From: Pleurocapsales cyanobacterium LEGE 06147
Lineage (GTDB): Bacteria; Cyanobacteriota; Cyanobacteriia; Cyanobacteriales; Xenococcaceae
Direction of reading: 5' to 3'
DNA: 60,384 bases
Assembly (NCBI GenBank): GCA_015207585.1
Contig: JADEWQ010000022.1
Location: 1 to 60,384 of the forward strand
Shown here piece after piece: positions 1 through 60,384 of this stretch. Positions within the stretch are counted from its first letter, which is position 1. The number at the start of each line of letters is the position of its first letter. The position numbers and the translations under genes were made by a program. The notes below the pieces were generated by a model. The model saw only the letters and a list, made by a program, of their open reading frames with translations. It was not told where the DNA came from and ran no database searches.

Positions 1-2
1 CG

Positions 3-92
3 TGCACGTCTCCTCCCAAACTGGGAGAGATTAAACAGGAACTGTCGGAAACTAATCAGCAACTTACAGACATCGAAGCGAATACCGAGTAG
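3..92 (+). CDS. 3' end of an unidentified gene (partial)
   Basis: An open frame enters from the left edge and ends at TAG 90-92, giving about 29 residues with a Lys/Glu/Gln-rich tail (KLGEIKQELSETNQQLTDIE) that would be helical or coiled coil. Nothing here identifies a family. It could equally be a chance open frame, because only the last 90 bases are visible. Confidence 0.3.
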   Translation, partial: CTSPPKLGEIKQELSETNQQLTDIEANTE

Positions 93-124
93 AATCTTGT
101 TGCTTCACGTTTCTTTCCAACCGC

Positions 125-433
125 ACAGTAGCAGCAGCGCGAGCAGTACGCAATGCTATTTCTAATAATGCTTTGCCGGGTATTTGGGAAGTTGCTGGTT
201 TAGACCATCCCGACCAAATGATTGTGGAAGTTAAAGTAGCAGTTCCGTATTCAGAGAGAGTGCGTCAAGATGAGGTACTGTCAGTTCTTCCCTTTGGTCA
301 GAAATCACTGACTGTTGAATCTGGTGGGATGAGCGTTCCAGGGCGAGCCATAGCCGAACTCAACGATAAAAATGACGAAATGCTCATCGCTGTTGCAGCG
401 GTGACTGTATTAATAGAAGAAGCAGAGAGTTGA
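125..433 (+). pseudogene. Lin0512-family protein, 5'-truncated
   Basis: The frame from about 125 to TGA at 431-433 reads TVAAARAVRNAISNNALPGI and then the conserved KVAVP, LPFG and GGMSVPG blocks of the small Lin0512 family (function unknown, usually about 110-120 residues). The first 20 or so family residues (an acidic, Gly-rich strand followed by HGQD) are missing. The frame stays open upstream only to a TAA at 53-55 and contains no ATG. The only in-frame start is a TTG at 173, inside the conserved region. I read it as a remnant that lost its 5' end. A start outside normal rules cannot be excluded. Confidence 0.6.
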
Positions 434-710
434 GTTACAAAAAAATCACCAGTTATCAGTTAGAGGTGTAAAGTAGAATGCCCGTCTCTTTTTTAAAGGG
501 ATAAATACTGATGACTCGTGATGAGAAGAGCGATCGGACGCAAAATCGCTACATATATCAGTGGCAACAGTTGAGAATAAGAGTTATCGACTTGGTAAAG
601 CAAGCGCAATGCAAATTTTGTGTTGATTAGTGCTTTCTTACAGAAGATGCTAGAGCGAGACTTTCGAGAATTTCTCCTACTCCGCAAAATTAATGAAACA
701 GGCCACTAGT

Positions 711-1337
711 TTAGGCATTTTTGATAAAGTCAGGTAGCTTCGTCACTACCCGCGTTAACTTTTGCGTTGCCTTGGTGAGAAATGTCTTTTGTTTTTTAAC
801 TTCTGGCTGTGGAGAAGCGTTATAGGTTATATCAAATTCTGATAAAGCAGCCTCGATATCACCTTCGGCACCTATAAAATTCCAAAACTTCTGAAAATCT
901 TCTTTGGCATTTTCCAGGGCAAAACTCATCCAATTTGGTTTGTCCTTGAGAAATAGATCAATATTACTGTTAACAGTATCGCAGTAATCCAAAGAGACAT
1001 CCATAGGATTGCTGTCCTTTGGCAATCCCAAGAGTATGTCGTTTTTGTAAACAGCAAAGATTCCACCTGCACGTTTTACAAGACTTTTTGCCACGTCGCG
1101 ATCGTTTCTTTTTAAATGCACGTAAATCGCCTCTTTACCATAATACCGCTCGAGCCTCCCCAAAAGCCAGCTAAGGCGATTGTCTGCTTCGATGTGGTCT
1201 TCCGGATATTGGAAACGCGCATCCCCTAATAACATAGTTCTCGATTCATGCGCACTAGTAAAATTGGTTATATGCTGACATGCTTTTATAAAGGTGGTCG
1301 AACCACATCTTCCAGTATTGAGCACAAATATATTCAA
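711..1337 (-). CDS. sulfotransferase-like protein
   Basis: 208 residues. The N-terminus carries a PAPS-binding P-loop-like motif, LNTGRCGSTT (residues 6-15), and a 3'-phosphate-binding-like segment VHLKRNDRDVAKSLVKR (about 73-89), the two hallmarks of the sulfotransferase fold that moves sulfate from PAPS to a hydroxyl or amine. There is no signal peptide or membrane segment, so it is probably cytosolic. The acceptor cannot be told from sequence; in cyanobacteria such single genes often act on glycans or lipids. A purine-rich GGGAGG ribosome site lies just upstream (about 1346-1351), supporting the ATG at 1337. It is downstream on the other side of a 138-base gap from the nuclease-FtsK operon and is not clearly part of it. 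Confidence 0.75.
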   Translation of the reverse strand: MNIFVLNTGRCGSTTFIKACQHITNFTSAHESRTMLLGDARFQYPEDHIEADNRLSWLLGRLERYYGKEAIYVHLKRNDRDVAKSLVKRAGGIFAVYKNDILLGLPKDSNPMDVSLDYCDTVNSNIDLFLKDKPNWMSFALENAKEDFQKFWNFIGAEGDIEAALSEFDITYNASPQPEVKKQKTFLTKATQKLTRVVTKLPDFIKNA

Positions 1338-1475
1338 TTTCTTCCTCCCTCTTCTTCTAACATTGAGTTACGCTGCCGCAGTTAACCTCTCAGCGATCGA
1401 CTCCAACGCCTTTTTGTTATACTACCGTGCTAATCTCCGCTAATCTCCACCAATTTTTCACCAGCTTGTAATAAA

Positions 1476-3140
1476 TCAAGGAAGTTTAATTTCAGCAGCA
1501 TATAAGCTTTGCAATCGTTGCAATCCAGCATTTACTTGAAAGAAAAGATCTCCTTTACCCAAAAGACAAGCAGCTTCTGTTGAAGTACCCCCTAAAATAA
1601 TTTTGGAATCGGTTTCGCTTGCAGTAGAAAGAGCAATTCTTCCCGGTAAGTTAGAGCGAATAATGGGAGTAACTACACCCGCTTCTGGACGTTGGGTAGC
1701 AACAATTAAGTGAATGCCTGCCGCTCTCGCCATTGCACCTAAACGTTTGATGCTCGTCTCTAAAGCATTGCGAGTTTCTTTTTCTGCCATAAAGTCGGTA
1801 TATTCATCAAAGATACAAACAATACGTGGTTCACCAGGTTGTTGGCGCTGTGCGAGTTGTTGGTTGTAAGCATCGAGGTGAGAACATCCTGCTAGTTCAA
1901 ATAGTTGGTAACGTCTCTCCATTTCAGTGACTAATTCTGTCATCAGAGCGATCGCTGCTTCGCTATCTTTGACTATGGGTGAGAATAACCAAGGCATTTG
2001 AGTAAATTCGGGGAAAGTTACTCGTTTGGGATCGACGAGGGCAATTTTGATTTGTGTGGGGGTGTGGCGATAAATAAGGCTGAGGAGAAGCGATCGCAAA
2101 AATTCACTTTTACCACTTCCAGTCGTACCGCCAACTAAAAAATGACAGGTATTGGGATCGGCTAAATCTGCTTCTATTAATTTTCCCTCTAAATCGACTC
2201 CAATAGCAATGGTTACTGCCGCGCGCTCTGGCTTTTTCTGGGGTTGAATATAATGCTCGAATTGGGCAATCTGACGATCTTTACGAGGTAGATCGACACT
2301 AACATAGCCGGGTTGGGTAGAAATGAGCGGAGGACGAGCAATTCCTAATTGGACTTGTAAATCGGAAGATAATTTGAGAATAGATGCTACTTTTATTCCT
2401 TTGTTGGGTTTGAGTTTGATCCGAATAAAAGCAGGACCAGCGATCGCACCTAAATAATCGACATTTATTTTAAAAGATTGTAAGGTTTCTACTAATTCTT
2501 GACCAATTGGTTTGGGATCTATTGAAGAGGCAAAATTTGGTTGAGATGGTGCGACAGCTATATTATTGTTACTAGTTTGAGATGGTGTATCTATCTCAGA
2601 GTCATGGCTGTTTGAAAGCTTAAAAAAACTTTGGCATTTTTCCCGTTGAGGACAAATATTACATAAATCGGAATTACTTGTTGGCGGTGGTGCATCTGGT
2701 TGTGGTGCTTCCCATTGCAACCATTGCTGCATCTGTTGTAATTTAAAGGGAATTACTTGATGCACGTTGGGTTCTAGTTCTTCCCAGGAATAGCGATATT
2801 CTTTGAATTGCGGTAAAACGCAATAAACAGCAGAGTCAACAGGTACTTTTTTCGTTGGCTGAATCATGTAACTATAAAGAGCAACCTGCGCTAGCTGTGC
2901 TGAGTAATCGACAGGATTGTAAGTTTTTAATTCGACAACACAAAGGCGATCTTGCTTGCAGTCATAGATTAGACTATCTAATTTTCCTGCTAATGACTGT
3001 TGACTGCCATCAGGTAAATTAAAGTCATATTGGAGTTTAAATTCTTGCCTCACGAAAGTGCGATCGAAGAGATCGTTGGCATCGCAATAAGATCGATTTT
3101 TGACTAATAACTCAGTCCATTGTTGAATTAGATTCCTCAA
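1476..3140 (-). pseudogene. Cas4/AddB-like nuclease plus FtsK/SpoIIIE translocase (3' part of a frameshifted gene)
   Basis: 554 residues from a TTG. The frame actually stays open upstream to about 3225 and continues the product of 3158-3781. Residues 50-75 hold a PD-(D/E)XK core (GKLD, then VVELKTYN with E70/K72). C160, C163 and C169, with C114 of the upstream piece, form the four-cysteine pattern of Cas4/AddB/Dna2 Fe-S nucleases. Residues 215-300 match the FtsK beta-domain region. Residues 330-550 are the FtsK motor, with Walker A GGTTGSGKS (337-345) and Walker B VCIFDEY (441-447). Full FtsK membrane segments and the gamma DNA-reading domain are absent, so this is not the cell-division FtsK. 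The likely role of the intact protein is translocation-coupled DNA cleavage (inference). One or two bases of indel at about 3215-3235 separate the halves; the piece could still be translated from TTG. Confidence 0.75.
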
Positions 3141-3157
3141 TCCCTGCCAAATCCGAT

Positions 3158-3781
3158 CTAATGCTTGCGCTGAATTGGGTTTTTTTGGATTGTTGGTTGC
3201 AAATAGTTGGGAAAAAAGATCAGACTGTAGAAAAGATTTTGTATCTGAGAGGCGATCGCCTCTTTTTCTAGTTTTTCTACTGATGGCTGAAATAAATCTT
3301 TGAACTGAGGTTCTTGCTTTGCCTGGGTAATAAACTCTTCAGCTAGCTTATGAAAAGTATTACCAATTGCCAAGGGACGATCTTTTGGTAAAAATAAAGT
3401 CTTACCACCGAAACGTTTATTTAAATAGAATAATCGCGGACACTCAAAAGCTACTCGAACATCAGTAACGCTAAAAGAACTTTGTCGATTTAGTGGAGGC
3501 ATATTTGGCTCGCTTAATTCTAATAAACGACGATGAACGCTAGCTAAATAAACCGTGTCCATCTTGGCATACTTTAGTTGTTCTCTAGTAAGAGGTCTTT
3601 TTCCCCAGTCGCTTTTCTGTTCGTTTTCCATTCTATCTTTAGGAAAGTGACACAGTTCGACAGGGAGGGTTTTTAGTTTGAGGTTGCTAGTTCCCAAAAC
3701 CTCTTTAGAGATTTGTTGCGCGATTTTGTAGGTACAAGTAATATTTTTTCCTCGTTCTGTGCCACCGAGATACTTTAGCAA
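3158..3781 (-). pseudogene. RNase D-like exonuclease tail plus nuclease N-part (5' part of the frameshifted nuclease-FtsK gene)
   Basis: 207 residues. Residues 25-90 match the end of a DEDD 3'-5' exonuclease: SNLKLKTL, then WGKRPLTREQLKYAKMDTVYL, the last RNase D motif. The first exonuclease motifs with the catalytic DE pair are missing; the sequence upstream is an AT-rich TAATTGATAAT repeat tract. Residues 104-150 begin the nuclease domain (FECPRLFYL with C114, and the RecB-type IGNTFHKLAEEF with H144). The frame then runs into a meaningless tail and stops, while the +1 frame continues the nuclease. So this gene lost its 5' end and also carries a frameshift. It was probably once a single protein of roughly 850-900 residues: exonuclease, Fe-S nuclease, FtsK motor. 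Confidence 0.7.
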
Positions 3782-3824
3782 TAATTGATAATTAATAATT
3801 GATAATTGATAATTATCAATTGCT
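3782..3824. repeat. TAATTGATAAT tandem/palindromic repeat tract
   Basis: About four imperfect copies of TAATTGATAAT, ending in the palindrome AATTGATAATTATCAATT. It sits exactly where the 5' half of the exonuclease domain should start. The same palindrome recurs at about 42612-42634. Confidence 0.7.
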
Positions 3825-3834
3825 TTTTAATTTC

Positions 3835-3864
3835 TGTAGAGACGCGATATATTGTGTCTCTACC
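3835..3864. repeat. palindromic GTAGAGACGCGAT... repeat
   Basis: GTAGAGACGCGATATATTGTGTCTCTAC is an imperfect inverted repeat of the kind common between cyanobacterial genes. It lies between the broken ATPase and nuclease genes and could form a hairpin in the operon transcript. Confidence 0.65.
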
Positions 3865-3890
3865 TTTGTCCGGACATAGCATCTACATTC

Positions 3891-5048
3891 CTACTGTTGC
3901 GGTATTAAACAAACTAATTGCTCTTCTACTTTGGCAGTAGGATTAATAATAGAGATTTTCTGTTCTTGACACAGTTCTTGAATGAGATTGTCTATTTCTG
4001 CTGCTTCTACTTCAGCAAATTGACTCTTTGATTGTTGAGTTAGTATTTGTCGTCCTAGTAGGTGATGGTTTTTAACTATGTTGAGAAGAAACTCTTTTAC
4101 TTGTGGGCAAGGCGCTTCTACTACTTGGGTTTCTTTATTTTTTTTCCTTGAATTAATATCAAAAGGAACAATTTTTAAATCCTGTAACAAAGAACATTGA
4201 TGCAAAAGTTTAGCTTCATAAACCAGATTATTTAATTCTGCTAGAGTTAGGGGCTTAAAATTTAATATTAAGTCGCCAGAACGAGCATCATTGGCGAGCT
4301 TTTGATAAGTTTTTAAATAGTAAACAGATTCTAAATTCGGTTCGATGTGCTGGTGATATGAATTATTAAAAATTTGATGGTAGAGTTGATATCCTCTATT
4401 ATTTTTGTTTCCTAAATATTCGGCTCTAATTAAGATTAAAGTAATATCTTGATTAGAGTCAATTGCTTTTTTACAAGCTTTCATTGCAAAAGAAAAACTT
4501 CTCAAATTAGAATCTTCATTCCAGAAGATGCCAATATGTTTATATTCACTTAATGACTGGTAGCTAAAAGAATAGCTAGCATATTTACCATCTAAAAATC
4601 GTGGTTTAATTTCCTTGATTTGCAAAGCACTCATTGCCGAGCTAAGCATTTCAATTAGTTCTGGGGAAGATAATTTCCGAAGCCGAGAAATATTATCTTT
4701 AGTTTTATTAAATTGCTCGCGCCAGAGAAGTTGAAAAGCTGCTGATAGATCTGGTTTTATTGTTGGAGCTAATTTTAGAGTCGAACCTGTCTTGAATTTT
4801 TGAAAAAGTTTACCTCCAAAGCTAAGAGAATCACGAAGATTTGCTTTTTCACTAGGATATTTATGCTCTGAAACTTGTTTATTTAAAGGCTCAATTGGTG
4901 ATTTTGGTTTGGGATTTGCTTGACAGTGAATTGGATAGAGACGGCTTGACCAAAGAGCTTCTACTTGTTCTAGATTAATTGGTTTTAAATCAATTTTTCG
5001 ATCGATTCGAGCCAGCTCTGATTGATAAATTTTTGTTCGAAAACTCAT
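3891..5048 (-). pseudogene. C-terminal part of a P-loop ATPase (after an in-frame TGA)
   Basis: 385 residues. The ATG at 5046-5048 directly follows TGA 5049-5051 in the same frame, and the preceding piece reads IVLDK-stop-MSFRT. This is what a Trp codon (TGG) mutated to TGA would give. The segment starts with a helical IDLKPINLEQVEALWSSRL stretch of the sort that follows the ATPase core in AAA+/STAND proteins, and continues into a region I do not recognise (about 90-385). No membrane segment is seen. It could be made separately from its own ATG, but no good ribosome site is apparent. It is the 3' third of the middle gene in the wHTH-ATPase-nuclease/FtsK operon. Confidence 0.65.
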
Positions 5049-5702
5049 TCATTTATCAAGAACTATACTAATAATTACTAAAAAGTTTTTAAAATAATTA
5101 TTATGAAAAGTTGTATTAACATTAAAGATTGAACTGAGATCGAGAGAACCATCTGAGAATTTGGCAGCAAGTTCTACCTGGTCAAAACATAAGACAATTG
5201 GTTGATTATCGGCAGAAATTCGACCAAAATTACCGATAATTCCTCTGGCAGCCTCTTCACTGTCAATAATGCTTTTGACACCTAAAGCTTTTAACTCATC
5301 TTCGCTAATATTATTTCCTCGCAACCAGTCACAGACAATAAAGTATAACTCTGGATTGGTAAGCGCGTACAAAACAGCAAAAAAATCACCAGGTTGGTAA
5401 ATTCCTGTAGGATAAATACTCCTGAGTTCGTGGATAAAGTGATTTTTCGCACCTAAAATTTTCTTTTTAATACCGCGATCGCGATAGGCAGATAAACCTT
5501 TTAACCAAAGGAGTAACTGAGACTCTTGTCTTCCTTCGGGAACGTGCATTAAGCTATCGACAGTATAACGAAGAGTATGTTGCCAAATACTGTCATTGCT
5601 AGGACAAGGTTCGATATAGGCAAAAAAAGCGCGATCGTTGAGCGTTTTTTTGAGACGACTTAATAAATAGCTTTTACCGCAACCAGAATCACCTGTAAGC
5701 AA
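5049..5702 (-). pseudogene. P-loop (AAA+/STAND-like) ATPase core piece
   Basis: 217 residues read from a TTG. Walker A is GDSGCGKS (residues 4-11) and Walker B is IVLCFDQVE (about 169-177), with Asp-Gln where a catalytic Asp-Glu is usual. The N-terminal residues belong to the overlapping ORF 5660-5917: joining IKVAT of that frame to RTILLTGD of this one restores the strand before the P-loop. The 2-base excess (ACACTCGCAC, expected ACACGCAC) at about 5715-5722 is the lesion. Together the three pieces would give about 680 residues. The ATPase type (ORC/Cdc6-like or STAND) is not certain. Confidence 0.7.
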
Positions 5703-5917
5703 TATAGTGCGAGTGTAGCGACTTTAATGACATTTTCTAGAATAGCGCGGATCTCAATAATTGCTTCTTGATGAATTGATTCGACAGTTGCAGCTGAGGT
5801 TCGCTTGTCTTCGTTCCAAAAGTTACCAGTTCCAAAGGTTACAGAATCGAAAGGATTGACTTCTCTTTGAATAATTTGCTCTAAACTTGCCACATTAATA
5901 CCTCTGTTGTCTGACAA
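5660..5917 (-). pseudogene. N-terminal piece of the P-loop ATPase
   Basis: 85 residues. The first 63 (from MSDNRGINVASLEQIIQREV to ENVIKVAT) are a plausible N-terminal region that binds next to the ATPase core; a frameshift at about 5715-5722 then sends the frame into an unrelated tail. It follows the 281-residue wHTH gene by 63 bases on the same strand, so both were probably cotranscribed. Confidence 0.6.
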
Positions 5918-5980
5918 AATAGCTAATAGCAGAAGCAGATTTTTGTGTTTGAACCTGCTTGCAATTGCCAGATAGACAAA

Positions 5981-6817
5981 CTAATTAACCATCAGGAAAA
6001 ACAAAGAACCACCTACATCTTGGGTAATTCCTGCCTCTATTTGTTCTTTGGTATAGTGAACCGCTTCTACTAGAGAACTTAATTCCAACTTGTCTTGTCG
6101 TTGGAGGCGATAGAGTGCGTCATCTAATTCCTGACGAGACAGAGGTGGTTGTAATTTATTACGGAGATGGAAAATCGGTAAATAATTGTCTGTACCTAGT
6201 TCGCGATCGAGATCGATAATTGTTTGTAAAATCTCTTCGTCAGAAGGCTTTTTGCCATTATTGTTAGGCTTGTCGTTTGCAGTACTTGGGGAGACAGATT
6301 GATAAGATCCGAAATATTTGCGTGAAAAACGTAGATAGTTAGAGAGTAAATCGAGGCTTAAAACTGAATTAGTGCCTTTAGGATCGTATTCTTTAGCGAG
6401 AAATTCTTTGCCTCTCTCCGTTAGCCAGACTCGTTCGATCTTTGTAGCGGCGGCAGCAATAATCAAACCTCGTTCGACTAAACTGGCTATTAGTTCTTGT
6501 CGTTTTTCAGGAGGAGTAACTTTTGTTTTACCAGGAGTTATTGTTTCGGTGGCGCAAGCTTTGAGAATTTTTAGTTCATCAGCGGAGACTGGTAATTCAT
6601 CGGAATTTAGCTTGAGTAAAGCTTTTCCAGCCGAGTTAATCTTGATTTTAGTAATTTCCTCGCTACAGGCAACGTATTGATAATCGCACAAGTCACGACA
6701 AATTCCTTCCGTCTCGGAAATCTTTGTTTTGGTATTTGGCTTTAGTTCACTAATCTTTCCTTGATAATTTTCTCTACCGACAAGCTTGAGTAGAAACTTT
6801 AATTCTTTTACTTTCAT
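5981..6817 (-). CDS. winged-helix-like protein, first gene of the ATPase/nuclease-FtsK operon
   Basis: About 278 residues from the ATG at 6815-6817; a TTG three codons earlier is less likely. I do not recognise a named family. It has several short helix-turn-helix-like blocks: residues 5-70 (KVKELKFLLKLVG...), 80-145 (ELKILKACATE..., RQELIASLVERGLI, RVWLTERGKEFL, which resembles a winged helix ending in a beta wing) and 195-265 (LPIFHLRNKLQPPLSRQELDDALYRLQ, another winged-helix pattern). Two or more tandem winged helices suggest DNA binding or a protein-protein adaptor. It is the only intact member of the operon. A role in recruiting the ATPase and nuclease to DNA is inference. Confidence 0.6.
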   Translation of the reverse strand: MKVKELKFLLKLVGRENYQGKISELKPNTKTKISETEGICRDLCDYQYVACSEEITKIKINSAGKALLKLNSDELPVSADELKILKACATETITPGKTKVTPPEKRQELIASLVERGLIIAAAATKIERVWLTERGKEFLAKEYDPKGTNSVLSLDLLSNYLRFSRKYFGSYQSVSPSTANDKPNNNGKKPSDEEILQTIIDLDRELGTDNYLPIFHLRNKLQPPLSRQELDDALYRLQRQDKLELSSLVEAVHYTKEQIEAGITQDVGGSLFFLMVN

Positions 6818-6826
6818 GCTTTGCAA

Positions 6827-7383
6827 TTAATTGTTGTTTTCTTCGAGCTTATTTCGATTAAATTTGCGTCAATCGCATTGACAGTGCCAGTAATTCCTGT
6901 TATTTTAATTGCCTTTTTTGTTGCGACAATCTAATTTGTTTGACACTTTTTAAAGTTTAACACGCTCGAGCCATTTCTAATTTGCTGTCTTTGGTGACTC
7001 GTATCATCTCATATCCTATATAGACGATCTCGAGACTCCCGCTCGGGTAAAACTATTTTTTTAGGCTTTATCAAGTTATTTAATAGCTAATTTCTTTTAG
7101 AATTTAATATTTTTAACGTAAACTATTTATAGTTTAAATTATTTTTATTTTTAAAAAAGTTAATATTTTTTTGTAATTTCTTTATTTAAATCAAATAATA
7201 ATAAAAGATGAGCATAAAGCTATTTTTTGGTTTTTCAATTTATTCAAGCTGTTTTACTATTTATACAATTAGTCAAAGACAACCAAAGACTCATTAGTGT
7301 GCCAATAGGCATTAGATTTAATACATATTTACTGCATTATTCTTGATATCCTATAATCGGCAACGGTTTCGAGAACTTATATT
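6827..7383. other. AT-rich non-coding stretch
   Basis: About 550 bases with no supported gene. It is very AT-rich from about 7060 to 7260 and must contain the divergent promoters of the minus-strand operon and the Uma2 gene. I cannot assign individual promoter boxes. A short inverted repeat (CGATCTCGAGACTCCCGCTCG region, about 7024-7045) is the only structure noticed. Confidence 0.5.
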
Positions 7384-7942
7384 ATGATTTCAACTACCTC
7401 TCTAACCCTAGAAGAATTTCTCGCGCTTCCAGAAGCCGATATTACTTACGAATATATTGACGGTAAAGTTGTTCCCAAAATGTCTCCTAAAGGCTTTCAT
7501 TCTGCCGTACAAGCAGCTTTACTAATCTTGCTGCAAAGCTGGTGTCAAGAAAAAGGTCGGATTTATCCCGAATGGGCAGTTAAACTAAAAAGAAATGGAG
7601 TAGACTGGGTTCCCGTTCCCGATTTAACCTATATTTCCTATGAACGGCTGAGTGCAGATTGGATGTTGGACGAACCATGTCCAACTGCACCCGAACTGGC
7701 AATTGAGATTATTTCCCCAGGACAATACTTTTGGCGATTTAACTGAAAAGGCAGTGGATTACTTAAATGCTGGAGTATCCAGAGTCTGGGTAGTCGATCC
7801 TCAAGCTAAAAGTATTACTATTTTCTATCCCGATGCTCCCCCACAAACGAAAAAAGGAACGGCAACACTGAACAAATCTTTACTAGAAGGACTTCAACTG
7901 ACTCCCCAACAAATTTTTGGACAAGCAGGACTTCTCGATTAA
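7384..7942 (+). pseudogene. Uma2-family (DUF820) endonuclease-like gene, frameshifted
   Basis: Two overlapping frames form one Uma2 protein of about 186 residues. The first (from ATG 7384) has LTLEEFLALPE, YEYIDGKVV, the VPVPDLTYIS strand with the conserved Asp, and ELAIEIISPGQ with the catalytic-type Glu. The second has TFGDLTEKAVDYLNAGVSRVWVVDP and a normal C-terminus. A single extra base at about 7727-7732 shifts the frame just after ISPGQ. Uma2 proteins are PD-(D/E)XK-fold proteins, hugely expanded in cyanobacteria and of unclear role. As written, the product would end 10 residues after the lesion. Confidence 0.85.
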
Positions 7943-8075
7943 GTACTTATCTGTCTATAACCTTTATGAGACGGTTAATACATATAAGAGTATGGAGTCT
8001 GCTTGACACAGCTAGATGCTACTGTAATTAGTAGGTTTGTAGTAACAACTACCGCCAAGCTGGATTCAGTCAGAA

Positions 8076-8094
8076 TCCCGCGATTTATCGCGTG
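8076..8094. terminator. CCGCGATTTATCGCG hairpin
   Basis: CGCGAT-TT-ATCGCG forms a short strong hairpin at the 3' end of the small membrane-protein gene (minus strand). It lacks a clear T-run and could be either a terminator or a common cyanobacterial repeat. Confidence 0.35.
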
Positions 8095-8357
8095 GAGGAT
8101 GTCAAGATAGTTCGCATGGTAATCGTGAATAGTACCAAGAAAGCGACAAATGCTGGAAGGACACCGACAAGCCAAGGTTGACCCAACCAGTAAACCGTAG
8201 CCGTGTAACCAAGCACATAGAATGTTATCAGCGCAACGAGAAGGAATGTACGCGCTGGACTAGCCAAGTAACCGATTTGGCGCGAAATCCAAATGCTGCC
8301 AATGATGAGCGCCGGCCAACCCGTTCCAAAGATGACGTACCCTAGAATTTGTTCCAT
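8085..8357 (-). CDS. small three-helix membrane protein
   Basis: 90 residues from the ATG at 8355-8357, chosen because AAGGAG lies 8 bases upstream (complement of about 8365-8370). A longer frame exists but would start inside that ribosome site. Three hydrophobic segments are visible: residues 5-23 (GYVIFGTGWPALIIGSIWI), 34-58 (TFLLVALITFYVLGYTATVYWL) and 63-83 (WLVGVLPAFVAFLVLFTITM). No family is recognised. It stands alone between Uma2 and the repeat-rich region before glk. Confidence 0.6.
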   Translation of the reverse strand: MEQILGYVIFGTGWPALIIGSIWISRQIGYLASPARTFLLVALITFYVLGYTATVYWLGQPWLVGVLPAFVAFLVLFTITMRTILTSSTR

Positions 8358-8810
8358 ATATTTTCTCCTTTCTTTGCGCAAGACATTAGAAAATATCCCT
8401 AAGTCATATTCTCTATCTGCTCAATCGCAACGAGCATGCTAACGCAAAGCTTACTGATGAAGATTTTTTTCTGAACCATCCGAATTGGCGATCTTCGCCG
8501 AGGGGTTGTTATTCAGCGTTAATCGCCATCGTACATTAGTTTGGGCTACACTACCTTAATTTCTAACACGCCGCTCGTATCTCGTTCGTTAAGATATGCG
8601 ATCGCTAGATCTGGTTCATTAAGATATGCGTTGCGGTAGCACCCGCTTTCGCGGGATCGCTAGGGACACTCCTGTGGCGATCGCACCTAGAGAAACAATA
8701 GACGGAACAAATATCTCGTGCATCTTAATTGAATTGAATGGATTTATCCTGCTAACAATCTTGGAGTCATCCAGGTAATTCTGGTAATCGATAAGTAGCT
8801 CAGTAGAGTG
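8358..8810. other. non-coding, repeat-rich stretch
   Basis: No gene is supported. It contains two direct copies of a CRTTAAGATATGCG motif (about 8588-8600 and 8617-8630), one copy of the GCGATCCCGC palindromic element (8628-8660) and an additional GCGATCGC site. Confidence 0.5.
8628..8660 (-). repeat. GCGATCCCGC palindromic element, copy 1
   Basis: On the minus strand it reads GCGATCCCGC-GAAA-GCGGGTGC, then TACCGCAACGC. The same element occurs inside glk (9084-9115) and inside the gene at 55579-56649 (56373-56405). The core is a CCCGC...GCGGG stem. Confidence 0.8.
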
Positions 8811-9866
8811 TTACTTGTTAAATTTCAAAGCATAGAGAACCGAACCGAGTAAACCCAACTGAGCATTTAAAACAATATGCACGGAAATTTTATCTAACAA
8901 GGGACTAACCCTACCTTTTTGTTTGAATACTGCTAAAAAACGACCGTCTTCCATCAAAGGTAAAATTTTAGCAGCAATACCGCCAGCAATATAAATCCCT
9001 CCATAGGGAAGTAGTTTGAGAGCAAAATTACCCATTTCCGCTCCATAAGCTTCTACAAACATTTCCATGGTTTTTTCACAGAGGCGATCCCGCTTTGCGG
9101 GTGCTGCCGCACCGCTTTTGTCTAAGGCTGCTTGGGAAATAACAGCAGCAGGATCGATAGTAGTATCTTGTTGCTGTTCCCAACTTTGAATTTTTTCCTT
9201 TATTTCTGTCGATTCGCTGGCAAAATTAGAGTCGCGCAAAAACTGATAGATAGCCACAATTCCTTGTCCGGAAACGACTCTTTCTACCGAAACCCGATCT
9301 AAACTAAACTTATTTTGCAAATAGTGTAACAGTTTAGTTTCTAACTCATTACGCGGTGCAAAATCTGTATGTCCTCCTTCGGTAGCAAAGACTAGATAAT
9401 TATCTCCTTGAGGAATCAAAAAAGATTCTCCCAAACCCGTTCCCGCACCGATAACGGCAATAGGAGCATCATAGCTAACTTCTGCTGATTGGAGAGTAAG
9501 GAGATCGGATTCTGTTAAGCCCAAAATTCCATAACTATTGGCAACAAAATCATTAATCAGACTAACTTTTTCGATGTTTAATTCTCGTTCCAGACGTTCA
9601 CCGTCTAACTTCCAATCAAGATTGGTTAAGTTAGAAGTATTGTTGACAACGGGACCAGCGATCGCAAAACAAGCTGCTTTTGGTGTTGTTTCCTCCACTG
9701 TTGCGAGAAACTGCTGTACTATCGGCACTAGATCGGGGAAGTCAGTACTGAGATATTTTTTTTCCCTAATCGTTTTAATTGCTTTAAATGACTTGACAGT
9801 CATGGTAACTTCTATCAAGCGCAGTCTCGTATTGGTTCCCCCTATATCTCCGACTAGTACTAACAT
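8811..9866 (-). CDS. glk: glucokinase
   Basis: 351 residues. Phosphorylates glucose with ATP to glucose-6-phosphate (EC 2.7.1.2), cytosolic. The ATP-binding VGDIGGTNTRL is at residues 5-15, the substrate loop FAIAGPV at about 66-72, INDF at about 100, the second glycine motif VIGAGTGLGES at about 138-148, and EGGHTDFAPR at about 163-172. The length and order match the Glk family of bacteria. An odd insert, about residues 252-261 (SGAAAPAKRD), is encoded by a palindromic element shared with two other sites. It sits before RLCEKTMEMF and appears to be in frame. Glk sits 84 bases downstream of pyk on the same strand and probably belongs to the sugar-catabolism cluster. Confidence 0.93.
   Translation of the reverse strand: MLVLVGDIGGTNTRLRLIEVTMTVKSFKAIKTIREKKYLSTDFPDLVPIVQQFLATVEETTPKAACFAIAGPVVNNTSNLTNLDWKLDGERLERELNIEKVSLINDFVANSYGILGLTESDLLTLQSAEVSYDAPIAVIGAGTGLGESFLIPQGDNYLVFATEGGHTDFAPRNELETKLLHYLQNKFSLDRVSVERVVSGQGIVAIYQFLRDSNFASESTEIKEKIQSWEQQQDTTIDPAAVISQAALDKSGAAAPAKRDRLCEKTMEMFVEAYGAEMGNFALKLLPYGGIYIAGGIAAKILPLMEDGRFLAVFKQKGRVSPLLDKISVHIVLNAQLGLLGSVLYALKFNK
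9084..9115 (+). repeat. GCGATCCCGC palindromic element, copy 2, inside glk
   Basis: GCGATCCCGC-TTT-GCGGGTGC followed by TGCCGCACCGC. Read on the glk strand it encodes Gly-Ala-Ala-Ala-Pro-Ala-Lys-Arg without a stop, so the gene stays open. Two other copies are in the window. Confidence 0.8.
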
Positions 9867-9950
9867 ATTGCCAAACTCTAATTTCTTTATATTTCTAGGA
9901 TTTACACCTTGACAATTTTAATACTCTGTCAATACAGAAGTCCTAAATTG

Positions 9951-11369
9951 CTAACTAATCGTATGAATCTTGAGAAAATTAGTTCCTTTGGGTTGTTGAG
10001 TAGGGATGCCTCCCATAATCAAAATTTTGTCGCCGGGTACGGCTAAATTACGTTGAACCAACAAAGTTTCTGCTTGTTCAACCAATTCTTCAAAAGTTTC
10101 TACCCGATCCTCGATCGGGATTGGTTTGACGCCCCAAATCAGATTTAAGCGGTGGTAGACATTGCGTTCTGGAGTAAAAGCTACTACAGGTGCTTTCGGA
10201 CGCTCTCCCGAGGCAATCAGAGCAGTGTAACCAGTACTGGTAAAGGTAGTAATACAACGCAAGGGCAAAGTTTTGTCTAGAACGTTAAGTGCTTCACTCA
10301 GAGCATGAGTTTCATCGGTACCCGCCGGAGGATAATTAACAAAGTTGATTTCTGGCTCGATATCGGTAGCAATACGCGCTAGCATTTGTACTGCCTTAAC
10401 CGGATACTTACCTACTGCCGACTCTCCTGAAAGCATTACTGCATCGGTGCCATCGACGATCGCATTAGCAACATCACTGGCTTCGGCGCGAGTAGGACGG
10501 GGATTGTTAATCATGCTATCTAACATTTGGGTAGCAGTAATGACTGGAATACCTTTTTCATTGCACAGACGAATAATTCGCTTTTGCAACATGGGTACTT
10601 TTTCTGGATTCATTTCTACCCCCAAATCGCCTCGTGCCACCATCAAGCCATTACACTCTTCGACAATAGCTTCCAAATTATCTATGGCTTGGGGTTTTTC
10701 AATTTTAGCCATCACCGGTACACTTACACCTTTTTGAGCTAGTAATGCTTTGAGAGTGCGTACGTCTTCTGCTTGACGAACAAAGCTTAAAGAAATCCAG
10801 TCTACTCCTTGAGCAAGACCAAATTCTAGATCTTCCTTGTCTTTTTCCGTCATGGAAGGAAGGCGTAGATTTAAGCTAGGTAGATTTACTCCCTTACGAC
10901 TTTTGAGAATACCTCCCTCAATAACTTTGCAGTACACTGCCTTACCTTGGATTTTTTCGATTCTCAATTCTAGCAATCCATCGTCGAGAAGAATCTGCGC
11001 TTCGGGTTCAGCTTCTTCAGCAAGATAAGGATAGTCAATCGGTACGGTATTGGGTCGATCGCTAAATTCGGCGAGTGGAACTATGGCAATTTGTTCACCT
11101 TCAATCAAATCTATTGCACCATTGGGTAACTGCCCCACTCTAATCTTAGGACCCTGGAGGTCTTGCAGAAGAGTGATAGGAGTATCTAATTCTTGAGAGA
11201 CAGAACGCAACAGCGAGACCATGCGAGCGTGATCTTCATAGCTTCCGTGGGAGAAATTTAACCGCGCCACGCTCATTCCAGCTCTGACCATTTGCTCGAG
11301 TATTTCTCTCGAACTACTAGCAGGACCAATAGTGGCAACGATTTTAGTGCGGTGTGTCAAAGGTTTCAT
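9951..11369 (-). CDS. pyk: pyruvate kinase
   Basis: Converts phosphoenolpyruvate and ADP to pyruvate and ATP (EC 2.7.1.40). The family start [18 protein letters not shown] is at the ATG 11367-11369; the longer TTG start would add 21 non-family residues overlapping the upstream gene. Visible: RLNFSHG (about 33-39), the B-domain (70-170), [14 protein letters not shown] with the catalytic Lys (about 222-235), [11 protein letters not shown] (about 245-255), ATQMLDSM (about 278-285) and the C-domain. About 472 residues, so the short form without a C-terminal phosphotransfer domain. It lies between the AI-2E transporter and glk. Confidence 0.95.
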
Positions 11370-11428
11370 CAATACTTTGCTGGTTATTTGCGAGCGGTTG
11401 TAAAAACTTTCCGGAGTTCCCAGACTAC

Positions 11429-12484
11429 TCAATCTCTACTTGCCTGTATTTCCTCAATTTCTAGCCATTTGACTACCATTGCAGCAATCGGTACGGATAG
11501 AAATATCCCCCAGAGTCCGGCAACTTTAGCTCCTAGCATCAAAGCAAAGAATACCACTACCGGATTGAGATTGACTGTGCTTTGCATGACACGGGGTGCT
11601 ACGAAGTTATCCTGGATTTGTTGCAGAATAAGGCAAGCCACTATAACTTTAAAAGCACTCGCCCACCCGATATTAACTAAGACGATGAAACTGACTGTAA
11701 TTAAACCTAATGTCGCTCCCACTCCAGGAATGGCATCCAAAAAACCCATAATCATTGATAGAGTTAACGCAAAAGGAATACGTGCCACTACGAAAACAAA
11801 AAAAGTTGCCAGACTTAGAAGGAAAGAAAGAATTATTTGTCCTCGAAAGAAGCCGACAAAACTTTCCTCGACCACAGTTGAGAACCTTTCTCTTTGCCTG
11901 GGGGGAAAGATTTTCAAAACTAGTTGCCAAAGTTTTCCTCCATCAATCAGCATGAAAAAGGAAACTACCAAAATGATGACAAAGGTGAGGAAGGTATTGG
12001 GTAAAGATGACAAAGTACCAATAACGAAACCAAAACTGGATGTCAGGAAATTTTGGAGCGATTGTTCCAGCGGCGTGAAATCAATTTTAATGTTGCGAGC
12101 TGCTAGAAAGCTATTGAGCCAATCAAGGGGATTTTCTGGAGAACTCAAACGCTCAATGAAAAGATCGATTAGTCTTTGTGATTGAGCTAAGACATATAAG
12201 CCTAAACCAATTATCAGACTGATAATTACCAAGAGTGTTAGAAAAATGACAATGCTCAGGGCAAAACCACGACCCAAAAATTGCTCCAGATAACGAACGG
12301 GATAGTTGAGCAAGAAGGCAATAATTGCTGCTACAGAGAAAATAAACAAGATATTCTCAAAATATTGAAAAATAGTGAGCAGTGCCCAACCAGAGGCAAA
12401 CATAAGCAAAAAACGAACCAGTGCATTGGTACTAATTCGATTCCAGAACTCATTTTTTGTCGGGTCGTTAGGCAACTTGTTCAT
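11429..12484 (-). CDS. AI-2E/PerM-family transporter
   Basis: 351 residues, about eight predicted membrane helices: residues 20-60, 70-100, 150-180, 205-240, 245-275 and 295-345 are strongly hydrophobic. The [14 protein letters not shown] and [10 protein letters not shown]...[23 protein letters not shown] blocks are typical of the AI-2E transporter (UPF0118/PerM) family. Family members export small molecules or act in ion homeostasis; the substrate here is unknown. The ATG at 12484 follows a small gap and the gene ends 59 bases before the pyk ATG. Cotranscription with pyk is likely. Confidence 0.85.
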
Positions 12485-12541
12485 TCTGTTGCTTCACGTT
12501 TGAGAAATAGATTAGAAGAGGATCGCCAAAATCAATTCTGA

Positions 12542-12894
12542 ATAGCTTTCGCTTTATTAAATTCCCAAACTATAAACTACTATAAATCCGAGAACCCCCG
12601 CAGCGACAATGCAATAAATGAAAGGAAATAATACTCTACGTATTAATCAACCCTTGCAACCAATTAAGCCAACCGTGGCAGATTTACGGATTGATTTAAC
12701 TATTCCCAAATCCTAATTTTCTGGTACAGCAAAATATTTAATCGCATCATCAGTTAAACCTTGTTGATGAGCGACAGAAAAATGATAAAGACCGCGATAG
12801 ATCATCTCTAAAGAAATGCGATCGCCCTCGAATTAGCGCGGAAATATTTCGATTTTGCGCTCTTACCCAAATCTTTTCAATTGGAGGCCAAAGA
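12542..12894. other. gene-poor stretch with an IS4 transposase remnant
   Basis: Apart from the IS4 C-terminal remnant (12713-12832, minus) I see no supported gene. A 32-codon plus-strand frame (12618-12716) is not convincing. Confidence 0.5.
12713..12832 (-). pseudogene. IS4-family transposase C-terminal remnant
   Basis: The frame reads FEGDRISLEMIYRGLYHFSV then AHQQG and a short tail ending in TAG 12713-12715. DRISLEMIYRGLYHF is the characteristic C-terminal block of an IS4 transposase subfamily. Upstream of FEGD there is an in-frame stop, so only 38 or so codons remain. The matching middle part of the same type of transposase lies at 13243-13578, on the other side of a permease fragment. 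Confidence 0.65.
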
Positions 12895-13110
12895 ATGACA
12901 AACACACTAATAGAAGCCATCCGTTGGTTTCTGTTCCTATCAGTAGAACTGATGGCACTGTTTTTGGGGGTCAGTTTTCTGGTAGGTCTGCTCCAAGCTT
13001 GGATTCCAGACGAGAAAGTGAGTGCCTTTCTTAACCGTAAGAATCCTGTCTTTGGCTACGTCATGGGAGCCGCACTAGGTGCTGCTACTCCTTGGGTGGT
13101 ATCTACCTAA
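12895..13110 (+). pseudogene. N-terminal fragment of a permease (ArsP/DUF318-like)
   Basis: 71 residues. GGAGG lies just before the ATG. Helix 1 is residues 10-35 (WFLFLSVELMALFLGVSFLVGLL), then QAWIPDEKVSAFL, and [13 protein letters not shown] leads into what should be the Cys/Ser-rich TPFCSCSTIP motif of DUF318 permeases; here it reads TPWVVST and stops. Normal proteins are about 300 residues. The fragment abuts transposase remnants, so it was probably truncated by an insertion followed by rearrangement. Confidence 0.65.
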
Positions 13111-13173
13111 ACACGTTGGGGAAATCAATGCTATTTTGGGATTAAAACTGCATAGAATAACGGGGTTCACAAG

Positions 13174-13194
13174 CCCCCGAATCGAATTCGGGGG
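13174..13194. terminator. CCCCCGAAT...ATTCGGGGG hairpin
   Basis: A perfect 9-base-pair inverted repeat with a 3-base loop. It lies at the edge of the transposase fragment and could be an IS-end relic, a terminator, or a copy of the ACAAGCCCC-type repeats that also occur at 17470-17492 and 26513-26530. Confidence 0.45.
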
Positions 13195-13242
13195 ACGACC
13201 CCTCACCGCAAGCACTCGAATCCAATTTGGGTGAACGGACAG

Positions 13243-13578
13243 GCTCAAACCAAGTAACCTTTTAACCGTATTGAAAGCCTGTTCAATTCGCCAACGTTTG
13301 TCATATAAATCAGCTACAACGTAAGGTGGTAGGATGGTGGGGTCAAGAACACTAGTGACGTAAGAATGCCAAGTAGAAGAACGAATTTCAATTAAACGTA
13401 CTCTGACATAAGGAGTTCGTTTCGTGCCCGAACTTAGACGAATCAGGCGGTCACGCATTGAATAACTATATGTAAATACCTGTTCTACTTTAATAAATGC
13501 TCCCTTTTTTAGACGAGTAATAAAATTAATTTCTCGCTCAATTAATTGGAGCCAAAAACTAAAATGATAGAAGCCTCT
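13243..13578 (-). pseudogene. IS4-family transposase central fragment
   Basis: About 110 residues from [14 protein letters not shown] to KRLLGLS. It contains a perfect IS4 signature Y-x2-R-x3-E-x6-K ([15 protein letters not shown]), so this is the C-terminal third of the catalytic domain with the last acidic residue of the DDE triad. The N-terminal catalytic Asp motifs are missing. The reading frame is fused without a break to the lactate-permease fragment on its 5' side; both would share IHRGF or RRGF at the join, so microhomology may have been involved. Confidence 0.75.
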
Positions 13579-13725
13579 ATGAATAGTGGCGATCGCTCCC
13601 GATTCTCTCAAGGTATTCAACAGAAAAATTGCGCCAAAGACGATATAGATAATTTCTGCTGCCATCACCAAACCTTGAATGGTAGAAGCAGCTAATTCTG
13701 CAACAGGTACTTGCCAAACACTCAA
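13570..13725 (-). pseudogene. lctP: L-lactate permease fragment
   Basis: About 52 residues ([20 protein letters not shown], then [20 protein letters not shown]) that match the N-terminal region of LctP/LldP lactate permeases, normally about 550 residues. The usual first 30-40 residues are missing (stops upstream), and the 3' part is replaced by IS4 sequence. It implies that lactate uptake by this gene was lost, although ldh at 28.2 kb is intact. Confidence 0.65.
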
Positions 13726-13876
13726 AGCGATCGCTCATTAGTCTATAGTTGAAAAATACGATTTCTAGCAGCGCAGATATTTTTAAAATATAAATAAATA
13801 TAAAATCTGATAAGGTTTTAGGTGTTTTAGGTCTTTCTTGTTCCCCGTTCCCGACTTTACGCAAAAAGTCTAATTG

Positions 13877-15265
13877 TTAAACCCTTAAAAGGAATCTAGC
13901 GATATTGAGATAAATCAAAATTCCCAAAATATCAACCACAGTGGTGATAAAAGGTGCTGACATCAATGCTGGATCGAAACCCCACGAGTGAAACAGAAAA
14001 GGCAGTGCAGCACCAGTAGTAGCCGCAATTATGGTAATACTTAACAAACTCAGACCAACAGTAATGCCAATTTCCCCTTGTCCCAAAAACAGAAAAACGG
14101 CGACAATTACTAAAATTCCTAATATAAGCCCTAATAATCCGCCAGTCATTAACTCGCGAAAAATGACAGAGAAAGGTTTTTTGCCTCTCAACTCATCGGT
14201 ACTTAAGCCTCGAATAACGACAGTAGAAGACTGTGCTCCCACATTGCCGCCAGCATCAATTAATAAAGGGGTGAAGAAAGCTAAGGCAACAACTTCATCT
14301 AAAACCTCTTCGTATTGGCTGAGAATGATAACGGTGATTGAGTTAGTTATTAATAAAATTAATAGCCAGGGAGTTCTTTTTTTAGCAATTTCAAATAAAC
14401 TCTTTTGAAAGTAATTATCGCCATCAGATTGTAATGCCCCCATAGTGTAGATATCTTCTGTAGCTTCTTCCTGTAAAATGTCAATTACATCATCGACAGT
14501 GACAACACCTAACAAATTTTCGTCTCTATCTACAATGGGTAAGGCTAATAAATCATAGCGTTGAATCAACCGCGCCACTTCTTCGCGATCGGTATCAGTA
14601 TAGGCATAGACCACATCTCGAGTCATAATTTCTCCTATAGTTTGTTCGGGAGAAGCAACAATTAAATCTTTAAGAGAAAGAGTACCGATTAGTTTTTTAG
14701 CAGCATCCACGACATAGACATAGTAACTAACTTCTACAGACCCTGCTAAACTACGAATTCTCTCTTGAGCTTGAGCGGCAGTCAAATTCTCTTTAATAGC
14801 TATATATTCAGGAGTCATCAGTCGCCCTGCAGTATCGGGTCGATAGCCTAAAAGCAGAGACGTGGATTGGCGTTCTTCCGGACTCAGTTGGCCAACCAGG
14901 CGGCGGACAACTTTTGGCGGTAATTCGTCAAATAATCTAGCTCTGTCGTCTGGAGACATACTATCGATAATCTCCAGTGCTTCGTCAGCTTTGAATCTTT
15001 CTAGTAGAGATTGCTGTACCTCGACATCCAAATGCTCGTAAACTTCAATTGCTTTGGCTTTATTCAGTAACCGGAAAGCGATCGCCTGCATTGCTTCTGG
15101 CAACCCAGAGATTGCTTCGGCAATATCGACTGGCTGTACGGGAATTAGTAGTGCTTTAGCCCCTTCAAAGTTCTTTTCTTCTAATAAGATTTGTAGCTGA
15201 GTGCGAACTAAATCTCTTAATTCACTACGGGAACCAGTTGGTAAGGTTGTTGTATTTTCAGTCAA
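13877..15265 (-). CDS. mgtE: magnesium transporter MgtE
   Basis: 462 residues. N-terminal superhelical domain (residues 20-140, with the repeated LP...RLLN, MSPDDRARLFDELPP), two CBS domains (about 145-265; PEYIAIKENLTAAQA and MTRDVVYAYTDTDREEVA...YDLLALPIVD) and five membrane helices (about 295-460). The pore signature PLLIDAGGNVGAQSSTVVIRGL is clear. Takes up Mg2+ through the inner membrane, gated by Mg2+ binding to the CBS and N domains. The gene is monocistronic here. No M-box is recognised in the 248 bases upstream. Confidence 0.95.
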   Translation of the reverse strand: MTENTTTLPTGSRSELRDLVRTQLQILLEEKNFEGAKALLIPVQPVDIAEAISGLPEAMQAIAFRLLNKAKAIEVYEHLDVEVQQSLLERFKADEALEIIDSMSPDDRARLFDELPPKVVRRLVGQLSPEERQSTSLLLGYRPDTAGRLMTPEYIAIKENLTAAQAQERIRSLAGSVEVSYYVYVVDAAKKLIGTLSLKDLIVASPEQTIGEIMTRDVVYAYTDTDREEVARLIQRYDLLALPIVDRDENLLGVVTVDDVIDILQEEATEDIYTMGALQSDGDNYFQKSLFEIAKKRTPWLLILLITNSITVIILSQYEEVLDEVVALAFFTPLLIDAGGNVGAQSSTVVIRGLSTDELRGKKPFSVIFRELMTGGLLGLILGILVIVAVFLFLGQGEIGITVGLSLLSITIIAATTGAALPFLFHSWGFDPALMSAPFITTVVDILGILIYLNIARFLLRV

Positions 15266-15513
15266 GGCAAACTCCTTTTTTTATTGGCAGTTAATTGTCA
15301 GTTTTTGACAGAATTTTTACCAATACTTATTAAAATAACAAGCTTTATTAATTAGTATTCTATTGACCATAATCGATACTGTTGGTCAATAGATTAAGAT
15401 GTACGAGTAAGAATTAATATTGACCGCGATCGCTCATCAATGATAGGTTGCTTTAAACTTCAACCTTTTCAATCTTACCAACCGCCGTTACTCACATCAG
15501 AATTATTTAAATC

Positions 15514-17427
15514 ATGACCATTGCTACAAGTACTTTTCCCATAAACCTTGAAGCTTATAAACCACTAAAGCTAGATCCTCAAAATCCTACCCTGACCGAG
15601 GAACAGCGAGAGGCACTCAAGGCTAACATAAAACTCTGCCGCGATGCAATCGTCTTCTTTACTGCAACAGGAGCTGCTAAAGGTGTAGGAGGCCATACTG
15701 GCGGACCTTACGATACCGTACCGGAAGTCACGATCCTCGATGGGTTCTTTCGAGGAGCGTCAGAAAAGTTTGTGCCAATTTTTTTTGATGAAGCCGGACA
15801 TCGAGTTGCCACCCAGTACTTAATGGCTGTCTTGCATGGAGAGTTACCAGCCGAAAGACTTCTGCGTTACCGCGAAGCTCACTCACAATTACCGGGACAT
15901 CCTGAGTTAGGGCTTACTCCTGGTGTCAAGTTTAGTTCGGGGCGATTGGGACATATTTGGCCTTATGTTAACGGTGTAGCTTTAGCAAATCCAGACAAAG
16001 TTGTCTGCTGTCTTGGCTCTGATGGGGCTCAGCAAGAAGGCAATGATGCCGAAGCTGCTCGTTTAGCCGTATCTCAGCAGCTCAATATTAAGCTCATTAT
16101 TGATGACAATGACGTTACTATTGCCGGACATCCCTCAGAGTATATTCCTGGCTTCAGCGTGGCCCAAACATTAAGAGGTCACGGTCTTAAAGTTTTAGAA
16201 GGCAATGGCGAAGACTTAGATGACTTGTATCGTCGCCTCTGTGAAGCCATGAATACGGACGGACCAGTGGCTGTTGTTAACAAGCGCAAGATGTGCGTGG
16301 GTATTGAAGGACTGGAAGGATCTGCTCACGGACATGATGTAATTTCATTGGATTTAGCGATCGCTTATTTAGAATCGCGAAATCTTACTGAAGCCGTAGA
16401 TTATCTCAAGAGCATTAAAAAGCCCAAGCAAACTTATACTTATCTTGGCTCTGGGGACAAGATGGGTTCTAATCGCAATGTCTTTGGCGATGCCGTCGTG
16501 TCTATGCTCGACCGTATGAGCGATGAGGAGCGCAAAGAAAAGGTTATGTGTATAGATAGCGACCTAGAAGGCTCCTGCGGACTGAAAAAGATTCGCGATG
16601 CCCACCCAGAGATTTTTATTAAAGCGGGTATCATGGAACGCGGTAACTTTTCGGCTGCTGCTGGATTTGGGATGGAAGAAGGTAAGCAGGGTATTTTTGG
16701 CACCTTTAGTGCTTTTCTAGAAATGTGCATCTCTGAAATCTCGATGGCTCGGTTGAACTTTTCTAATGTTCTGTGTCATTTTTCTCACTCCGGCGTAGAT
16801 GATATGGCGGACAACACCTGCCACTTCGGTCTAAATAATATGTTTGCCGATAATGGGTTAGATGATGGTTACGAAACGCGATTGTACTTCCCGGCAGATG
16901 CTGCTCAAATGAAAGCCTGCGTCGAAGCTGTATTCCATCAACCAGGATTGCGCTTTATCTTCTCTACCCGCTCTAAAGTGCCTAATATTCTCGACTCCGA
17001 TGGCAATGACTTTTATGGTGAAGATTATACTTTCACCCCAGGTAAAGACGAAGTGGTGCGAGAAGGAACGGCTGGGTATATTGTTAGCTTTGGCGATGCT
17101 CTGTATCGCGCCCTCGATGCAGTAGAACGTCTCAAACAAGAAGGGATTGATGTGGGCTTAATCAATAAACCGACGCTCAACGAAATAGATGAAGAAATGT
17201 TGGCAAAGGTCGGTGCTGCTCCCTTTGTGTTAATAGTTGAAGCATTCAACCGTCGTACGGGACTGGGCAGTCGCTTCGGTTCTTGGTTGCTCGAGCGGGG
17301 TCTGACACCCAAATTTGCTCACATAGGTACTCACAAAGAAGGTTGTGGCGGTCTGTGGGAACAGTTTCCCTATCAGGGAATCGATCCCGAAGGCATCATG
17401 AAGAAGGTTAGAGAATTAGTTGGCTAA
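15514..17427 (+). CDS. transketolase (second-type, fermentation-cluster paralog)
   Basis: 637 residues. Thiamine-diphosphate enzyme moving two-carbon units between sugar phosphates. Residues 55-70 carry KGVGGHTGGPYDTVPE. The diphosphate/Mg motif GSDGAQQEGNDAEAARL...NIKLIIDDND is at about 168-205. A pyrimidine domain follows (about 315-500; IMERGNFSAAAGFGMEEGKQ) and then a C-terminal domain (510-637). The sequence differs from housekeeping transketolase (shorter, different His motif), which fits a paralog in the phosphoketolase/glycogen cluster; a dihydroxyacetone-synthase-like role is an alternative. It is transcribed divergently from mgtE. A hairpin at 17496-17516 may terminate it. Confidence 0.8.
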   Translation: MTIATSTFPINLEAYKPLKLDPQNPTLTEEQREALKANIKLCRDAIVFFTATGAAKGVGGHTGGPYDTVPEVTILDGFFRGASEKFVPIFFDEAGHRVATQYLMAVLHGELPAERLLRYREAHSQLPGHPELGLTPGVKFSSGRLGHIWPYVNGVALANPDKVVCCLGSDGAQQEGNDAEAARLAVSQQLNIKLIIDDNDVTIAGHPSEYIPGFSVAQTLRGHGLKVLEGNGEDLDDLYRRLCEAMNTDGPVAVVNKRKMCVGIEGLEGSAHGHDVISLDLAIAYLESRNLTEAVDYLKSIKKPKQTYTYLGSGDKMGSNRNVFGDAVVSMLDRMSDEERKEKVMCIDSDLEGSCGLKKIRDAHPEIFIKAGIMERGNFSAAAGFGMEEGKQGIFGTFSAFLEMCISEISMARLNFSNVLCHFSHSGVDDMADNTCHFGLNNMFADNGLDDGYETRLYFPADAAQMKACVEAVFHQPGLRFIFSTRSKVPNILDSDGNDFYGEDYTFTPGKDEVVREGTAGYIVSFGDALYRALDAVERLKQEGIDVGLINKPTLNEIDEEMLAKVGAAPFVLIVEAFNRRTGLGSRFGSWLLERGLTPKFAHIGTHKEGCGGLWEQFPYQGIDPEGIMKKVRELVG

Positions 17428-17495
17428 ATTTTCTTTGCAGTCTAAGAATCATACTTCTGTACGAGACGGGACAGGACTCACAAGCCTTGTCCTGA

Positions 17496-17516
17496 GGGGC
17501 AAGTTCATCTTGCCCC
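17496..17516 (+). terminator. GGGGCAAG...CTTGCCCC hairpin
   Basis: An 8-base-pair perfect stem with a 5-base loop, 69 bases after the transketolase stop. It is preceded by a second imperfect stem (about 17469-17492, GGACAGGACTCACAAGCCTTGTCC). They could terminate transketolase or form the left end of the neighbouring TnpB element. Confidence 0.5.
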
Positions 17517-17556
17517 ATTGAAGGAGATGAATTTAATCACTAAATAGGTGAACAAC

Positions 17557-17691
17557 TTAGGACTTTGGCAGCCTTTTGATATAGTCCCTAATTACTTGTG
17601 ACATCGGTATATCTTTTCTACTTGCATAATCCTTAAGTTTATTGAAGTCTTCATAAGATAACCTAACTCTTAAACTCTTTTCTTTAGTCAT
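17557..17691 (-). CDS. small ribbon-helix-helix protein of the TnpB element
   Basis: 44 residues, MTKEKSLRVRLSYEDFNKLK... SQVIRDYIKRLPKS. The SLRVRLS beta strand, a helix (YEDFNKLKDYASRK) and a second helix after IPMSQV follow the CopG/MetJ ribbon-helix-helix pattern. It is transcribed away from tnpB with 56 bases between the two ATGs, so both promoters overlap and a repressor role for the transposon is plausible (inference). Small proteins of this kind accompany IS605/TnpB elements in other cyanobacteria, from general knowledge. Confidence 0.6.
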   Translation of the reverse strand: MTKEKSLRVRLSYEDFNKLKDYASRKDIPMSQVIRDYIKRLPKS

Positions 17692-17747
17692 GTTGCTACA
17701 TTGTTATCACACATGCTAGATTTATTATAGCCCAAAAGACAAAAATT

Positions 17748-18980
17748 ATGTACGCACTCAAGAGGAAGTTAAAGTTAAACAACAAAGAGAAGACCCTAAT
17801 GGCTAAACACGCAGGGTTCTCTCGCTTTGTTTATAACTATGGACTTTCTCTATTCTGGGATTCTCTGGACTGTAAAGCTTCAGACAGTAAAAGAATTAGT
17901 GCTATCAAAAAGTGCTTAACTAATGTAACTAAGAAGAAGTCCGAGTATGCTTGGATTGGTGAGCTATCATCTAGGGTTTATCAGAATTCATTCCAGACTC
18001 TAACAACAGCATTTAAGCGTTGGAGAAAAGGGTTAGCGGATAAACCCACACCAAAGTTGAAGAAGCATAGGCAATCTTTCACTGTTGATAGTTCTAATGG
18101 TAAGGTCTTAGTTAGAGAAGGTAAACACATAAAGATACCCACTCTGGGTACTTTTAGGCTTCAAGAACCACTTAAAGAAAGTTATATCTCTCAGACCTTC
18201 ACGATTAGTTGCACTGCTGGAGAGTGGTATGTATCTTTTGCTGTTGATGCAGAAAGAATATCTCCTATCGTTCATGAAATTTACGGTAAAACAGGCATTG
18301 ATTTAGGGGTGTCTTGTTTTGCTACTCTCTCTGACGGTACGGAAATTCTAGCTCCTAAGCCATCTAAACAAGCGAAAACCAAGCTGGCTAAAACTCAATA
18401 TAGTGCTAGAAATAAACAACTAGGCAAGAGAAAGTTAGGTGTTAAAGCATCTAACAATGCCAAGAAATACTTTCAGAGAGTAGCTAAATTGCATGCCAAG
18501 GTGTCTAACCAGAGAAAAGACTTTCTGCAACAGACTACTACTAATCTACTTCGCAAATATCACACGCTAAGGATTGAAGACTTAAATGTAAAAGGGATGA
18601 TAGCTAACCGTAAGTTATCCTCTGCTGTTAGCGATTTAGGCTTTTATGAATTTCGTAACCTATTAAATCAAAAGGTTAATTGGTATGCTGGTTTTGTCGA
18701 GGTAGTAGATAGATGGTACCCGAGTAGTAAACTTTGCAGAAAGTGTAATTCAAAACATACGGGACTAAAACTAAAAGATAGATTATTTGTATGCCCTAGT
18801 TGCGGGCACACCGAAGCAAGGGACTTACAGGCGGCTATCAATTTAGCTAATGCTTCTGAAGAATGTATAACAACTAGGGTAGGTTCTATCCGAAGTAAGG
18901 ACACTGCGTTGGCGGGTTCCCCGATTAAGCTGCGTGTCCGGTACGCTTGTGGACATGATGCCGCCGACGGTCATGGTTGA
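17748..18980 (+). mobile_element. tnpB: IS605/IS1341-type RNA-guided nuclease TnpB (intact)
   Basis: 410 residues. HTH-like N-terminus (residues 1-40), then the WED-like middle, then RuvC motifs GIDLGVSC (D185), RIEDLNV (E277) and EARDLQAAIN (D359), plus a zinc finger CRKC...CPSC (C330, C333, C349, C352). All catalytic residues are present, so the protein should be an active omega-RNA-guided DNA nuclease. No TnpA Y1 transposase is in the window, so movement would need one in trans. The guide RNA (omega/reRNA) is expected from the 3' end of the ORF and the sequence after it. The element interrupts the fermentation cluster between transketolase and uspA. Confidence 0.85.
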
Positions 18981-19020
18981 AGCAAGAAGTAAATATCAAC
19001 ACGGTTTGTCCGGTGTTGTC
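18900..19020 (+). ncRNA. probable TnpB omega RNA (reRNA) region and right end
   Basis: By analogy with ISDra2-type elements, the guide RNA overlaps the 3' end of tnpB and ends at the right end of the element, with the guide taken from flanking DNA. A strong hairpin, CAACACGG-TTTGT-CCGGTGTTG (18997-19018), lies just after the ORF and marks the likely right end. Exact ends are not determinable by eye. Confidence 0.45.
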
Positions 19021-19111
19021 TAAGTTTTGTGGAACAGGAAACACGGAGAGGGAAAGACGCGGAAATTTTTTGTCACCGCTAAACTAATTAAACGGACTTC
19101 ATATGACTCTT

Positions 19112-19139
19112 GTAGGGGCGGTTTGCAAACCGCCTCTAC
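19112..19139. repeat. palindromic GTAGGGGCGGTTT... repeat
   Basis: GTAGGGGCGGTTTGCAAACCGCCTCTAC, nearly perfect inverted repeat 51 bases before uspA. It is of the short intergenic repeat class common in cyanobacteria. Confidence 0.7.
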
Positions 19140-19189
19140 TAATACATTGAGCTATCCAGCCCGATGCAATTTTTTTTATAAAGATAAAG

Positions 19190-19675
19190 ATGATGTTTCA
19201 AAAAATTCTAGTTGCCCTCGATCGTTCACCCCTAGCACCATTGGTATTTGAGCATGGTTTGCAACTGGCTTCTAAGTATAATGGCAATCTGTTACTAACT
19301 CACTGTATTGATTTAAAAGTTTGGGAAAACATCGGTTCAATAGTAGACGCTAGTTTTGGATTAACACCTTCCTCAAAGCTACAGCAGTTTGAGCAGGAAC
19401 ATTTACAGGAGATTGAGCAATGTCGACAATGGTTAGAAGCTTACTCTCAGCAAGCGATCGCTCAAGACGTTACTGTAGAGTTTAATTGTGGTCGGGGAGA
19501 GGCAGGTTCTTGGATTTGCAATTTAGCTCGGAATTGGGGAACCGATCTGATTGTAGTAGGGCATCGGGAAAAGCAAAGATTGCAAAAGTTCCTCCTTGGC
19601 AGTGTAAGTCAGTATGTGCTTAATCATGCCTCCTGCTGCGTTCTGCTCGTTCAAACGGAGAAAAAACTAAGTTGA
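19190..19675 (+). CDS. universal stress protein UspA family
   Basis: 161 residues with the UspA alpha/beta fold: MFQKILVALDRSPLAPLVFEHGLQLA start, then VEFNCGRGEAGSWICNLA, and the ATP-binding type signature GHREKQRLQKFLLGSVSQYVLNHASCCVLLV (G-x2-...-G-x9-S). ATP-binding subclass is likely from the VGHR...LGSVS motif. Two ATGs are adjacent at the start; MFQK is the usual family form. It lies inside the fermentation island, on the opposite strand to ackA, which fits a stress-response context. Confidence 0.85.
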   Translation: MMFQKILVALDRSPLAPLVFEHGLQLASKYNGNLLLTHCIDLKVWENIGSIVDASFGLTPSSKLQQFEQEHLQEIEQCRQWLEAYSQQAIAQDVTVEFNCGRGEAGSWICNLARNWGTDLIVVGHREKQRLQKFLLGSVSQYVLNHASCCVLLVQTEKKLS

Positions 19676-19696
19676 GAAAAGGATTTGCTCGCCAAA

Positions 19697-20932
19697 TTAG
19701 CTCTTTGACTCTCTAACTTTAGTTAAAATTTGCCAACATTCTTGAGCGATTGCCCAATCTTCTGCTGTAGACACTACCAACACGCGCACTGCCGAATCAG
19801 GAGCGGCAATATCTTTATCTACTGGGGATGAAGCATTTTTGTTTAAATCTAGTTTTAAGTTTAGAAACTCAAATCCCGCGCAGGCTTCTTCCCTCACTAA
19901 TGAGGAATTTTCCCCTATGCCAGCAGTAAAAATTAGCGCATCTAAGCCGCCCAAAGATGCTACCATCGCCCCAATAGCTGCTCTTAATCGATGGATATAG
20001 ATATTGAATGCCAGTTGAGCCCGTTCATTTCCCTGGGCGATCGCTTCTAAAATAGTTCGCAGGTCGGCAGATATACCCGAAATGCCTTTAAAACCCGAAT
20101 TTTTATTGAGCATTTCATCTAATTGCTCGGCGTTAAAATCGTATTCTTTCAACAGATGAATGAGAATTGCTGGATCGATGGAGCCACTGCGATTGCCCAT
20201 CATTAAACCTTCTAAAGGTGTAAATCCCATAGTAGTATCGATACTAATGCCATCTTTAATTGCTGCCAGGGAACAACCATTACCCAAATGACAGGTAATT
20301 AATTTGAGAGAATCTAAAGGTTTGCCTAATAGTTGAGCCGCACGTCCCGCACAATATTTATGACTGATACCGTGAAAACCATAGCGGCGAATACCTTTTT
20401 CAAACCACTCGTAAGGAATGGGATAGACAGCAGCTTTCTGAGGCATTTGACTGTGAAAGGCAGTATCGAATACTGCCACTTGAGGAATGCTACTGCCTAA
20501 AATTGTCTCGATCGCTTCAATTCCCTCTAAATTGGCGGGGTTGTGAACTGGTGCGAGAACGCTCAGGCGGGCGATCGCTTCTTTCACTTCAGGATTGATT
20601 AGAGTAGCTTCAGAATACTCTGCACCTCCATGTACTACTCGATGACCTACAATATCAATTTCTGATAATTCTTCTAAAACCCGAGTTTTGCCATCACTCA
20701 GAGAATCTAACATTTTAGCGATGTCCATTCGCCGATTGTTAGACTCCCATTTCTCTTTTTGCGTCACTTCATTAGCTTTAACTTTCAGTCGAGCAAAACC
20801 TGACGCTACAGTCCAGTCAATGCTGGCTTCCCAAAGCGGCTTCGGAGGTTGCTCTGGTAGAGTATTGTTAGATAACTCGTAAAGGCAGCTTTTCTGACTG
20901 CTCGAACCGGCATTAAGTACTAAAATTTTCAT
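19697..20932 (-). CDS. ackA: acetate kinase
   Basis: 411 residues. Interconverts acetyl phosphate + ADP and acetate + ATP (EC 2.7.2.1). Signatures: MKILVLNAGSSSQK at the N-terminus, VHGG (about 96-99), DTAFHSQMP (about 155-163), RRYGFHGISHKYCA (about 178-191), THLGNG-type CHLGNGCSLAAI, TTMGFTPLEGLMMGNRSGSIDP and FTAGIGENS. All the substrate-binding residues look intact. Next to the GH13_18 phosphorylase gene on the same strand (24-base gap), so both probably share a transcript. With the phosphoketolase at 31-33 kb, it supplies ATP from fructose-6-phosphate in the dark. Confidence 0.96.
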   Translation of the reverse strand: MKILVLNAGSSSQKSCLYELSNNTLPEQPPKPLWEASIDWTVASGFARLKVKANEVTQKEKWESNNRRMDIAKMLDSLSDGKTRVLEELSEIDIVGHRVVHGGAEYSEATLINPEVKEAIARLSVLAPVHNPANLEGIEAIETILGSSIPQVAVFDTAFHSQMPQKAAVYPIPYEWFEKGIRRYGFHGISHKYCAGRAAQLLGKPLDSLKLITCHLGNGCSLAAIKDGISIDTTMGFTPLEGLMMGNRSGSIDPAILIHLLKEYDFNAEQLDEMLNKNSGFKGISGISADLRTILEAIAQGNERAQLAFNIYIHRLRAAIGAMVASLGGLDALIFTAGIGENSSLVREEACAGFEFLNLKLDLNKNASSPVDKDIAAPDSAVRVLVVSTAEDWAIAQECWQILTKVRESKS

Positions 20933-20956
20933 TTTTCATTTTTGACTTTTGACTTT

Positions 20957-22912
20957 TTATGCCTCAATGCTTTTCTCTAATTCAATAAAAGGTATGAGCC
21001 AGACAACGTCGTAGGGTTGCAAGACAATCCGAAGTTTTTGCTTTCGAACCTTCCACCCCCTCATGCCGATCAGATCGTACCAATAGGTTTCCTCGGGCAC
21101 TTTACAGACAATAGATGATGTTTCTTCAACCTTAAGCTCTGAGAGGGGAATTTCTACACAGCAAACTCTGTTAGTAACATTGGTTAAGGTTAAAATGTGT
21201 TCCTCGCATCCTGGAGAAGTGCGCAACACCGCAAAAACAGACGGTGCGATCGCCAGTATTTGCTGCCCTCCATTGGGATGAAAGGCACGCTGGCGCACGC
21301 GGATTTCTCGAATTCTGCTAAGCTGATGCTCGATATGGGAAAGCTTGGAATTAGGGTCTTGCAATTCCTTATCAAGATCCTCCTTTTGAATAATTTTGCG
21401 GTTGATATCCCGTTTCGATTTTGTTTTCAGAACAGTATCGATATCATTGGCAGTGCCGATCAGACCGTGAAAATAAATTCCCGGCACGCCCCGAAGTACT
21501 AGAGCAATGCTCCTAGAAGCAACAAAGCGTTTAACCTGAAAAGCCATATCCTCGTCACTATGATCTAGGTTGAGAGCGCTAAACCAGGTGGTGTTAATTT
21601 CGTAAGGTTCTTTAGAGCCATCTGCCCCCGTTCTGTAAGAGATAAAAGCACCGTGTTCTTTGACTGTTTGGATTATGAAATCAATTTCTTCTTTCGGCAG
21701 AATGTCTTGTACCCCCATCAATCCCACACCGTCATGAGTATCCAATATATTGAGAAAAGTCGTTGTCTTTGAGGGGTATTTTAGCTCTTTAGCCCATTGG
21801 GAAAGGGCAGTAGTATCTTCGCGGTAAAAAGCGTGCAGAACCAGAGGAGGTAAGGCAAAATTGTAGACCATCTGTGCCTCATCCCAACCATTGCCAAAAT
21901 AGGAGATATTTTGCTCGTGAGGCACGTTAGTTTCGGTAATCAAAGCCACACCGGGAGCTACGACATCCAAAATGTCGCGAAAGAGTTTGATTGTTTCGTG
22001 AGTTTGATCTAAATTGGCACAGGAAGTTCCCGGTATTTCCCATAAATAGGTTACCGCATCCAGGCGAATCAAATCTGCTCCACGCCGAACGTATAGTAAT
22101 AAGGTTTCAATTACCCATAAAAGCACTTTGGGATTGCGATAATTGAGGTCGATTTGGTCGGGAGAGAAAGTAGTCCAAACCCAGATGGGACCGTAAATGG
22201 ATTGATATTTGGTAAGGATATCGCAGGTGCGAGGACGAACAATCAATTTACGCTGCTCGGGAGTTAGTTCATCGGGAGAATGATAGATAGTGGCAATATT
22301 TTCATATTCGGGATTGCCATTTAACATTTCTTGAAAAGCAATGCTCTGAGAGGAGGTGTGATTGCAAACTGCATCAAACATGAGCTGGTATCGTTCTCCT
22401 ATTTCCTCGATATCCTGCCAAGAACCCAGCTTCGGGTCTACAGTTCTAAAGTCGGTAACTGAAAAACCCCGGTCGGAAGAATAGGGAAAGAAAGGTAGAA
22501 TATGCAGGGTATTGATGACTTCTTGGAACCCAGGCGTGGTTTCTAAAAAGTGGGCTAAGGTAGCCAGAGGCGATCGCTCTTTACTGCGTAGCAAATCCCC
22601 GTAGGTAATCAAAATCATATCCTTTTCGCTAAAACGGTTGGCGGGATCGAAATTCTGTTCTGCCTCGATTAATTCTTGAGGTTTATGAGCGTAGTAAACC
22701 TTGAGAATTCTTTCTAGTTCGCTCATACAATTTTTAGCTTCGGTTTCTCCGTAAAGAAAACAAAGCCGAGCGAAGATCCGTTCCCAAGCTTCAGGGGAAA
22801 TTTTTAATAAAGGTCTGGTATAGTTAGGTTTTTCGTGATGGCGAATTCGCGTCCATTTCCTGCAGGGTTGCAGCTTTTCGCTGCCGATTTTAATTATAGA
22901 ATCCTTATCCAT
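20957..22912 (-). CDS. GH13_18 sugar phosphorylase (sucrose phosphorylase family)
   Basis: 651 residues. A (beta/alpha)8 alpha-amylase-type domain that uses phosphate to split an alpha-glucoside, giving glucose-1-phosphate. Visible: HILPFFPYSSDRGFSVTDF (about 136-155), VCNHTSSQS (about 185-192), LIRLDAVTYLWEIPGTSC with the nucleophile Asp (about 281-298), ITETNVPHEQNISYFG with the acid/base Glu (about 324-339) and NILDTHDGVG (about 388-397). These patterns are of subfamily 18, which includes sucrose, glucosylglycerol and glucosylglycerate phosphorylases; the acceptor cannot be read by eye. It is upstream of ackA on the same strand. The N-terminal 30 residues look non-family and the start may be further in. 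Confidence 0.85.
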   Translation of the reverse strand: MDKDSIIKIGSEKLQPCRKWTRIRHHEKPNYTRPLLKISPEAWERIFARLCFLYGETEAKNCMSELERILKVYYAHKPQELIEAEQNFDPANRFSEKDMILITYGDLLRSKERSPLATLAHFLETTPGFQEVINTLHILPFFPYSSDRGFSVTDFRTVDPKLGSWQDIEEIGERYQLMFDAVCNHTSSQSIAFQEMLNGNPEYENIATIYHSPDELTPEQRKLIVRPRTCDILTKYQSIYGPIWVWTTFSPDQIDLNYRNPKVLLWVIETLLLYVRRGADLIRLDAVTYLWEIPGTSCANLDQTHETIKLFRDILDVVAPGVALITETNVPHEQNISYFGNGWDEAQMVYNFALPPLVLHAFYREDTTALSQWAKELKYPSKTTTFLNILDTHDGVGLMGVQDILPKEEIDFIIQTVKEHGAFISYRTGADGSKEPYEINTTWFSALNLDHSDEDMAFQVKRFVASRSIALVLRGVPGIYFHGLIGTANDIDTVLKTKSKRDINRKIIQKEDLDKELQDPNSKLSHIEHQLSRIREIRVRQRAFHPNGGQQILAIAPSVFAVLRTSPGCEEHILTLTNVTNRVCCVEIPLSELKVEETSSIVCKVPEETYWYDLIGMRGWKVRKQKLRIVLQPYDVVWLIPFIELEKSIEA

Positions 22913-23156
22913 ATTTATTTTTTTAACTATCTAGCCTTTTGAAAATAAATACTACCTTGCAGGGGTGAGCTAGTCTAAATTTAAATAAGAAAATAAGAGC
23001 GATCGCTGATAGCCTAAAACAAAGATCCTCGCTCTGCGGCAACGGGCATGGTCAAGGATCGCGGTAACGCCTTACATCAATTCCTAACAAAGAACAGAGC
23101 ATCAGGATCGCTTAACCCAAGTTGGCTGTTTTCCTTCCCATAGGCTTGTCAATCGC

Positions 23157-23795
23157 TCAAGTTCCTACTCGCTGTCGCAACTGTTCGCTTAAGTGAGAGC
23201 GATCGCCCATTACGTGAAGCAGAGGACCGCGTTCTGCCATTTCGACAATAGTGACCGAAGCGACAGGCATGCCGATGCGATCGCGAAAGCGACCTACATC
23301 AATGCCCAGCAACGAACACAACATAATCCGAATGGTTGCTTTATGAGAGACAACGAGAACATTGCCTGTACTATGGGTTTGCTCGATCTCTTCTAGCACC
23401 AAAGAACTGCGGCGAGCAATATCCACACCTTTTTCTCCACCTGTAGGGGAATTCCACCCCGGATCTGCCAACCAGCGGACGTATTCGTCGTGAAATTCAT
23501 GGTTAATTTCTTCTGGAGTTTTGCCTTCCCACTTACCATAAGTAATTTCTTTTAATCCATCCCTCGATTGCATTTCAATACCGACAGCTTGGCACAGGGG
23601 TTTAGCTGTATCTACGGTGCGACGGAGAGGACTAGTATAGATAGCAGTCCACGGTAGAGATTGATAGGCTTGGGCAAAATCCTTTGCCATTTGATGACCT
23701 TCCGGAGTTAAATTGATATCCAGAGCGCCGCAGTAAGTACCGGTTTGGCTGGAAGTAGTTTCTCCGTGTCTTAAAAAGTAGACTTTTAAGCTCAT
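23157..23795 (-). CDS. histidine phosphatase (phosphoglycerate-mutase-like)
   Basis: 212 residues. The catalytic RHGE motif (YFLRHGETTSSQTGTYCG) is at about residues 8-20. The second Arg (SPLRRTVDTA) is at about 56-65, the Glu (GLKEITYGKWEG) at about 80-91, and the second His (VVSHKATIRIMLC) at about 148-160. Phosphatase type (PhoE, PspA or glucosyl-3-phosphoglycerate phosphatase-like) rather than a glycolytic mutase is likely. Its position between GH13_18 and glgP suggests a sugar-phosphate substrate, possibly related to glucosylglycerate; this is inference. Confidence 0.8.
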   Translation of the reverse strand: MSLKVYFLRHGETTSSQTGTYCGALDINLTPEGHQMAKDFAQAYQSLPWTAIYTSPLRRTVDTAKPLCQAVGIEMQSRDGLKEITYGKWEGKTPEEINHEFHDEYVRWLADPGWNSPTGGEKGVDIARRSSLVLEEIEQTHSTGNVLVVSHKATIRIMLCSLLGIDVGRFRDRIGMPVASVTIVEMAERGPLLHVMGDRSHLSEQLRQRVGT

Positions 23796-23842
23796 AGTCC
23801 ACGATAAAATCTAATTTTGTAAACCCAGACTCAGCTTTCTCA

Positions 23843-23906
23843 CCGCAGGTGCGCGGAGCGACCCCGACGCTGACCTGCGCTACAGGGCGGGGCTTCCCGC
23901 CGAGCT
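23843..23906. repeat. GC-rich palindromic repeat block
   Basis: Between the phosphatase gene and glgP. It contains GCAGGTGCGCGG...CTGACCTGCGC and GGCGGG-GCTT-CCCGCC inverted repeats. These could form stacked hairpins in the transcript. GC-rich against an AT-rich background, so probably a mobile repeat. Confidence 0.55.
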
Positions 23907-23908
23907 AG

Positions 23909-26443
23909 CTAAACCAATAAACATTGTCCGGCAGGACATAAGTCAGCCAATTCAATGGGAACGGGTTTAACTTGCCAAATGTTTTGACAGTATTCCCGAA
24001 TGGAACGGTCTGAAGAAAACTTGCCCATGCGAGCTACATTGAGAATGGACATCCGCGTCCAGTTGTCTCGATCTTGATAAGCTTGACTCACCCGATTTTG
24101 ACAGTCAATATAGGACTGATAGTCAGCCAAGAGCAAATAGGGGTCGTCGTAGAGAAGATTGTCAACTATTGGTTGGAACAGACGAAGATCTCCGTGGGAG
24201 AAGAAACCAGAACTAATTAGGTCAATAACTACTTTTAATTCTTCATTCGATTCGTAGTACCCGCGAGGATAATACCCTGTAGCTTTCAAATCGGCAACTT
24301 GCTGTTCGTTTAATCCAAAGAGAAAGAAGTTTTCTTCTCCTACTTCTTGACGGATTTCCACATTAGCACCATCGAGAGTACCAATAGTCAGCGCGCCATT
24401 GAGAGCAAACTTCATATTACCCGTTCCCGAAGCCTCCTTGCCAGCAGTAGAAATTTGCTCGCTAAGATCGGCGGCAGGATAGACTCGCTGACCGAGGGTA
24501 ACATTATAGTCTGGCAAAAATACTACTTTGAGGCGATCGCCTAGATCGGGATCGTTATTAACTACTTCAGCAACAGAGTTAATCAATTTAATAATTAATT
24601 TTGCCATGAAGTAGCCGGGTGCGGCTTTACCTCCAAAGATGAAAGTCTGAGGAGGAATATCCAGATTGCGATTGTATTTGAGACGGTTGTAAAGAGTAAT
24701 AATATGCAACACGTTCAGGTGTTGACGCTTATACTCGTGAATTCGCTTTACTTGTATATCAAACAGAGATTCTGGATTAACAATAATCCCTACCTTCTTT
24801 TGAATGTAAACAGCTAAATCTTGCTTAAGTGCTTGCTTGATTTCTCTCCATTGTTGACAAAAAGAGCGATCGTCTACAAAAACTTCGAGTTTTTTTAGTT
24901 CATCTAAATGTTTAATCCAATTGTCGCCAATTTTGTCGGTGATGAGATTAGATAGATTGGGATTACTCTGTACCATCCAACGGCGAGGAGTTACACCATT
25001 GGTAACATTAGTAAATTTTTCTGGGCATAATTCGTAAAAATCTCGCAATACAGTTTCTTTGAGCAATTCGGTGTGTAGGGCAGCAACTCCATTAATGGCG
25101 TGAGAACCTACACAAGCTAGGTTTGCCATGCGGACGTATTTTCCGCCGCTTTCATCAATCAGTGACAGTCGCGATAACTTGTAATTATCTCCTGGATATT
25201 TGATTCGAACCCGATCCAAAAATCTTTGATTAATTTCATAGATAATTTCTAAATGCCTGGGTAAAAGACTACCAAATAAACTCAAAGACCACTTTTCCAG
25301 GGCTTCTGGCAGTAAGGTATGGTTGGTAAAACTAAAAGTTTTTTGGGTAATATCCCAAGCTTTATCCCAATCTAGGTGATGTTCATCCACCAACAGTCGC
25401 ATCAATTCTGCTACACCGATGGCGGGATGAGTGTCATTAAGTTGAACCGCAAACTTTTCGTGGAAATTTTCTAAACCGTCCCCATTCATCCTGGTATGAA
25501 GGCGAATCATATCTTGAAGGGAACAAGAGACAAAAAAGTACTGCTGTTCTAGGCGAAGTTGTTTTCCTTGAAGGAGTTCATCATTGGGATAGAGAACCTT
25601 AGTTATATTTTCTGACACCATCTTTTGGTCGACGGCTTGATAGTAATTCCCTACGTTGAAAGCCTCGAAATCAAAGGATTCGACTGCTTCTGCTCGCCAA
25701 AGACGCAAGGTATTGGCAGTATTTACTTTGTATCCCTGAATTGGGGTATCGTAGGGAACTCCTTTGACGAGACGACCGGGAACCCAACGTACCCGATAAT
25801 TATTGCGATCGTCGTAATAAACTTCGGTGTGTCCACCAAATTTGACTTCTACAGCCGCTTCTGGACGAGGAATTTCCCAAGGATTACCATATTGCAGCCA
25901 CTTATCAGTAACTTCGACTTGCCAACCATCTTTGATTTCCTGGTCGAAGATGCCAAATTCATAGCGAATGCCATAACCGATAGCAGGAATTTCTAGAGTT
26001 GCTAAAGAATCCATATAGCAAGCAGCCAGGCGACCGAGACCGCCATTGCCCAAACCAGGTTCTTCTTCTTGTTCGATCAGTTCTTGAAGGTCTAGTCCTG
26101 ACTCTTCAACCGCTTGGCGCACTCGATCGTAGATATCCAAACCGAGTAGATTATTGACCAAATGAGGGCCGAGAAGAAATTCAGCCGAGAGATAGCCAAC
26201 AACTTTGACATTTTGTTGAAAGTAGGTTTCGATGGTGTTGATCCAGCGTTGCAGAAGGCGATCGCGCACGGTATAAGCCAGTGCCAGGTAGTAGTCCGTT
26301 TTGGTAGCGATACCTGGATATTTGCCCTGAAGGTAGAACAAGTTATCCGCTAAGGCTTGCCTGAGAGTTTTTATACTCAGTCCAGTACGGTCATCTTCTA
26401 CGATTATTTGAGGCTGGACTGTAGATTCGATAGGTGGATTCAT
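23909..26443 (-). CDS. glgP: glycogen phosphorylase
   Basis: 844 residues. Removes glucose-1-phosphate from the non-reducing ends of glycogen (EC 2.4.1.1), PLP-dependent. The N-terminal half has EEPGLGNGGLGRLAACYMDS (about 125-145) and YGIRYEFGIF, and the C-terminal half has the PLP lysine region EASGTGNMKFALNGALTIGTLDGANVEI and RIHEYKRQ. Length and motifs are normal. First gene of the block pgi/glgP? It lies between pgi (96 bases upstream, same strand) and the phosphatase gene, so it sits centrally in the island. Confidence 0.96.
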   Translation of the reverse strand: MNPPIESTVQPQIIVEDDRTGLSIKTLRQALADNLFYLQGKYPGIATKTDYYLALAYTVRDRLLQRWINTIETYFQQNVKVVGYLSAEFLLGPHLVNNLLGLDIYDRVRQAVEESGLDLQELIEQEEEPGLGNGGLGRLAACYMDSLATLEIPAIGYGIRYEFGIFDQEIKDGWQVEVTDKWLQYGNPWEIPRPEAAVEVKFGGHTEVYYDDRNNYRVRWVPGRLVKGVPYDTPIQGYKVNTANTLRLWRAEAVESFDFEAFNVGNYYQAVDQKMVSENITKVLYPNDELLQGKQLRLEQQYFFVSCSLQDMIRLHTRMNGDGLENFHEKFAVQLNDTHPAIGVAELMRLLVDEHHLDWDKAWDITQKTFSFTNHTLLPEALEKWSLSLFGSLLPRHLEIIYEINQRFLDRVRIKYPGDNYKLSRLSLIDESGGKYVRMANLACVGSHAINGVAALHTELLKETVLRDFYELCPEKFTNVTNGVTPRRWMVQSNPNLSNLITDKIGDNWIKHLDELKKLEVFVDDRSFCQQWREIKQALKQDLAVYIQKKVGIIVNPESLFDIQVKRIHEYKRQHLNVLHIITLYNRLKYNRNLDIPPQTFIFGGKAAPGYFMAKLIIKLINSVAEVVNNDPDLGDRLKVVFLPDYNVTLGQRVYPAADLSEQISTAGKEASGTGNMKFALNGALTIGTLDGANVEIRQEVGEENFFLFGLNEQQVADLKATGYYPRGYYESNEELKVVIDLISSGFFSHGDLRLFQPIVDNLLYDDPYLLLADYQSYIDCQNRVSQAYQDRDNWTRMSILNVARMGKFSSDRSIREYCQNIWQVKPVPIELADLCPAGQCLLV

Positions 26444-26512
26444 CTTTAGTTACCAATAATTAGTTAGTCAAAATGGCATCAAGAATTAAGCTTTCAGCCC
26501 TCACCTGCTTTT

Positions 26513-26531
26513 GTTACGGGGCTTACAAGCC
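26513..26531. repeat. GGGGCTTACAAGCCCC palindrome
   Basis: A short palindrome between glgP and pgi on the minus-strand transcript, with ACAAGCCCC in common with sites at 13168-13178 and 17478-17486. It may act as a hairpin between the two genes. Confidence 0.5.
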
Positions 26532-26538
26532 CCCTTTC

Positions 26539-28125
26539 TTAACCTGCTGTGACTTTAAGATTAGATGGCTTAGCGCGATCGCCTTGGATAACTATTCCTC
26601 GATTGTTGGCTTCTAAATGCCGCACGATTTTGTAGACGGCTTCTACTTGTTTTGATGCTCCGGCTTGTTGAGCCAAAGTCGCTAAATCGATTGGTTCTTT
26701 GGCACTGGCGATCGCTTCCATTACTTGTTTTTGCAATTCTAAAATTGAAGCAGCCGCTTTTTTGCCAGCTTCTACCCCGGGTTGATGATAAGCATTGATA
26801 TTGACGAGAGAGGCATATAGTCCCACGGCTCGCTCATAAAGAGCAATCAATGCCCCTACTGTTCGAGGATTGACCTGAGGAATGGTAATGGTAATCGAGT
26901 CGCGATGATTTTCGTAAAGTGCTTGGCGCGTTCCCTGCAAAAATCCTGATAGATAGTCTCCAGAAGTAATGCCTGGTTCTAATTCAATGGAAGTGCCTTG
27001 ACGGTCTTCTAATACCTCGATAAAGGTAGCAAAAAAATTAGCAATCCCTTCCCGCAACTGCTGGACATAAGCATGCTGGTCGGTGGAGCCTTTGTTGCCA
27101 TAGACAGCAATTCCCTGATTGACCACATTACCGTCTAAGTCTTTTTCTTTGCCGAGAGATTCCATAACTAATTGTTGCAGATAGCGGCTAAACAGCAGCA
27201 GGCTGTCTTTGTAAGGAAGGATAACCATGTCTTTTGTTCCCTTGCCATTCCCCGCACAGTACCAGCAAAAAGCCAATAATGCTGCTGGATTGTTTTTAAA
27301 ATCTCGAATGCGGGTAGCCGCATCCATTTCCTTAGCCCCCGCTAGCATGGCGCGAATGTCAATTCCCTGTAAGGCAGCGGGTAACAAACCAACAGAAGAC
27401 ATTTCTGAGGTGCGGCCCCCAACCCAGTCTTGCATCGGGAAAACTTCTAGCCAGCCTTCAGTTTTAGCTTGGCGATCTAGTTTACTTCCCGGCATGGTAG
27501 TAGCGACAGCGTGTCGAGCAAAGTTTAGCCCCTGACGTTCGTAAGCATGCTTAACTTCTTGCATCCCGTTGCGAGGTTCGGGAGTACTGCCGGATTTACT
27601 GATAACAATAACAAGAGTACTTTTGAGGCGATTGCCAATTCGAGCGAGAACGCTATCTATGCCAGCCGGGTCGCTATTGTCAATAAAATGAATCTCTAGA
27701 GGAGGAAAATCGGAGGCTAGTGCCTGGGCTACAAATTGGGGACCGAGGGCAGAACCGCCAATACCGATAGAGAGGATATCTGTAAATTTAGCAGCTTGGG
27801 GAGGCTTTAAAGTCCCTGCCAGAATTTTTTGAGCGAAAGTTTCAATCTGTGTCAGAGGTTGAAGAATCTCTTGTTTAATTTCCTCACTCGGTGCCAGATC
27901 CGGGTCGCGCAGCCAATAGTGACCGACCATACGGTTTTCATCGGGATTGGCGATCGCTCCTCGTTCCAATTCCTCCATATCTTTGAAGGCTTTATCAAAT
28001 TTGGGCTTCAGACTTTCGATCTGTTCGGGTTCAAAACGCATCCGGCTCACATCCAGATACATTTCTAAACCTTCGTGATAGTAGAGCCAGGTTTGATAGC
28101 GTTGCCAAAGTGCCGATGTATCCAT
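26539..28125 (-). CDS. pgi: glucose-6-phosphate isomerase
   Basis: 528 residues. Interconverts glucose-6-phosphate and fructose-6-phosphate (EC 5.3.1.9). The SIS-domain motifs [18 protein letters not shown] (about 118-135) and [17 protein letters not shown] (about 174-190), the [17 protein letters not shown] block and a C-terminal HQPGVEAGK block are all present. It is the cyanobacterial length. It links glycogen-derived glucose-6-phosphate to phosphoketolase and glycolysis and is transcribed in the same direction as ldh upstream and glgP downstream. Confidence 0.95.
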
Positions 28126-28225
28126 ATATTTAAAGCTTGCCTTATTACTTTCTCAAAACATATATTAATCATTAACCCTACCTGGAAGGCAAAAGAATAA
28201 TAACTAACTAAGAATTCATTAGAGA

Positions 28226-29221
28226 TTAAAGTTTTAACTCTTCAAAAACTTCCCGCAAGACTTTAGCCGAATGGAGCAATTGTTGTTGTTCTGTGTCGCT
28301 TAGGACCAGATTAACCGTTTTGAGTATGCCCGTCTCGTTAATCACTGTAGGTAAACTAAGGCAGATGTCATTAATACCATATAGCCCATTGACCAAGCTA
28401 CTCACTGTCAGAACACGCTCTTGACTGCGTAAGATAGCCTTAACAATATCAGTTGCTGCTAAACCAATCGCATAAGAGGTAGATCCTTTACGCTTAATAA
28501 TTTCATAGGCAGCATTTTTAACTCGTTCAAAAATAGTATTGAATTCCTCCCGTTCTTTAGAAGAAAGGTTTTCCCAACTAGTTTGGAGCAATTTCATGCC
28601 TGCGACATTAGCCGTACTCCAAACAGGAACTTCGCTATCTCCATGTTCTCCGATAATATAAGCATGAACGCTGCGAGGATCGGTATTTAACTCTTTCGCT
28701 AGTAAGGAACGGAATCTCGCGCTATCTAAAACTGTTCCCGAACCGATAACCCTAGAGCTGGAAAAACCGGTAATTTTCAGGGTTACATAGGTCATGATGT
28801 CAACGGGGTTGCTGACAATCAATAAAATAGCATTGGGGCAGTATTCGACCACATCTTTGAGGATGTTTTTAAAGATGGCGACATTTCTTCCTAAGAGAGC
28901 CAAACGGGTTTCTCCTGGTTTTTGAGAAGCCCCAGCAGTGATAATAACAATATCAGCATCTCGTCCTGCATCGGCTACCGTTCCGGCTTTGAGATCGGTG
29001 GGAGCGACAAAAGGCATGCCATGTAATAAGTCCATGACTTCCCCTTCGACTTTTTCTGTGGCAATATCTTGCAAGATCAGTTCGTCAAAGCAGTCTTGGA
29101 TCAGCATAGAGTATGCACAGGCCATTCCTACTTGTCCGGCTCCAATAATTACCCCTTTGCGAGGTCGAATTGAGGTAGGTTTTTGAGCATCGGGGTTGGG
29201 AGTAAAGAGTTGTTCAAACAT
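28226..29221 (-). CDS. ldh: L-lactate dehydrogenase
   Basis: 331 residues from ATG 29219-29221 (the longer TTG start is less likely). NAD(H)-dependent pyruvate-lactate interconversion (EC 1.1.1.27). Rossmann loop IIGAGQVGMACAYSML (about 25-40), Asp in LQDI (about 50), GASQKPGETRLALLGRN (about 97-113) with the mobile-loop Arg, SNPVDI (about 134) and IGEHGDSEVPVWS with the catalytic His (about 185-197). The GETRLALL loop and GASQKPG favour lactate rather than malate dehydrogenase; Q in GASQ is the LDH residue. Terminal lactate step of the fermentation island. Confidence 0.9.
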   Translation of the reverse strand: MFEQLFTPNPDAQKPTSIRPRKGVIIGAGQVGMACAYSMLIQDCFDELILQDIATEKVEGEVMDLLHGMPFVAPTDLKAGTVADAGRDADIVIITAGASQKPGETRLALLGRNVAIFKNILKDVVEYCPNAILLIVSNPVDIMTYVTLKITGFSSSRVIGSGTVLDSARFRSLLAKELNTDPRSVHAYIIGEHGDSEVPVWSTANVAGMKLLQTSWENLSSKEREEFNTIFERVKNAAYEIIKRKGSTSYAIGLAATDIVKAILRSQERVLTVSSLVNGLYGINDICLSLPTVINETGILKTVNLVLSDTEQQQLLHSAKVLREVFEELKL

Positions 29222-29374
29222 AAATCTCAACTTGTCGACTCAAAAGCTTGCGCTGGCAAAATTTAGTTTTGTTAAGCTCATCCCCTTTTCTTAGCGCGCT
29301 CTCTGCAAGCGTCCTTTGTCCTTTAAAAGCTAAGAGCTATTCTAATGATCAATAACCAAGTTTAGACAGTTTTG

Positions 29375-29725
29375 TTAATCTTCATATTTAACCGCTGTAC
29401 CACTGACAGCAACCATCAACATATTTCCGCCATCGCCTATACCAATAGTTTCGTAGTCAATATCTACGGCAATAATGGCATTTGCGCCCAAGGTTTGCGC
29501 TTGTTCGATCATCTCGCGTAGGGCAGTATCTTTTGCTTCGCGTAACGATCTTTCATAAGTAGCAGAACGTCCGCCCACAACATCGCGGATACTGGCAAAA
29601 AAATCTCTAAAGATATTTGCCCCCAAAATGGCTTCCCCACTGACAATGCCATAATGCTCGATAATTTTTTTATCTCCTATATGAGGAGCTGTTGACACAA
29701 TTATGCAATCGCTCTTTTTTCTCAT
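29375..29725 (-). CDS. YbjQ/UPF0145-family protein
   Basis: 116 residues. The typical pattern of the family is clear: IVSTAP start, [65 protein letters not shown] and MVAVSGTAV. These are pentameric, putative heavy-metal-binding proteins of unknown function. It is located just downstream (on the same strand) of the omega-RNA-like element. The start could be at the ATG 29725 or later at a shorter form; conservation starts at about residue 8. Confidence 0.85.
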
Positions 29726-29746
29726 TCCTTATCGTTTATTCGTTCA

Positions 29747-30050
29747 GTGACGTACTACTGGGCTAAAGCCACAGTAGCTTCCTCTTTCATCTAGAAATGC
29801 CCGCTAACCGAAATTAGCTCATGGTCTTACTTCCTATCCGCAGGTTTGGCTATAAGCCCTGTACTGGCGCGAAGCTTTAGCTTCACCGAGGCTGCAGTCC
29901 CTCCGCCCGAAGGACTATATCTTTTGCGACTTCCACCTTGTCCATTGGATTTACACACCAAGAGGGTCAGAGGGTTTCAGTTTCCTAGGCTGCGGAGTGG
30001 TCTCTAAGTCCGTTTCCTCTAGCCCTAGCGGGTCAGCGACCATTTCACAC
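29747..30050 (-). ncRNA. probable HEARO/IscB-type omega RNA, standalone
   Basis: A non-coding block on the minus strand with many short hairpins. Near the 5' end is GGTCGCTGACCCGCTAGGG; in the middle AAAGATATAGTCCTTCGGG, then GAAGCTAAAGCTTC (about 29876-29889), GCTAA-TTTCG-GTTAGC (about 29802-29818) and, at the 3' end, CTACTG-tGGCTttAGCCc-AGTAG (about 29754-29780). The order and wording fit my memory of the HEARO RNA class (the omega RNA of IscB), about 300 bases. No IscB ORF follows; the YbjQ-like gene does. The guide would lie at the 5' end (about 30050-30070). I cannot run Infernal. A self-splicing intron fragment is an alternative. Confidence 0.5.
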
Positions 30051-30101
30051 TATACAACAAACAAACACTTTATTTTATGAAGATTCGGTGACTCGCTCTC
30101 A

Positions 30102-30126
30102 TCCCGTCGCCTAAAGGCAAGACGGG
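30102..30126. repeat. TCCCGTC...GACGGGA hairpin
   Basis: TCCCGTC-GCCTAAAGGC-A-GACGGGA, a nested inverted repeat just upstream (minus strand) of the omega-RNA-like element. It could be part of the mobile element or an independent repeat. Confidence 0.5.
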
Positions 30127-30235
30127 AATTCCCGCTCACACTCTTTAAACCTTTGGTATAAGTAGAAAAAGATCTTTTTTCTTTTATCCTTTTCCTTTTT
30201 TTGATAAAAACTTAAGAATTTTGCAAGAGGCAACT

Positions 30236-30322
30236 ATGAGCATTAAGCTCACAATCAAGGATTTAACTTTCAAAACAGTTTTATTAGGTATTAAGGCATT
30301 TCTAAATTTGATAGGCAAATAA
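30236..30322 (+). CDS. putative 28-residue small protein
   Basis: MSIKLTIKDLTFKTVLLGIK, then AFLNLIGK. AGAGG is 6-11 bases before the ATG, a convincing ribosome site in an otherwise empty 300-base stretch. The peptide is Lys-rich and hydrophobic, able to form an amphipathic or membrane-associated helix. No family recognised; chance ORF possible. Confidence 0.35.
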   Translation: MSIKLTIKDLTFKTVLLGIKAFLNLIGK

Positions 30323-30368
30323 TTAGCAGTGATGGGCATTATATTGCCCACCCCGCATTTAGTTTGTC

Positions 30369-30887
30369 TCAGGCTTGCTCGGCGATCGCCTCTGGAGAAA
30401 TGCCTCGACGGGAAAGAACTTCTTGCAATTGTGTTTCTTTATCCTTAGTCAGGGAAGTCCGCAGTATTTTACCGCCATAGGGAGCAACTTCTTCTAACAC
30501 CTTATCTGGTGTAACTTGACGTACCAGAATGAAGAGAGCAGAAGTTCCTGGTTGTAAGGTTTCTCCCAATTCTCGCATGAAGTCATCGTCAACCCCAATA
30601 TCACTCAAGGCTCCACCAATAGCACCGGTAGCAGCACCAACTGCAGCACCAAATAAAGGCACGAAAAACAAGGTTCCAATTAGTAATCCCCAAAATCCGC
30701 CGCTAACGGCTCCAGCTCCCGTCAAGTTGACGGCTTGCTTGAGTTGAACTTTGCCTTCTTGGTTTTTGACCACCACGGCGGCATCTTCTAGTTCGATTAG
30801 GTGTTCTTTTTGCAGTTTGGCTAAAGTCAGGCGGACTTCTTCTGCTTTGAATTGGTCATCGTAAGCGATCGCAATTAAGTCACTCAT
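30369..30887 (-). CDS. DUF1269-family membrane-associated protein
   Basis: 172 residues. N-terminal ferredoxin-like segment (residues 1-45, MSDLIAIAYDDQFKAEEVRLTLAKLQKEHLIELEDAAVVVK), a Gly/Ala-rich hydrophobic middle (about 55-95, GAGAVSGGFWGLLIGTLFFVPLFGAAVGAATGAIGGALSD) that can cross or sit in the membrane, then a second alpha/beta part (LGETLQPGTSALFILVRQ...KVLEEVAPYGGKILRTSL). This is the DUF1269 family, function unknown. Transcribed in the same direction as xfp, 60 bases downstream. Confidence 0.85.
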   Translation of the reverse strand: MSDLIAIAYDDQFKAEEVRLTLAKLQKEHLIELEDAAVVVKNQEGKVQLKQAVNLTGAGAVSGGFWGLLIGTLFFVPLFGAAVGAATGAIGGALSDIGVDDDFMRELGETLQPGTSALFILVRQVTPDKVLEEVAPYGGKILRTSLTKDKETQLQEVLSRRGISPEAIAEQA

Positions 30888-30947
30888 TTTAATTAGGATT
30901 TGGTAATGGTTAATTAGTAACTGTTCGCTGTTTAACTGGTGACTGAT

Positions 30948-33359
30948 TTAATACGGCCACTTCCAGTTGACAATTTCTGGCATATCGATGCCATATTCGT
31001 AAGCATAGTTGCTGTGCTTGATAATGGCATTTTTCATGCGCTCTCGTACGTAAGCTGCGGCAGAACCAAGCTTGGGAACGCGATCGATTACGTCGATGAC
31101 GAGATTAAAGCGATCGGTCTGGTTTTGAATAGTTAGTTCGAGAGGCGTATTGATATTGCCCTTTTCTTTGTAACCGCGCACGTGAAGATTGGGATGATTG
31201 GTGCGACGATAGGCAAGCTTATGAATTAACCAAGGATAACCGTGAAAGTTAAAAATGATTGGCTTATCCTTAGTAAATAGACTGTCAAAATCCCAATCCG
31301 AAAGTCCGTGGGGATGTTCCGTTTTCGGTTGCAATTTGAATAAGTCAACGACATTGATAAACCGAACTTTTAAATCGGGGAACTCTTCCCGCAGGATAGC
31401 AGTTGCCGCCAGAGATTCCCTAGTTGCCACATCCCCACAGCAAGCCATAACCACATCAGGAATATCCGGCTCTTTACCCTGATCGTCGTTGCTAGCCCAC
31501 TCCCAGATTCCGATACCTTTAGTGCAATGCTCGATCGCTTCCTCCATACTCAGGTATTGGAGGTGTTTTTGCTTATCGGCAACAATGACGTTAACGTAAT
31601 CCGTGCTGCGCAGGCAGTGGTCTGCAACCGAGAGTAGGCAGTTAACATCGGGAGGTAGGTAGACGCGAACTACTTCGGCACTTTTATTGGTAACTATATC
31701 GATGAAACCGGGATCTTGGTGGGAAAAGCCGTTGTGGTCTTGCCGCCAAACGGTCGAAGAAAGCAAAATGTTGAGGGAGGAAACTGGCGCACGCCAGGGA
31801 ACCTCATTCTTGCAAATATCAAGCCATTTGGCGTGCTGATTAAACATCGAATCGATTACGTGGGCAAAAGCTTCATAGGTGGCAAAGAAACCATGTCTGC
31901 CAGTCAGAAGATAACCTTCCAACCAGCCTTCTAAGGTATGTTCGCTAAGCATTTCCATGACTCGTCCGTCCGTAGCCAGCTCGCTGCCATCGGCATCTTC
32001 GGGTAAGATATCCCCCATCCAGACTTTCTTGCTAGCTTCATAAACGGCATTAAGACGGTTAGAAGCAGTTTCATCGGGACCGAACAGGCGGAAATTAGTC
32101 ATGTTCTTGCTCATGACATCCCGCAGAAAGATGCCCAGAGGTTTGGTGTTTTCCGCTTCAACTGCCCCTGGCTTGTCTACTTTAATGCCATAATCTCGAA
32201 AATCAGGCATGCGCAGTTCTTTACGCACGAAGCCACCATTAGCAATCGGATTGGCACTCATACGGTGATCGCCTTTTGGTGCCAATTCCTTTAGTTCGGG
32301 AATGAGCTTGCCATTTTTATCGAACAGTTCTTCGGGCTTATAACTTTTCATCCAGTCTTCTAGAATTTTTAGATGAGCGGGGTTATCGTGCATTCCCGAC
32401 AGCGGTACTTGGTGCGATCGCCAGAAATCTTCAGTTTTTTTCCCATCTACTTCTTGAGGTCCCGTCCATCCTTTGGGAGAACGCAGCACGATCGTGGGCC
32501 ACATCGGACGTTTAGCAACTCCTTTACTGCGAGCTTCGTTCTGAATTTCTTTAATTTCGGCTATGGCAGTTTCGAGGGTAGCTGCCATTGTCTGGTGCAT
32601 GTATTCCGGATCGGAGCCTTCAACAAAGTATGGCTTGTATCCATAACCCTTAAACAGCGACTCTAGTTCTTCGTGGCTGATTCGTGCCAGGATAGTTGGA
32701 TTAGCAATTTTATAGCCATTTAAATGTAGAATCGGTAAAACGGCACCATCGCGAATGGGATTGATAAATTTATTTGAGTGCCACGCCGTTGCTAGTGGAC
32801 CAGTTTCAGCTTCTCCGTCACCAATAACGCAGGCAACAATTAAGTCAGGATTATCAAAAGCAGCTCCATAAGCGTGGGAAAGACTGTAGCCCAATTCTCC
32901 CCCTTCATGGATAGAGCCTGGTGTTTCCGGAGTGCAGTGGCTGCCAATCCCACCGGGAAAAGAAAATTGCTTGAAGAATCGGCGCAGTCCCTCTTCATCT
33001 TCGCTCTTGTCTGGATAAATCTCGGAATAAGTTCCTTCTAGATAGACAGGAGCAAGAATGCCTGGCGCACCGTGACCTGGCCCGGTTATGTAGATTGCGT
33101 TCAGGTCGTACTTCTTAATCAGCCGATTCAGGTGGATGTAAATAAAGCTTAGACCGGGACTAGAACCCCAATGCCCCAACAAACGCTCCTTGACGTGTTC
33201 TGATTTTATAGGCTCTTTCAGTAGCGGATTCTCCCTTAGATAAATCATACCTACAGCAAGATAATTACAGGCATGCCAGTAGGCATCAATTTTGCGTAAT
33301 TCTTCAGTGGAAAGAGGTTTTTCAGCTTTTGCTGTTGTGGTAGCTGGTGCTTTAACCAT
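30948..33359 (-). CDS. xfp: phosphoketolase
   Basis: 803 residues. Thiamine-diphosphate enzyme that cleaves xylulose-5-phosphate or fructose-6-phosphate with phosphate to acetyl phosphate plus glyceraldehyde-3-phosphate or erythrose-4-phosphate (EC 4.1.2.9/4.1.2.22). Signatures: [21 protein letters not shown] (about 95-115), [28 protein letters not shown] (about 133-165), [21 protein letters not shown] (about 175-195), and [18 protein letters not shown]. The length is typical. Its acetyl phosphate feeds AckA. The 276 bases upstream are AT-rich without a supported gene. Confidence 0.97.
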
Positions 33360-33635
33360 GATTAATTCCTGTTTTTTTATCAGTCAAATTTGAAACAGCC
33401 AATCATTTTTCAACTTTTAGGATGATCGAGTTAAATAATCGATGTTAATTCAACAAGAGATTAAGCTTTGATTAACTGTTAATAAAGATACAATCGACTG
33501 TTTAAATTTATTGTAATGATGTTTGCTTTGAACAACTATTATTTTACAGGTTAACTAAAAATATAATAGTTAAAATTTAAAATAAAAATAATATACTCAA
33601 AAAAAGTAGAAAAATAAAAATATAGCAAGTTCTCA
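33360..33635. other. AT-rich non-coding stretch upstream of xfp
   Basis: About 276 bases, very AT-rich, between xfp and the MCE gene, which is transcribed toward it. It must hold the xfp promoter, but no box stands out. No gene found. Confidence 0.4.
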
Positions 33636-34274
33636 TCAATCCAAATTATTAATCAAATCAATTTGGTTAATTTTTTTGAGTAAAACCGTAATTTCTGCCA
33701 AAGAAGTGGCAGCTTTTTGAGCGATCGCTCTAAATTTAGAGAGCGCTTCTGGGTCTTCAAAAAAATCAGACATACTTTCGAAGGAGCGAATTGTTTCTGC
33801 CATGTCTGTTGGTTCTTGACCTTGGAGACGCGAGCCATTACAAATTATAATTTTAGGATTGCAGTTAGGAGCGAGGGGTTTGGCGATCGCTTTTTGAGAA
33901 GGAAGAGACTCTAGGGGAGTAATATGAATTGAAGTCTCGCCGCTCATACCGGACTGAATCGCCTCAAATATAGAATGAGTTGGGATTAATTGCTCTGCTG
34001 ATAATATTTCTACTTCAACGGCTACTTCTTCTAGTTGCGGTTGTAAGTTAACGCTCAGTACCCGACCTACTTCGGCTCCACGATAGAAAACTTTGGTTCC
34101 TGGAGTTATCCCGCCAGCATTCGAGAAAATAACTGTAGCCTGATAACTGCGCTCTTTGAAACTAAAGTTTTGAATCCAAAGCACTAGAAAACTCAAAAGA
34201 CCTAAAGAAGCGATCAAGCCAATTGCTAGCGATCGCCGTCTTCTTTCACTGGGGTTTTGCATCTCGATCTTCAA
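33636..34274 (-). CDS. short MCE/MlaD-domain protein
   Basis: 212 residues. A single N-terminal membrane anchor (residues 14-34, SLAIGLIASLGLLSFLVLWI), then the MCE domain (about 40-125: YQATVIFSNAGGITPGTKVFYRGAEVGRVLSVNL). This is the substrate-binding domain of lipid (phospholipid) importers that work in the envelope with an ABC permease and ATPase. Usual cyanobacterial members are about 400-450 residues with a long helical C-terminal; here it stops at TGA TGA, at LINNLD, so the coiled region is mostly missing. That may be a natural short form or a truncation. No ABC partner nearby. Confidence 0.75.
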   Translation of the reverse strand: MKIEMQNPSERRRRSLAIGLIASLGLLSFLVLWIQNFSFKERSYQATVIFSNAGGITPGTKVFYRGAEVGRVLSVNLQPQLEEVAVEVEILSAEQLIPTHSIFEAIQSGMSGETSIHITPLESLPSQKAIAKPLAPNCNPKIIICNGSRLQGQEPTDMAETIRSFESMSDFFEDPEALSKFRAIAQKAATSLAEITVLLKKINQIDLINNLD

Positions 34275-34368
34275 AACTCAGATAATTAGGTGCTCAATAA
34301 CATTATGTAAACAAGCGATGAAATTGTTACACTGGGCTGGCATTTTTTGTTCCACTAGCTGAGTTCGC

Positions 34369-36087
34369 TCAATAAATTTCCGGCAATCCTTCTCTTGCTC
34401 TAAAGTTACGAATTACTCGCTCTAACTCATCAGCCGAGGAAGAGTCAATCAGATAAAGGTTAAAGGGGTCTTTACTGATATATCTTATATAAGATGACTG
34501 AAGATAAGGGCGATATTCGGGGTTATCTGCCAGATAAACCTCGAAAAATGCTAAGACTCCAGAATTACCATATTTACCAAGTAGCTCGGGCGGTGTAAAT
34601 TGCAAATTTGGTAGAGACTCAATCAATTCTCTAGTCCCGGCATCGAGTTGAGAAAAGTTAACGTGGGCTTGTCCTTCGACTAATGCCAAGTATCGATCGG
34701 AATTCTTCATCCAACTAAAAACTCGTACCTGTTCGTATACTGCGGGAGTAGCTAAATCTAGACTCCCGGCAACCAAAATAACCGGAACTCGAATTTGGCT
34801 TAACCCTTGAGGACCGAAAATACTACTAGCGACTGGGTTAATTGCCAACACTGCTTCAACTCTATCGTCTTGCAAATTGTACTCTTTTCGAGGCAGTTCC
34901 AAAGCCAGACATTGAAGTATCAAAGATAGATTCGGTGTCTCTAGGGTCGGTTGGCAGTCATGTTCGAGTTTTTCAAAATTAATCTCGGCACCTGCCAAAG
35001 CTAAAGCTGTATAACCGCCAAGGGAATGACCCATAACTCCCACTTCTTTGAGATTGAGCCGACCTTGAAACTGAGATTGATTTCGTCGTTCTAGTTCGTC
35101 TAGCACGTAACTGACATCTAGGGGACGGTCAATAAATTCGTCGATGGCAAAGAAATCGCTCGAATAACCGGCGAGCATATCTTGAAATTGTTGATAATTA
35201 CTGCCTGGATGGTCGATAAGAGCAACCACATAACCGTAGGAAGCTAGATGTTGGGCCCTTTCTTTAAAGTGTTCGGGATTGGAAGCTAAACCATGAGAGC
35301 CAACCACCACTGGTGCTTTTCCCGGTCTCCATTGCTGAGGTTGGTACAAAATTACCCTCAACTGACGTTTTTGTCCCGTTCCTGCGGGAAACTCGCGACT
35401 CTCGTCTACTAAAGTTAGAGTTTCCTTCTCGAAGCCAAATGGACCGGGTATCCTTATGTCTGGTAAGGCTGCGAAATCGATTGGTGGTTCGGTAGCGGCT
35501 TCGGCGGCTGATAACTTTGCCATTTCTGCCACCACAATATTGGTCGCTTCTATTAAAAGGTCAAATCTTCTAGCAGTCTGAATAATCAATTCGGTATTGA
35601 GCTGGATATTAGTGGGAAACTTACGTATGAAATTGAGAACAGACAAACCTTCTGGATCGGCGGCAGCTAAAATTAAAGCTCCGCGAAGCCCATAAAAACC
35701 GTTGAGACCCCCTTGAAGTTGAATGAGATTGCCGAACCTAATCAGCAACGCTTCTCCCATTAAAGTATTGAAAAAGCGATAAATTTGCACTGGATTGACA
35801 TCTGCCCGTTGAAGCAGTGCTTCGCGGAACTGAGCTTGTTCTTCTTCACTAACCTGTCCTAAATAGAAGGCTAATTCCTGGTCAATCGTGCCTTCTTTGG
35901 CAAAAGTTTCCAGAGAATCTACAGGAAGTGAAAATAAAAAAGGTCCGTATTTAAAATAAATTGTCTCGGCTGCCTTTACGGGAATAGCAGTCAAGATGGC
36001 GGAAATAATCCCCAGAGCGAGAGAGCAAAGCCAACTCCGAGAGGTAAGCCGTTGAGTTCTAATCGAGTTTTGCCAATTTGCACTCAT
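34369..36087 (-). CDS. DUF1400 + alpha/beta-hydrolase, exported
   Basis: 572 residues. A signal-type N-terminus (hydrophobic about 20-38, ending AIPVKAAE), then the DUF1400 domain (about 45-175), then an alpha/beta hydrolase from about 240: the oxyanion area GSHGLASNPEHF (about 263-274) and nucleophile elbow GHSLGG (353-358); Asp in the LDLATP segment and His in GQAHVNFSQL are candidates for the rest of the triad. The family is typically cyanobacterial and is annotated as a dienelactone hydrolase-like enzyme. The substrate is unknown. Probably periplasmic or thylakoid-lumen. Confidence 0.85.
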   Translation of the reverse strand: MSANWQNSIRTQRLTSRSWLCSLALGIISAILTAIPVKAAETIYFKYGPFLFSLPVDSLETFAKEGTIDQELAFYLGQVSEEEQAQFREALLQRADVNPVQIYRFFNTLMGEALLIRFGNLIQLQGGLNGFYGLRGALILAAADPEGLSVLNFIRKFPTNIQLNTELIIQTARRFDLLIEATNIVVAEMAKLSAAEAATEPPIDFAALPDIRIPGPFGFEKETLTLVDESREFPAGTGQKRQLRVILYQPQQWRPGKAPVVVGSHGLASNPEHFKERAQHLASYGYVVALIDHPGSNYQQFQDMLAGYSSDFFAIDEFIDRPLDVSYVLDELERRNQSQFQGRLNLKEVGVMGHSLGGYTALALAGAEINFEKLEHDCQPTLETPNLSLILQCLALELPRKEYNLQDDRVEAVLAINPVASSIFGPQGLSQIRVPVILVAGSLDLATPAVYEQVRVFSWMKNSDRYLALVEGQAHVNFSQLDAGTRELIESLPNLQFTPPELLGKYGNSGVLAFFEVYLADNPEYRPYLQSSYIRYISKDPFNLYLIDSSSADELERVIRNFRAREGLPEIY

Positions 36088-36340
36088 GCCAACGTTATGT
36101 AGAGCAAAATACTAAAATTTACTTTGCGCTCATTCGGAGATATAGCAGTACCCTTTTAGCTTAGGACATAAAACATCGGTTCAAAGGGAACGGGCAACAG
36201 AAATGTCCTAATGTTTTCTCGTAGTGCTATAGATTGTTACTATTGCCTAACTGCGGGATAATTGTAAATTTGAGATAATAAATTATTATCCGTCTCACCG
36301 CGTCTTCTTTAACTCTATCCCATCAGCAACATCCATAAAT
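36088..36340. other. non-coding stretch
   Basis: About 250 bases between the DUF1400 gene and the DUF3887 gene. No gene or clear element seen. Confidence 0.4.
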
Positions 36341-37195
36341 CTATTGTGAGTCTGCATCAATTACATCTACATTGATAATTCGTTTGTCTTGGTCGAAAGC
36401 AAATATTAAATCATCGGTAACTTTGGCAAACTCGACAGTAACTAATACTAAGTCAATGTTATCTATATCTGACCCTCTTCTTGCCTCAGTTCTTACTATT
36501 TTTTTAAATGGTCCGGTTTGGGTCACAAACTGCTCCCATTTCTGCTGAATTTGAGCAGGGAAAATCTCTTCTTTGAGAAAAGGATGTAAATAACTTCTAG
36601 CACTAGCAAAATCTTGGGTAGCTAAATCGTCAACAAATTTTTCCGCAATTTCCTCTATACTTTGCGTTTGGGGAAAATCAATACCAACAATCTGCCCTTG
36701 TTTATTAAAATCTAATAGCATCTCGTTTGTGCCATTCTCAAACTCAAGGGTGAGTAGTACTATATCGGAGTTAATTGTCTCGACTACGTTATAATCTACT
36801 ATTCGTTGTAATGAACCCGTTTGTGCGAGTAATTCTTTCCATCTTCGTTCGATCCTCTCGCTAGACCAATTTGCTTGTAAATCGGGATGTAAAGCTTGAT
36901 GAACTTCAGTAAACTCTCCTTCATTTAACCAATTAATCAATTTCTCTGTCTTGTTCTGAATTTCCTCTGACTGAGTTTCTGGAGTCGAGGGTGCCATATC
37001 TTCAAATTGAGTGCGTTGAGAGGGTTGAAGCTCGGTTTCGGCTACAAGCGACCCGAAGCGGGAATTTATTTCCCATGCAGGAAGTGCAATGCTTTCATCT
37101 CGAGCAGATAGCTTTCCTACTGATAAAAATAAAGCCAGTATAAATAAAAGAAAATATCTTGTGTGTAAAAAAAGTGGCAACAATAGAATTTTCAT
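36341..37195 (-). CDS. exported protein with two DUF3887-like repeats
   Basis: About 284 residues from ATG 37193-37195, which has AAGGAA 6-11 bases upstream; a longer frame to 37285 has no ribosome site. N-terminal signal segment (LLLPLFLHTRYFLLFILALFLSVGKLSA). Then two similar domains of about 85 residues: residues about 75-160 (LINWLNEGEFTEVHQALHPD...QTGSLQRIVDY) and 185-270 (FVDDLATQDFASARSYLHPF...TQTGPFKKIVRTEAR). These are DUF3887-type folds with unknown ligands. Periplasmic location likely. Confidence 0.65.
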   Translation of the reverse strand: MKILLLPLFLHTRYFLLFILALFLSVGKLSARDESIALPAWEINSRFGSLVAETELQPSQRTQFEDMAPSTPETQSEEIQNKTEKLINWLNEGEFTEVHQALHPDLQANWSSERIERRWKELLAQTGSLQRIVDYNVVETINSDIVLLTLEFENGTNEMLLDFNKQGQIVGIDFPQTQSIEEIAEKFVDDLATQDFASARSYLHPFLKEEIFPAQIQQKWEQFVTQTGPFKKIVRTEARRGSDIDNIDLVLVTVEFAKVTDDLIFAFDQDKRIINVDVIDADSQ

Positions 37196-37360
37196 TGGTT
37201 TTTCCTTTACATTTAATATAGATGTAAACTCAAATTCTAATAAGGGTAAAATTTTACTCGAGTTTAGTTTGATGATTTCACCCAAACAGATTTTTAAATT
37301 AATAATTAAAGAATACGCAATCCAATCAAATAGTATTCTAAGCTTAAAAAATAAACAAAA

Positions 37361-38248
37361 ATGTTGCGAGAATACATAAGTATCCTAAATAGGTTTTCCT
37401 CTGCGGTTTCTGTTAAAGTGCCAGCGATCGCTGTTAGTTTAGGATTGATTTTGTCCGCGCGAGTAAGTGCTAATGTTCTATCCGCGGCACAAACCAAGGA
37501 AACTAAATCCTTTGAGGGTTTTCTCGACTGGTGTTTAGCTAAAGATAACCTTAATCCAGAAACAAAGAATACCGTTGAAGCTATATTAGAACAGGTGGGA
37601 ACCGATGATTGCGAGCGAGCGCAGCGGAGAATCCCCGCTCTTACCAGAATTAATCTTGCCTCCCGTCAACTATCCGATCTTCGTCCCTTAGAATCCTTAA
37701 CTAACTTAGGCGAACTCATCCTCTACAATAATCAAATATCTGACCTCAGTCCTTTAGCATCTCTAACCAATCTAACTTCACTCCAGCTTGGCTACAATCA
37801 AATATCCGACCTCAGTCCTCTAGCATCCCTAACCAATTTAACCTTGTTAGGTCTAGTCAATAATCAAATTGCCGATCTTACGCCGTTAGAATCGCTGACT
37901 GACTTAAGCGTGCTTCGCCTCAATTCTAATCAAATTTCTGATATTAGTTCTTTAAGCTCATTAACTGACTTAACCGAACTTTATCTCAGTCGCAATCAAA
38001 TTGTCGATCTTAGTCCTCTCAGGTCTCTGACCAATCTAACTCAACTGGATTTAAGTTCCAATAACATCACCAATGTAGAACCGTTAGGCTCTTTGACCAA
38101 CCTAACCGAACTCAATCTCAATCGCAATCAAATCACAAATACCAGACCTTTAGGCAATTTAACTAACTTAACCGAACTCTATCTTCACAATAATCCAGTT
38201 GCCGAGCAATTTTGTCCCAATAATCCAGATGCACTTTGTTTTTTGTAA
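37361..38248 (+). CDS. exported leucine-rich-repeat protein
   Basis: 295 residues. A hydrophobic N-terminus (about 15-38) acts as a signal. Seven or more 22-residue LRRs of the SDS22/internalin type (about 95-280; pattern LTNLTxLxLxxNQISDLSPLASL) follow a linker. They form a curved protein-binding solenoid, probably secreted or surface-exposed. The repeats end with a cap (NNPVAEQFCPNNPDALCFL) containing two Cys that may form a disulfide. The region near residue 85 (DDCERAQRRIPALT) is GC-rich. Ligand unknown. Confidence 0.85.
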   Translation: MLREYISILNRFSSAVSVKVPAIAVSLGLILSARVSANVLSAAQTKETKSFEGFLDWCLAKDNLNPETKNTVEAILEQVGTDDCERAQRRIPALTRINLASRQLSDLRPLESLTNLGELILYNNQISDLSPLASLTNLTSLQLGYNQISDLSPLASLTNLTLLGLVNNQIADLTPLESLTDLSVLRLNSNQISDISSLSSLTDLTELYLSRNQIVDLSPLRSLTNLTQLDLSSNNITNVEPLGSLTNLTELNLNRNQITNTRPLGNLTNLTELYLHNNPVAEQFCPNNPDALCFL

Positions 38249-38279
38249 TACCGTTTCTCAAAAATAGCTAAATAAATTA

Positions 38280-38651
38280 TTATTTGATCCATTTCCAAAG
38301 AGGATGATTGGGTCCTTTAGCCATAATTCGCTTTACTTGTTGTTCCAAGCGGTATCGTTCTCTGGCTGGCAGTCCCCAAATAATATTTCTACTTTGCCAC
38401 ACAAGGACAGAAGCACTCATGCCGATACAAAAAGCCAAGCACAAACTCGGCAATGGGTTATAGGCGATGCCATAGCGTACTGCAGTCCAAGTAAAATAGT
38501 CCAACCACAGGGCAATTTCTTGTCTTAATCCCCAAATACCGTACGCACCAAAAGTAAGCCAACTTAATCCAACTAGCAGCCAACGAGAATAAATCGTAAT
38601 TCGATGTAATTTTTCTACTTGTCTGGGATAGTGAGGATGGGAGCGTATCAT
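38280..38651 (-). CDS. two-helix membrane protein, hypothetical
   Basis: 123 residues. Two hydrophobic segments, about 22-45 (YSRWLLVGLSWLTFGAYGIWGL) and 66-88 (LPSLCLAFCIGMSASVLVW), with basic ends (RYRLEQQVKRIMAKG). Looks conserved-cyanobacterial, function unknown. 21 bases downstream of secF on the same strand, so it may be cotranscribed with secDF. Confidence 0.7.
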   Translation of the reverse strand: MIRSHPHYPRQVEKLHRITIYSRWLLVGLSWLTFGAYGIWGLRQEIALWLDYFTWTAVRYGIAYNPLPSLCLAFCIGMSASVLVWQSRNIIWGLPARERYRLEQQVKRIMAKGPNHPLWKWIK

Positions 38652-38672
38652 TAGTAAATAAATAAACTTAGC

Positions 38673-39632
38673 TTAATCAGAAGCTGAGGAATCGGCGATC
38701 GCTACTGTTTTATTTTCCCGATTAGTTCTCCACCAGGCTAACAGAGAACTAGCTACAAAGATACTAGAGTAAGCACCGAGGATAAAGCCAATAATTAAGG
38801 CAAGAGCAAAAAATTTTAAAGTTTGTCCGCCAAATAGAAAAATTGCCACCAGGGGAAGCAAAGTAGTTAGGGTGGTATTGATCGAACGACCCAAAGTTTG
38901 ATTGACCGCATCATCTACAATCTCGTTAATCGAGCGATCTGGGTTAGCCGCGCTCGTTTCTCGAACGCGATCGTAAATTACCACTGTATCGTTGACAGAA
39001 AAGCCGGTAATGGTTAAGAGAGCTACTAAAAATAAACTATTTACCTCTATCCCTGCTACTAATCCCAAAATCGCAAAAATCCCGGCAGTGATAAAAACAT
39101 CATGAAATAGAGCGAAGATAGCAAAAAAAGCGTAGTCAAATTGAAAGCGTATGCTCAGATAAACGATAATCCCAAAAAAAGAAACAATTAAGGCCATTAG
39201 TCCGGAAGAGAACAGTTCTCGACCGATAGTCGGACCTACAGAGTCAATTTGAATTGTTTTTGGATCAAATTGACCAATTTCTTCCCTTAAGGCTGCTTGC
39301 AGTTGCGTTCTTTCTTCTACATTTAAATTTCTGGCACGAATAGACAGAATTTGTTTATTGTCTCCCAGTAATTGGATACTACTATTACCCAAACCTTGAG
39401 TCTCTAAAACTTGTCTGACTTGGGTAACCTCAATCGGGCGATCGCAATTAGTTGGTATAGAGCAATCTCTTGCTAGTTGCAGGCGAGTACCGCCAACAAA
39501 GTCTAAACCAGGACGTAAAGGTGCATTAAAAGTTGTTAAAGAGATTATCATGGCAATGATACTGACGATCGCTGCTATTCCAGAGATTGCCCACCACAAG
39601 CCACGCCATTTGATTACACTAAACTTAATCAT
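38673..39632 (-). CDS. secF: protein translocase subunit SecF
   Basis: 319 residues. Six membrane helices (one at about 10-35, the others at about 140-300), with a periplasmic P1-type domain between helix 1 and 2. The family block [15 protein letters not shown] is at about 35-50 and YDRVRE(T) in the fourth cytosolic motif at about 220. SecD-SecF uses the proton gradient to help SecYEG pull proteins across the plasma and thylakoid membranes. Overlaps in function with SecD, which is 53 bases upstream. Confidence 0.95.
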
Positions 39633-39685
39633 GTCGATCTTTTGCTCTTTTTTGCCTTTTTACTTTTGACTTCCGCGCAGCGGCA

Positions 39686-41101
39686 CTAGGGTTTTGCTGA
39701 TGCTGGTAAGTTAGGACAGAATAATTTGGGTTTTTGTCTGATACCTGGCAATCCCAGCACAATTGATAACAATAAGGTACGACTACAGGTGAGGGCAGTA
39801 AACATACTCACTAATACTCCAATGGCCAACGTAAGAGCAAAACCTTTAACTAAACCCGAACCGAGCCAAAATAGAGCAGCACAAGCGATCAGGGTAGTGA
39901 CATTGCTATCCAAAATACTAGAAAAAGCCCGATAGAAGCCCGATTCTACGGCACGATAAAGAGTTTTTCCCGCCCTGATTTCTTCCCTAGTACGCTCAAA
40001 GATTAAGACATTGGCATCTACTGCCATGCCAATACTGAGAATAAAACCAGCAATACCTGGCAAAGTAAGGGTAACGCCTACTAGAGCATAACAAGCGAGA
40101 GTAAGTAGGGTATAAACAGCTAAAGCCAGATCGGCTACCAATCCCGGCAAGCGGTAGTAAACTACCATAAAAATCAGCACTAAGAGCAAACCAGCGATAC
40201 CGGCATAGATACTGCGTCTGATGCTATCTTGTCCTAAAGTAGCACCAACAGTCCGGTTTTCCACTACTTCTACAGGAAAAGGTAAAGAACCGCCACGAAT
40301 TTGGATTGCTAGATCGCTAGCACTTTCAAGGGTAAAGTTACCAGTGATAGCGGGATTTCCTCCAGCAATACCCGTGTTAGCATATTTAGCAGGGACAGTG
40401 GGAGCACTAATTAACTCATTATCGAGAAAAATACCGATGCTGCGACCCGTTCCCGCTAAATTTTTGGTCAGTTCGGCAAACTTTTTACTCCCTTCGTCGT
40501 CAAAGCGAATGGCTACTTCCCAAAGATTACCTGCTTGAGTTGGTTGGGGACGAGCATCTTTAAGATTTTTTCCCGTTAAATTTACCGATTGGAACAAATC
40601 GATAATTTCTTGATTTATTTGCTGAATTTGTCGACTAATTTGGGCTATTTCTTCGTTATTGGCTCTTTCTTTGCTCGTTTCTCGCAAAATAGTCAACTGA
40701 AGTTCCAATTGCTGTCTTTTTTGATTGGCTAAGTTAAAATTCTCTTCAGTACCCGGTAGCTGTTCGCGAAACTCTAGTTGTGCTGTTCCGCCCAGTACTC
40801 GTTCTGCTTGTTCGGGATCGCTTACTCCTGGCAGTTGAACCAGAATGCGATCGCTGCCAGCTGATTGTACTACTGGTTCGGAAACACCCAAAGCATTGAT
40901 CCGATTTTCTATTACTCGCTGAACTGCACTGAGATCTTCGGATCTAATTTGTTGAACTTGTTCTGTCGGTTTAACCTGAATCGTTAGTTGTGCCCCTCCC
41001 CTGAGATCCAAACCTAGCTGAAGGGGAATAGTTGCCAAAATAGCGATCGCTGCCGCTACTAAGACTAAAATTAGGACAACATAAGCGCGCTGTTTTTGCA
41101 T
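39686..41101 (-). CDS. secD: protein translocase subunit SecD
   Basis: 471 residues. First membrane helix about 7-28, then [15 protein letters not shown] (about 28-42), the large lumenal/periplasmic domain (45-270), and five membrane helices in 290-450, with [14 protein letters not shown]. Length is typical of cyanobacterial SecD. SecD and SecF form an operon on this strand. Confidence 0.96.
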
Positions 41102-41175
41102 ACACTACCACCTGCCGCAACAAATGCTATGATAATCTTTTTCGATCGCTCTTAGACAGTCATCAATTGAGCGAG

Positions 41176-42243
41176 TTAAAAGATCGCTTCTAAGGATTGC
41201 CAACTAACCAAGGCTTCAATCAAGGTCTGATTCTGCTCTTCTGTACCGACAGTTATCCGCAGCTTATCTTCTAGTCCGGGTTGTTTAAAGTAGCGTACCA
41301 GAATTCCCCGTGCTTTTAATTGGAGATATAATTGCTCTGCATTTCCTTTGGGTGGGGTTGCCAGAACGAAATTTCCTTGGGACTCAAGTAACGTAAAATC
41401 TAAATTTTGAAGAGCAATGGCAAGTTTAGCTCGTGAGGTTTTTACTTTTTCGGCACAGAGATTTTTATAAGTTCGATCGCGCATTGCTGCTGCTCCGACT
41501 ATAGTGGCGATCGCATCAATATTGTAGCTGTCTTTGACTTTGAATAATCCCGCTAATAGGGATGGATTGGCAATGCCAAATCCCATTCGCAAACCAGCCA
41601 AGGAATAGCCTTTCGACAATGTTCTTAAAATGAAAACATTGTCAAATTCTTCTACGAGGGGCAATGCCGAGGATTCAGCAAAGTCAACGTAGGCTTCATC
41701 AACTACAACAATGCCAGAGACTCGTTCGGCTAGCGATCGCAAATTGTCTAAAGGTACCGCATGACCTGAAGGACTGTTGGGAGAGGCAATAAAGGTAATG
41801 GCACCATTAGCGGCAACCAGTTCGTCTAGGGGCAACCGAAAATTCTGTGGGTAAGGAATCTCAACCACTTCGGCAGGTTGTATGGCGGCAAGAGTGCGAT
41901 ATAGCACATAGGTTGGCGTTGGATAAACCACTTTGCGATCGCTTCCTTCTGCGCAGGCCCGGATCAACACGTTCAGCAACTCATCACTACCATTACCGAC
42001 AATTACCCAATCGGCGGGTATTGACAATGCTTCGCTAACAGCCTGGCAAAACTCTTTGGCAAATGGATCGGGATAGCGCCTTAACCACTCACTATCTAAA
42101 TTGCGGAGAACTGCGATCGCTTTTGGCGAAGGTGGATAAGGATTTTCGTTGGTATTGAGTTTGATAATTGGGGTTCCCGGCTTGGGCTGTTCGCCAGGAA
42201 CGTAGCCTGTCATGGCATTAATGGCAGAACGAAAATAACTCAC
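41176..42243 (-). CDS. hisC: histidinol-phosphate aminotransferase
   Basis: 355 residues. PLP-dependent class I/II aminotransferase of histidine synthesis (EC 2.6.1.9). IKLNTNENPYPPSPKA at about 25-40, VGNGSDELLN at about 85-94, ASPNSPSG at about 150-157, VVDEAYVDF at about 174-182, and the PLP lysine in LRTLSKGYSLAGLRMGF (about 208-224). The Arg in KLRITVGT near 332 is the family carboxylate-binding residue. Members of this family can also act on tyrosine or phenylalanine; HisC is the best single call. Confidence 0.9.
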   Translation of the reverse strand: MSYFRSAINAMTGYVPGEQPKPGTPIIKLNTNENPYPPSPKAIAVLRNLDSEWLRRYPDPFAKEFCQAVSEALSIPADWVIVGNGSDELLNVLIRACAEGSDRKVVYPTPTYVLYRTLAAIQPAEVVEIPYPQNFRLPLDELVAANGAITFIASPNSPSGHAVPLDNLRSLAERVSGIVVVDEAYVDFAESSALPLVEEFDNVFILRTLSKGYSLAGLRMGFGIANPSLLAGLFKVKDSYNIDAIATIVGAAAMRDRTYKNLCAEKVKTSRAKLAIALQNLDFTLLESQGNFVLATPPKGNAEQLYLQLKARGILVRYFKQPGLEDKLRITVGTEEQNQTLIEALVSWQSLEAIF

Positions 42244-42711
42244 GATCGATAAACAAAAAATAGCAGGGAATTTATTTAATTTAACTGAATAGGGGCATTA
42301 GGGGAAGCCAAATCCCCACAAATAGCTCTAGCAAATGAAAAAACCTTAATATTAGTAGTCCTAAATCATTTGTGAAAACTTTTAACCCTAATCGGGAGTC
42401 AGGAGTAAGGAGCAGGGATGTTAAGTAGCTCCACTTAATTAAACATATTGATTAAACATAAAATATCTTGTAGGTTGGGTTTCATTCTTTAACCCAACAG
42501 CCATAAGCAATAGATGGGTTTCGCTATCGCTCTACCCATCCTACCAATAATTAGGTTGACCTACTTACATGTTGCAATTATGCGCAGCGTTCGCCGTAGT
42601 AAAAAAGCAATTGAGAATTGATAATTATCAATTATTGACTGTTCCTTGTTCTCTTTCTCCATCAGTAAATTAATGAATGCTCAACTACTCATGAGCTTAA
42701 AACTTTTATGT
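42244..42711. other. non-coding stretch with repeats
   Basis: About 470 bases without a supported gene. It holds a GTAGGTTGGGTTTC...ACCCATCCTAC repeat (42470-42545) and an AATTGATAATTATCAATT palindrome (about 42612-42634). Confidence 0.6.
42470..42545. repeat. TAGGTTGGGTTTC...CTACCCATCCTACC intergenic repeat
   Basis: Consists of two imperfect hairpins, GTTGGGTTTCATTCTTTAAC and GATGGGTTTCGCTATCGCTC. The ends (GTAGGTTGGGT / ACCCATCCTAC) are inverted. This type is a common MITE-like repeat of cyanobacterial intergenic regions. Confidence 0.65.
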
Positions 42712-43887
42712 TTATGGTTTGAGAACAACTTTGATGCAGTTGTCTTTTTTGTGTTTGAAAATGTCATAGCCGTGAGGAGCATCTTCTAACGGCAAATGGT
42801 GAGTGATGATAAAAGATGGGTCGATCTCACCGTTTTGAATGTAATCGAGTAAGGGACGAAGATATTTATGAACGTGGGTTTGTCCCATCTTTAAAGTCAA
42901 TCCTTTGTTAAAAGCCGCTCCCATAGGTATCTTGTCTAAAAATCCTCCGTATACTCCTGCCAGCGATACCGTTCCGCCTTTACGGCACGCTACGATCGCT
43001 TGGCGCAGAACTTCGGGACGACCGGTTTCCAAACGCACGGCTTGCTTAACTTTGTCGTAAAATCCCTCCAGACCTATACCGTGAGACTCTAAGCCTACGG
43101 CATCGATGCAGGCATCGGGACCCCGTCCACCAGTCATTTCCTTCAAAGCCTCGCCCGGGTCTATCTCTTCAAAGTTGAGAGTTTCTGCTCCGCAATACTC
43201 TCGGGCAAGCTGTAGCCGTTCGGGAACGCGATCGATGGCAATTACTCGCTCTGCACCGAGCAAAAAAGCACTCTGAATAGCCAATTGTCCCACAGGTCCG
43301 CAGCCCCAAACTGCAACAATATCTCCCCGTTGAATGTTACAATTTTCTGCCGCCATATAGCCTGTGGGTAAAATATCGCTTAGAAACATCACCCGATCGT
43401 CGGTTAAGCCATCGGGAATTTTGACCGGACCGACATCGGCAAAAGGAACTCGCGCATACTCTGCTTGACCGCCAGCGTAGCCCCCAAATAGATGAGAATA
43501 ACCGTAGATGGCAGCAGGAGAGTAACCATACAGCTTCTCAATCATCCAGGCACTGGAACTGGGATTAGAGTTATCGCACAGTGACCACAGATCCCGTTGA
43601 CAAAAGAAACAATGACCGCAAGAAATGGGGAAGGGAACGACGACGCGATCGCCCAATTTTAGTTGTTTAACCTCGCGTCCAATTTCGGTCACTTCTCCCA
43701 TAAACTCGTGACCGAGAACATCACCCGCTTTCATGGTCGGAATATAGCCATCATAAAGATGCAAATCCGAACCGCAAATCGTTGTTGCAGTGACCTTCAA
43801 AATTGCATCCCGTGGGTTGAGAATTTTGGGATCGCTCACGGTTTCTACCCGTACCTCATTGGCTCTATGCCAACATACAGCTTTCAT
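42712..43887 (-). CDS. zinc-dependent alcohol dehydrogenase (formaldehyde dehydrogenase-like)
   Basis: 391 residues. Catalytic zinc ligands C38 (TICGSDLH), H60-E61 (GHEFMGE) and a later Asp ([10 protein letters not shown] area); structural zinc Cys cluster in [16 protein letters not shown] (about 89-104). NAD-binding loop [11 protein letters not shown] (about 198-208). The extended [16 protein letters not shown] and [16 protein letters not shown] pieces match the FDH/threonine-dehydrogenase-like group rather than ethanol dehydrogenases. The substrate is uncertain (small alcohols or aldehydes, possibly glutathione-linked). 15 bases downstream of the SRPBCC gene and likely in one operon. Confidence 0.85.
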
Positions 43888-43902
43888 TTTCAGTTCTTTC
43901 TC

Positions 43903-44643
43903 CTATTGGCGACCTGAGGGTTGTCCCTCTGTGGTAGCAATTTCCCCCGCTTCCATTAGCATTTTGAAGCGTCGCAGTTCATCTCCAATCTGCTGCTCTG
44001 GTTCTTCGCCGAATAACTTAGCAATAGCTGCTCCCAATCTGCCTCCGGGAGGATTGTATTCCATCACGACTTTGACCTCGGTGCCCCGTCCTGGAGGAGC
44101 GGGTTTGAAGCGCACAAAACCAGAATTCTCTATATCTGCTCCTTCTACAGAAGCCCAGGCAATTAACTGATTTTCTCGATCTTCAATAATCTCTGCATCC
44201 CATTCCACATTCTCCCCGAGAGGAGCATTAGCAATCCAGTGAGAGCGAGTTTTGTCGATTGCTCGCACCGATTTAAGATGTTTCATGAACGAGGGCAAGT
44301 TTTCCAAATTGCGCCAAAATTGATAAAGCTCTTCAGGCGATCTGTTGAAAATCGTAACCGTCTTTTCAACTTGAATATTTTTTTCCAAACCTGCTGCTTC
44401 ACTCACAGTATCTTTTAGACTTTTTTGTCCGGTTGCACCGTGATAAGCCAAGCCACCACCTGCTAGTGCCAATAGTGTACCTCTTAAAGAGCGTTTTCTC
44501 AGTCCCATTAACACAAGGGCACCTCCCGTGATGAGAGAACCCCAACGTTCGGCATCGCCGAGTTTACCCGAATTTTCTTGCTGTAAATCGTTATTGGAAT
44601 ACTGATTCGGTCGATTATCTCGATTGGCTGGTGTCAGTTCCAT
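43903..44643 (-). CDS. SRPBCC (START/COQ10-like) protein with DUF2892-like N-terminus
   Basis: 246 residues. The N-terminal 30-90 region is a hydrophobic pair (RWGSLITGGALVLMGLRKRSLRGTLLALAGGGLAYHGATG) like the YgaP/DUF2892 membrane helices. The rest (95-240) is a START-like pocket: VEKTVTIFNRSPEELYQFWRNLENLPSFMKHLKSV, WDAEIIEDRENQLIAWAS and GFVRFKPAPPGRGTEVKV. Such proteins bind hydrophobic ligands. It may be membrane-anchored. Followed by the alcohol dehydrogenase gene. Confidence 0.75.
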   Translation of the reverse strand: MELTPANRDNRPNQYSNNDLQQENSGKLGDAERWGSLITGGALVLMGLRKRSLRGTLLALAGGGLAYHGATGQKSLKDTVSEAAGLEKNIQVEKTVTIFNRSPEELYQFWRNLENLPSFMKHLKSVRAIDKTRSHWIANAPLGENVEWDAEIIEDRENQLIAWASVEGADIENSGFVRFKPAPPGRGTEVKVVMEYNPPGGRLGAAIAKLFGEEPEQQIGDELRRFKMLMEAGEIATTEGQPSGRQ

Positions 44644-44834
44644 TTAAATCTACTCTTCAATCTCTTCGTTATTATTTATTTGCCTTAACTCTTTTGCTTT
44701 TAACTGGCATTCAAAGTTCGGTGATAGGAGGGATAAAATCTGGCAGGAATAAGCGTTTTTGACAGATTAAGCCAAACGCTTTTTTTCTTAGCCTTTATCC
44801 CCCATATTTTCCCGATTCATCGGCAATGTTTTAT

Positions 44835-45116
44835 CTAAAAAGTTCGATCGGAACGAGTTGTTGTCGTACCGACATTGGGTTCGCGATAACTAGTGCGATC
44901 GCGATCTTTAGACCTGCCAGCTAGACCGGCTAAACCAATCAAACCCAGCAAACCTAACCAACCCCAATCAAAGTCATCCTCGGCTTCTGTCTCTATAACG
45001 TTTGGCTGACCTGGAGCTGGTTGTTGAGCAGAGGCAGGTAAATTAAAAGGTAGAGTAGCTACGCCAAGGGCAATTGCGCTAGCCCACATTGTTTTAGTTA
45101 CGGTAGAAAATTTCAT
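44835..45116 (-). CDS. WGxxGxxG-type small exported protein
   Basis: 93 residues. Signal peptide (about 5-29, TKTMWASAIALGVATLPFNLPASAQQ), an acidic linker and DWGWLGLLGLIGLAGLAGRSK at about 50-70: the WGxxGxxG C-terminal-type membrane segment with a following basic stop (RSKDRDR). Function unknown; a short protein of this design is widespread in cyanobacteria. Strong ribosome site (GGAGG) near the ATG at 45116. Confidence 0.75.
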   Translation of the reverse strand: MKFSTVTKTMWASAIALGVATLPFNLPASAQQPAPGQPNVIETEAEDDFDWGWLGLLGLIGLAGLAGRSKDRDRTSYREPNVGTTTTRSDRTF

Positions 45117-45409
45117 GAATAGTCCTCCCTTTATTAAATTTTTTAAGGTACAGCTTTTGAGACCGGTTATTTTTTTCTACAAGTTTATTTTCTCTACAAA
45201 ATTATTTTTTAGTATCTAACTTTGGTTTTATTTTTTGGCTACTTTTGAAATCAAAATTATGTATCTTATGGAATATTTACGAAATTAAATTAATCAAAAT
45301 TGATTGAAATGTACAATAGGTTTTTTTTAAGCAATTAACAACTCAAAAATAATCTTACTAAAAGGCATTTTTTCTAGAAAAAAATTTAGCTAAATCTTCT
45401 AGTCATAAC
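45117..45409. other. AT-rich non-coding stretch
   Basis: About 290 bases, AT-rich, no gene or clear element. Confidence 0.4.
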
Positions 45410-45625
45410 TTATGTACTACTTGCCGCAGTTGGCATGGCTAAATTAAACCGCTCGCTAAGCCAGTTCATCCCTCTATGGAGACAGATAGGACATACTTCA
45501 CCATAGGTATAACCCAGATCATTACAGACAATGACTCGAGCCTCTTGCATTACAAAAAGAGTATTACAAATTACACAAGAATTTTGTTTTCCAGGCATGG
45601 AATTGCACTCAATTTGAAGTTGCAT
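45410..45625 (-). CDS. two-CxxC zinc-binding small protein
   Basis: 71 residues from ATG 45623-45625 with AGG upstream; the longer frame runs through a palindromic repeat and looks artefactual. It has SCVICNTLF (about 16-24) and VCPICLHRGM (about 43-52), a four-cysteine zinc-ribbon-like pair, with an Asn/Asp-rich strand between. DNA or protein binding possible. Not in a family I can name. Confidence 0.5.
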   Translation of the reverse strand: MQLQIECNSMPGKQNSCVICNTLFVMQEARVIVCNDLGYTYGEVCPICLHRGMNWLSERFNLAMPTAASST

Positions 45626-45764
45626 ATTTTTACCTACGTAATTAATAAAAAATTGGGGGACAATTTTATAATGATTATCCCTACTCGATTGCCATTGATT
45701 TAAATCTATAGCATTTCTTACTTGAGTAAAGTACCCATCTCTGTTCAAAGTTTGTGAAAGCACT

Positions 45765-45803
45765 GCGCTTCCTGCGCGGGAACTTGGTTCCCGCGCCCAG
45801 CGC
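45765..45803. repeat. long palindrome GCGCTTCC...GCGC
   Basis: GCGCT and GCGCGGGAA pair with TTCCCGCGC and AGCGC around CTTGG. An extended stem in GC-rich sequence that stands out from its AT-rich surroundings. Confidence 0.65.
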
Positions 45804-45845
45804 ACTCAATTAAGAACTATTGTTTTTTGGAACGAGCGAACTTTG

Positions 45846-45889
45846 ACGGCGAGATATGCCGAGGTTTCCTCGGCATATAGAATCGCCGT
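45846..45889. repeat. ACGGCGA...TATGCCGAGG palindrome
   Basis: Nested stem: ACGGCGA / TCGCCGT outside and TATGCCGAGG-TTT-CCTCGGCATA inside, 10 inner base pairs. It could terminate either neighbouring transcript or be a mobile repeat. Confidence 0.65.
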
Positions 45890-45946
45890 GTTGAACTTTG
45901 AACTATTGTTTAAACTCTATACCTCATTGATTTGAGAACTGCTATA

Positions 45947-47149
45947 TTAAGTTGCGCTACCTATCGGATGAGCACCCTCGGTTTCAGAACGGTAATCTTT
46001 ACCCACTTGCTGAATATGCTGTTCGATGACTTGTTCGCTAGGTACGCCTCCGGCATTTACTATTTTCTGATACTCGAAGTAGCGAGCATCTGGGGGAAGT
46101 TGCTCGACTGGCACAAATTCCGTACCCAATCCTGTCAAATTCACCTGATTGGCTAGAACTTGTCGAATATATTCCTTGTTGGTTTCAAACTTAACTGGTT
46201 CGGGCAGGTCTTTGGGTAGAAATGCTTCGGGATCTTTATCTTCATATTTACGCAACATTTCGCAAGCCAAGCGCAAATGTTCGAGTTCCATATTCAGATG
46301 GAGTTCCCATAGTTGCTTGATGCGTCGGTCTGACTCCTGCTGCATAAACGAGTAATAGAGATAGCATTCATTGTACTGGTGCAGGACTTCCCGTTCAAAC
46401 CAAGAAGCATTGGGGTCTAGTAAAGATTCGTAATGAGTAACATGCTGTTCTTCTATCTGAGCAATCTCCAAATAGAGACCCCGTGCCAACGGATTAATTG
46501 GAATATTACCAACATTCATGTAGTAGTTCATGGTTTGTTGCTCGGCAGCAACCAAAGTTAGCACGTGAAGCAAAGATAGAGGATCGGCTTTGGTGCGATC
46601 GCTCGGTTTGCGAACTTCATCGTAGGGATGACGATGCTCTACCGCCGTTGGACGACCGGGCATAATTTCTGTCAGCCTTCCGGTAATGTCTTCTGCTTTT
46701 TTGCCCTCAAGCATGTCCAGAAGATTGGCATATCGATAGAGATGATCGAAATCTTCTAGTAAACCAAATTCAAATGCTTGTTTGATATAGGGATCTGGTT
46801 CGGTTCGCGCCAAATAAGCCGTTAGATCGACCGCCACCTGTTCGTACCCAATGGTAGTTTGCAATGCCGACTCATCACCCGGAAGAAGCCAGTTAACGGC
46901 TTTCTGTTGCTGTTGCTCGCTCCGGCGAACCATGGCAAGCTGTCTAGAAATATCTAGGTCGGCAGTATGACGCGCAAACTGATGGGAGAAAAATGCCCCT
47001 TCCACTTCGATCCCGTTCATCGTGATAATGCGCGTACGGGTATAGGGATCTACTTCTTTTTTGTTGTAGGGTTGGACGTTCAACTCCGACCAGCTTCGCA
47101 ATTGTCGGTCAAGAGGAATTCCCTTCTCAGCTAATGGGTTAAAGCTCAT
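45947..47149 (-). CDS. ferritin-like protein (di-iron type fold)
   Basis: 400 residues. Helical, with a plausible four-helix di-iron bundle: GYEQVAVDLTAYLARTE (about 101-117), EFGLLEDFDHLYRYANLLDML (about 127-147), VAAEQQTMNYY (about 210-220) and EIAQIEEQHVTHYESLL (about 240-256, E-x2-H). A later HQYNECYLYYSFMQQESDRRIKQLWELHLNMELEHL helix pair (about 267-300) has another E-x-x-H-like run. The function is unknown; oxidase, storage or regulatory. Preceded by a ribosome site upstream of 47149. Confidence 0.7.
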   Translation of the reverse strand: MSFNPLAEKGIPLDRQLRSWSELNVQPYNKKEVDPYTRTRIITMNGIEVEGAFFSHQFARHTADLDISRQLAMVRRSEQQQQKAVNWLLPGDESALQTTIGYEQVAVDLTAYLARTEPDPYIKQAFEFGLLEDFDHLYRYANLLDMLEGKKAEDITGRLTEIMPGRPTAVEHRHPYDEVRKPSDRTKADPLSLLHVLTLVAAEQQTMNYYMNVGNIPINPLARGLYLEIAQIEEQHVTHYESLLDPNASWFEREVLHQYNECYLYYSFMQQESDRRIKQLWELHLNMELEHLRLACEMLRKYEDKDPEAFLPKDLPEPVKFETNKEYIRQVLANQVNLTGLGTEFVPVEQLPPDARYFEYQKIVNAGGVPSEQVIEQHIQQVGKDYRSETEGAHPIGSAT

Positions 47150-47535
47150 TATTCACCTGTTTAAACTTTTCAAGTCGAAATTACTACGCAAGGGCTATTA
47201 CTCATCAGCGTAGTTGTAGTTTGCTTCATTAACTTCTATCGAAGGGGCAAGTTTCCGATCGCGCCAATTTGTATCTAAAAAAACATGAAATTTTTACATA
47301 GCCTTTTATGTAGAGAGAGTAAGCATCAGAAGAAATTTCAATTTTTTCAAACTCTATACCAATATCTATACCTATAGGGGGTTTAAATTTAGGCTCAACC
47401 ATCGATATAGATAAAGATGGTAAGTCAATAAATAAAGAGAAACAAATAGCACGATTCAAACAATGAATTAAAAAATAGAACCCTTTAAAAATTGGTCGAT
47501 AAGCTTATCAACGTCGGAATTAGCCAAAAAACAAT

Positions 47536-48705
47536 ATGAGTAATATAAACCTCTTAAGCTATCGCATTGAAAAAATCAATAGACGTTTGTCTCTACTGTA
47601 CCAAAATGTTAATGGCTTGCCTTCATCTCAAGTAGAGCTAATGCCCAAAATTCTTTTAGAGCTTGGATTTGTTTCCGAGGCATTACAAGTAGTCATGAGG
47701 GAGTTGACAGAGCAAAATGAAAAATTCACGGTCATTCAAGGAGAGATAGAAGCAGAACGACAGCGTTATCAAAATTTATTTGAACTCGTACCGGATGCTT
47801 ACTTGGTAACAGATACCTCGTTTTCAATCCAAGAAGCCAATCGTGCGGCAATTAATCTACTCAATACGCAGCAACAGTTATTAATAGGGCGATCGCTTAT
47901 CGAACTGGTTCATGTCGAAGATCGTCCGCTCTTTAAAACTAAATTGTCCCAGCGCGATCGACAAAATCCCATAGAGTTATCTGTACGTCTTCAACAAGAA
48001 CGAGGTAAATTTTTGGATACTACTATAACGACGACGACTACTCGCAATTGGAAAACCGACTCAGAGGTTTGGCACTGGTTGTTACGCCCTAGCAGCGAGC
48101 GTGAGCCAAAAGAGTCTAATGTAAAGCAGGTGAATTATGACCTATTTAAGAATCGACCACTTTGTTTTTATGAGAGAGGAGAAATTATTCCTCTAGAACC
48201 CGATCAAATCTGGCTGATATCTAAAGGTGCTGTTAAGCTAACTACTCTGTCGGATCGATGCGAGGATATGTTAATTGGTTTAGTCCGAGATGGGATGATT
48301 TTTGGTTCTAGCCTGACAGCCTTACCAACCTATCAGGCAACTGTTCTCTCAGATGTACAATTAGCCTCTATTCAATTTATAGAAATTAGTCAATCTCCTT
48401 GCTTAGCACAGGCTCTTTTTCCTTTAATCGCTCAACGACTTCGACAGACTGAAAGCTTTTTATCAATTTATGGTCAGATTCGGGTTGAAGATCGATTAAA
48501 TCATTTACTAACCTTGCTCAAACAAGAGATTGGCGAGCCTGTAAAAGAGGGAATACGCTTTTGCATTAGACTAACTCATCAAGACTTTGCTAGTGTATGT
48601 TGTACCACCAGAGTTACAATTACCCGTATATTAGGCAAGCTACAGCAAGAAGGAAAAATTACTTTTGATTCTTGCAATCATCTCATTGTAAAAGAGAACT
48701 TTTAA
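47536..48705 (+). CDS. PAS-domain Crp/Fnr-type transcription regulator
   Basis: 389 residues. A helical N-terminus (1-75), a PAS domain (about 76-190: RYQNLFELVPDAYLVTDTSF, IQEANRAAINLL, then GRSLIELVHVEDR), a cyclic-nucleotide-binding-like beta-barrel (about 205-310) and a Crp-type winged helix (about 320-385: HQDFASVCCTTRVTITRILGKLQQEGKI). The HTH resembles the NtcA/Crp recognition helix. PAS-Crp fusion in one polypeptide suggests a direct light, redox or small-ligand sensor. It is 115 bases from the minus-strand ABC permease gene, convergent, and 386 bases from the ferritin-like gene. Target unknown. Confidence 0.75.
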   Translation: MSNINLLSYRIEKINRRLSLLYQNVNGLPSSQVELMPKILLELGFVSEALQVVMRELTEQNEKFTVIQGEIEAERQRYQNLFELVPDAYLVTDTSFSIQEANRAAINLLNTQQQLLIGRSLIELVHVEDRPLFKTKLSQRDRQNPIELSVRLQQERGKFLDTTITTTTTRNWKTDSEVWHWLLRPSSEREPKESNVKQVNYDLFKNRPLCFYERGEIIPLEPDQIWLISKGAVKLTTLSDRCEDMLIGLVRDGMIFGSSLTALPTYQATVLSDVQLASIQFIEISQSPCLAQALFPLIAQRLRQTESFLSIYGQIRVEDRLNHLLTLLKQEIGEPVKEGIRFCIRLTHQDFASVCCTTRVTITRILGKLQQEGKITFDSCNHLIVKENF

Positions 48706-48820
48706 CTGTTAAGTACTTAGACAGAATTAATTACACAAATTGTATTTCTATTCCCTATTCCCTGTTTTCCGTTCCCTTTCTCCACCAATGAATTTAATTT
48801 AGTCCGACTACTTAACTGTC

Positions 48821-49660
48821 TTAATTTTTAATTCCAGTAATTCCAATCCCTTGAATAAATTGACGCTGACCGATTAAAAACAAAACCAATACTGGAATAG
48901 AAGCGATTACTACTGCAGCCATCAACAACGGCCAACTGTTGGTAAACTCTTCTTGAAATTCAGCCAAGGCTAATTGTACTGTTCTTAATTCCGGTTTAGT
49001 CGTAAAAACTAGCGGCTTAAACAAATCGTTCCATTCGCCAATAAAAGTAAATAAAAATAGAGTTATCAAAGCCGGACGAGATAGAGGCAAGAGAATCCGA
49101 GTTAAAATTTGGAAGCGGTTGGCTCCATCTAGTGCTGCTGCTTCTTCCAACTCTACCGGAATCGTAGTAAAGTATTGCCGCATCAAAAAAATACTAAACC
49201 CATTAGCCGCTGTAGGTAAAATTAACGCCCAGTAGGTATTGATTAGATGTCCCCATTTCAGCACTACAAAAATAGGAATCACTAATAATTGAAAGGGAAT
49301 TACTAGAGTTGTCAAAATCAAGAGCAATATTGCTTGCCTTCCTCTAAATTCCAATCTAGCTAGAGCATATCCAGCCAAAGCTGATGTCACGATTTGGAAA
49401 GCCGTCACTGCCAAGGCAACTAAAGTAGAATTAGCAAATGCTAGAGGAAAATTACCTCTGTGCCAAACTTCTTGATAACTAGCTAAGGTAAAAGATTGCC
49501 CAGCCATAGCTTCGCTAGTCGAGGCGTTAGGGGGTGCTAAAGAAGTTAAAAAAACTATTCCTAACGGCAGTAAAACGATAACTGCACCCAAGATGAGCAG
49601 GAATAAAATAAATAATTTACTCCAGCTAAAAGATAATTGTAGGGATCGCTGATTTGCCAT
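48821..49660 (-). CDS. carbohydrate ABC transporter permease (MalG-type)
   Basis: 279 residues. Six membrane helices (about 13-35, 75-100, 108-132, 142-165, 186-210, 245-268) and the EAA loop EEAAALDGANRFQILTRILLPLSRPALIT (about 170-198) that docks to the ATPase. One half of a sugar-importer permease pair; no binding protein, partner permease or ATPase gene is in the window. It may belong to a disperse glucosylglycerol/sugar system. Terminates near repeats at 48720-48800. Confidence 0.85.
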   Translation of the reverse strand: MANQRSLQLSFSWSKLFILFLLILGAVIVLLPLGIVFLTSLAPPNASTSEAMAGQSFTLASYQEVWHRGNFPLAFANSTLVALAVTAFQIVTSALAGYALARLEFRGRQAILLLILTTLVIPFQLLVIPIFVVLKWGHLINTYWALILPTAANGFSIFLMRQYFTTIPVELEEAAALDGANRFQILTRILLPLSRPALITLFLFTFIGEWNDLFKPLVFTTKPELRTVQLALAEFQEEFTNSWPLLMAAVVIASIPVLVLFLIGQRQFIQGIGITGIKN

Positions 49661-49756
49661 CTATCTTTAGTTATCTTTTTACTTGAGTTTATGACAAAAG
49701 TTTCAGCAATCACAACTAGCAATCGCTCATAAAAAATACTCCACCTTTATGCAAGA

Positions 49757-49801
49757 AGGAGTCAGGAGTCAGGAGTCAGAATAAATATTCTCCTGACTCC
49801 T
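49757..49801. repeat. GGAGTCA tandem copies with inverted copy
   Basis: Three direct GGAGTCA units followed by an inverted copy (TCCTGACTCC), forming a hairpin around AATAAATATT. Located between the ABC permease and psaI. Confidence 0.7.
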
Positions 49802-49893
49802 AAATTCTGGATTCTGTCTCCTTATTCAAAGGAGGAGTTTTTTAATTAACTAAAAACGAATTTTCCCAAAAGTGAGCTGTTTTTGAGCTTAAC

Positions 49894-50013
49894 CTAGGAA
49901 GGTTCGGATTCGATATAGATGAATAAAAGACCCATAACTATAGCAGGCAATAGCCAACAAATTACAGGAATTAAAATCCAGGGTAAGTAAGCAGCTGCGT
50001 AACCACCACTCAT
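49894..50013 (-). CDS. psaI: photosystem I subunit VIII
   Basis: 39 residues ([20 protein letters not shown], then [19 protein letters not shown]). One membrane helix. Start at ATG 50011-50013, stop TAG 49894-49896. The AYLPWILIP and [11 protein letters not shown] blocks are the standard PsaI sequence. PsaI stabilises PsaL and photosystem I trimer contacts. It lies 66 bases downstream of psaL on the same strand, the normal order. It is too short for usual ORF cut-offs. Confidence 0.93.
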
Positions 50014-50079
50014 GTTTTGAATTCTCCTAATCTAAAGGGCAAAATTTACAAAAAAGTAATTACTGTTGAAGTAAATTAT

Positions 50080-50562
50080 TTAGAAATTGACGGTACCGCG
50101 AAAGATTTGGTCTACTACATCAAAATTTGACAAAAGGAAGTAGGCAACAAAAGCACCACCCATACCGCCAATGAAGAAACCGCCAGCGAACTGACTCCAA
50201 CCTTCAGCAGATTGCAAGGTATCGTCGGGGTTAGTAAGTTTTGCTTGAAACTTAGCTATCCCATAAATAGACAGACAAGCAGTGGCAATTAAAATTAATG
50301 CCAAAGCAGAAATCAAACCGCCAAGATAACCAACATCAGTATCCCTTAGGGGACCGAAGACAGTCCAGGGACCGACGAGCCAATAGCCGTGAGCCAAACC
50401 TACTTCTAAACCGCGAACCAGAGGCGAAAGTCCTCGACGGTAAGCTGGTAAGTTACCGATAAAGGTTTTCGTGAAATCGGACGCTGAAATAGGAGTTGCT
50501 AGATGTCCTACAAAAGGATCGTCGTTATAGGGTTTAACTACCTGGGGAAATTTATCGGGCAT
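50080..50562 (-). CDS. psaL: photosystem I subunit XI
   Basis: 160 residues from ATG 50560-50562, with GAGGAA upstream; the conserved start is MPDKFPQVVKPYNDDPFVGHLATPI. PsaL holds photosystem I trimers together in the thylakoid membrane. YRRGLSPLVRGLEVGLAHGYWLVGPW and the three membrane helices (about 48-70, 78-100, 130-155) are seen. psaL-psaI is a usual cyanobacterial pair. Confidence 0.96.
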   Translation of the reverse strand: MPDKFPQVVKPYNDDPFVGHLATPISASDFTKTFIGNLPAYRRGLSPLVRGLEVGLAHGYWLVGPWTVFGPLRDTDVGYLGGLISALALILIATACLSIYGIAKFQAKLTNPDDTLQSAEGWSQFAGGFFIGGMGGAFVAYFLLSNFDVVDQIFRGTVNF

Positions 50563-50789
50563 ATTTAATGTTTCCTCTCTCGAAATTGCCAAAATATAGA
50601 GAAAAACTTAAGTCTACATTTTAAGCAACGAAGGGTAGCTCAATCGCAGAATTAGTTCTCAGCGTTAAAAAAGTTCATCAAATTGAATAAAGATAAGAAA
50701 TAAAGTATGTACTTCAAAGCGATCGCGATTTGCTTATATAGGAGTTTTTTGTAATATTTTGAGATTAATTGAGATTGAGAAGAGGAAGG

Positions 50790-51515
50790 ATGAAACAGAA
50801 TTATATTTGGCTCAGACGCACTAGAACGTTGCTCAAAAGCCTAGTTATTTCAATACTATCGATTATATTGACTACTATGCTCGTGGCTGCACCAGCAGTC
50901 GCTACTGGCGTTTACGACCTACCCAACCCCAATACTAGCGATGTGTGGATTGTAGACCAAGCAGATGAGATTAGCTTTGCCAATCAAAGTAAACTTAGCA
51001 AAGCCTTCAAAAAATTAGCTGAGGAAACGGGTCAAGAATTGAGAATGGTTGCCATCCGTCGTTTAGACTATGGCGAAACCATTGATAGTTTTGCCGACGA
51101 ACTGTTTACTACTTGGTATCAAACACCAGAAGCCCAAGCTAACCAAACACTACTGGTTTTGGATACTCTAACTAATAATGTAGCTATTCGTACTGGGGAA
51201 ATAGCCAAAGAACTAGTTAATGAGGAAATTGCCGAGAGTGTAATTGCAGAAACAGTCGGCTACGACCTGAGAAAGGGCAATAAATATAATCAAGCTTTTC
51301 TTGATGCGAGCGATCGCTTAATAGCCGTTCTTGCTGGCGAACCCGATCCGGGTCCGCCAGCTATTACCGAAGAGATTCAAGTAGAAGGGACCTTTACAAA
51401 AGCAGAAGATACGAATACTGATAATGCAACTATTTGGGTTGTAGTTCTTCTGGTATTGGCTACTGTCATTCCCATGGTGACTTATTTTTGGTATGTAGGG
51501 TTTCCCGGTAGATAA
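50790..51515 (+). CDS. psb32: Psb32-like thylakoid-lumen TPM protein
   Basis: 241 residues from ATG 50790 (AGGAAGG immediately upstream). A signal/anchor (about 12-38), then TPM domain (about 55-175: VWIVDQADEISFANQSKLSKAFKKLAEETGQELRMVAIRRLDYGETIDSFADELFTTWY, GYDLRKGNKYNQAFLDASDRLIAV), and a C-terminal membrane helix (about 214-236, NATIWVVVLLVLATVIPMVTYFWY). Matches Psb32/TLP18.3 proteins that protect and repair photosystem II. Likely lumen-facing with C-terminal anchor. Confidence 0.85.
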   Translation: MKQNYIWLRRTRTLLKSLVISILSIILTTMLVAAPAVATGVYDLPNPNTSDVWIVDQADEISFANQSKLSKAFKKLAEETGQELRMVAIRRLDYGETIDSFADELFTTWYQTPEAQANQTLLVLDTLTNNVAIRTGEIAKELVNEEIAESVIAETVGYDLRKGNKYNQAFLDASDRLIAVLAGEPDPGPPAITEEIQVEGTFTKAEDTNTDNATIWVVVLLVLATVIPMVTYFWYVGFPGR

Positions 51516-51899
51516 CTAATCCTGAACGTATTCTTCTTTATTAATTAGAGCATTCTCAGCCCGCACGAATTCCCGACCGAGGTAAGCAGCATGATCTAAC
51601 ATCGTAACGGGACAGGGTTGGGTCTGCTCAAATATTTTGACACACAGTTCTTTAGCCGTTCTGCCAGTAAATAAGGTTTCTGCCTTGCGTTCTACTTTAC
51701 CCTTAGCAGGAATCACCTTACCTGTTTCGGGGTCGACTGCTAGACCCTTTTCACTGATGATGTTGGTAAAGTGCTTGGCGCAAATCAGTTCTGCGTCGCG
51801 ATCTAGATAGATGATAAAATAACCACCCGGATCGAGGTCGATGTGACGTTTGGACAATTGGTCGTCAATAGCTTTGATTTGCTCTACTGTTTGATTCAT
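51516..51899 (-). CDS. DUF4346-family protein
   Basis: 127 residues. LDPGGYFIIYLDRDAELICAKHFTNIISEKGLAVDPETGKVIPAKGKVERKAETLFTGRTAKELC and LDHAAYLGREFVRAENAL are the typical blocks. A conserved cyanobacterial protein, also found attached to pterin-related enzymes; role unknown. It abuts Psb32 tail to tail with no gap. Confidence 0.8.
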   Translation of the reverse strand: MNQTVEQIKAIDDQLSKRHIDLDPGGYFIIYLDRDAELICAKHFTNIISEKGLAVDPETGKVIPAKGKVERKAETLFTGRTAKELCVKIFEQTQPCPVTMLDHAAYLGREFVRAENALINKEEYVQD

Positions 51900-51949
51900 A
51901 TTATAGATTTATTCTTATCGCTCAAGATGATTATTCTACCTCGTGCAAG

Positions 51950-52140
51950 CTCCACTATGACAGTTATCAGTTATCAGTTTTAAATACAAAATTTGTTGTT
52001 TCCGCCTACTCAATTCTTGTTCTCGGGTCCAAGTCCAACTGTAGCGTTGGACTTTTTTCTTATATTAATAAAAAAACAACATATATAATAAAGCTCGACT
52101 TTCAAAAAAAGTGCTTTCGCACTTTGTTCAGACGTAGCAT
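51950..52140. other. non-coding stretch with ATCAGTT repeats
   Basis: Between DUF4346 and the M48 protease genes. CAGTTATCAGTTATCAGTT at about 51960-51980 and a hairpin of GTCCAACTGTAGCGTTGGAC (about 52031-52050) followed by TTTTTT, a good intrinsic-terminator shape on the plus strand. Confidence 0.45.
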
Positions 52141-52170
52141 GCTACGTTCCTACTCGAACTTAATATGATA

Positions 52171-53145
52171 TTATTCTCTCGATTTTCTTTCAGATTTTAT
52201 CCGTTCAATTTCTTGCTGTAATTGTTCGACCTGACGCTGTAGATTTTCTACTTCGCTTTGGGTTTCCTCTGCCTTGACTTCCACTGAACCTTTTGCTCCT
52301 ACTCGTTGATAATTGCCTTGTTTAATTTGATAATACTCCGATGAATTTGCCCACTGTTGCAAATAATGCAACCGTTCCACAGGAAAAGGATGAGTGAGAA
52401 AAGAACCACTACCGCCGTTATAAATTAGGAATTTATAAATTTGATTTAAACTATCTCGATCTAATTCGTGGTAATTATCTGCTTGCTGTCTAAATTCTTT
52501 GAGATTGCATTCCTGGATATATTTTTTGCTTCCACCAGCTAGCTTCATCATTGTCTGCATAATTGGGTTAAGATCGTCCATCACTAGCAGGGCAGCGCGA
52601 TCTGCTGATAATTCTGCTTTGCGTCGCCACTCATAAAAAGCTAACAGTAAACCGCTACTAATAAAATTACCCAACCCTAAAGTTAATTCGCCGAGTAAAG
52701 AAGCAGCCCCCATTGCCCAAATTGCCATCTGAATTAAAATTGTATGGTCGCATTTGACATGACCGAGTTCGTGAGCTAGGATGACGCGCAATTCTGCTTC
52801 ATCCATCAAATCTAGTAATTCTGTATTGACGACAATATAAGGATGGTCGCGCCCCAAAGCATAACTATTCGCTACAGGATCTTGGGCGACAAATAAAGTG
52901 GGTTCGGGAAATATATCTAAATCGTGGGCGCACTCTCGAAAAATATTGTAGAGAGTAGAATACTGACGGGGTCCTGCTTGAATGCAGTTACCTAGTAAAG
53001 AGACTCTTTGAGGACGTTCGTAAAAATACTCGACAAAGTTAGTAGCTAGGAGTTCAAAACCGGGGAGGCTGCGTAGAGTTTGTTCTGCCTGGCGGTCTAA
53101 CGGGTGTCTAAAGGCTTCACTGGATATTCCTGAGTAAGTAGGCAT
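52171..53145 (-). CDS. M48-family metalloprotease
   Basis: 324 residues. The zinc motif HELGH at 125-129 (VILAHELGHVKCDH), two short hydrophobic segments after it (about 137-170, IQMAIWAMGAASLLGELTLGLGNFISSGLLL), the third ligand region ELSADRAALLV (about 177-187) and a helical tail. The C-terminal 35 residues (VENLQRQVEQLQQEIERIKS) are a coiled coil. A family of membrane-associated gluzincins, related to HtpX and to soluble Loi-type proteases; probably cleaves misfolded proteins. Confidence 0.85.
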   Translation of the reverse strand: MPTYSGISSEAFRHPLDRQAEQTLRSLPGFELLATNFVEYFYERPQRVSLLGNCIQAGPRQYSTLYNIFRECAHDLDIFPEPTLFVAQDPVANSYALGRDHPYIVVNTELLDLMDEAELRVILAHELGHVKCDHTILIQMAIWAMGAASLLGELTLGLGNFISSGLLLAFYEWRRKAELSADRAALLVMDDLNPIMQTMMKLAGGSKKYIQECNLKEFRQQADNYHELDRDSLNQIYKFLIYNGGSGSFLTHPFPVERLHYLQQWANSSEYYQIKQGNYQRVGAKGSVEVKAEETQSEVENLQRQVEQLQQEIERIKSERKSRE

Positions 53146-53570
53146 TGGATTTAACTATTCAGTTTGTATTCAAAGCGATTGACCGAACTTGCTTGTCTTA
53201 GTTATATCAATCAACTCGGTAAATCTTTTTTTCTCGGTATTTATACAGAAGCGATCGCTCCGATTCTTAACTTAAAGGCAAAGTTTAGGTAATATTATTT
53301 AAATAATATTTACTATTTCTAGGATAAAACATCGATAGCTTTGCCTTTGGGGCAAGCACCTTGTCCTTCGATCCTTACAACTAAAATGATACACGCAGCA
53401 ACTACAGCCATTGTTTTCGGCTCAGGAAAATGGTTATCTCCTTTTTACACGGGCTTTTTTAGGGAGCTTTTTTGCACTCTCCTGAATTTACTTTCTCAAA
53501 AACTACAAATAATTACCAAAATATTAAATAAAAGATTTAATTCATTACTGCATATAGTGGTGCTAGTAGT
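53146..53570. other. non-coding stretch before the kinase
   Basis: About 425 bases between the M48 gene and the kinase gene. Plus-strand frame 53341-53574 looks random and I do not support it. AT-rich around 53285-53330; promoter of the kinase cassette probably here. Confidence 0.45.
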
Positions 53571-54578
53571 ATGACTGCTTCTTCTCAAGTCACTGGAGTT
53601 CTCTCCCAAGGCACTCAACTGCTAAGTGGTGTCTATCAAATAAATAAAGTGCTCGGACAGGGAGGGTTTGGTATTACTTATCAAGGGATTGACCAAAGAC
53701 TAGATCGTCCCGTAGCACTAAAAGAATTTTTTCCTCAAGGTTGTTGGCGACAAGGTACAACTGTAGTCTCTGCAGGAAGATGGACTTCCGCTACCTATAG
53801 TGACGCTAAACAACAATTTCTGCAGGAAGGTCAGGCTTTGGGTCAATTCAATCATCCAGGTATCGTGCGGGTATTCTACTACTTCGAGGAAAACAATACT
53901 GCTTACATGGTAATGGAATATTTGCACGGTCGCAGCCTGACGGATTTACTAGCCCAAAAAGGCGGCAAAATGACCCAAACAGAAGCTCTTCTTTACATTG
54001 AAAAAGTAGGTCAAGCTTTAGAAGTTTTGCATCAAGCTCAATTTTTACATCGAGATCTCAAGCCCGATAATATCATGTTGACTAGTGACGGGCGAATAGT
54101 ACTGATTGATTTTGGGGCGGCTAGAGATCTAACGGCAAGAAATACGCAGCGATTTACCGCAATGTTTACGCCAGGATACGCTCCCTTAGAGCAATACGGT
54201 CAAGCGATTAAACTAGGAGCATTTACCGATATTTATGCGCTCGGAGCAACATTATATCATCTACTCACGGGGCAAGTGCCTATCTCTGCGGTAGAAAGAG
54301 CGGCAGGAGTAGAGTTGAAGTCTGTCAAAGAACTCAATCCTCAAGTGAGTTCTCACGTTGCTCATGCCATAAAAAAAGCAATGGCAATGGAAATCTCCGA
54401 GCGATCGCCGTCGATTAGAGAGTTTCTAGACTTGCTGATTCCCGAGCGCTCGAATACGCTTAATAATCGGGAAAAACCTTCTTTTTATCAATCTTTTGAA
54501 GACCCTTGGAGTGCTTTTGAACCATCTCAACCCCGCCAGATAAATCGTGACGCTCACACATCTGATTGGTGGTTTTAG
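53571..54578 (+). CDS. serine/threonine protein kinase (soluble)
   Basis: 335 residues. A complete Hanks-type kinase: glycine loop VLGQGGFGITYQ (27-38), VAIK-type Lys (K51 in VALKEFF), catalytic HRDLKPDN (160-167), DFG (180-182), APE-equivalent APLEQYG and TDIYALGATLYHLLTG. It ends at about residue 300 with a short tail; no transmembrane or PASTA segment. The EFFP insert after K51 resembles other cyanobacterial kinases. First gene of a plus-strand trio: 30 bases before the GTPase gene. Regulation by phosphorylation of the GTPase or partner is inference. Confidence 0.9.
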   Translation: MTASSQVTGVLSQGTQLLSGVYQINKVLGQGGFGITYQGIDQRLDRPVALKEFFPQGCWRQGTTVVSAGRWTSATYSDAKQQFLQEGQALGQFNHPGIVRVFYYFEENNTAYMVMEYLHGRSLTDLLAQKGGKMTQTEALLYIEKVGQALEVLHQAQFLHRDLKPDNIMLTSDGRIVLIDFGAARDLTARNTQRFTAMFTPGYAPLEQYGQAIKLGAFTDIYALGATLYHLLTGQVPISAVERAAGVELKSVKELNPQVSSHVAHAIKKAMAMEISERSPSIREFLDLLIPERSNTLNNREKPSFYQSFEDPWSAFEPSQPRQINRDAHTSDWWF

Positions 54579-54608
54579 ATCCATAGTTAAACATTAGGAA
54601 ATTTATTC

Positions 54609-55586
54609 ATGATGCTCAAAGATATCAAAATAGCTATGCTAGGTACGACAGGGGCGGGGAAAACCAGTTATTTACTCGGTATGTATGCAGTGATGCAGAC
54701 GGGGGTAAAAGGGTTTACTCTCTCGGCAAAAGATATGGATATGGATTTAGATTTAACCGAGAGATGGGAGAAATTAATTAGCGTTCAGGGAGAAGAACGA
54801 TGGCCGGCACCCAATGCCGCAGCAATGGAGCATTATAACTTTGATTTTAGCTACGGTTTTCGCCCCATGATGGGTTTTGAATGGTTGGACTATCGGGGTT
54901 TAGCTCTTAGCGATCGCTCGACAGAACAGGATGTACAAGATTTAAATGATTATCTGGCTGATTGTGGTTGTTTATTTTTGTGTGTCTCGGGAGAATACTT
55001 GGGAGACCAAATTACTCCGGTTACAGTAAGAGCGATTAAAAGCGATCGCATGAACCAATTAATGCAACAAATTATTAGCAAACACAAACAACCAGCTGTT
55101 GACTACCCTTTTCCCGTAGCGATTGTTATTACGAAATACGATCTGTGCCACCATCGGGAAAAGCAAGCGGTCATCGATGATATTAAAAGACTTTTTCAAG
55201 CTTTATTTACAGCTAATTCTGGATGGTTGGTGATGATTTGTCCCGTCAGTTTGGGAAAAGAACTCGGCAACGATCCCGAGTGCGGTAATATCATTCCAGT
55301 TAATGTGCATCTACCGATTGTCTTTGCTATCTACTCTCAACTACGAACCTATGGCTTAAAACTTAAATCGGCTCGTAATAAAAACTATGAAGAACTGGAG
55401 CAAATGAAGCAGGCGAATTCATGGCTCAGACGTTTAAAAAGAAGCGAAATTACCGAAAAAGCCGAAAAATTACAAGATTTAGACACCCAAATTACCACTG
55501 TAGAAGAAAACATGAGCTTATTAGCTGAAGAACTTCAACAAGTTTCTCTGTATCTCAGTGGTAAAGAGGTTACGGCAGATGTCTGA
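54609..55586 (+). CDS. P-loop GTPase with C-terminal coiled coil
   Basis: 325 residues. G1 P-loop GTTGAGKTS (12-20), G3-type DYRG (94-97), G4 ITKYDLC with TKYD (175-178; TKxD form) indicate a TRAFAC-class GTPase, of the kind found in bacterial signalling/conflict cassettes. C-terminal 255-320 (EELEQMKQANSWLRRLKR...EKLQDLDTQITTVEENMSLLAEELQQV) is a coiled coil. The stop overlaps the next start: the ATGTCTGA at 55579-55586 serves both. Encoded directly after the kinase, so coordinated expression is certain if one promoter is used. Confidence 0.8.
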   Translation: MMLKDIKIAMLGTTGAGKTSYLLGMYAVMQTGVKGFTLSAKDMDMDLDLTERWEKLISVQGEERWPAPNAAAMEHYNFDFSYGFRPMMGFEWLDYRGLALSDRSTEQDVQDLNDYLADCGCLFLCVSGEYLGDQITPVTVRAIKSDRMNQLMQQIISKHKQPAVDYPFPVAIVITKYDLCHHREKQAVIDDIKRLFQALFTANSGWLVMICPVSLGKELGNDPECGNIIPVNVHLPIVFAIYSQLRTYGLKLKSARNKNYEELEQMKQANSWLRRLKRSEITEKAEKLQDLDTQITTVEENMSLLAEELQQVSLYLSGKEVTADV

Positions 55587-56649
55587 ACAAAAATGGGCTG
55601 CAATTGTTTACGGACGCAGTTATTATCTGGATTTTCGCTTAATTGCTATCCCCAAAGATTTTACTCCCGAAGATATCAGTTGGGCATTAGGCTATATTAT
55701 TCCTACTACCCGCGCTGCAGGTAAATTGGATCGCCATCCTCGTTGGTCGCTATTTAAAAATGAACGCTATTGTATTGTTGGCGTTACCTGTATGGTGCGA
55801 GATTTAATCGGACAAGGGGATAAGAATTCAGATAATAACCTAACCAAGGACGTACAGGGAAGACCTTTATACATCTTTGTTGGTTATGGTACTCCCTTAG
55901 AACGACGAAAATATTTGGTTCGTTTTCCTCCCTATGGTGGTAAGAATTTAAATGTTTTTCAACCTCTCTACCAATACGTACAACAACAATGGAAGGTTAA
56001 AGATTACGATACTAAAGAAAAAAAACCGATTCTGACCGATTATCAACAGTTAGCAGCTTCCATTGCTCGATCTTCTAATAACATAGATCGCCATATCGCT
56101 CGTAGTTTAAATTTCCAATCTAAAAATCCTGCCAAGATTTTCCTGTGGCAAGATTCAGAAGAATCGAGACGCAAACTATGGACGACGATTGCTATATGTA
56201 GACAACCCAATTCTCTCTGTTTGGGTTTGGCAAACAAGCAAGACTTGATTAAAAGTCCTTTTCTTAATGGAACTGCTGACGACATTGCCGAGTTGACTAT
56301 TTACGATAGGCTTAACTCAACAACCCAAAATTTACAACAACAAAACCATCTTTCAGATGCATCATCTCAAAAGCGATCCCGCACAGCGGGTGCTGCCGCA
56401 CCGCGAGCGGAGGGAGCGAACCTCTCGCTCGGCCAAGTAATTGCTCAAAAAGCCAAACAAGATATCCAATTAACTATTCATCAGGCAGAACGAGCAGTAG
56501 TAACGGGACAAGAGTTAATGCAACATCTTTTATACGAGAGTCAATCGACTCGGTTGAATATTAAATCTGACAAGACTGAATTAACCAAACCGGAAGATTT
56601 TGGTTTTAAAGCCAAGCAATCTTCTAATGACTCTCAAAATTGGTTTTAG
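55579..56649 (+). CDS. GTPase-associated protein (partner of the kinase-GTPase pair)
   Basis: 356 residues from ATG 55579 (overlapping the GTPase stop by 8 bases; AGAGG upstream). The N-terminal 200 residues (IVYGRSYYLDFRLIAIPKDF, then ISWALGYI, RHPRWSLFKNERYCIVGVTCMVRDL and RPLYIFVGYGTPLERRKYLV) look like a GTPase-associated-protein (GAP1-N-like) fold; I say this from pattern memory, not a search. A palindromic element adds about 18 residues (KRSRTAGAAAPRAEGANL) near 262-280. The C-terminal 290-356 is helical and ends in NWF, as does the kinase in DWWF-like aromatic ends. Possibly an effector or adaptor. Confidence 0.55.
   Translation: MSEQKWAAIVYGRSYYLDFRLIAIPKDFTPEDISWALGYIIPTTRAAGKLDRHPRWSLFKNERYCIVGVTCMVRDLIGQGDKNSDNNLTKDVQGRPLYIFVGYGTPLERRKYLVRFPPYGGKNLNVFQPLYQYVQQQWKVKDYDTKEKKPILTDYQQLAASIARSSNNIDRHIARSLNFQSKNPAKIFLWQDSEESRRKLWTTIAICRQPNSLCLGLANKQDLIKSPFLNGTADDIAELTIYDRLNSTTQNLQQQNHLSDASSQKRSRTAGAAAPRAEGANLSLGQVIAQKAKQDIQLTIHQAERAVVTGQELMQHLLYESQSTRLNIKSDKTELTKPEDFGFKAKQSSNDSQNWF
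56373..56430 (+). repeat. GCGATCCCGC palindromic element, copy 3, inside a coding gene
   Basis: GCGATCCCGC-ACA-GCGGGTGC followed by TGCCGCACCGC, the same core as in glk (9084-9115) and at 8628-8660, plus an adjoining inverted repeat GAGCGGAGGGAGCGAAC...CTCGC. The reading frame is retained and codes for Ala/Gly/Arg-rich sequence. Confidence 0.8.
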
Positions 56650-57891
56650 CTATTTGGAGGAAACTATGAGTTTCTTACTCAAATTAAACAAGTTCCCACC
56701 AAAAAAAGCTCGGTCAAAACGTTTCATTAGTCCTTTTAAATCTTGCTCGTGATATCTGGTGATAATTGCGTTGATTCCATCTACCAGATCGTAACGACCA
56801 ATTTGTGCTAGAGGCTCGATTAATTCGCGATAACAAGATTCTTCATAAGAGTCGGTAAGATAAGCTGCTTTGAGCAGTAACTCTTTAGAAACATCTTTTT
56901 CTTTAAAAGCAGGAGTCTGCTCCAATAATCCTAATGCCAAAAGAGCAGTCATAGTTCGGACACATTTTTCACACTTGCCGCAGTTATAGTTATCGGAATG
57001 ATAACTTTCCTTTACATTACATACATGCAAATGTTTTAGGACTACATCCCATTGAGCTACTAATTTAGTTTTTGCGAGTCTGGATAAAGCCGCATCTTCG
57101 TGATGAATACGTAAAGTATTGCTGCTGAAGTGATGATCGATTAAAGGATGAGAGCCCCAAGGATCTAAATGAGCTAGATCGTAAGTGGAGGCAATCGAAA
57201 CTGCCGTCAGTCGGCGTGAGAGAGTATGAGCAACCGCAGCCAAGAACGACCCTTGGAATTCCAGTTTCCAAAACTGGAAATCTGGGTCTAAATCTCTAAT
57301 AAGGACATAGGCATTAGTATAAATGGGGATGAGATTAATGTTCGCGTCATTAGCTATTGCAGAAACTCCGTTGATGAGATGCTTAAAAGAATGTTCTGTC
57401 CTGTCATCCTCCCATTCAAGTATACCGTAAATGAGAATGCCGTCTTTAATCGAGCGAGGATGTTCTAAGGGAAAATTGAGGCGGTTAGCACGAACCATGG
57501 CTGAGGCATCTATGCCGCCAGAAAAAAAGCAACCCGCTCTGGGTTCTGGGGCAGAAGAAACGAGCTCAGACTGAAGGGGAGCTTCAATGGGGATTATTCT
57601 ACGCGTGCCTCCATACCAGTGAACTAAATAATTCATGACAGTGGTTAAACCATCCTTGAGTTCGGGACAGACGGGTGCATCGATGGCAATTCTCCGTTCT
57701 CCATAGCGCATCGCTGGTATGGCACAAATGGTAAGAAATGCATTGGGATCGCAGCAAATATCGGTGGCAAATTCTTTTGTCGTCTCAAAATAAATATCTT
57801 GACTCGGGCGATCGCGATCCTCCCAAATCATTGTTGCTGCTACTCTTGTCCGGTTTTCGTAATTTTCTGTTCTTAGATTATCGATTTTCAC
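56650..57891 (-). CDS. PP-loop ATPase of the QueC/asparagine-synthetase type
   Basis: 413 residues. PP-loop CFFSGGIDASAM (121-132), the S-G-G-x-D-S-like adenylation loop (here SGGIDAS). A cysteine cluster NCGKCEKCVRT (about 303-313) with further Cys upstream, typical of zinc sites in QueC-like enzymes. N-terminal 1-100 is a different, beta-rich region. It is convergent and abutting the GTPase partner gene, with only one base of separation, but on the opposite strand. Not a standard QueC (too long). Substrate (amino acid, queuosine-type or natural product) unknown. Confidence 0.6.
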   Translation of the reverse strand: MKIDNLRTENYENRTRVAATMIWEDRDRPSQDIYFETTKEFATDICCDPNAFLTICAIPAMRYGERRIAIDAPVCPELKDGLTTVMNYLVHWYGGTRRIIPIEAPLQSELVSSAPEPRAGCFFSGGIDASAMVRANRLNFPLEHPRSIKDGILIYGILEWEDDRTEHSFKHLINGVSAIANDANINLIPIYTNAYVLIRDLDPDFQFWKLEFQGSFLAAVAHTLSRRLTAVSIASTYDLAHLDPWGSHPLIDHHFSSNTLRIHHEDAALSRLAKTKLVAQWDVVLKHLHVCNVKESYHSDNYNCGKCEKCVRTMTALLALGLLEQTPAFKEKDVSKELLLKAAYLTDSYEESCYRELIEPLAQIGRYDLVDGINAIITRYHEQDLKGLMKRFDRAFFGGNLFNLSKKLIVSSK

Positions 57892-58216
57892 AATTCAAGC
57901 TTAAATAATTAAATAAAGATTATGCGCTAAGATTGCTACTAGAAATTGACTAGTAGTTTTGACTGAATTAATAATTCCACTAAAAAGATAAAAAAAAAGA
58001 TAAGAAATAATTTATTTTCAGTCACTTTTTTTACAAAACAGTGCTTTAATGATTATTTTAAATAACAAAATATTTTTTGTTTTAAAGATTTTATAAATAA
58101 TTTTATTGTCAAAAAATCATGACACAAAAATCGTCATGAAATTTAACCTTCTTTATAAATCAGCTCTAAGACAAGAGCGAGTGCTTAGCCTGTAAAAGCT
58201 AAGCAAGATATCTAAC
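57892..58216. other. AT-rich non-coding stretch
   Basis: About 325 bases, very AT-rich, between the PP-loop gene and mscS remnant. It contains TTTACAAAACAGTG-type runs but no supported gene. AGCCTGTAAAAGCTAAGC at about 58190-58203 forms a weak GCTT...AAGC hairpin at the mscS 3' end. Confidence 0.4.
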
Positions 58217-58783
58217 TTAACCAGGCAGAATGTTAATGCCAGCAGCGTCAAATCGTTTTTTGATTGTTTCGGTCGTATCGCAAAGAACCGTCCAGTAGTC
58301 AAACTCTCTTACCCATGGACGAATCGCCAACTTAACGCTACTCTCTGTGAGTTCAAACACATTAACTGTCGGTGTTGGCTCCTCAAGAATCCGCTCATCT
58401 TGTTGCAAAATTTCCCAAATAATTTGTTTGGCTAGGTCGAGGTCATCTTTATAGTTAATGCCAAACACCATATCTATGCGGCGAATGGGATAAGCGGAAT
58501 AGTTGACTATATTGCTGCTGAGAATGTTGGCATTGGGGACGATAATTTTTCTGTTGTCCGGGCTTTTGAAGGTTGTGGTAAAGATTTCGACCGACTCGAT
58601 AATTCCTGTTGTTTTGCCAGCTTCGACAAAATCCCCTGTCCTGAAGGGACGAAAGATAATCAGCAAAACTCCAGCAGCAAAGTTGGATAGGGAACCTTGA
58701 AGGGCTAAGCCAACTGCTAAACCCGCTGCTCCGAGCACGGCAACAAAGGAAGCCGTACGAACCGTTCGTGTAAATCTGAACAA
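58217..58783 (-). pseudogene. mechanosensitive channel MscS family, truncated at both ends
   Basis: 188 residues from a TTG. Contains the pore helix GAAGLAVGLALQGSLSNFAAGVLLIIFRPF (about 19-48), then GDFVEAGKTTGIIESVEIFTTTFKSPDNRKIIVPNANILSSNI, the MscS beta and C-terminal vestibule regions. The two N-terminal membrane helices (about 100 residues) are missing, and directly upstream lies a TnpB-like gene, so an insertion removed or displaced the 5' part. The C-terminus also ends early (INILPG instead of the usual IPFPQRDVHLY). Confidence 0.8.
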
Positions 58784-58793
58784 ATCTACACTT

Positions 58794-59576
58794 TTATAAT
58801 GGATTAACCATTAAAGGCTGAACGGCACAGCTCATTAGCCCTTCGAGCGTAAATGCTTCTAGAGCATACTTTCTTATAATTTGCAAACTTCCATTAATGT
58901 CTGCGTTCAGTAATACACCACTAGTAGTCTTAAACAAACCAGGCTTAATTCTTTTGCCTAAATAACTAGATTGCTTTACAGGTGGCTCTAAGTCTAAAGC
59001 CGAGGTTTTAGAAGTATAAGACTCGTTAATTGTTATTACTTTAATTCCTACTAGCTGGCATTTATACGTAATCTTCTCGATTAACTTAGCTTGTGGTATC
59101 TGTGTGAAAGATTGATTATTTCTTTTACCTAGATTCACTTTCTGCTTCCAGTTATTGTTCTTACCTATGACTAAGGTATTAATACCTTTAGCTATTAGTG
59201 TATTGATAATTAATCTACTAACTTTACGTAAGCAATTCTCCATTATTTGATTGCGTTTATAGGTTAGTAATTGTATCTTCTTGCTAGTCTTTTGTTCACC
59301 TTTAAGCAAAGACTGTAGCTTGGCTTTTCTCTTGTTGTAATAATGATTAATCGCCTTTAGTTTCCTTCCGTTAATCAGCATAGGTCTAAAACCAGGCTGA
59401 TTTGATGTTAAAGCTACTAGGTTATTAATCCCAAGGTCAATACCAGCTATGAAAGTTTCAGGTAAATTAGGCTGTTCCTCCTTCTCATAAATAATCTCTA
59501 TGACATAAGCAGAAGAAGTAGGAACTATTTGTAGCAGCCAGCAATAAGAAACCCTCCGACCAGCAATAAAGTTCAT
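58794..59576 (-). mobile_element. TnpB-like protein with altered RuvC site, 5'-truncated
   Basis: 260 residues. RuvC-I GIDLGINNLV (D47) and RuvC-III NADINGSLQI (D226) are present, but the usual RuvC-II Glu position reads IGKNNNWKQ (about 137-145) and no CxxC zinc finger is found. A Glu occurs 40 residues later in INESYTSKTS (E185), which may be the relocated acid seen in rearranged TnpB groups. The first 15 or so residues (MNFIAGRRVSYCWLL) do not fit, and the N-terminal HTH and WED regions are missing. Most likely a decayed IS1341-like element inserted in mscS; whether it still binds RNA is open. Confidence 0.7.
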
Positions 59577-59581
59577 TTCCA

Positions 59582-59696
59582 GCCAGAATTATCTGCAACT
59601 AGATTGGTACTTTGAGCCAGGATTAACTACAACTGGGACAGGATTAACTGCAACCAGCCAGCAATAACTAACTCGAGCCAGAATTAATTGCAACTA
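59582..59696. repeat. four imperfect GCCAGAATTAACTGCAACTA repeats
   Basis: Copies at about 59582-59601, 59616-59635, 59638-59656 and 59677-59696, alternating with CAGCAATAA words (also at 59537 and 59561 in the start of the TnpB gene). They could be ends of a transposon, a short tandem expansion or iteron-like sites. Confidence 0.6.
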
Positions 59697-59722
59697 AAGG
59701 CGAATCTCACGAGAGAGACTAA

Positions 59723-59985
59723 TTACAGAGGCAGTCCAGCAGCCAGCATTTGTTCTTGTAATTCACGGGCGCGCATCGGGTCGAGTTGACCTCGGAACAA
59801 AGAGCGAATTTCAGCAGGTTTGGCATTGAACTGCTCGGACAAGCTTTTGATGTTATAGCCGTGCCGGGTCAGGGTTGGCTCTAAATCATCAATCTGCTTG
59901 GACAGAATTGATTCAACCACTGCCAGAGTAACGGTTTTCTCTCCCATACGGTGGGCTTCCTCAAAAGCTAGGGATAGATGCTTGA
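59723..59985 (-). pseudogene. 3' end of a transposon-type AAA ATPase
   Basis: 74 codons from ATG 59947, but the frame continues upstream without a stop through AFEEAHRMGEKTVTLAVVES to about 59985. HLSLAFEEAHRMGE is the last helix of a TniB/ExeA-like ATPase lid, then ESILSKQIDDLEPTLTRHGY and an HTH-like segment (SLSEQFNAKPAEIRSLFRGQL). This resembles C-terminal ends of ExeA/TniB/TnsC-like helpers of transposons. The ATPase core is absent, replaced by the IS4 region. Confidence 0.5.
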
Positions 59986-60049
59986 CAGGGTGACAAGCGA
60001 CACAAAAAGCTTACATGATATAGATGGCAGCAAAAAATGAGCTAAAAAA

Positions 60050-60384
60050 ATGGACTTTGTCGATCGACAAGCCCAGTTAGTTGAAAATGTTGCCTCAATT
60101 CTATCAAACCTGCTTGCAAAAATTAGGGAAGTAGCTTTTGTTTGTCGTCTCAAACAAGATACTTATATTCCGTTGCCAGGTCAAAATTATCAATCTTTAA
60201 AATCCCTAGCATTAAAACCAGGAATGAAATGGTACTTACCTCCCATCAAACTAACTCAAGTTAAGGAATTTGGTCAAGGTGCAGTTGTTGGTTATTGGCG
60301 GCGAAAATATCGCGGCAAACAGGAAAAAGAAGCTTGGTATTTATTAACTAATTTACCTAGTGCATCAGCAGCCTTGACCGCCTA
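60050..60384 (+). mobile_element. IS4-family transposase fragment, runs off the window
   Basis: The frame from ATG 60050 is open to the end (111 codons). The first 35 codons look foreign, then VCRLKQDTYIPLPGQNYQSL and YWRRKYRGKQEKEAWYLLTN are the middle blocks of an IS4-type transposase, before the YREK region. The start of the catalytic domain is missing, so it is a truncated copy. Confidence 0.7.

What the first reader, a model, noticed from the sequence alone, without database searches (positions are those of the whole stretch)
29747..30050. Standalone HEARO/IscB-like omega RNA without IscB
The minus strand has the compact series of hairpins, the ends and the internal blocks I associate with HEARO RNAs (RNA partner of IscB). 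No IscB gene is adjacent; the next gene encodes YbjQ. Isolated copies of these RNAs guided by IscB in trans are known in genomes with many copies. If so, the 16 or so bases 5' of the RNA on the minus strand (about 30051-30070) would be the guide and could reveal a genomic target.
Basis: partly seen in the sequence, partly recalled or inferred. Interest (0 to 1): 0.7.

Follow-up and report, generated by a model that had tools for sequence, protein, structure and literature searches.

The report
Standalone TnpB guide RNA, not HEARO
This is a small, apparently mobile DNA element in a cyanobacterium that has no protein gene but carries an RNA of the kind that guides TnpB, the ancestor of CRISPR-Cas12 scissors, so it probably depends on TnpB made elsewhere in the same genome.

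Summary
A structured RNA is really there, but it is not HEARO. Rfam finds no HEARO in the window or genome, although the model hits 38 of 244 cyanobacterial genomes. Nine standalone relatives give a covarying fold. A covariance model built from them finds 21 places in this genome; nine of the 21 lie directly behind TnpB genes or fragments. So the core (29923-29747, minus strand) is a TnpB-type right-end guide RNA. It lies in an inferred 397-bp element (30143-29747) without tnpB, whose left end matches three TnpB elements here at 94-96%. The guide would be 3' of the RNA (29746 onward, into the ybjQ leader), not 5' as proposed. TnpB-less relatives move: two copies here are 99.7% identical with unrelated flanks. 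The complete extra-hairpin insert occurs in 24 of 44 standalone, 4 of 4 contig-edge and 0 of 15 TnpB-linked copies, though one linked copy is near the threshold. Most likely a guide-only IS200/IS605-type hitchhiker. Transcription and TnpB binding are untested; a promoter scan found no sigma-70-like site.

The parts
29747..30143 (-). Inferred whole TnpB-less IS200/IS605-type element, 397 bp
   Evidence: Right end fixed by the conserved GTACGTCAC end of relatives. Left boundary inferred from TTTAAA in front of the left-end hairpin, as at the C70 TnpB element and similar motifs in 11 of 28 copies examined (no chance control). No clean empty site was found.
30144..30149 (-). Putative target / transposon-associated motif TTTAAA
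   Evidence: Direct reading; same letters before the C70 TnpB left end. Inference, not tested.
30093..30140 (-). Left-end hairpin region
   Evidence: 94-96% identical over 48 bp to sequence on C164, C231 and C70 that lies 90 nt in front of a TnpB match. Also scored as a terminator-like site at 30135-30122 (1 found, 0.4 expected).
29924..30050 (-).
   Evidence: No fold above shuffles (30045-29919, z +1.05). Weakly shared with one other copy, L049 (72% over 54 positions, E 6e-4); no other match better than E 0.06 in 60 genomes.
29747..29923 (-). Core of the TnpB-type right-end guide RNA (reRNA / omega RNA), with two extra hairpins
   Evidence: Model R1 hit, 173 bits (a training sequence of that model); covariation; same model hits the 3' ends of TnpB genes.
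29747..29780 (-). Right-end hairpin and terminal GTACGTCAC
   Evidence: Helix 7 of the consensus, 3 of 5 pairs with changes on both sides.
29727..29746 (-). Predicted guide, TGAACGAATAAACGATAAGG
   Evidence: By analogy with ISDra2 reRNA, whose last ~16 nt come from the flank (PMC8612924, passages). Only its own locus matches in this genome at up to 3 mismatches; 0 exact matches in viral contigs.
29375..29725 (-). ybjQ gene, its ATG 22 nt behind the right end, same orientation
   Evidence: ORF, Pfam YbjQ_1, distance.

Best explanation
A non-autonomous IS200/IS605-type element that has no tnpB but keeps an enlarged TnpB guide RNA. Shown here: the core RNA is related to the right-end RNA behind TnpB genes of the same genome, the left end matches TnpB elements, and TnpB-less relatives move. 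Inferred: the RNA is transcribed through the right end into the flank and is bound in trans by a TnpB made elsewhere in the genome; its last 16-20 nt guide cleavage of the emptied site (TTTAAA followed by TGAACG...). After TnpA excises the element from one copy, that cut would lead to repair from the occupied copy and so restore the element. The element would use TnpA and TnpB made by others.
For: R1, trained only on 9 standalone copies, hits 21 places in this genome; 9 of 21 lie behind TnpB genes or fragments by tblastn, 8 of them 9-20 nt behind TnpB profile matches. The TnpB-linked alignments shown run end to end except for 55 positions. Left end 94-96% identical to three TnpB left ends. Own-genome TnpB-less copies on C222 and C4 are 99.7% identical over 378 bp with unrelated flanks (28.0 and 23.8% versus 9.6-40.9% for 8 random pairs). 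The genome has an open TnpB frame on C70 with a right-end RNA of this family (32 bits), and 14 TnpA matches, some fragmentary. Restoration of the donor site by TnpB is proposed for ISDra2 (PMC8612924, passages).
Against: No transcript, binding or cleavage was tested. The promoter scan of 29600-30300 found no sigma-70-like site (0 found, 0.8 expected). The 5' part does not fold above chance. The window copy itself has no demonstrated empty site: G011 has ybjQ without the element but its upstream DNA does not align. The core is divergent from the TnpB-linked RNAs (24-60 bits for non-training hits below the long copies, against 173 for the window), so a resident TnpB need not accept it.
Confidence: 0.7

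Rival explanations
1. Deletion relic: an ordinary TnpB element that lost its gene, moved or stranded by TnpA in trans, with a right end that no longer works as a guide RNA (an ordinary PATE).
For: PATEs from IS605-type elements by core deletion are described (PMC3119063, passages), and one PATE-like element in Halanaerobium keeps 28 nt of left end, the last 58 nt of tnpB and all 160 nt of right end (PMC7290912, passages). The tree of core RNAs interleaves standalone and TnpB-linked copies with weak support, so repeated loss is possible. No promoter-like site.
Against: The fold is kept with many compensatory changes across divergent standalone copies, and the complete insert is found in standalone but not in TnpB-linked copies (24 of 44 against 0 of 15), which a simple deletion does not give.
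Confidence: 0.22
2. Domesticated regulator: the guide RNA directs a TnpB or a nuclease-dead TnpB-like protein to regulate a gene (TldR-like), for instance ybjQ.
For: The element lies 22 nt in front of ybjQ in the same orientation; 8 of 29 oriented loci, the window included, list a same-strand ORF of at least 85 aa starting 22-96 nt behind the right end (the right end was misplaced there for 5 loci and re-placed). TldR proteins are described as RNA-guided transcription factors (PMC13418256, abstract in search listing).
Against: The guide has no second match in the genome. At the occupied site TTTAAA and the guide-matching DNA are separated by the element. Guides differ between insertion sites. 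Orientation is not uniform: genes read towards the element behind L050, L109, L117 and L127. No control for gene orientation was made.
Confidence: 0.05
3. HEARO / IscB omega RNA acting in trans.
For: A superficial likeness of the 5' letters (by eye).
Against: No HEARO at cut-off in the window, none at E<=10 in 29300-30400, none in the genome, none in 8 related loci at E<=1; positive control in 38 of 244 genomes; the core matches TnpB 3' ends instead.
Confidence: 0.02

Closest known systems
TnpB right-end element RNA (reRNA / omega RNA) of IS200/IS605 elements
   Same: Homologous core, right-end hairpin at the 3' end, flank sequence as presumed guide.
   Different: No tnpB upstream, two extra hairpins, a non-coding 5' part in place of the tnpB 3' end.
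PATE (palindrome-associated transposable element)
   Same: Short IS605-type element without protein gene, near-terminal hairpins, presumably moved by TnpA in trans (PMC7290912, PMC3119063, passages).
   Different: Carries a conserved, covarying guide RNA with a domain not seen complete in TnpB-linked copies. The PATE-like element of PMC7290912 also keeps the right end, but the passages seen do not treat it as a guide RNA.
HEARO (RF02033) and standalone IscB omega RNAs
   Same: The idea of a standalone guide RNA used in trans (IscB case recalled, not read here).
   Different: No match to the Rfam model; guide expected on the 3' side instead of the 5' side.
TldR, RNA-guided regulators derived from TnpB
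   Same: TnpB-type guide RNA near genes.
   Different: No TldR-like partner gene beside the RNA and no target other than its own flank found.

Membership tests
TnpB right-end guide RNA | Homology to the RNA at the 3' end of tnpB plus right end | tested here: met
   R1 from standalone copies hits 9 of 21 own-genome places behind TnpB; end-to-end alignments apart from 55 positions.
TnpB right-end guide RNA | Compensatory conservation of the fold | tested here: met
   21 of 38 pairs with changes on both sides, 0 of 500 shuffles.
TnpB right-end guide RNA | Overlaps the 3' end of a tnpB gene | tested here: not met
   No TnpB within 1.5 kb; so it is called TnpB-type, standalone.
TnpB right-end guide RNA | Bound by TnpB and guides DNA cleavage | not testable with these tools
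   Needs biochemistry.
PATE / non-autonomous IS200/IS605 element | Near-terminal hairpins like those of TnpB elements, no protein gene | tested here: met
   Left end 94-96% to three TnpB elements; right end shared with TnpB-linked RNAs; no TnpB.
PATE / non-autonomous IS200/IS605 element | Mobile, inserted behind a fixed short target | tested here: inconclusive
   Relatives mobile; TTTA-type motif in front of 11 of 28 copies, two of which (L112, L119) share one site; no clean empty site for the window copy.
HEARO (RF02033) | Match to the covariance model | tested here: not met
   positive control.
HEARO (RF02033) | iscB directly downstream or elsewhere in the genome | tested here: not met
   8 weak IscB matches, none over cut-off; one, C219, covers profile positions 3-118 and may be a fragment.
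TldR-type regulation | Guide matching a host promoter elsewhere | tested here: not met
   Only the own locus matches at up to 3 mismatches over 20 nt; shorter guides not tested.

The most novel reading that the evidence does not exclude
A specialised class of guide-only transposons: protein-free IS200/IS605 elements whose guide RNA has gained domains seen complete only in copies without TnpB, and which live as parasites of, or competitors for, TnpB proteins made elsewhere in the cell.
Probability: 0.35. Interest if true: 0.75.

Novelty: new variant of a known kind. Interest (0 to 1): 0.5.

Why it matters
If the RNA works in trans, the selfish unit of the TnpB world can be the guide RNA alone. 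That would help explain how TnpA-dependent miniature elements persist and would offer an enlarged natural TnpB scaffold to test. It also corrects a label: the likeness to HEARO disappears under test.

Tried and rejected
HEARO: rejected. Group I intron: AAGATATAGTCC in the window recalls (from memory) a P7 strand, but in relatives this stretch pairs locally with compensatory changes (helix 1), and Rfam gave no group I match across the core. The four Rfam matches at E 0.32-6.3 lie outside the core and are far below their cut-offs. A shared 5' part: the window's resembles only L049 (54 positions, E 6e-4), and nothing better than E 0.06 in 60 genomes. The other type of 5' part, shared by several copies, gave a consensus fold of only 6 pairs, 3 with double changes, so I claim no structure there. 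Own promoter: a -10-like box was seen by eye, but the scan found none. A single origin of insert-bearing copies: the tree of 60 distinct rows (3 identical of 63 dropped) over 130 columns is interleaved and weak. An empty site: G011 has ybjQ without the element, but its upstream sequence does not align. Plasmids: no match. Viral contigs: no exact guide match. Literature: searches listed no paper that, by title and abstract start, treats standalone TnpB guide RNAs of cyanobacteria; the library lacks many subscription papers and preprints, so this is weak evidence. I saw passages only of PMC7290912, PMC8612924, PMC10711439 and PMC3119063.

Limits of the counts. One search lists 109 matches in 44 of 386 genomes, with at most 6 candidates scored per genome. 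I aligned 63 loci: 30 (window included), 20 more of this genome, 7, and 6 fetched by place. Linked or standalone was decided by tblastn with 13 TnpB proteins of this genome, so divergent TnpBs in other genomes could be missed; ORF lists were inspected by eye for 29 loci only. The insert was called from letters at 6 or more of 8 helix-3 pairs: TnpB-linked L078 has 5 of 8 and L079 1 of 8, the other 13 linked copies none; standalone L069, L070 are incomplete in helix 5. The model was trained on insert-bearing standalone copies and favours them. L125 was left out because the strand check was ambiguous. For L045, L047, L048, L049 and L051 the right end was misplaced and re-placed.

Full report
WHAT IS THERE. 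On the minus strand a 177-nt stretch (29923-29747) folds better than shuffles (z -2.19, 5 of 200 as good). DNA search finds matches in 6 of 100 genomes, this one included. Nine copies, the window among them, were aligned and folded. 93.5% of cells pair, 21 of 38 pairs have changes on both sides, and 0 of 500 shuffles reach any of the five measures; sliding the partners drops pairing to 37-44%. The fold has a long hairpin, a multibranched domain closed by CCUC/GAGG, and the right-end hairpin followed by GTACGTCAC.

NOT HEARO. Rfam at its curated cut-offs finds nothing in the window. The permissive search of 29300-30400 at E<=10 lists four weak matches, none HEARO. Eight related loci give none at E<=1. 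The genome has none. Because no control genome rang, I searched 244 cyanobacterial genomes: 38 have a match, 30 over the cut-off, the window's genome none. IscB: eight weak matches, none over cut-off; three of these loci carry group II introns.

IT IS A TnpB-TYPE RIGHT-END RNA. A covariance model from the nine standalone copies (R1) finds 21 places in this genome. Eight start 9-20 nt behind the end of a TnpB profile match on the same strand (C76, C217, C16, C238, C70, C215, C142, C230); a ninth (C200) reads the end of TnpB at a contig edge; all nine count as linked by tblastn. The other 12 have no TnpB; one, C113, reads by eye like the tail of a tnpB gene. The two TnpB-linked alignments printed (C76, C217) run from end to end except for 55 positions. 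The left end agrees: 48 bp at 30093-30140 match at 94-96% the sequence 90 nt in front of TnpB on C164, C231 and C70. The C70 element has TTTAAA in front of its left end, as the window copy has (30149-30144). ISDra2 TnpB copurifies with an RNA of about 150 nt from the 3' end of tnpB and the right end, whose last ~16 nt come from the flank (PMC8612924, passages). By that rule the guide here is 3' of 29747.

STANDALONE AND MOBILE RELATIVES. No TnpB lies within 1.5 kb of the window copy; the TnpB matches in the window are at 17766-18851 and 58869-59525. Of 63 aligned loci, 15 are TnpB-linked, 44 standalone, and 4 too close to a contig edge (limits in Tried and rejected). Two standalone copies in this genome (C222, C4) are 99.7% identical over 378 bp with unrelated flanks, a third (C218) is 96.6-96.8% identical to them; in another genus four copies of 439-448 bp from three genomes are 92-96% identical at different places, two of them in one genome. 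In 11 of 28 copies TTTAAC, TTTAAA or TTTATC stands in front of the left-end hairpin (judged by eye, no chance control). The genome has 14 TnpA matches, some with stops or short, and a 400-codon open TnpB frame on C70 with OrfB_IS605 and TNB domains.

WHAT IS UNUSUAL. The complete insert of helices 3-5 (threshold 6 of 8 helix-3 pairs) is in 24 of 44 standalone and 4 of 4 edge copies, but in 0 of 15 TnpB-linked copies; 13 of these 15 have no letters there, L078 has 5 of 8 and L079 1 of 8. The training set favours insert-bearing copies, but a TnpB-linked copy with the insert should have scored higher, not lower. The tree does not tell whether the insert arose once. I read this as an RNA form adapted to life without its own gene; that step is inference, and L078 shows that the line is not sharp.

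HOW IT MOST LIKELY WORKS. Inferred: transcription through the right end, binding by a resident TnpB, and guiding to the emptied site TTTAAA-TGAACGAATAAACG, so that repair restores the element. The guide occurs only once in the genome (up to 3 mismatches), as expected if its target is its own empty site, but also if it has no function. Against transcription from an own promoter: no sigma-70-like site in 29600-30300. Not shown: transcription, binding, cleavage.

CONTEXT. The ATG of ybjQ is 22 nt behind the right end, same orientation, so a read-through transcript would cover the ybjQ leader. G011 of the same family has ybjQ without the element. Three relatives found by pattern are Xenococcaceae MAGs.

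VERDICT. The HEARO reading is rejected; the idea of a standalone guide RNA survives in another family. New variant of a known kind: a PATE-like element with a TnpB-type guide RNA.

Noticed in passing
L071 (G183:C92), upstream of the RNA: A TnpB-less copy seems to carry a small antisense gene at its left end, similar by eye to the one in front of the window's TnpB at 17748.
   Followed up: no
window 17748-18980 (+) and 58869-59525 (-): Two TnpB matches in the window itself; neither has a right-end RNA found by R1.
   Followed up: partly
L053 848-1108 (-), G000:C171: A group I intron (RF00028, 68 bits) elsewhere in this genome.
   Followed up: no
L044 (G014:C113) 1501-1534: A relative shares 34 bp of the window element's left part at 88% but has a different, R1-negative body by eye; perhaps another TnpB-less element.
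   Followed up: no
G000:C219:47713-48069: A possible IscB N-terminal fragment (profile positions 3-118, 54.5 bits, below cut-off) in a genome without HEARO.
   Followed up: no
G000, whole genome: 114 TnpB profile matches, many fragments or with stops, against 14 TnpA matches.
   Followed up: no
L101, L103, L104 (G000:C218, C222, C4): A second family of short TnpB-less guide RNA elements without the extra hairpins, nearly identical at three sites.
   Followed up: partly
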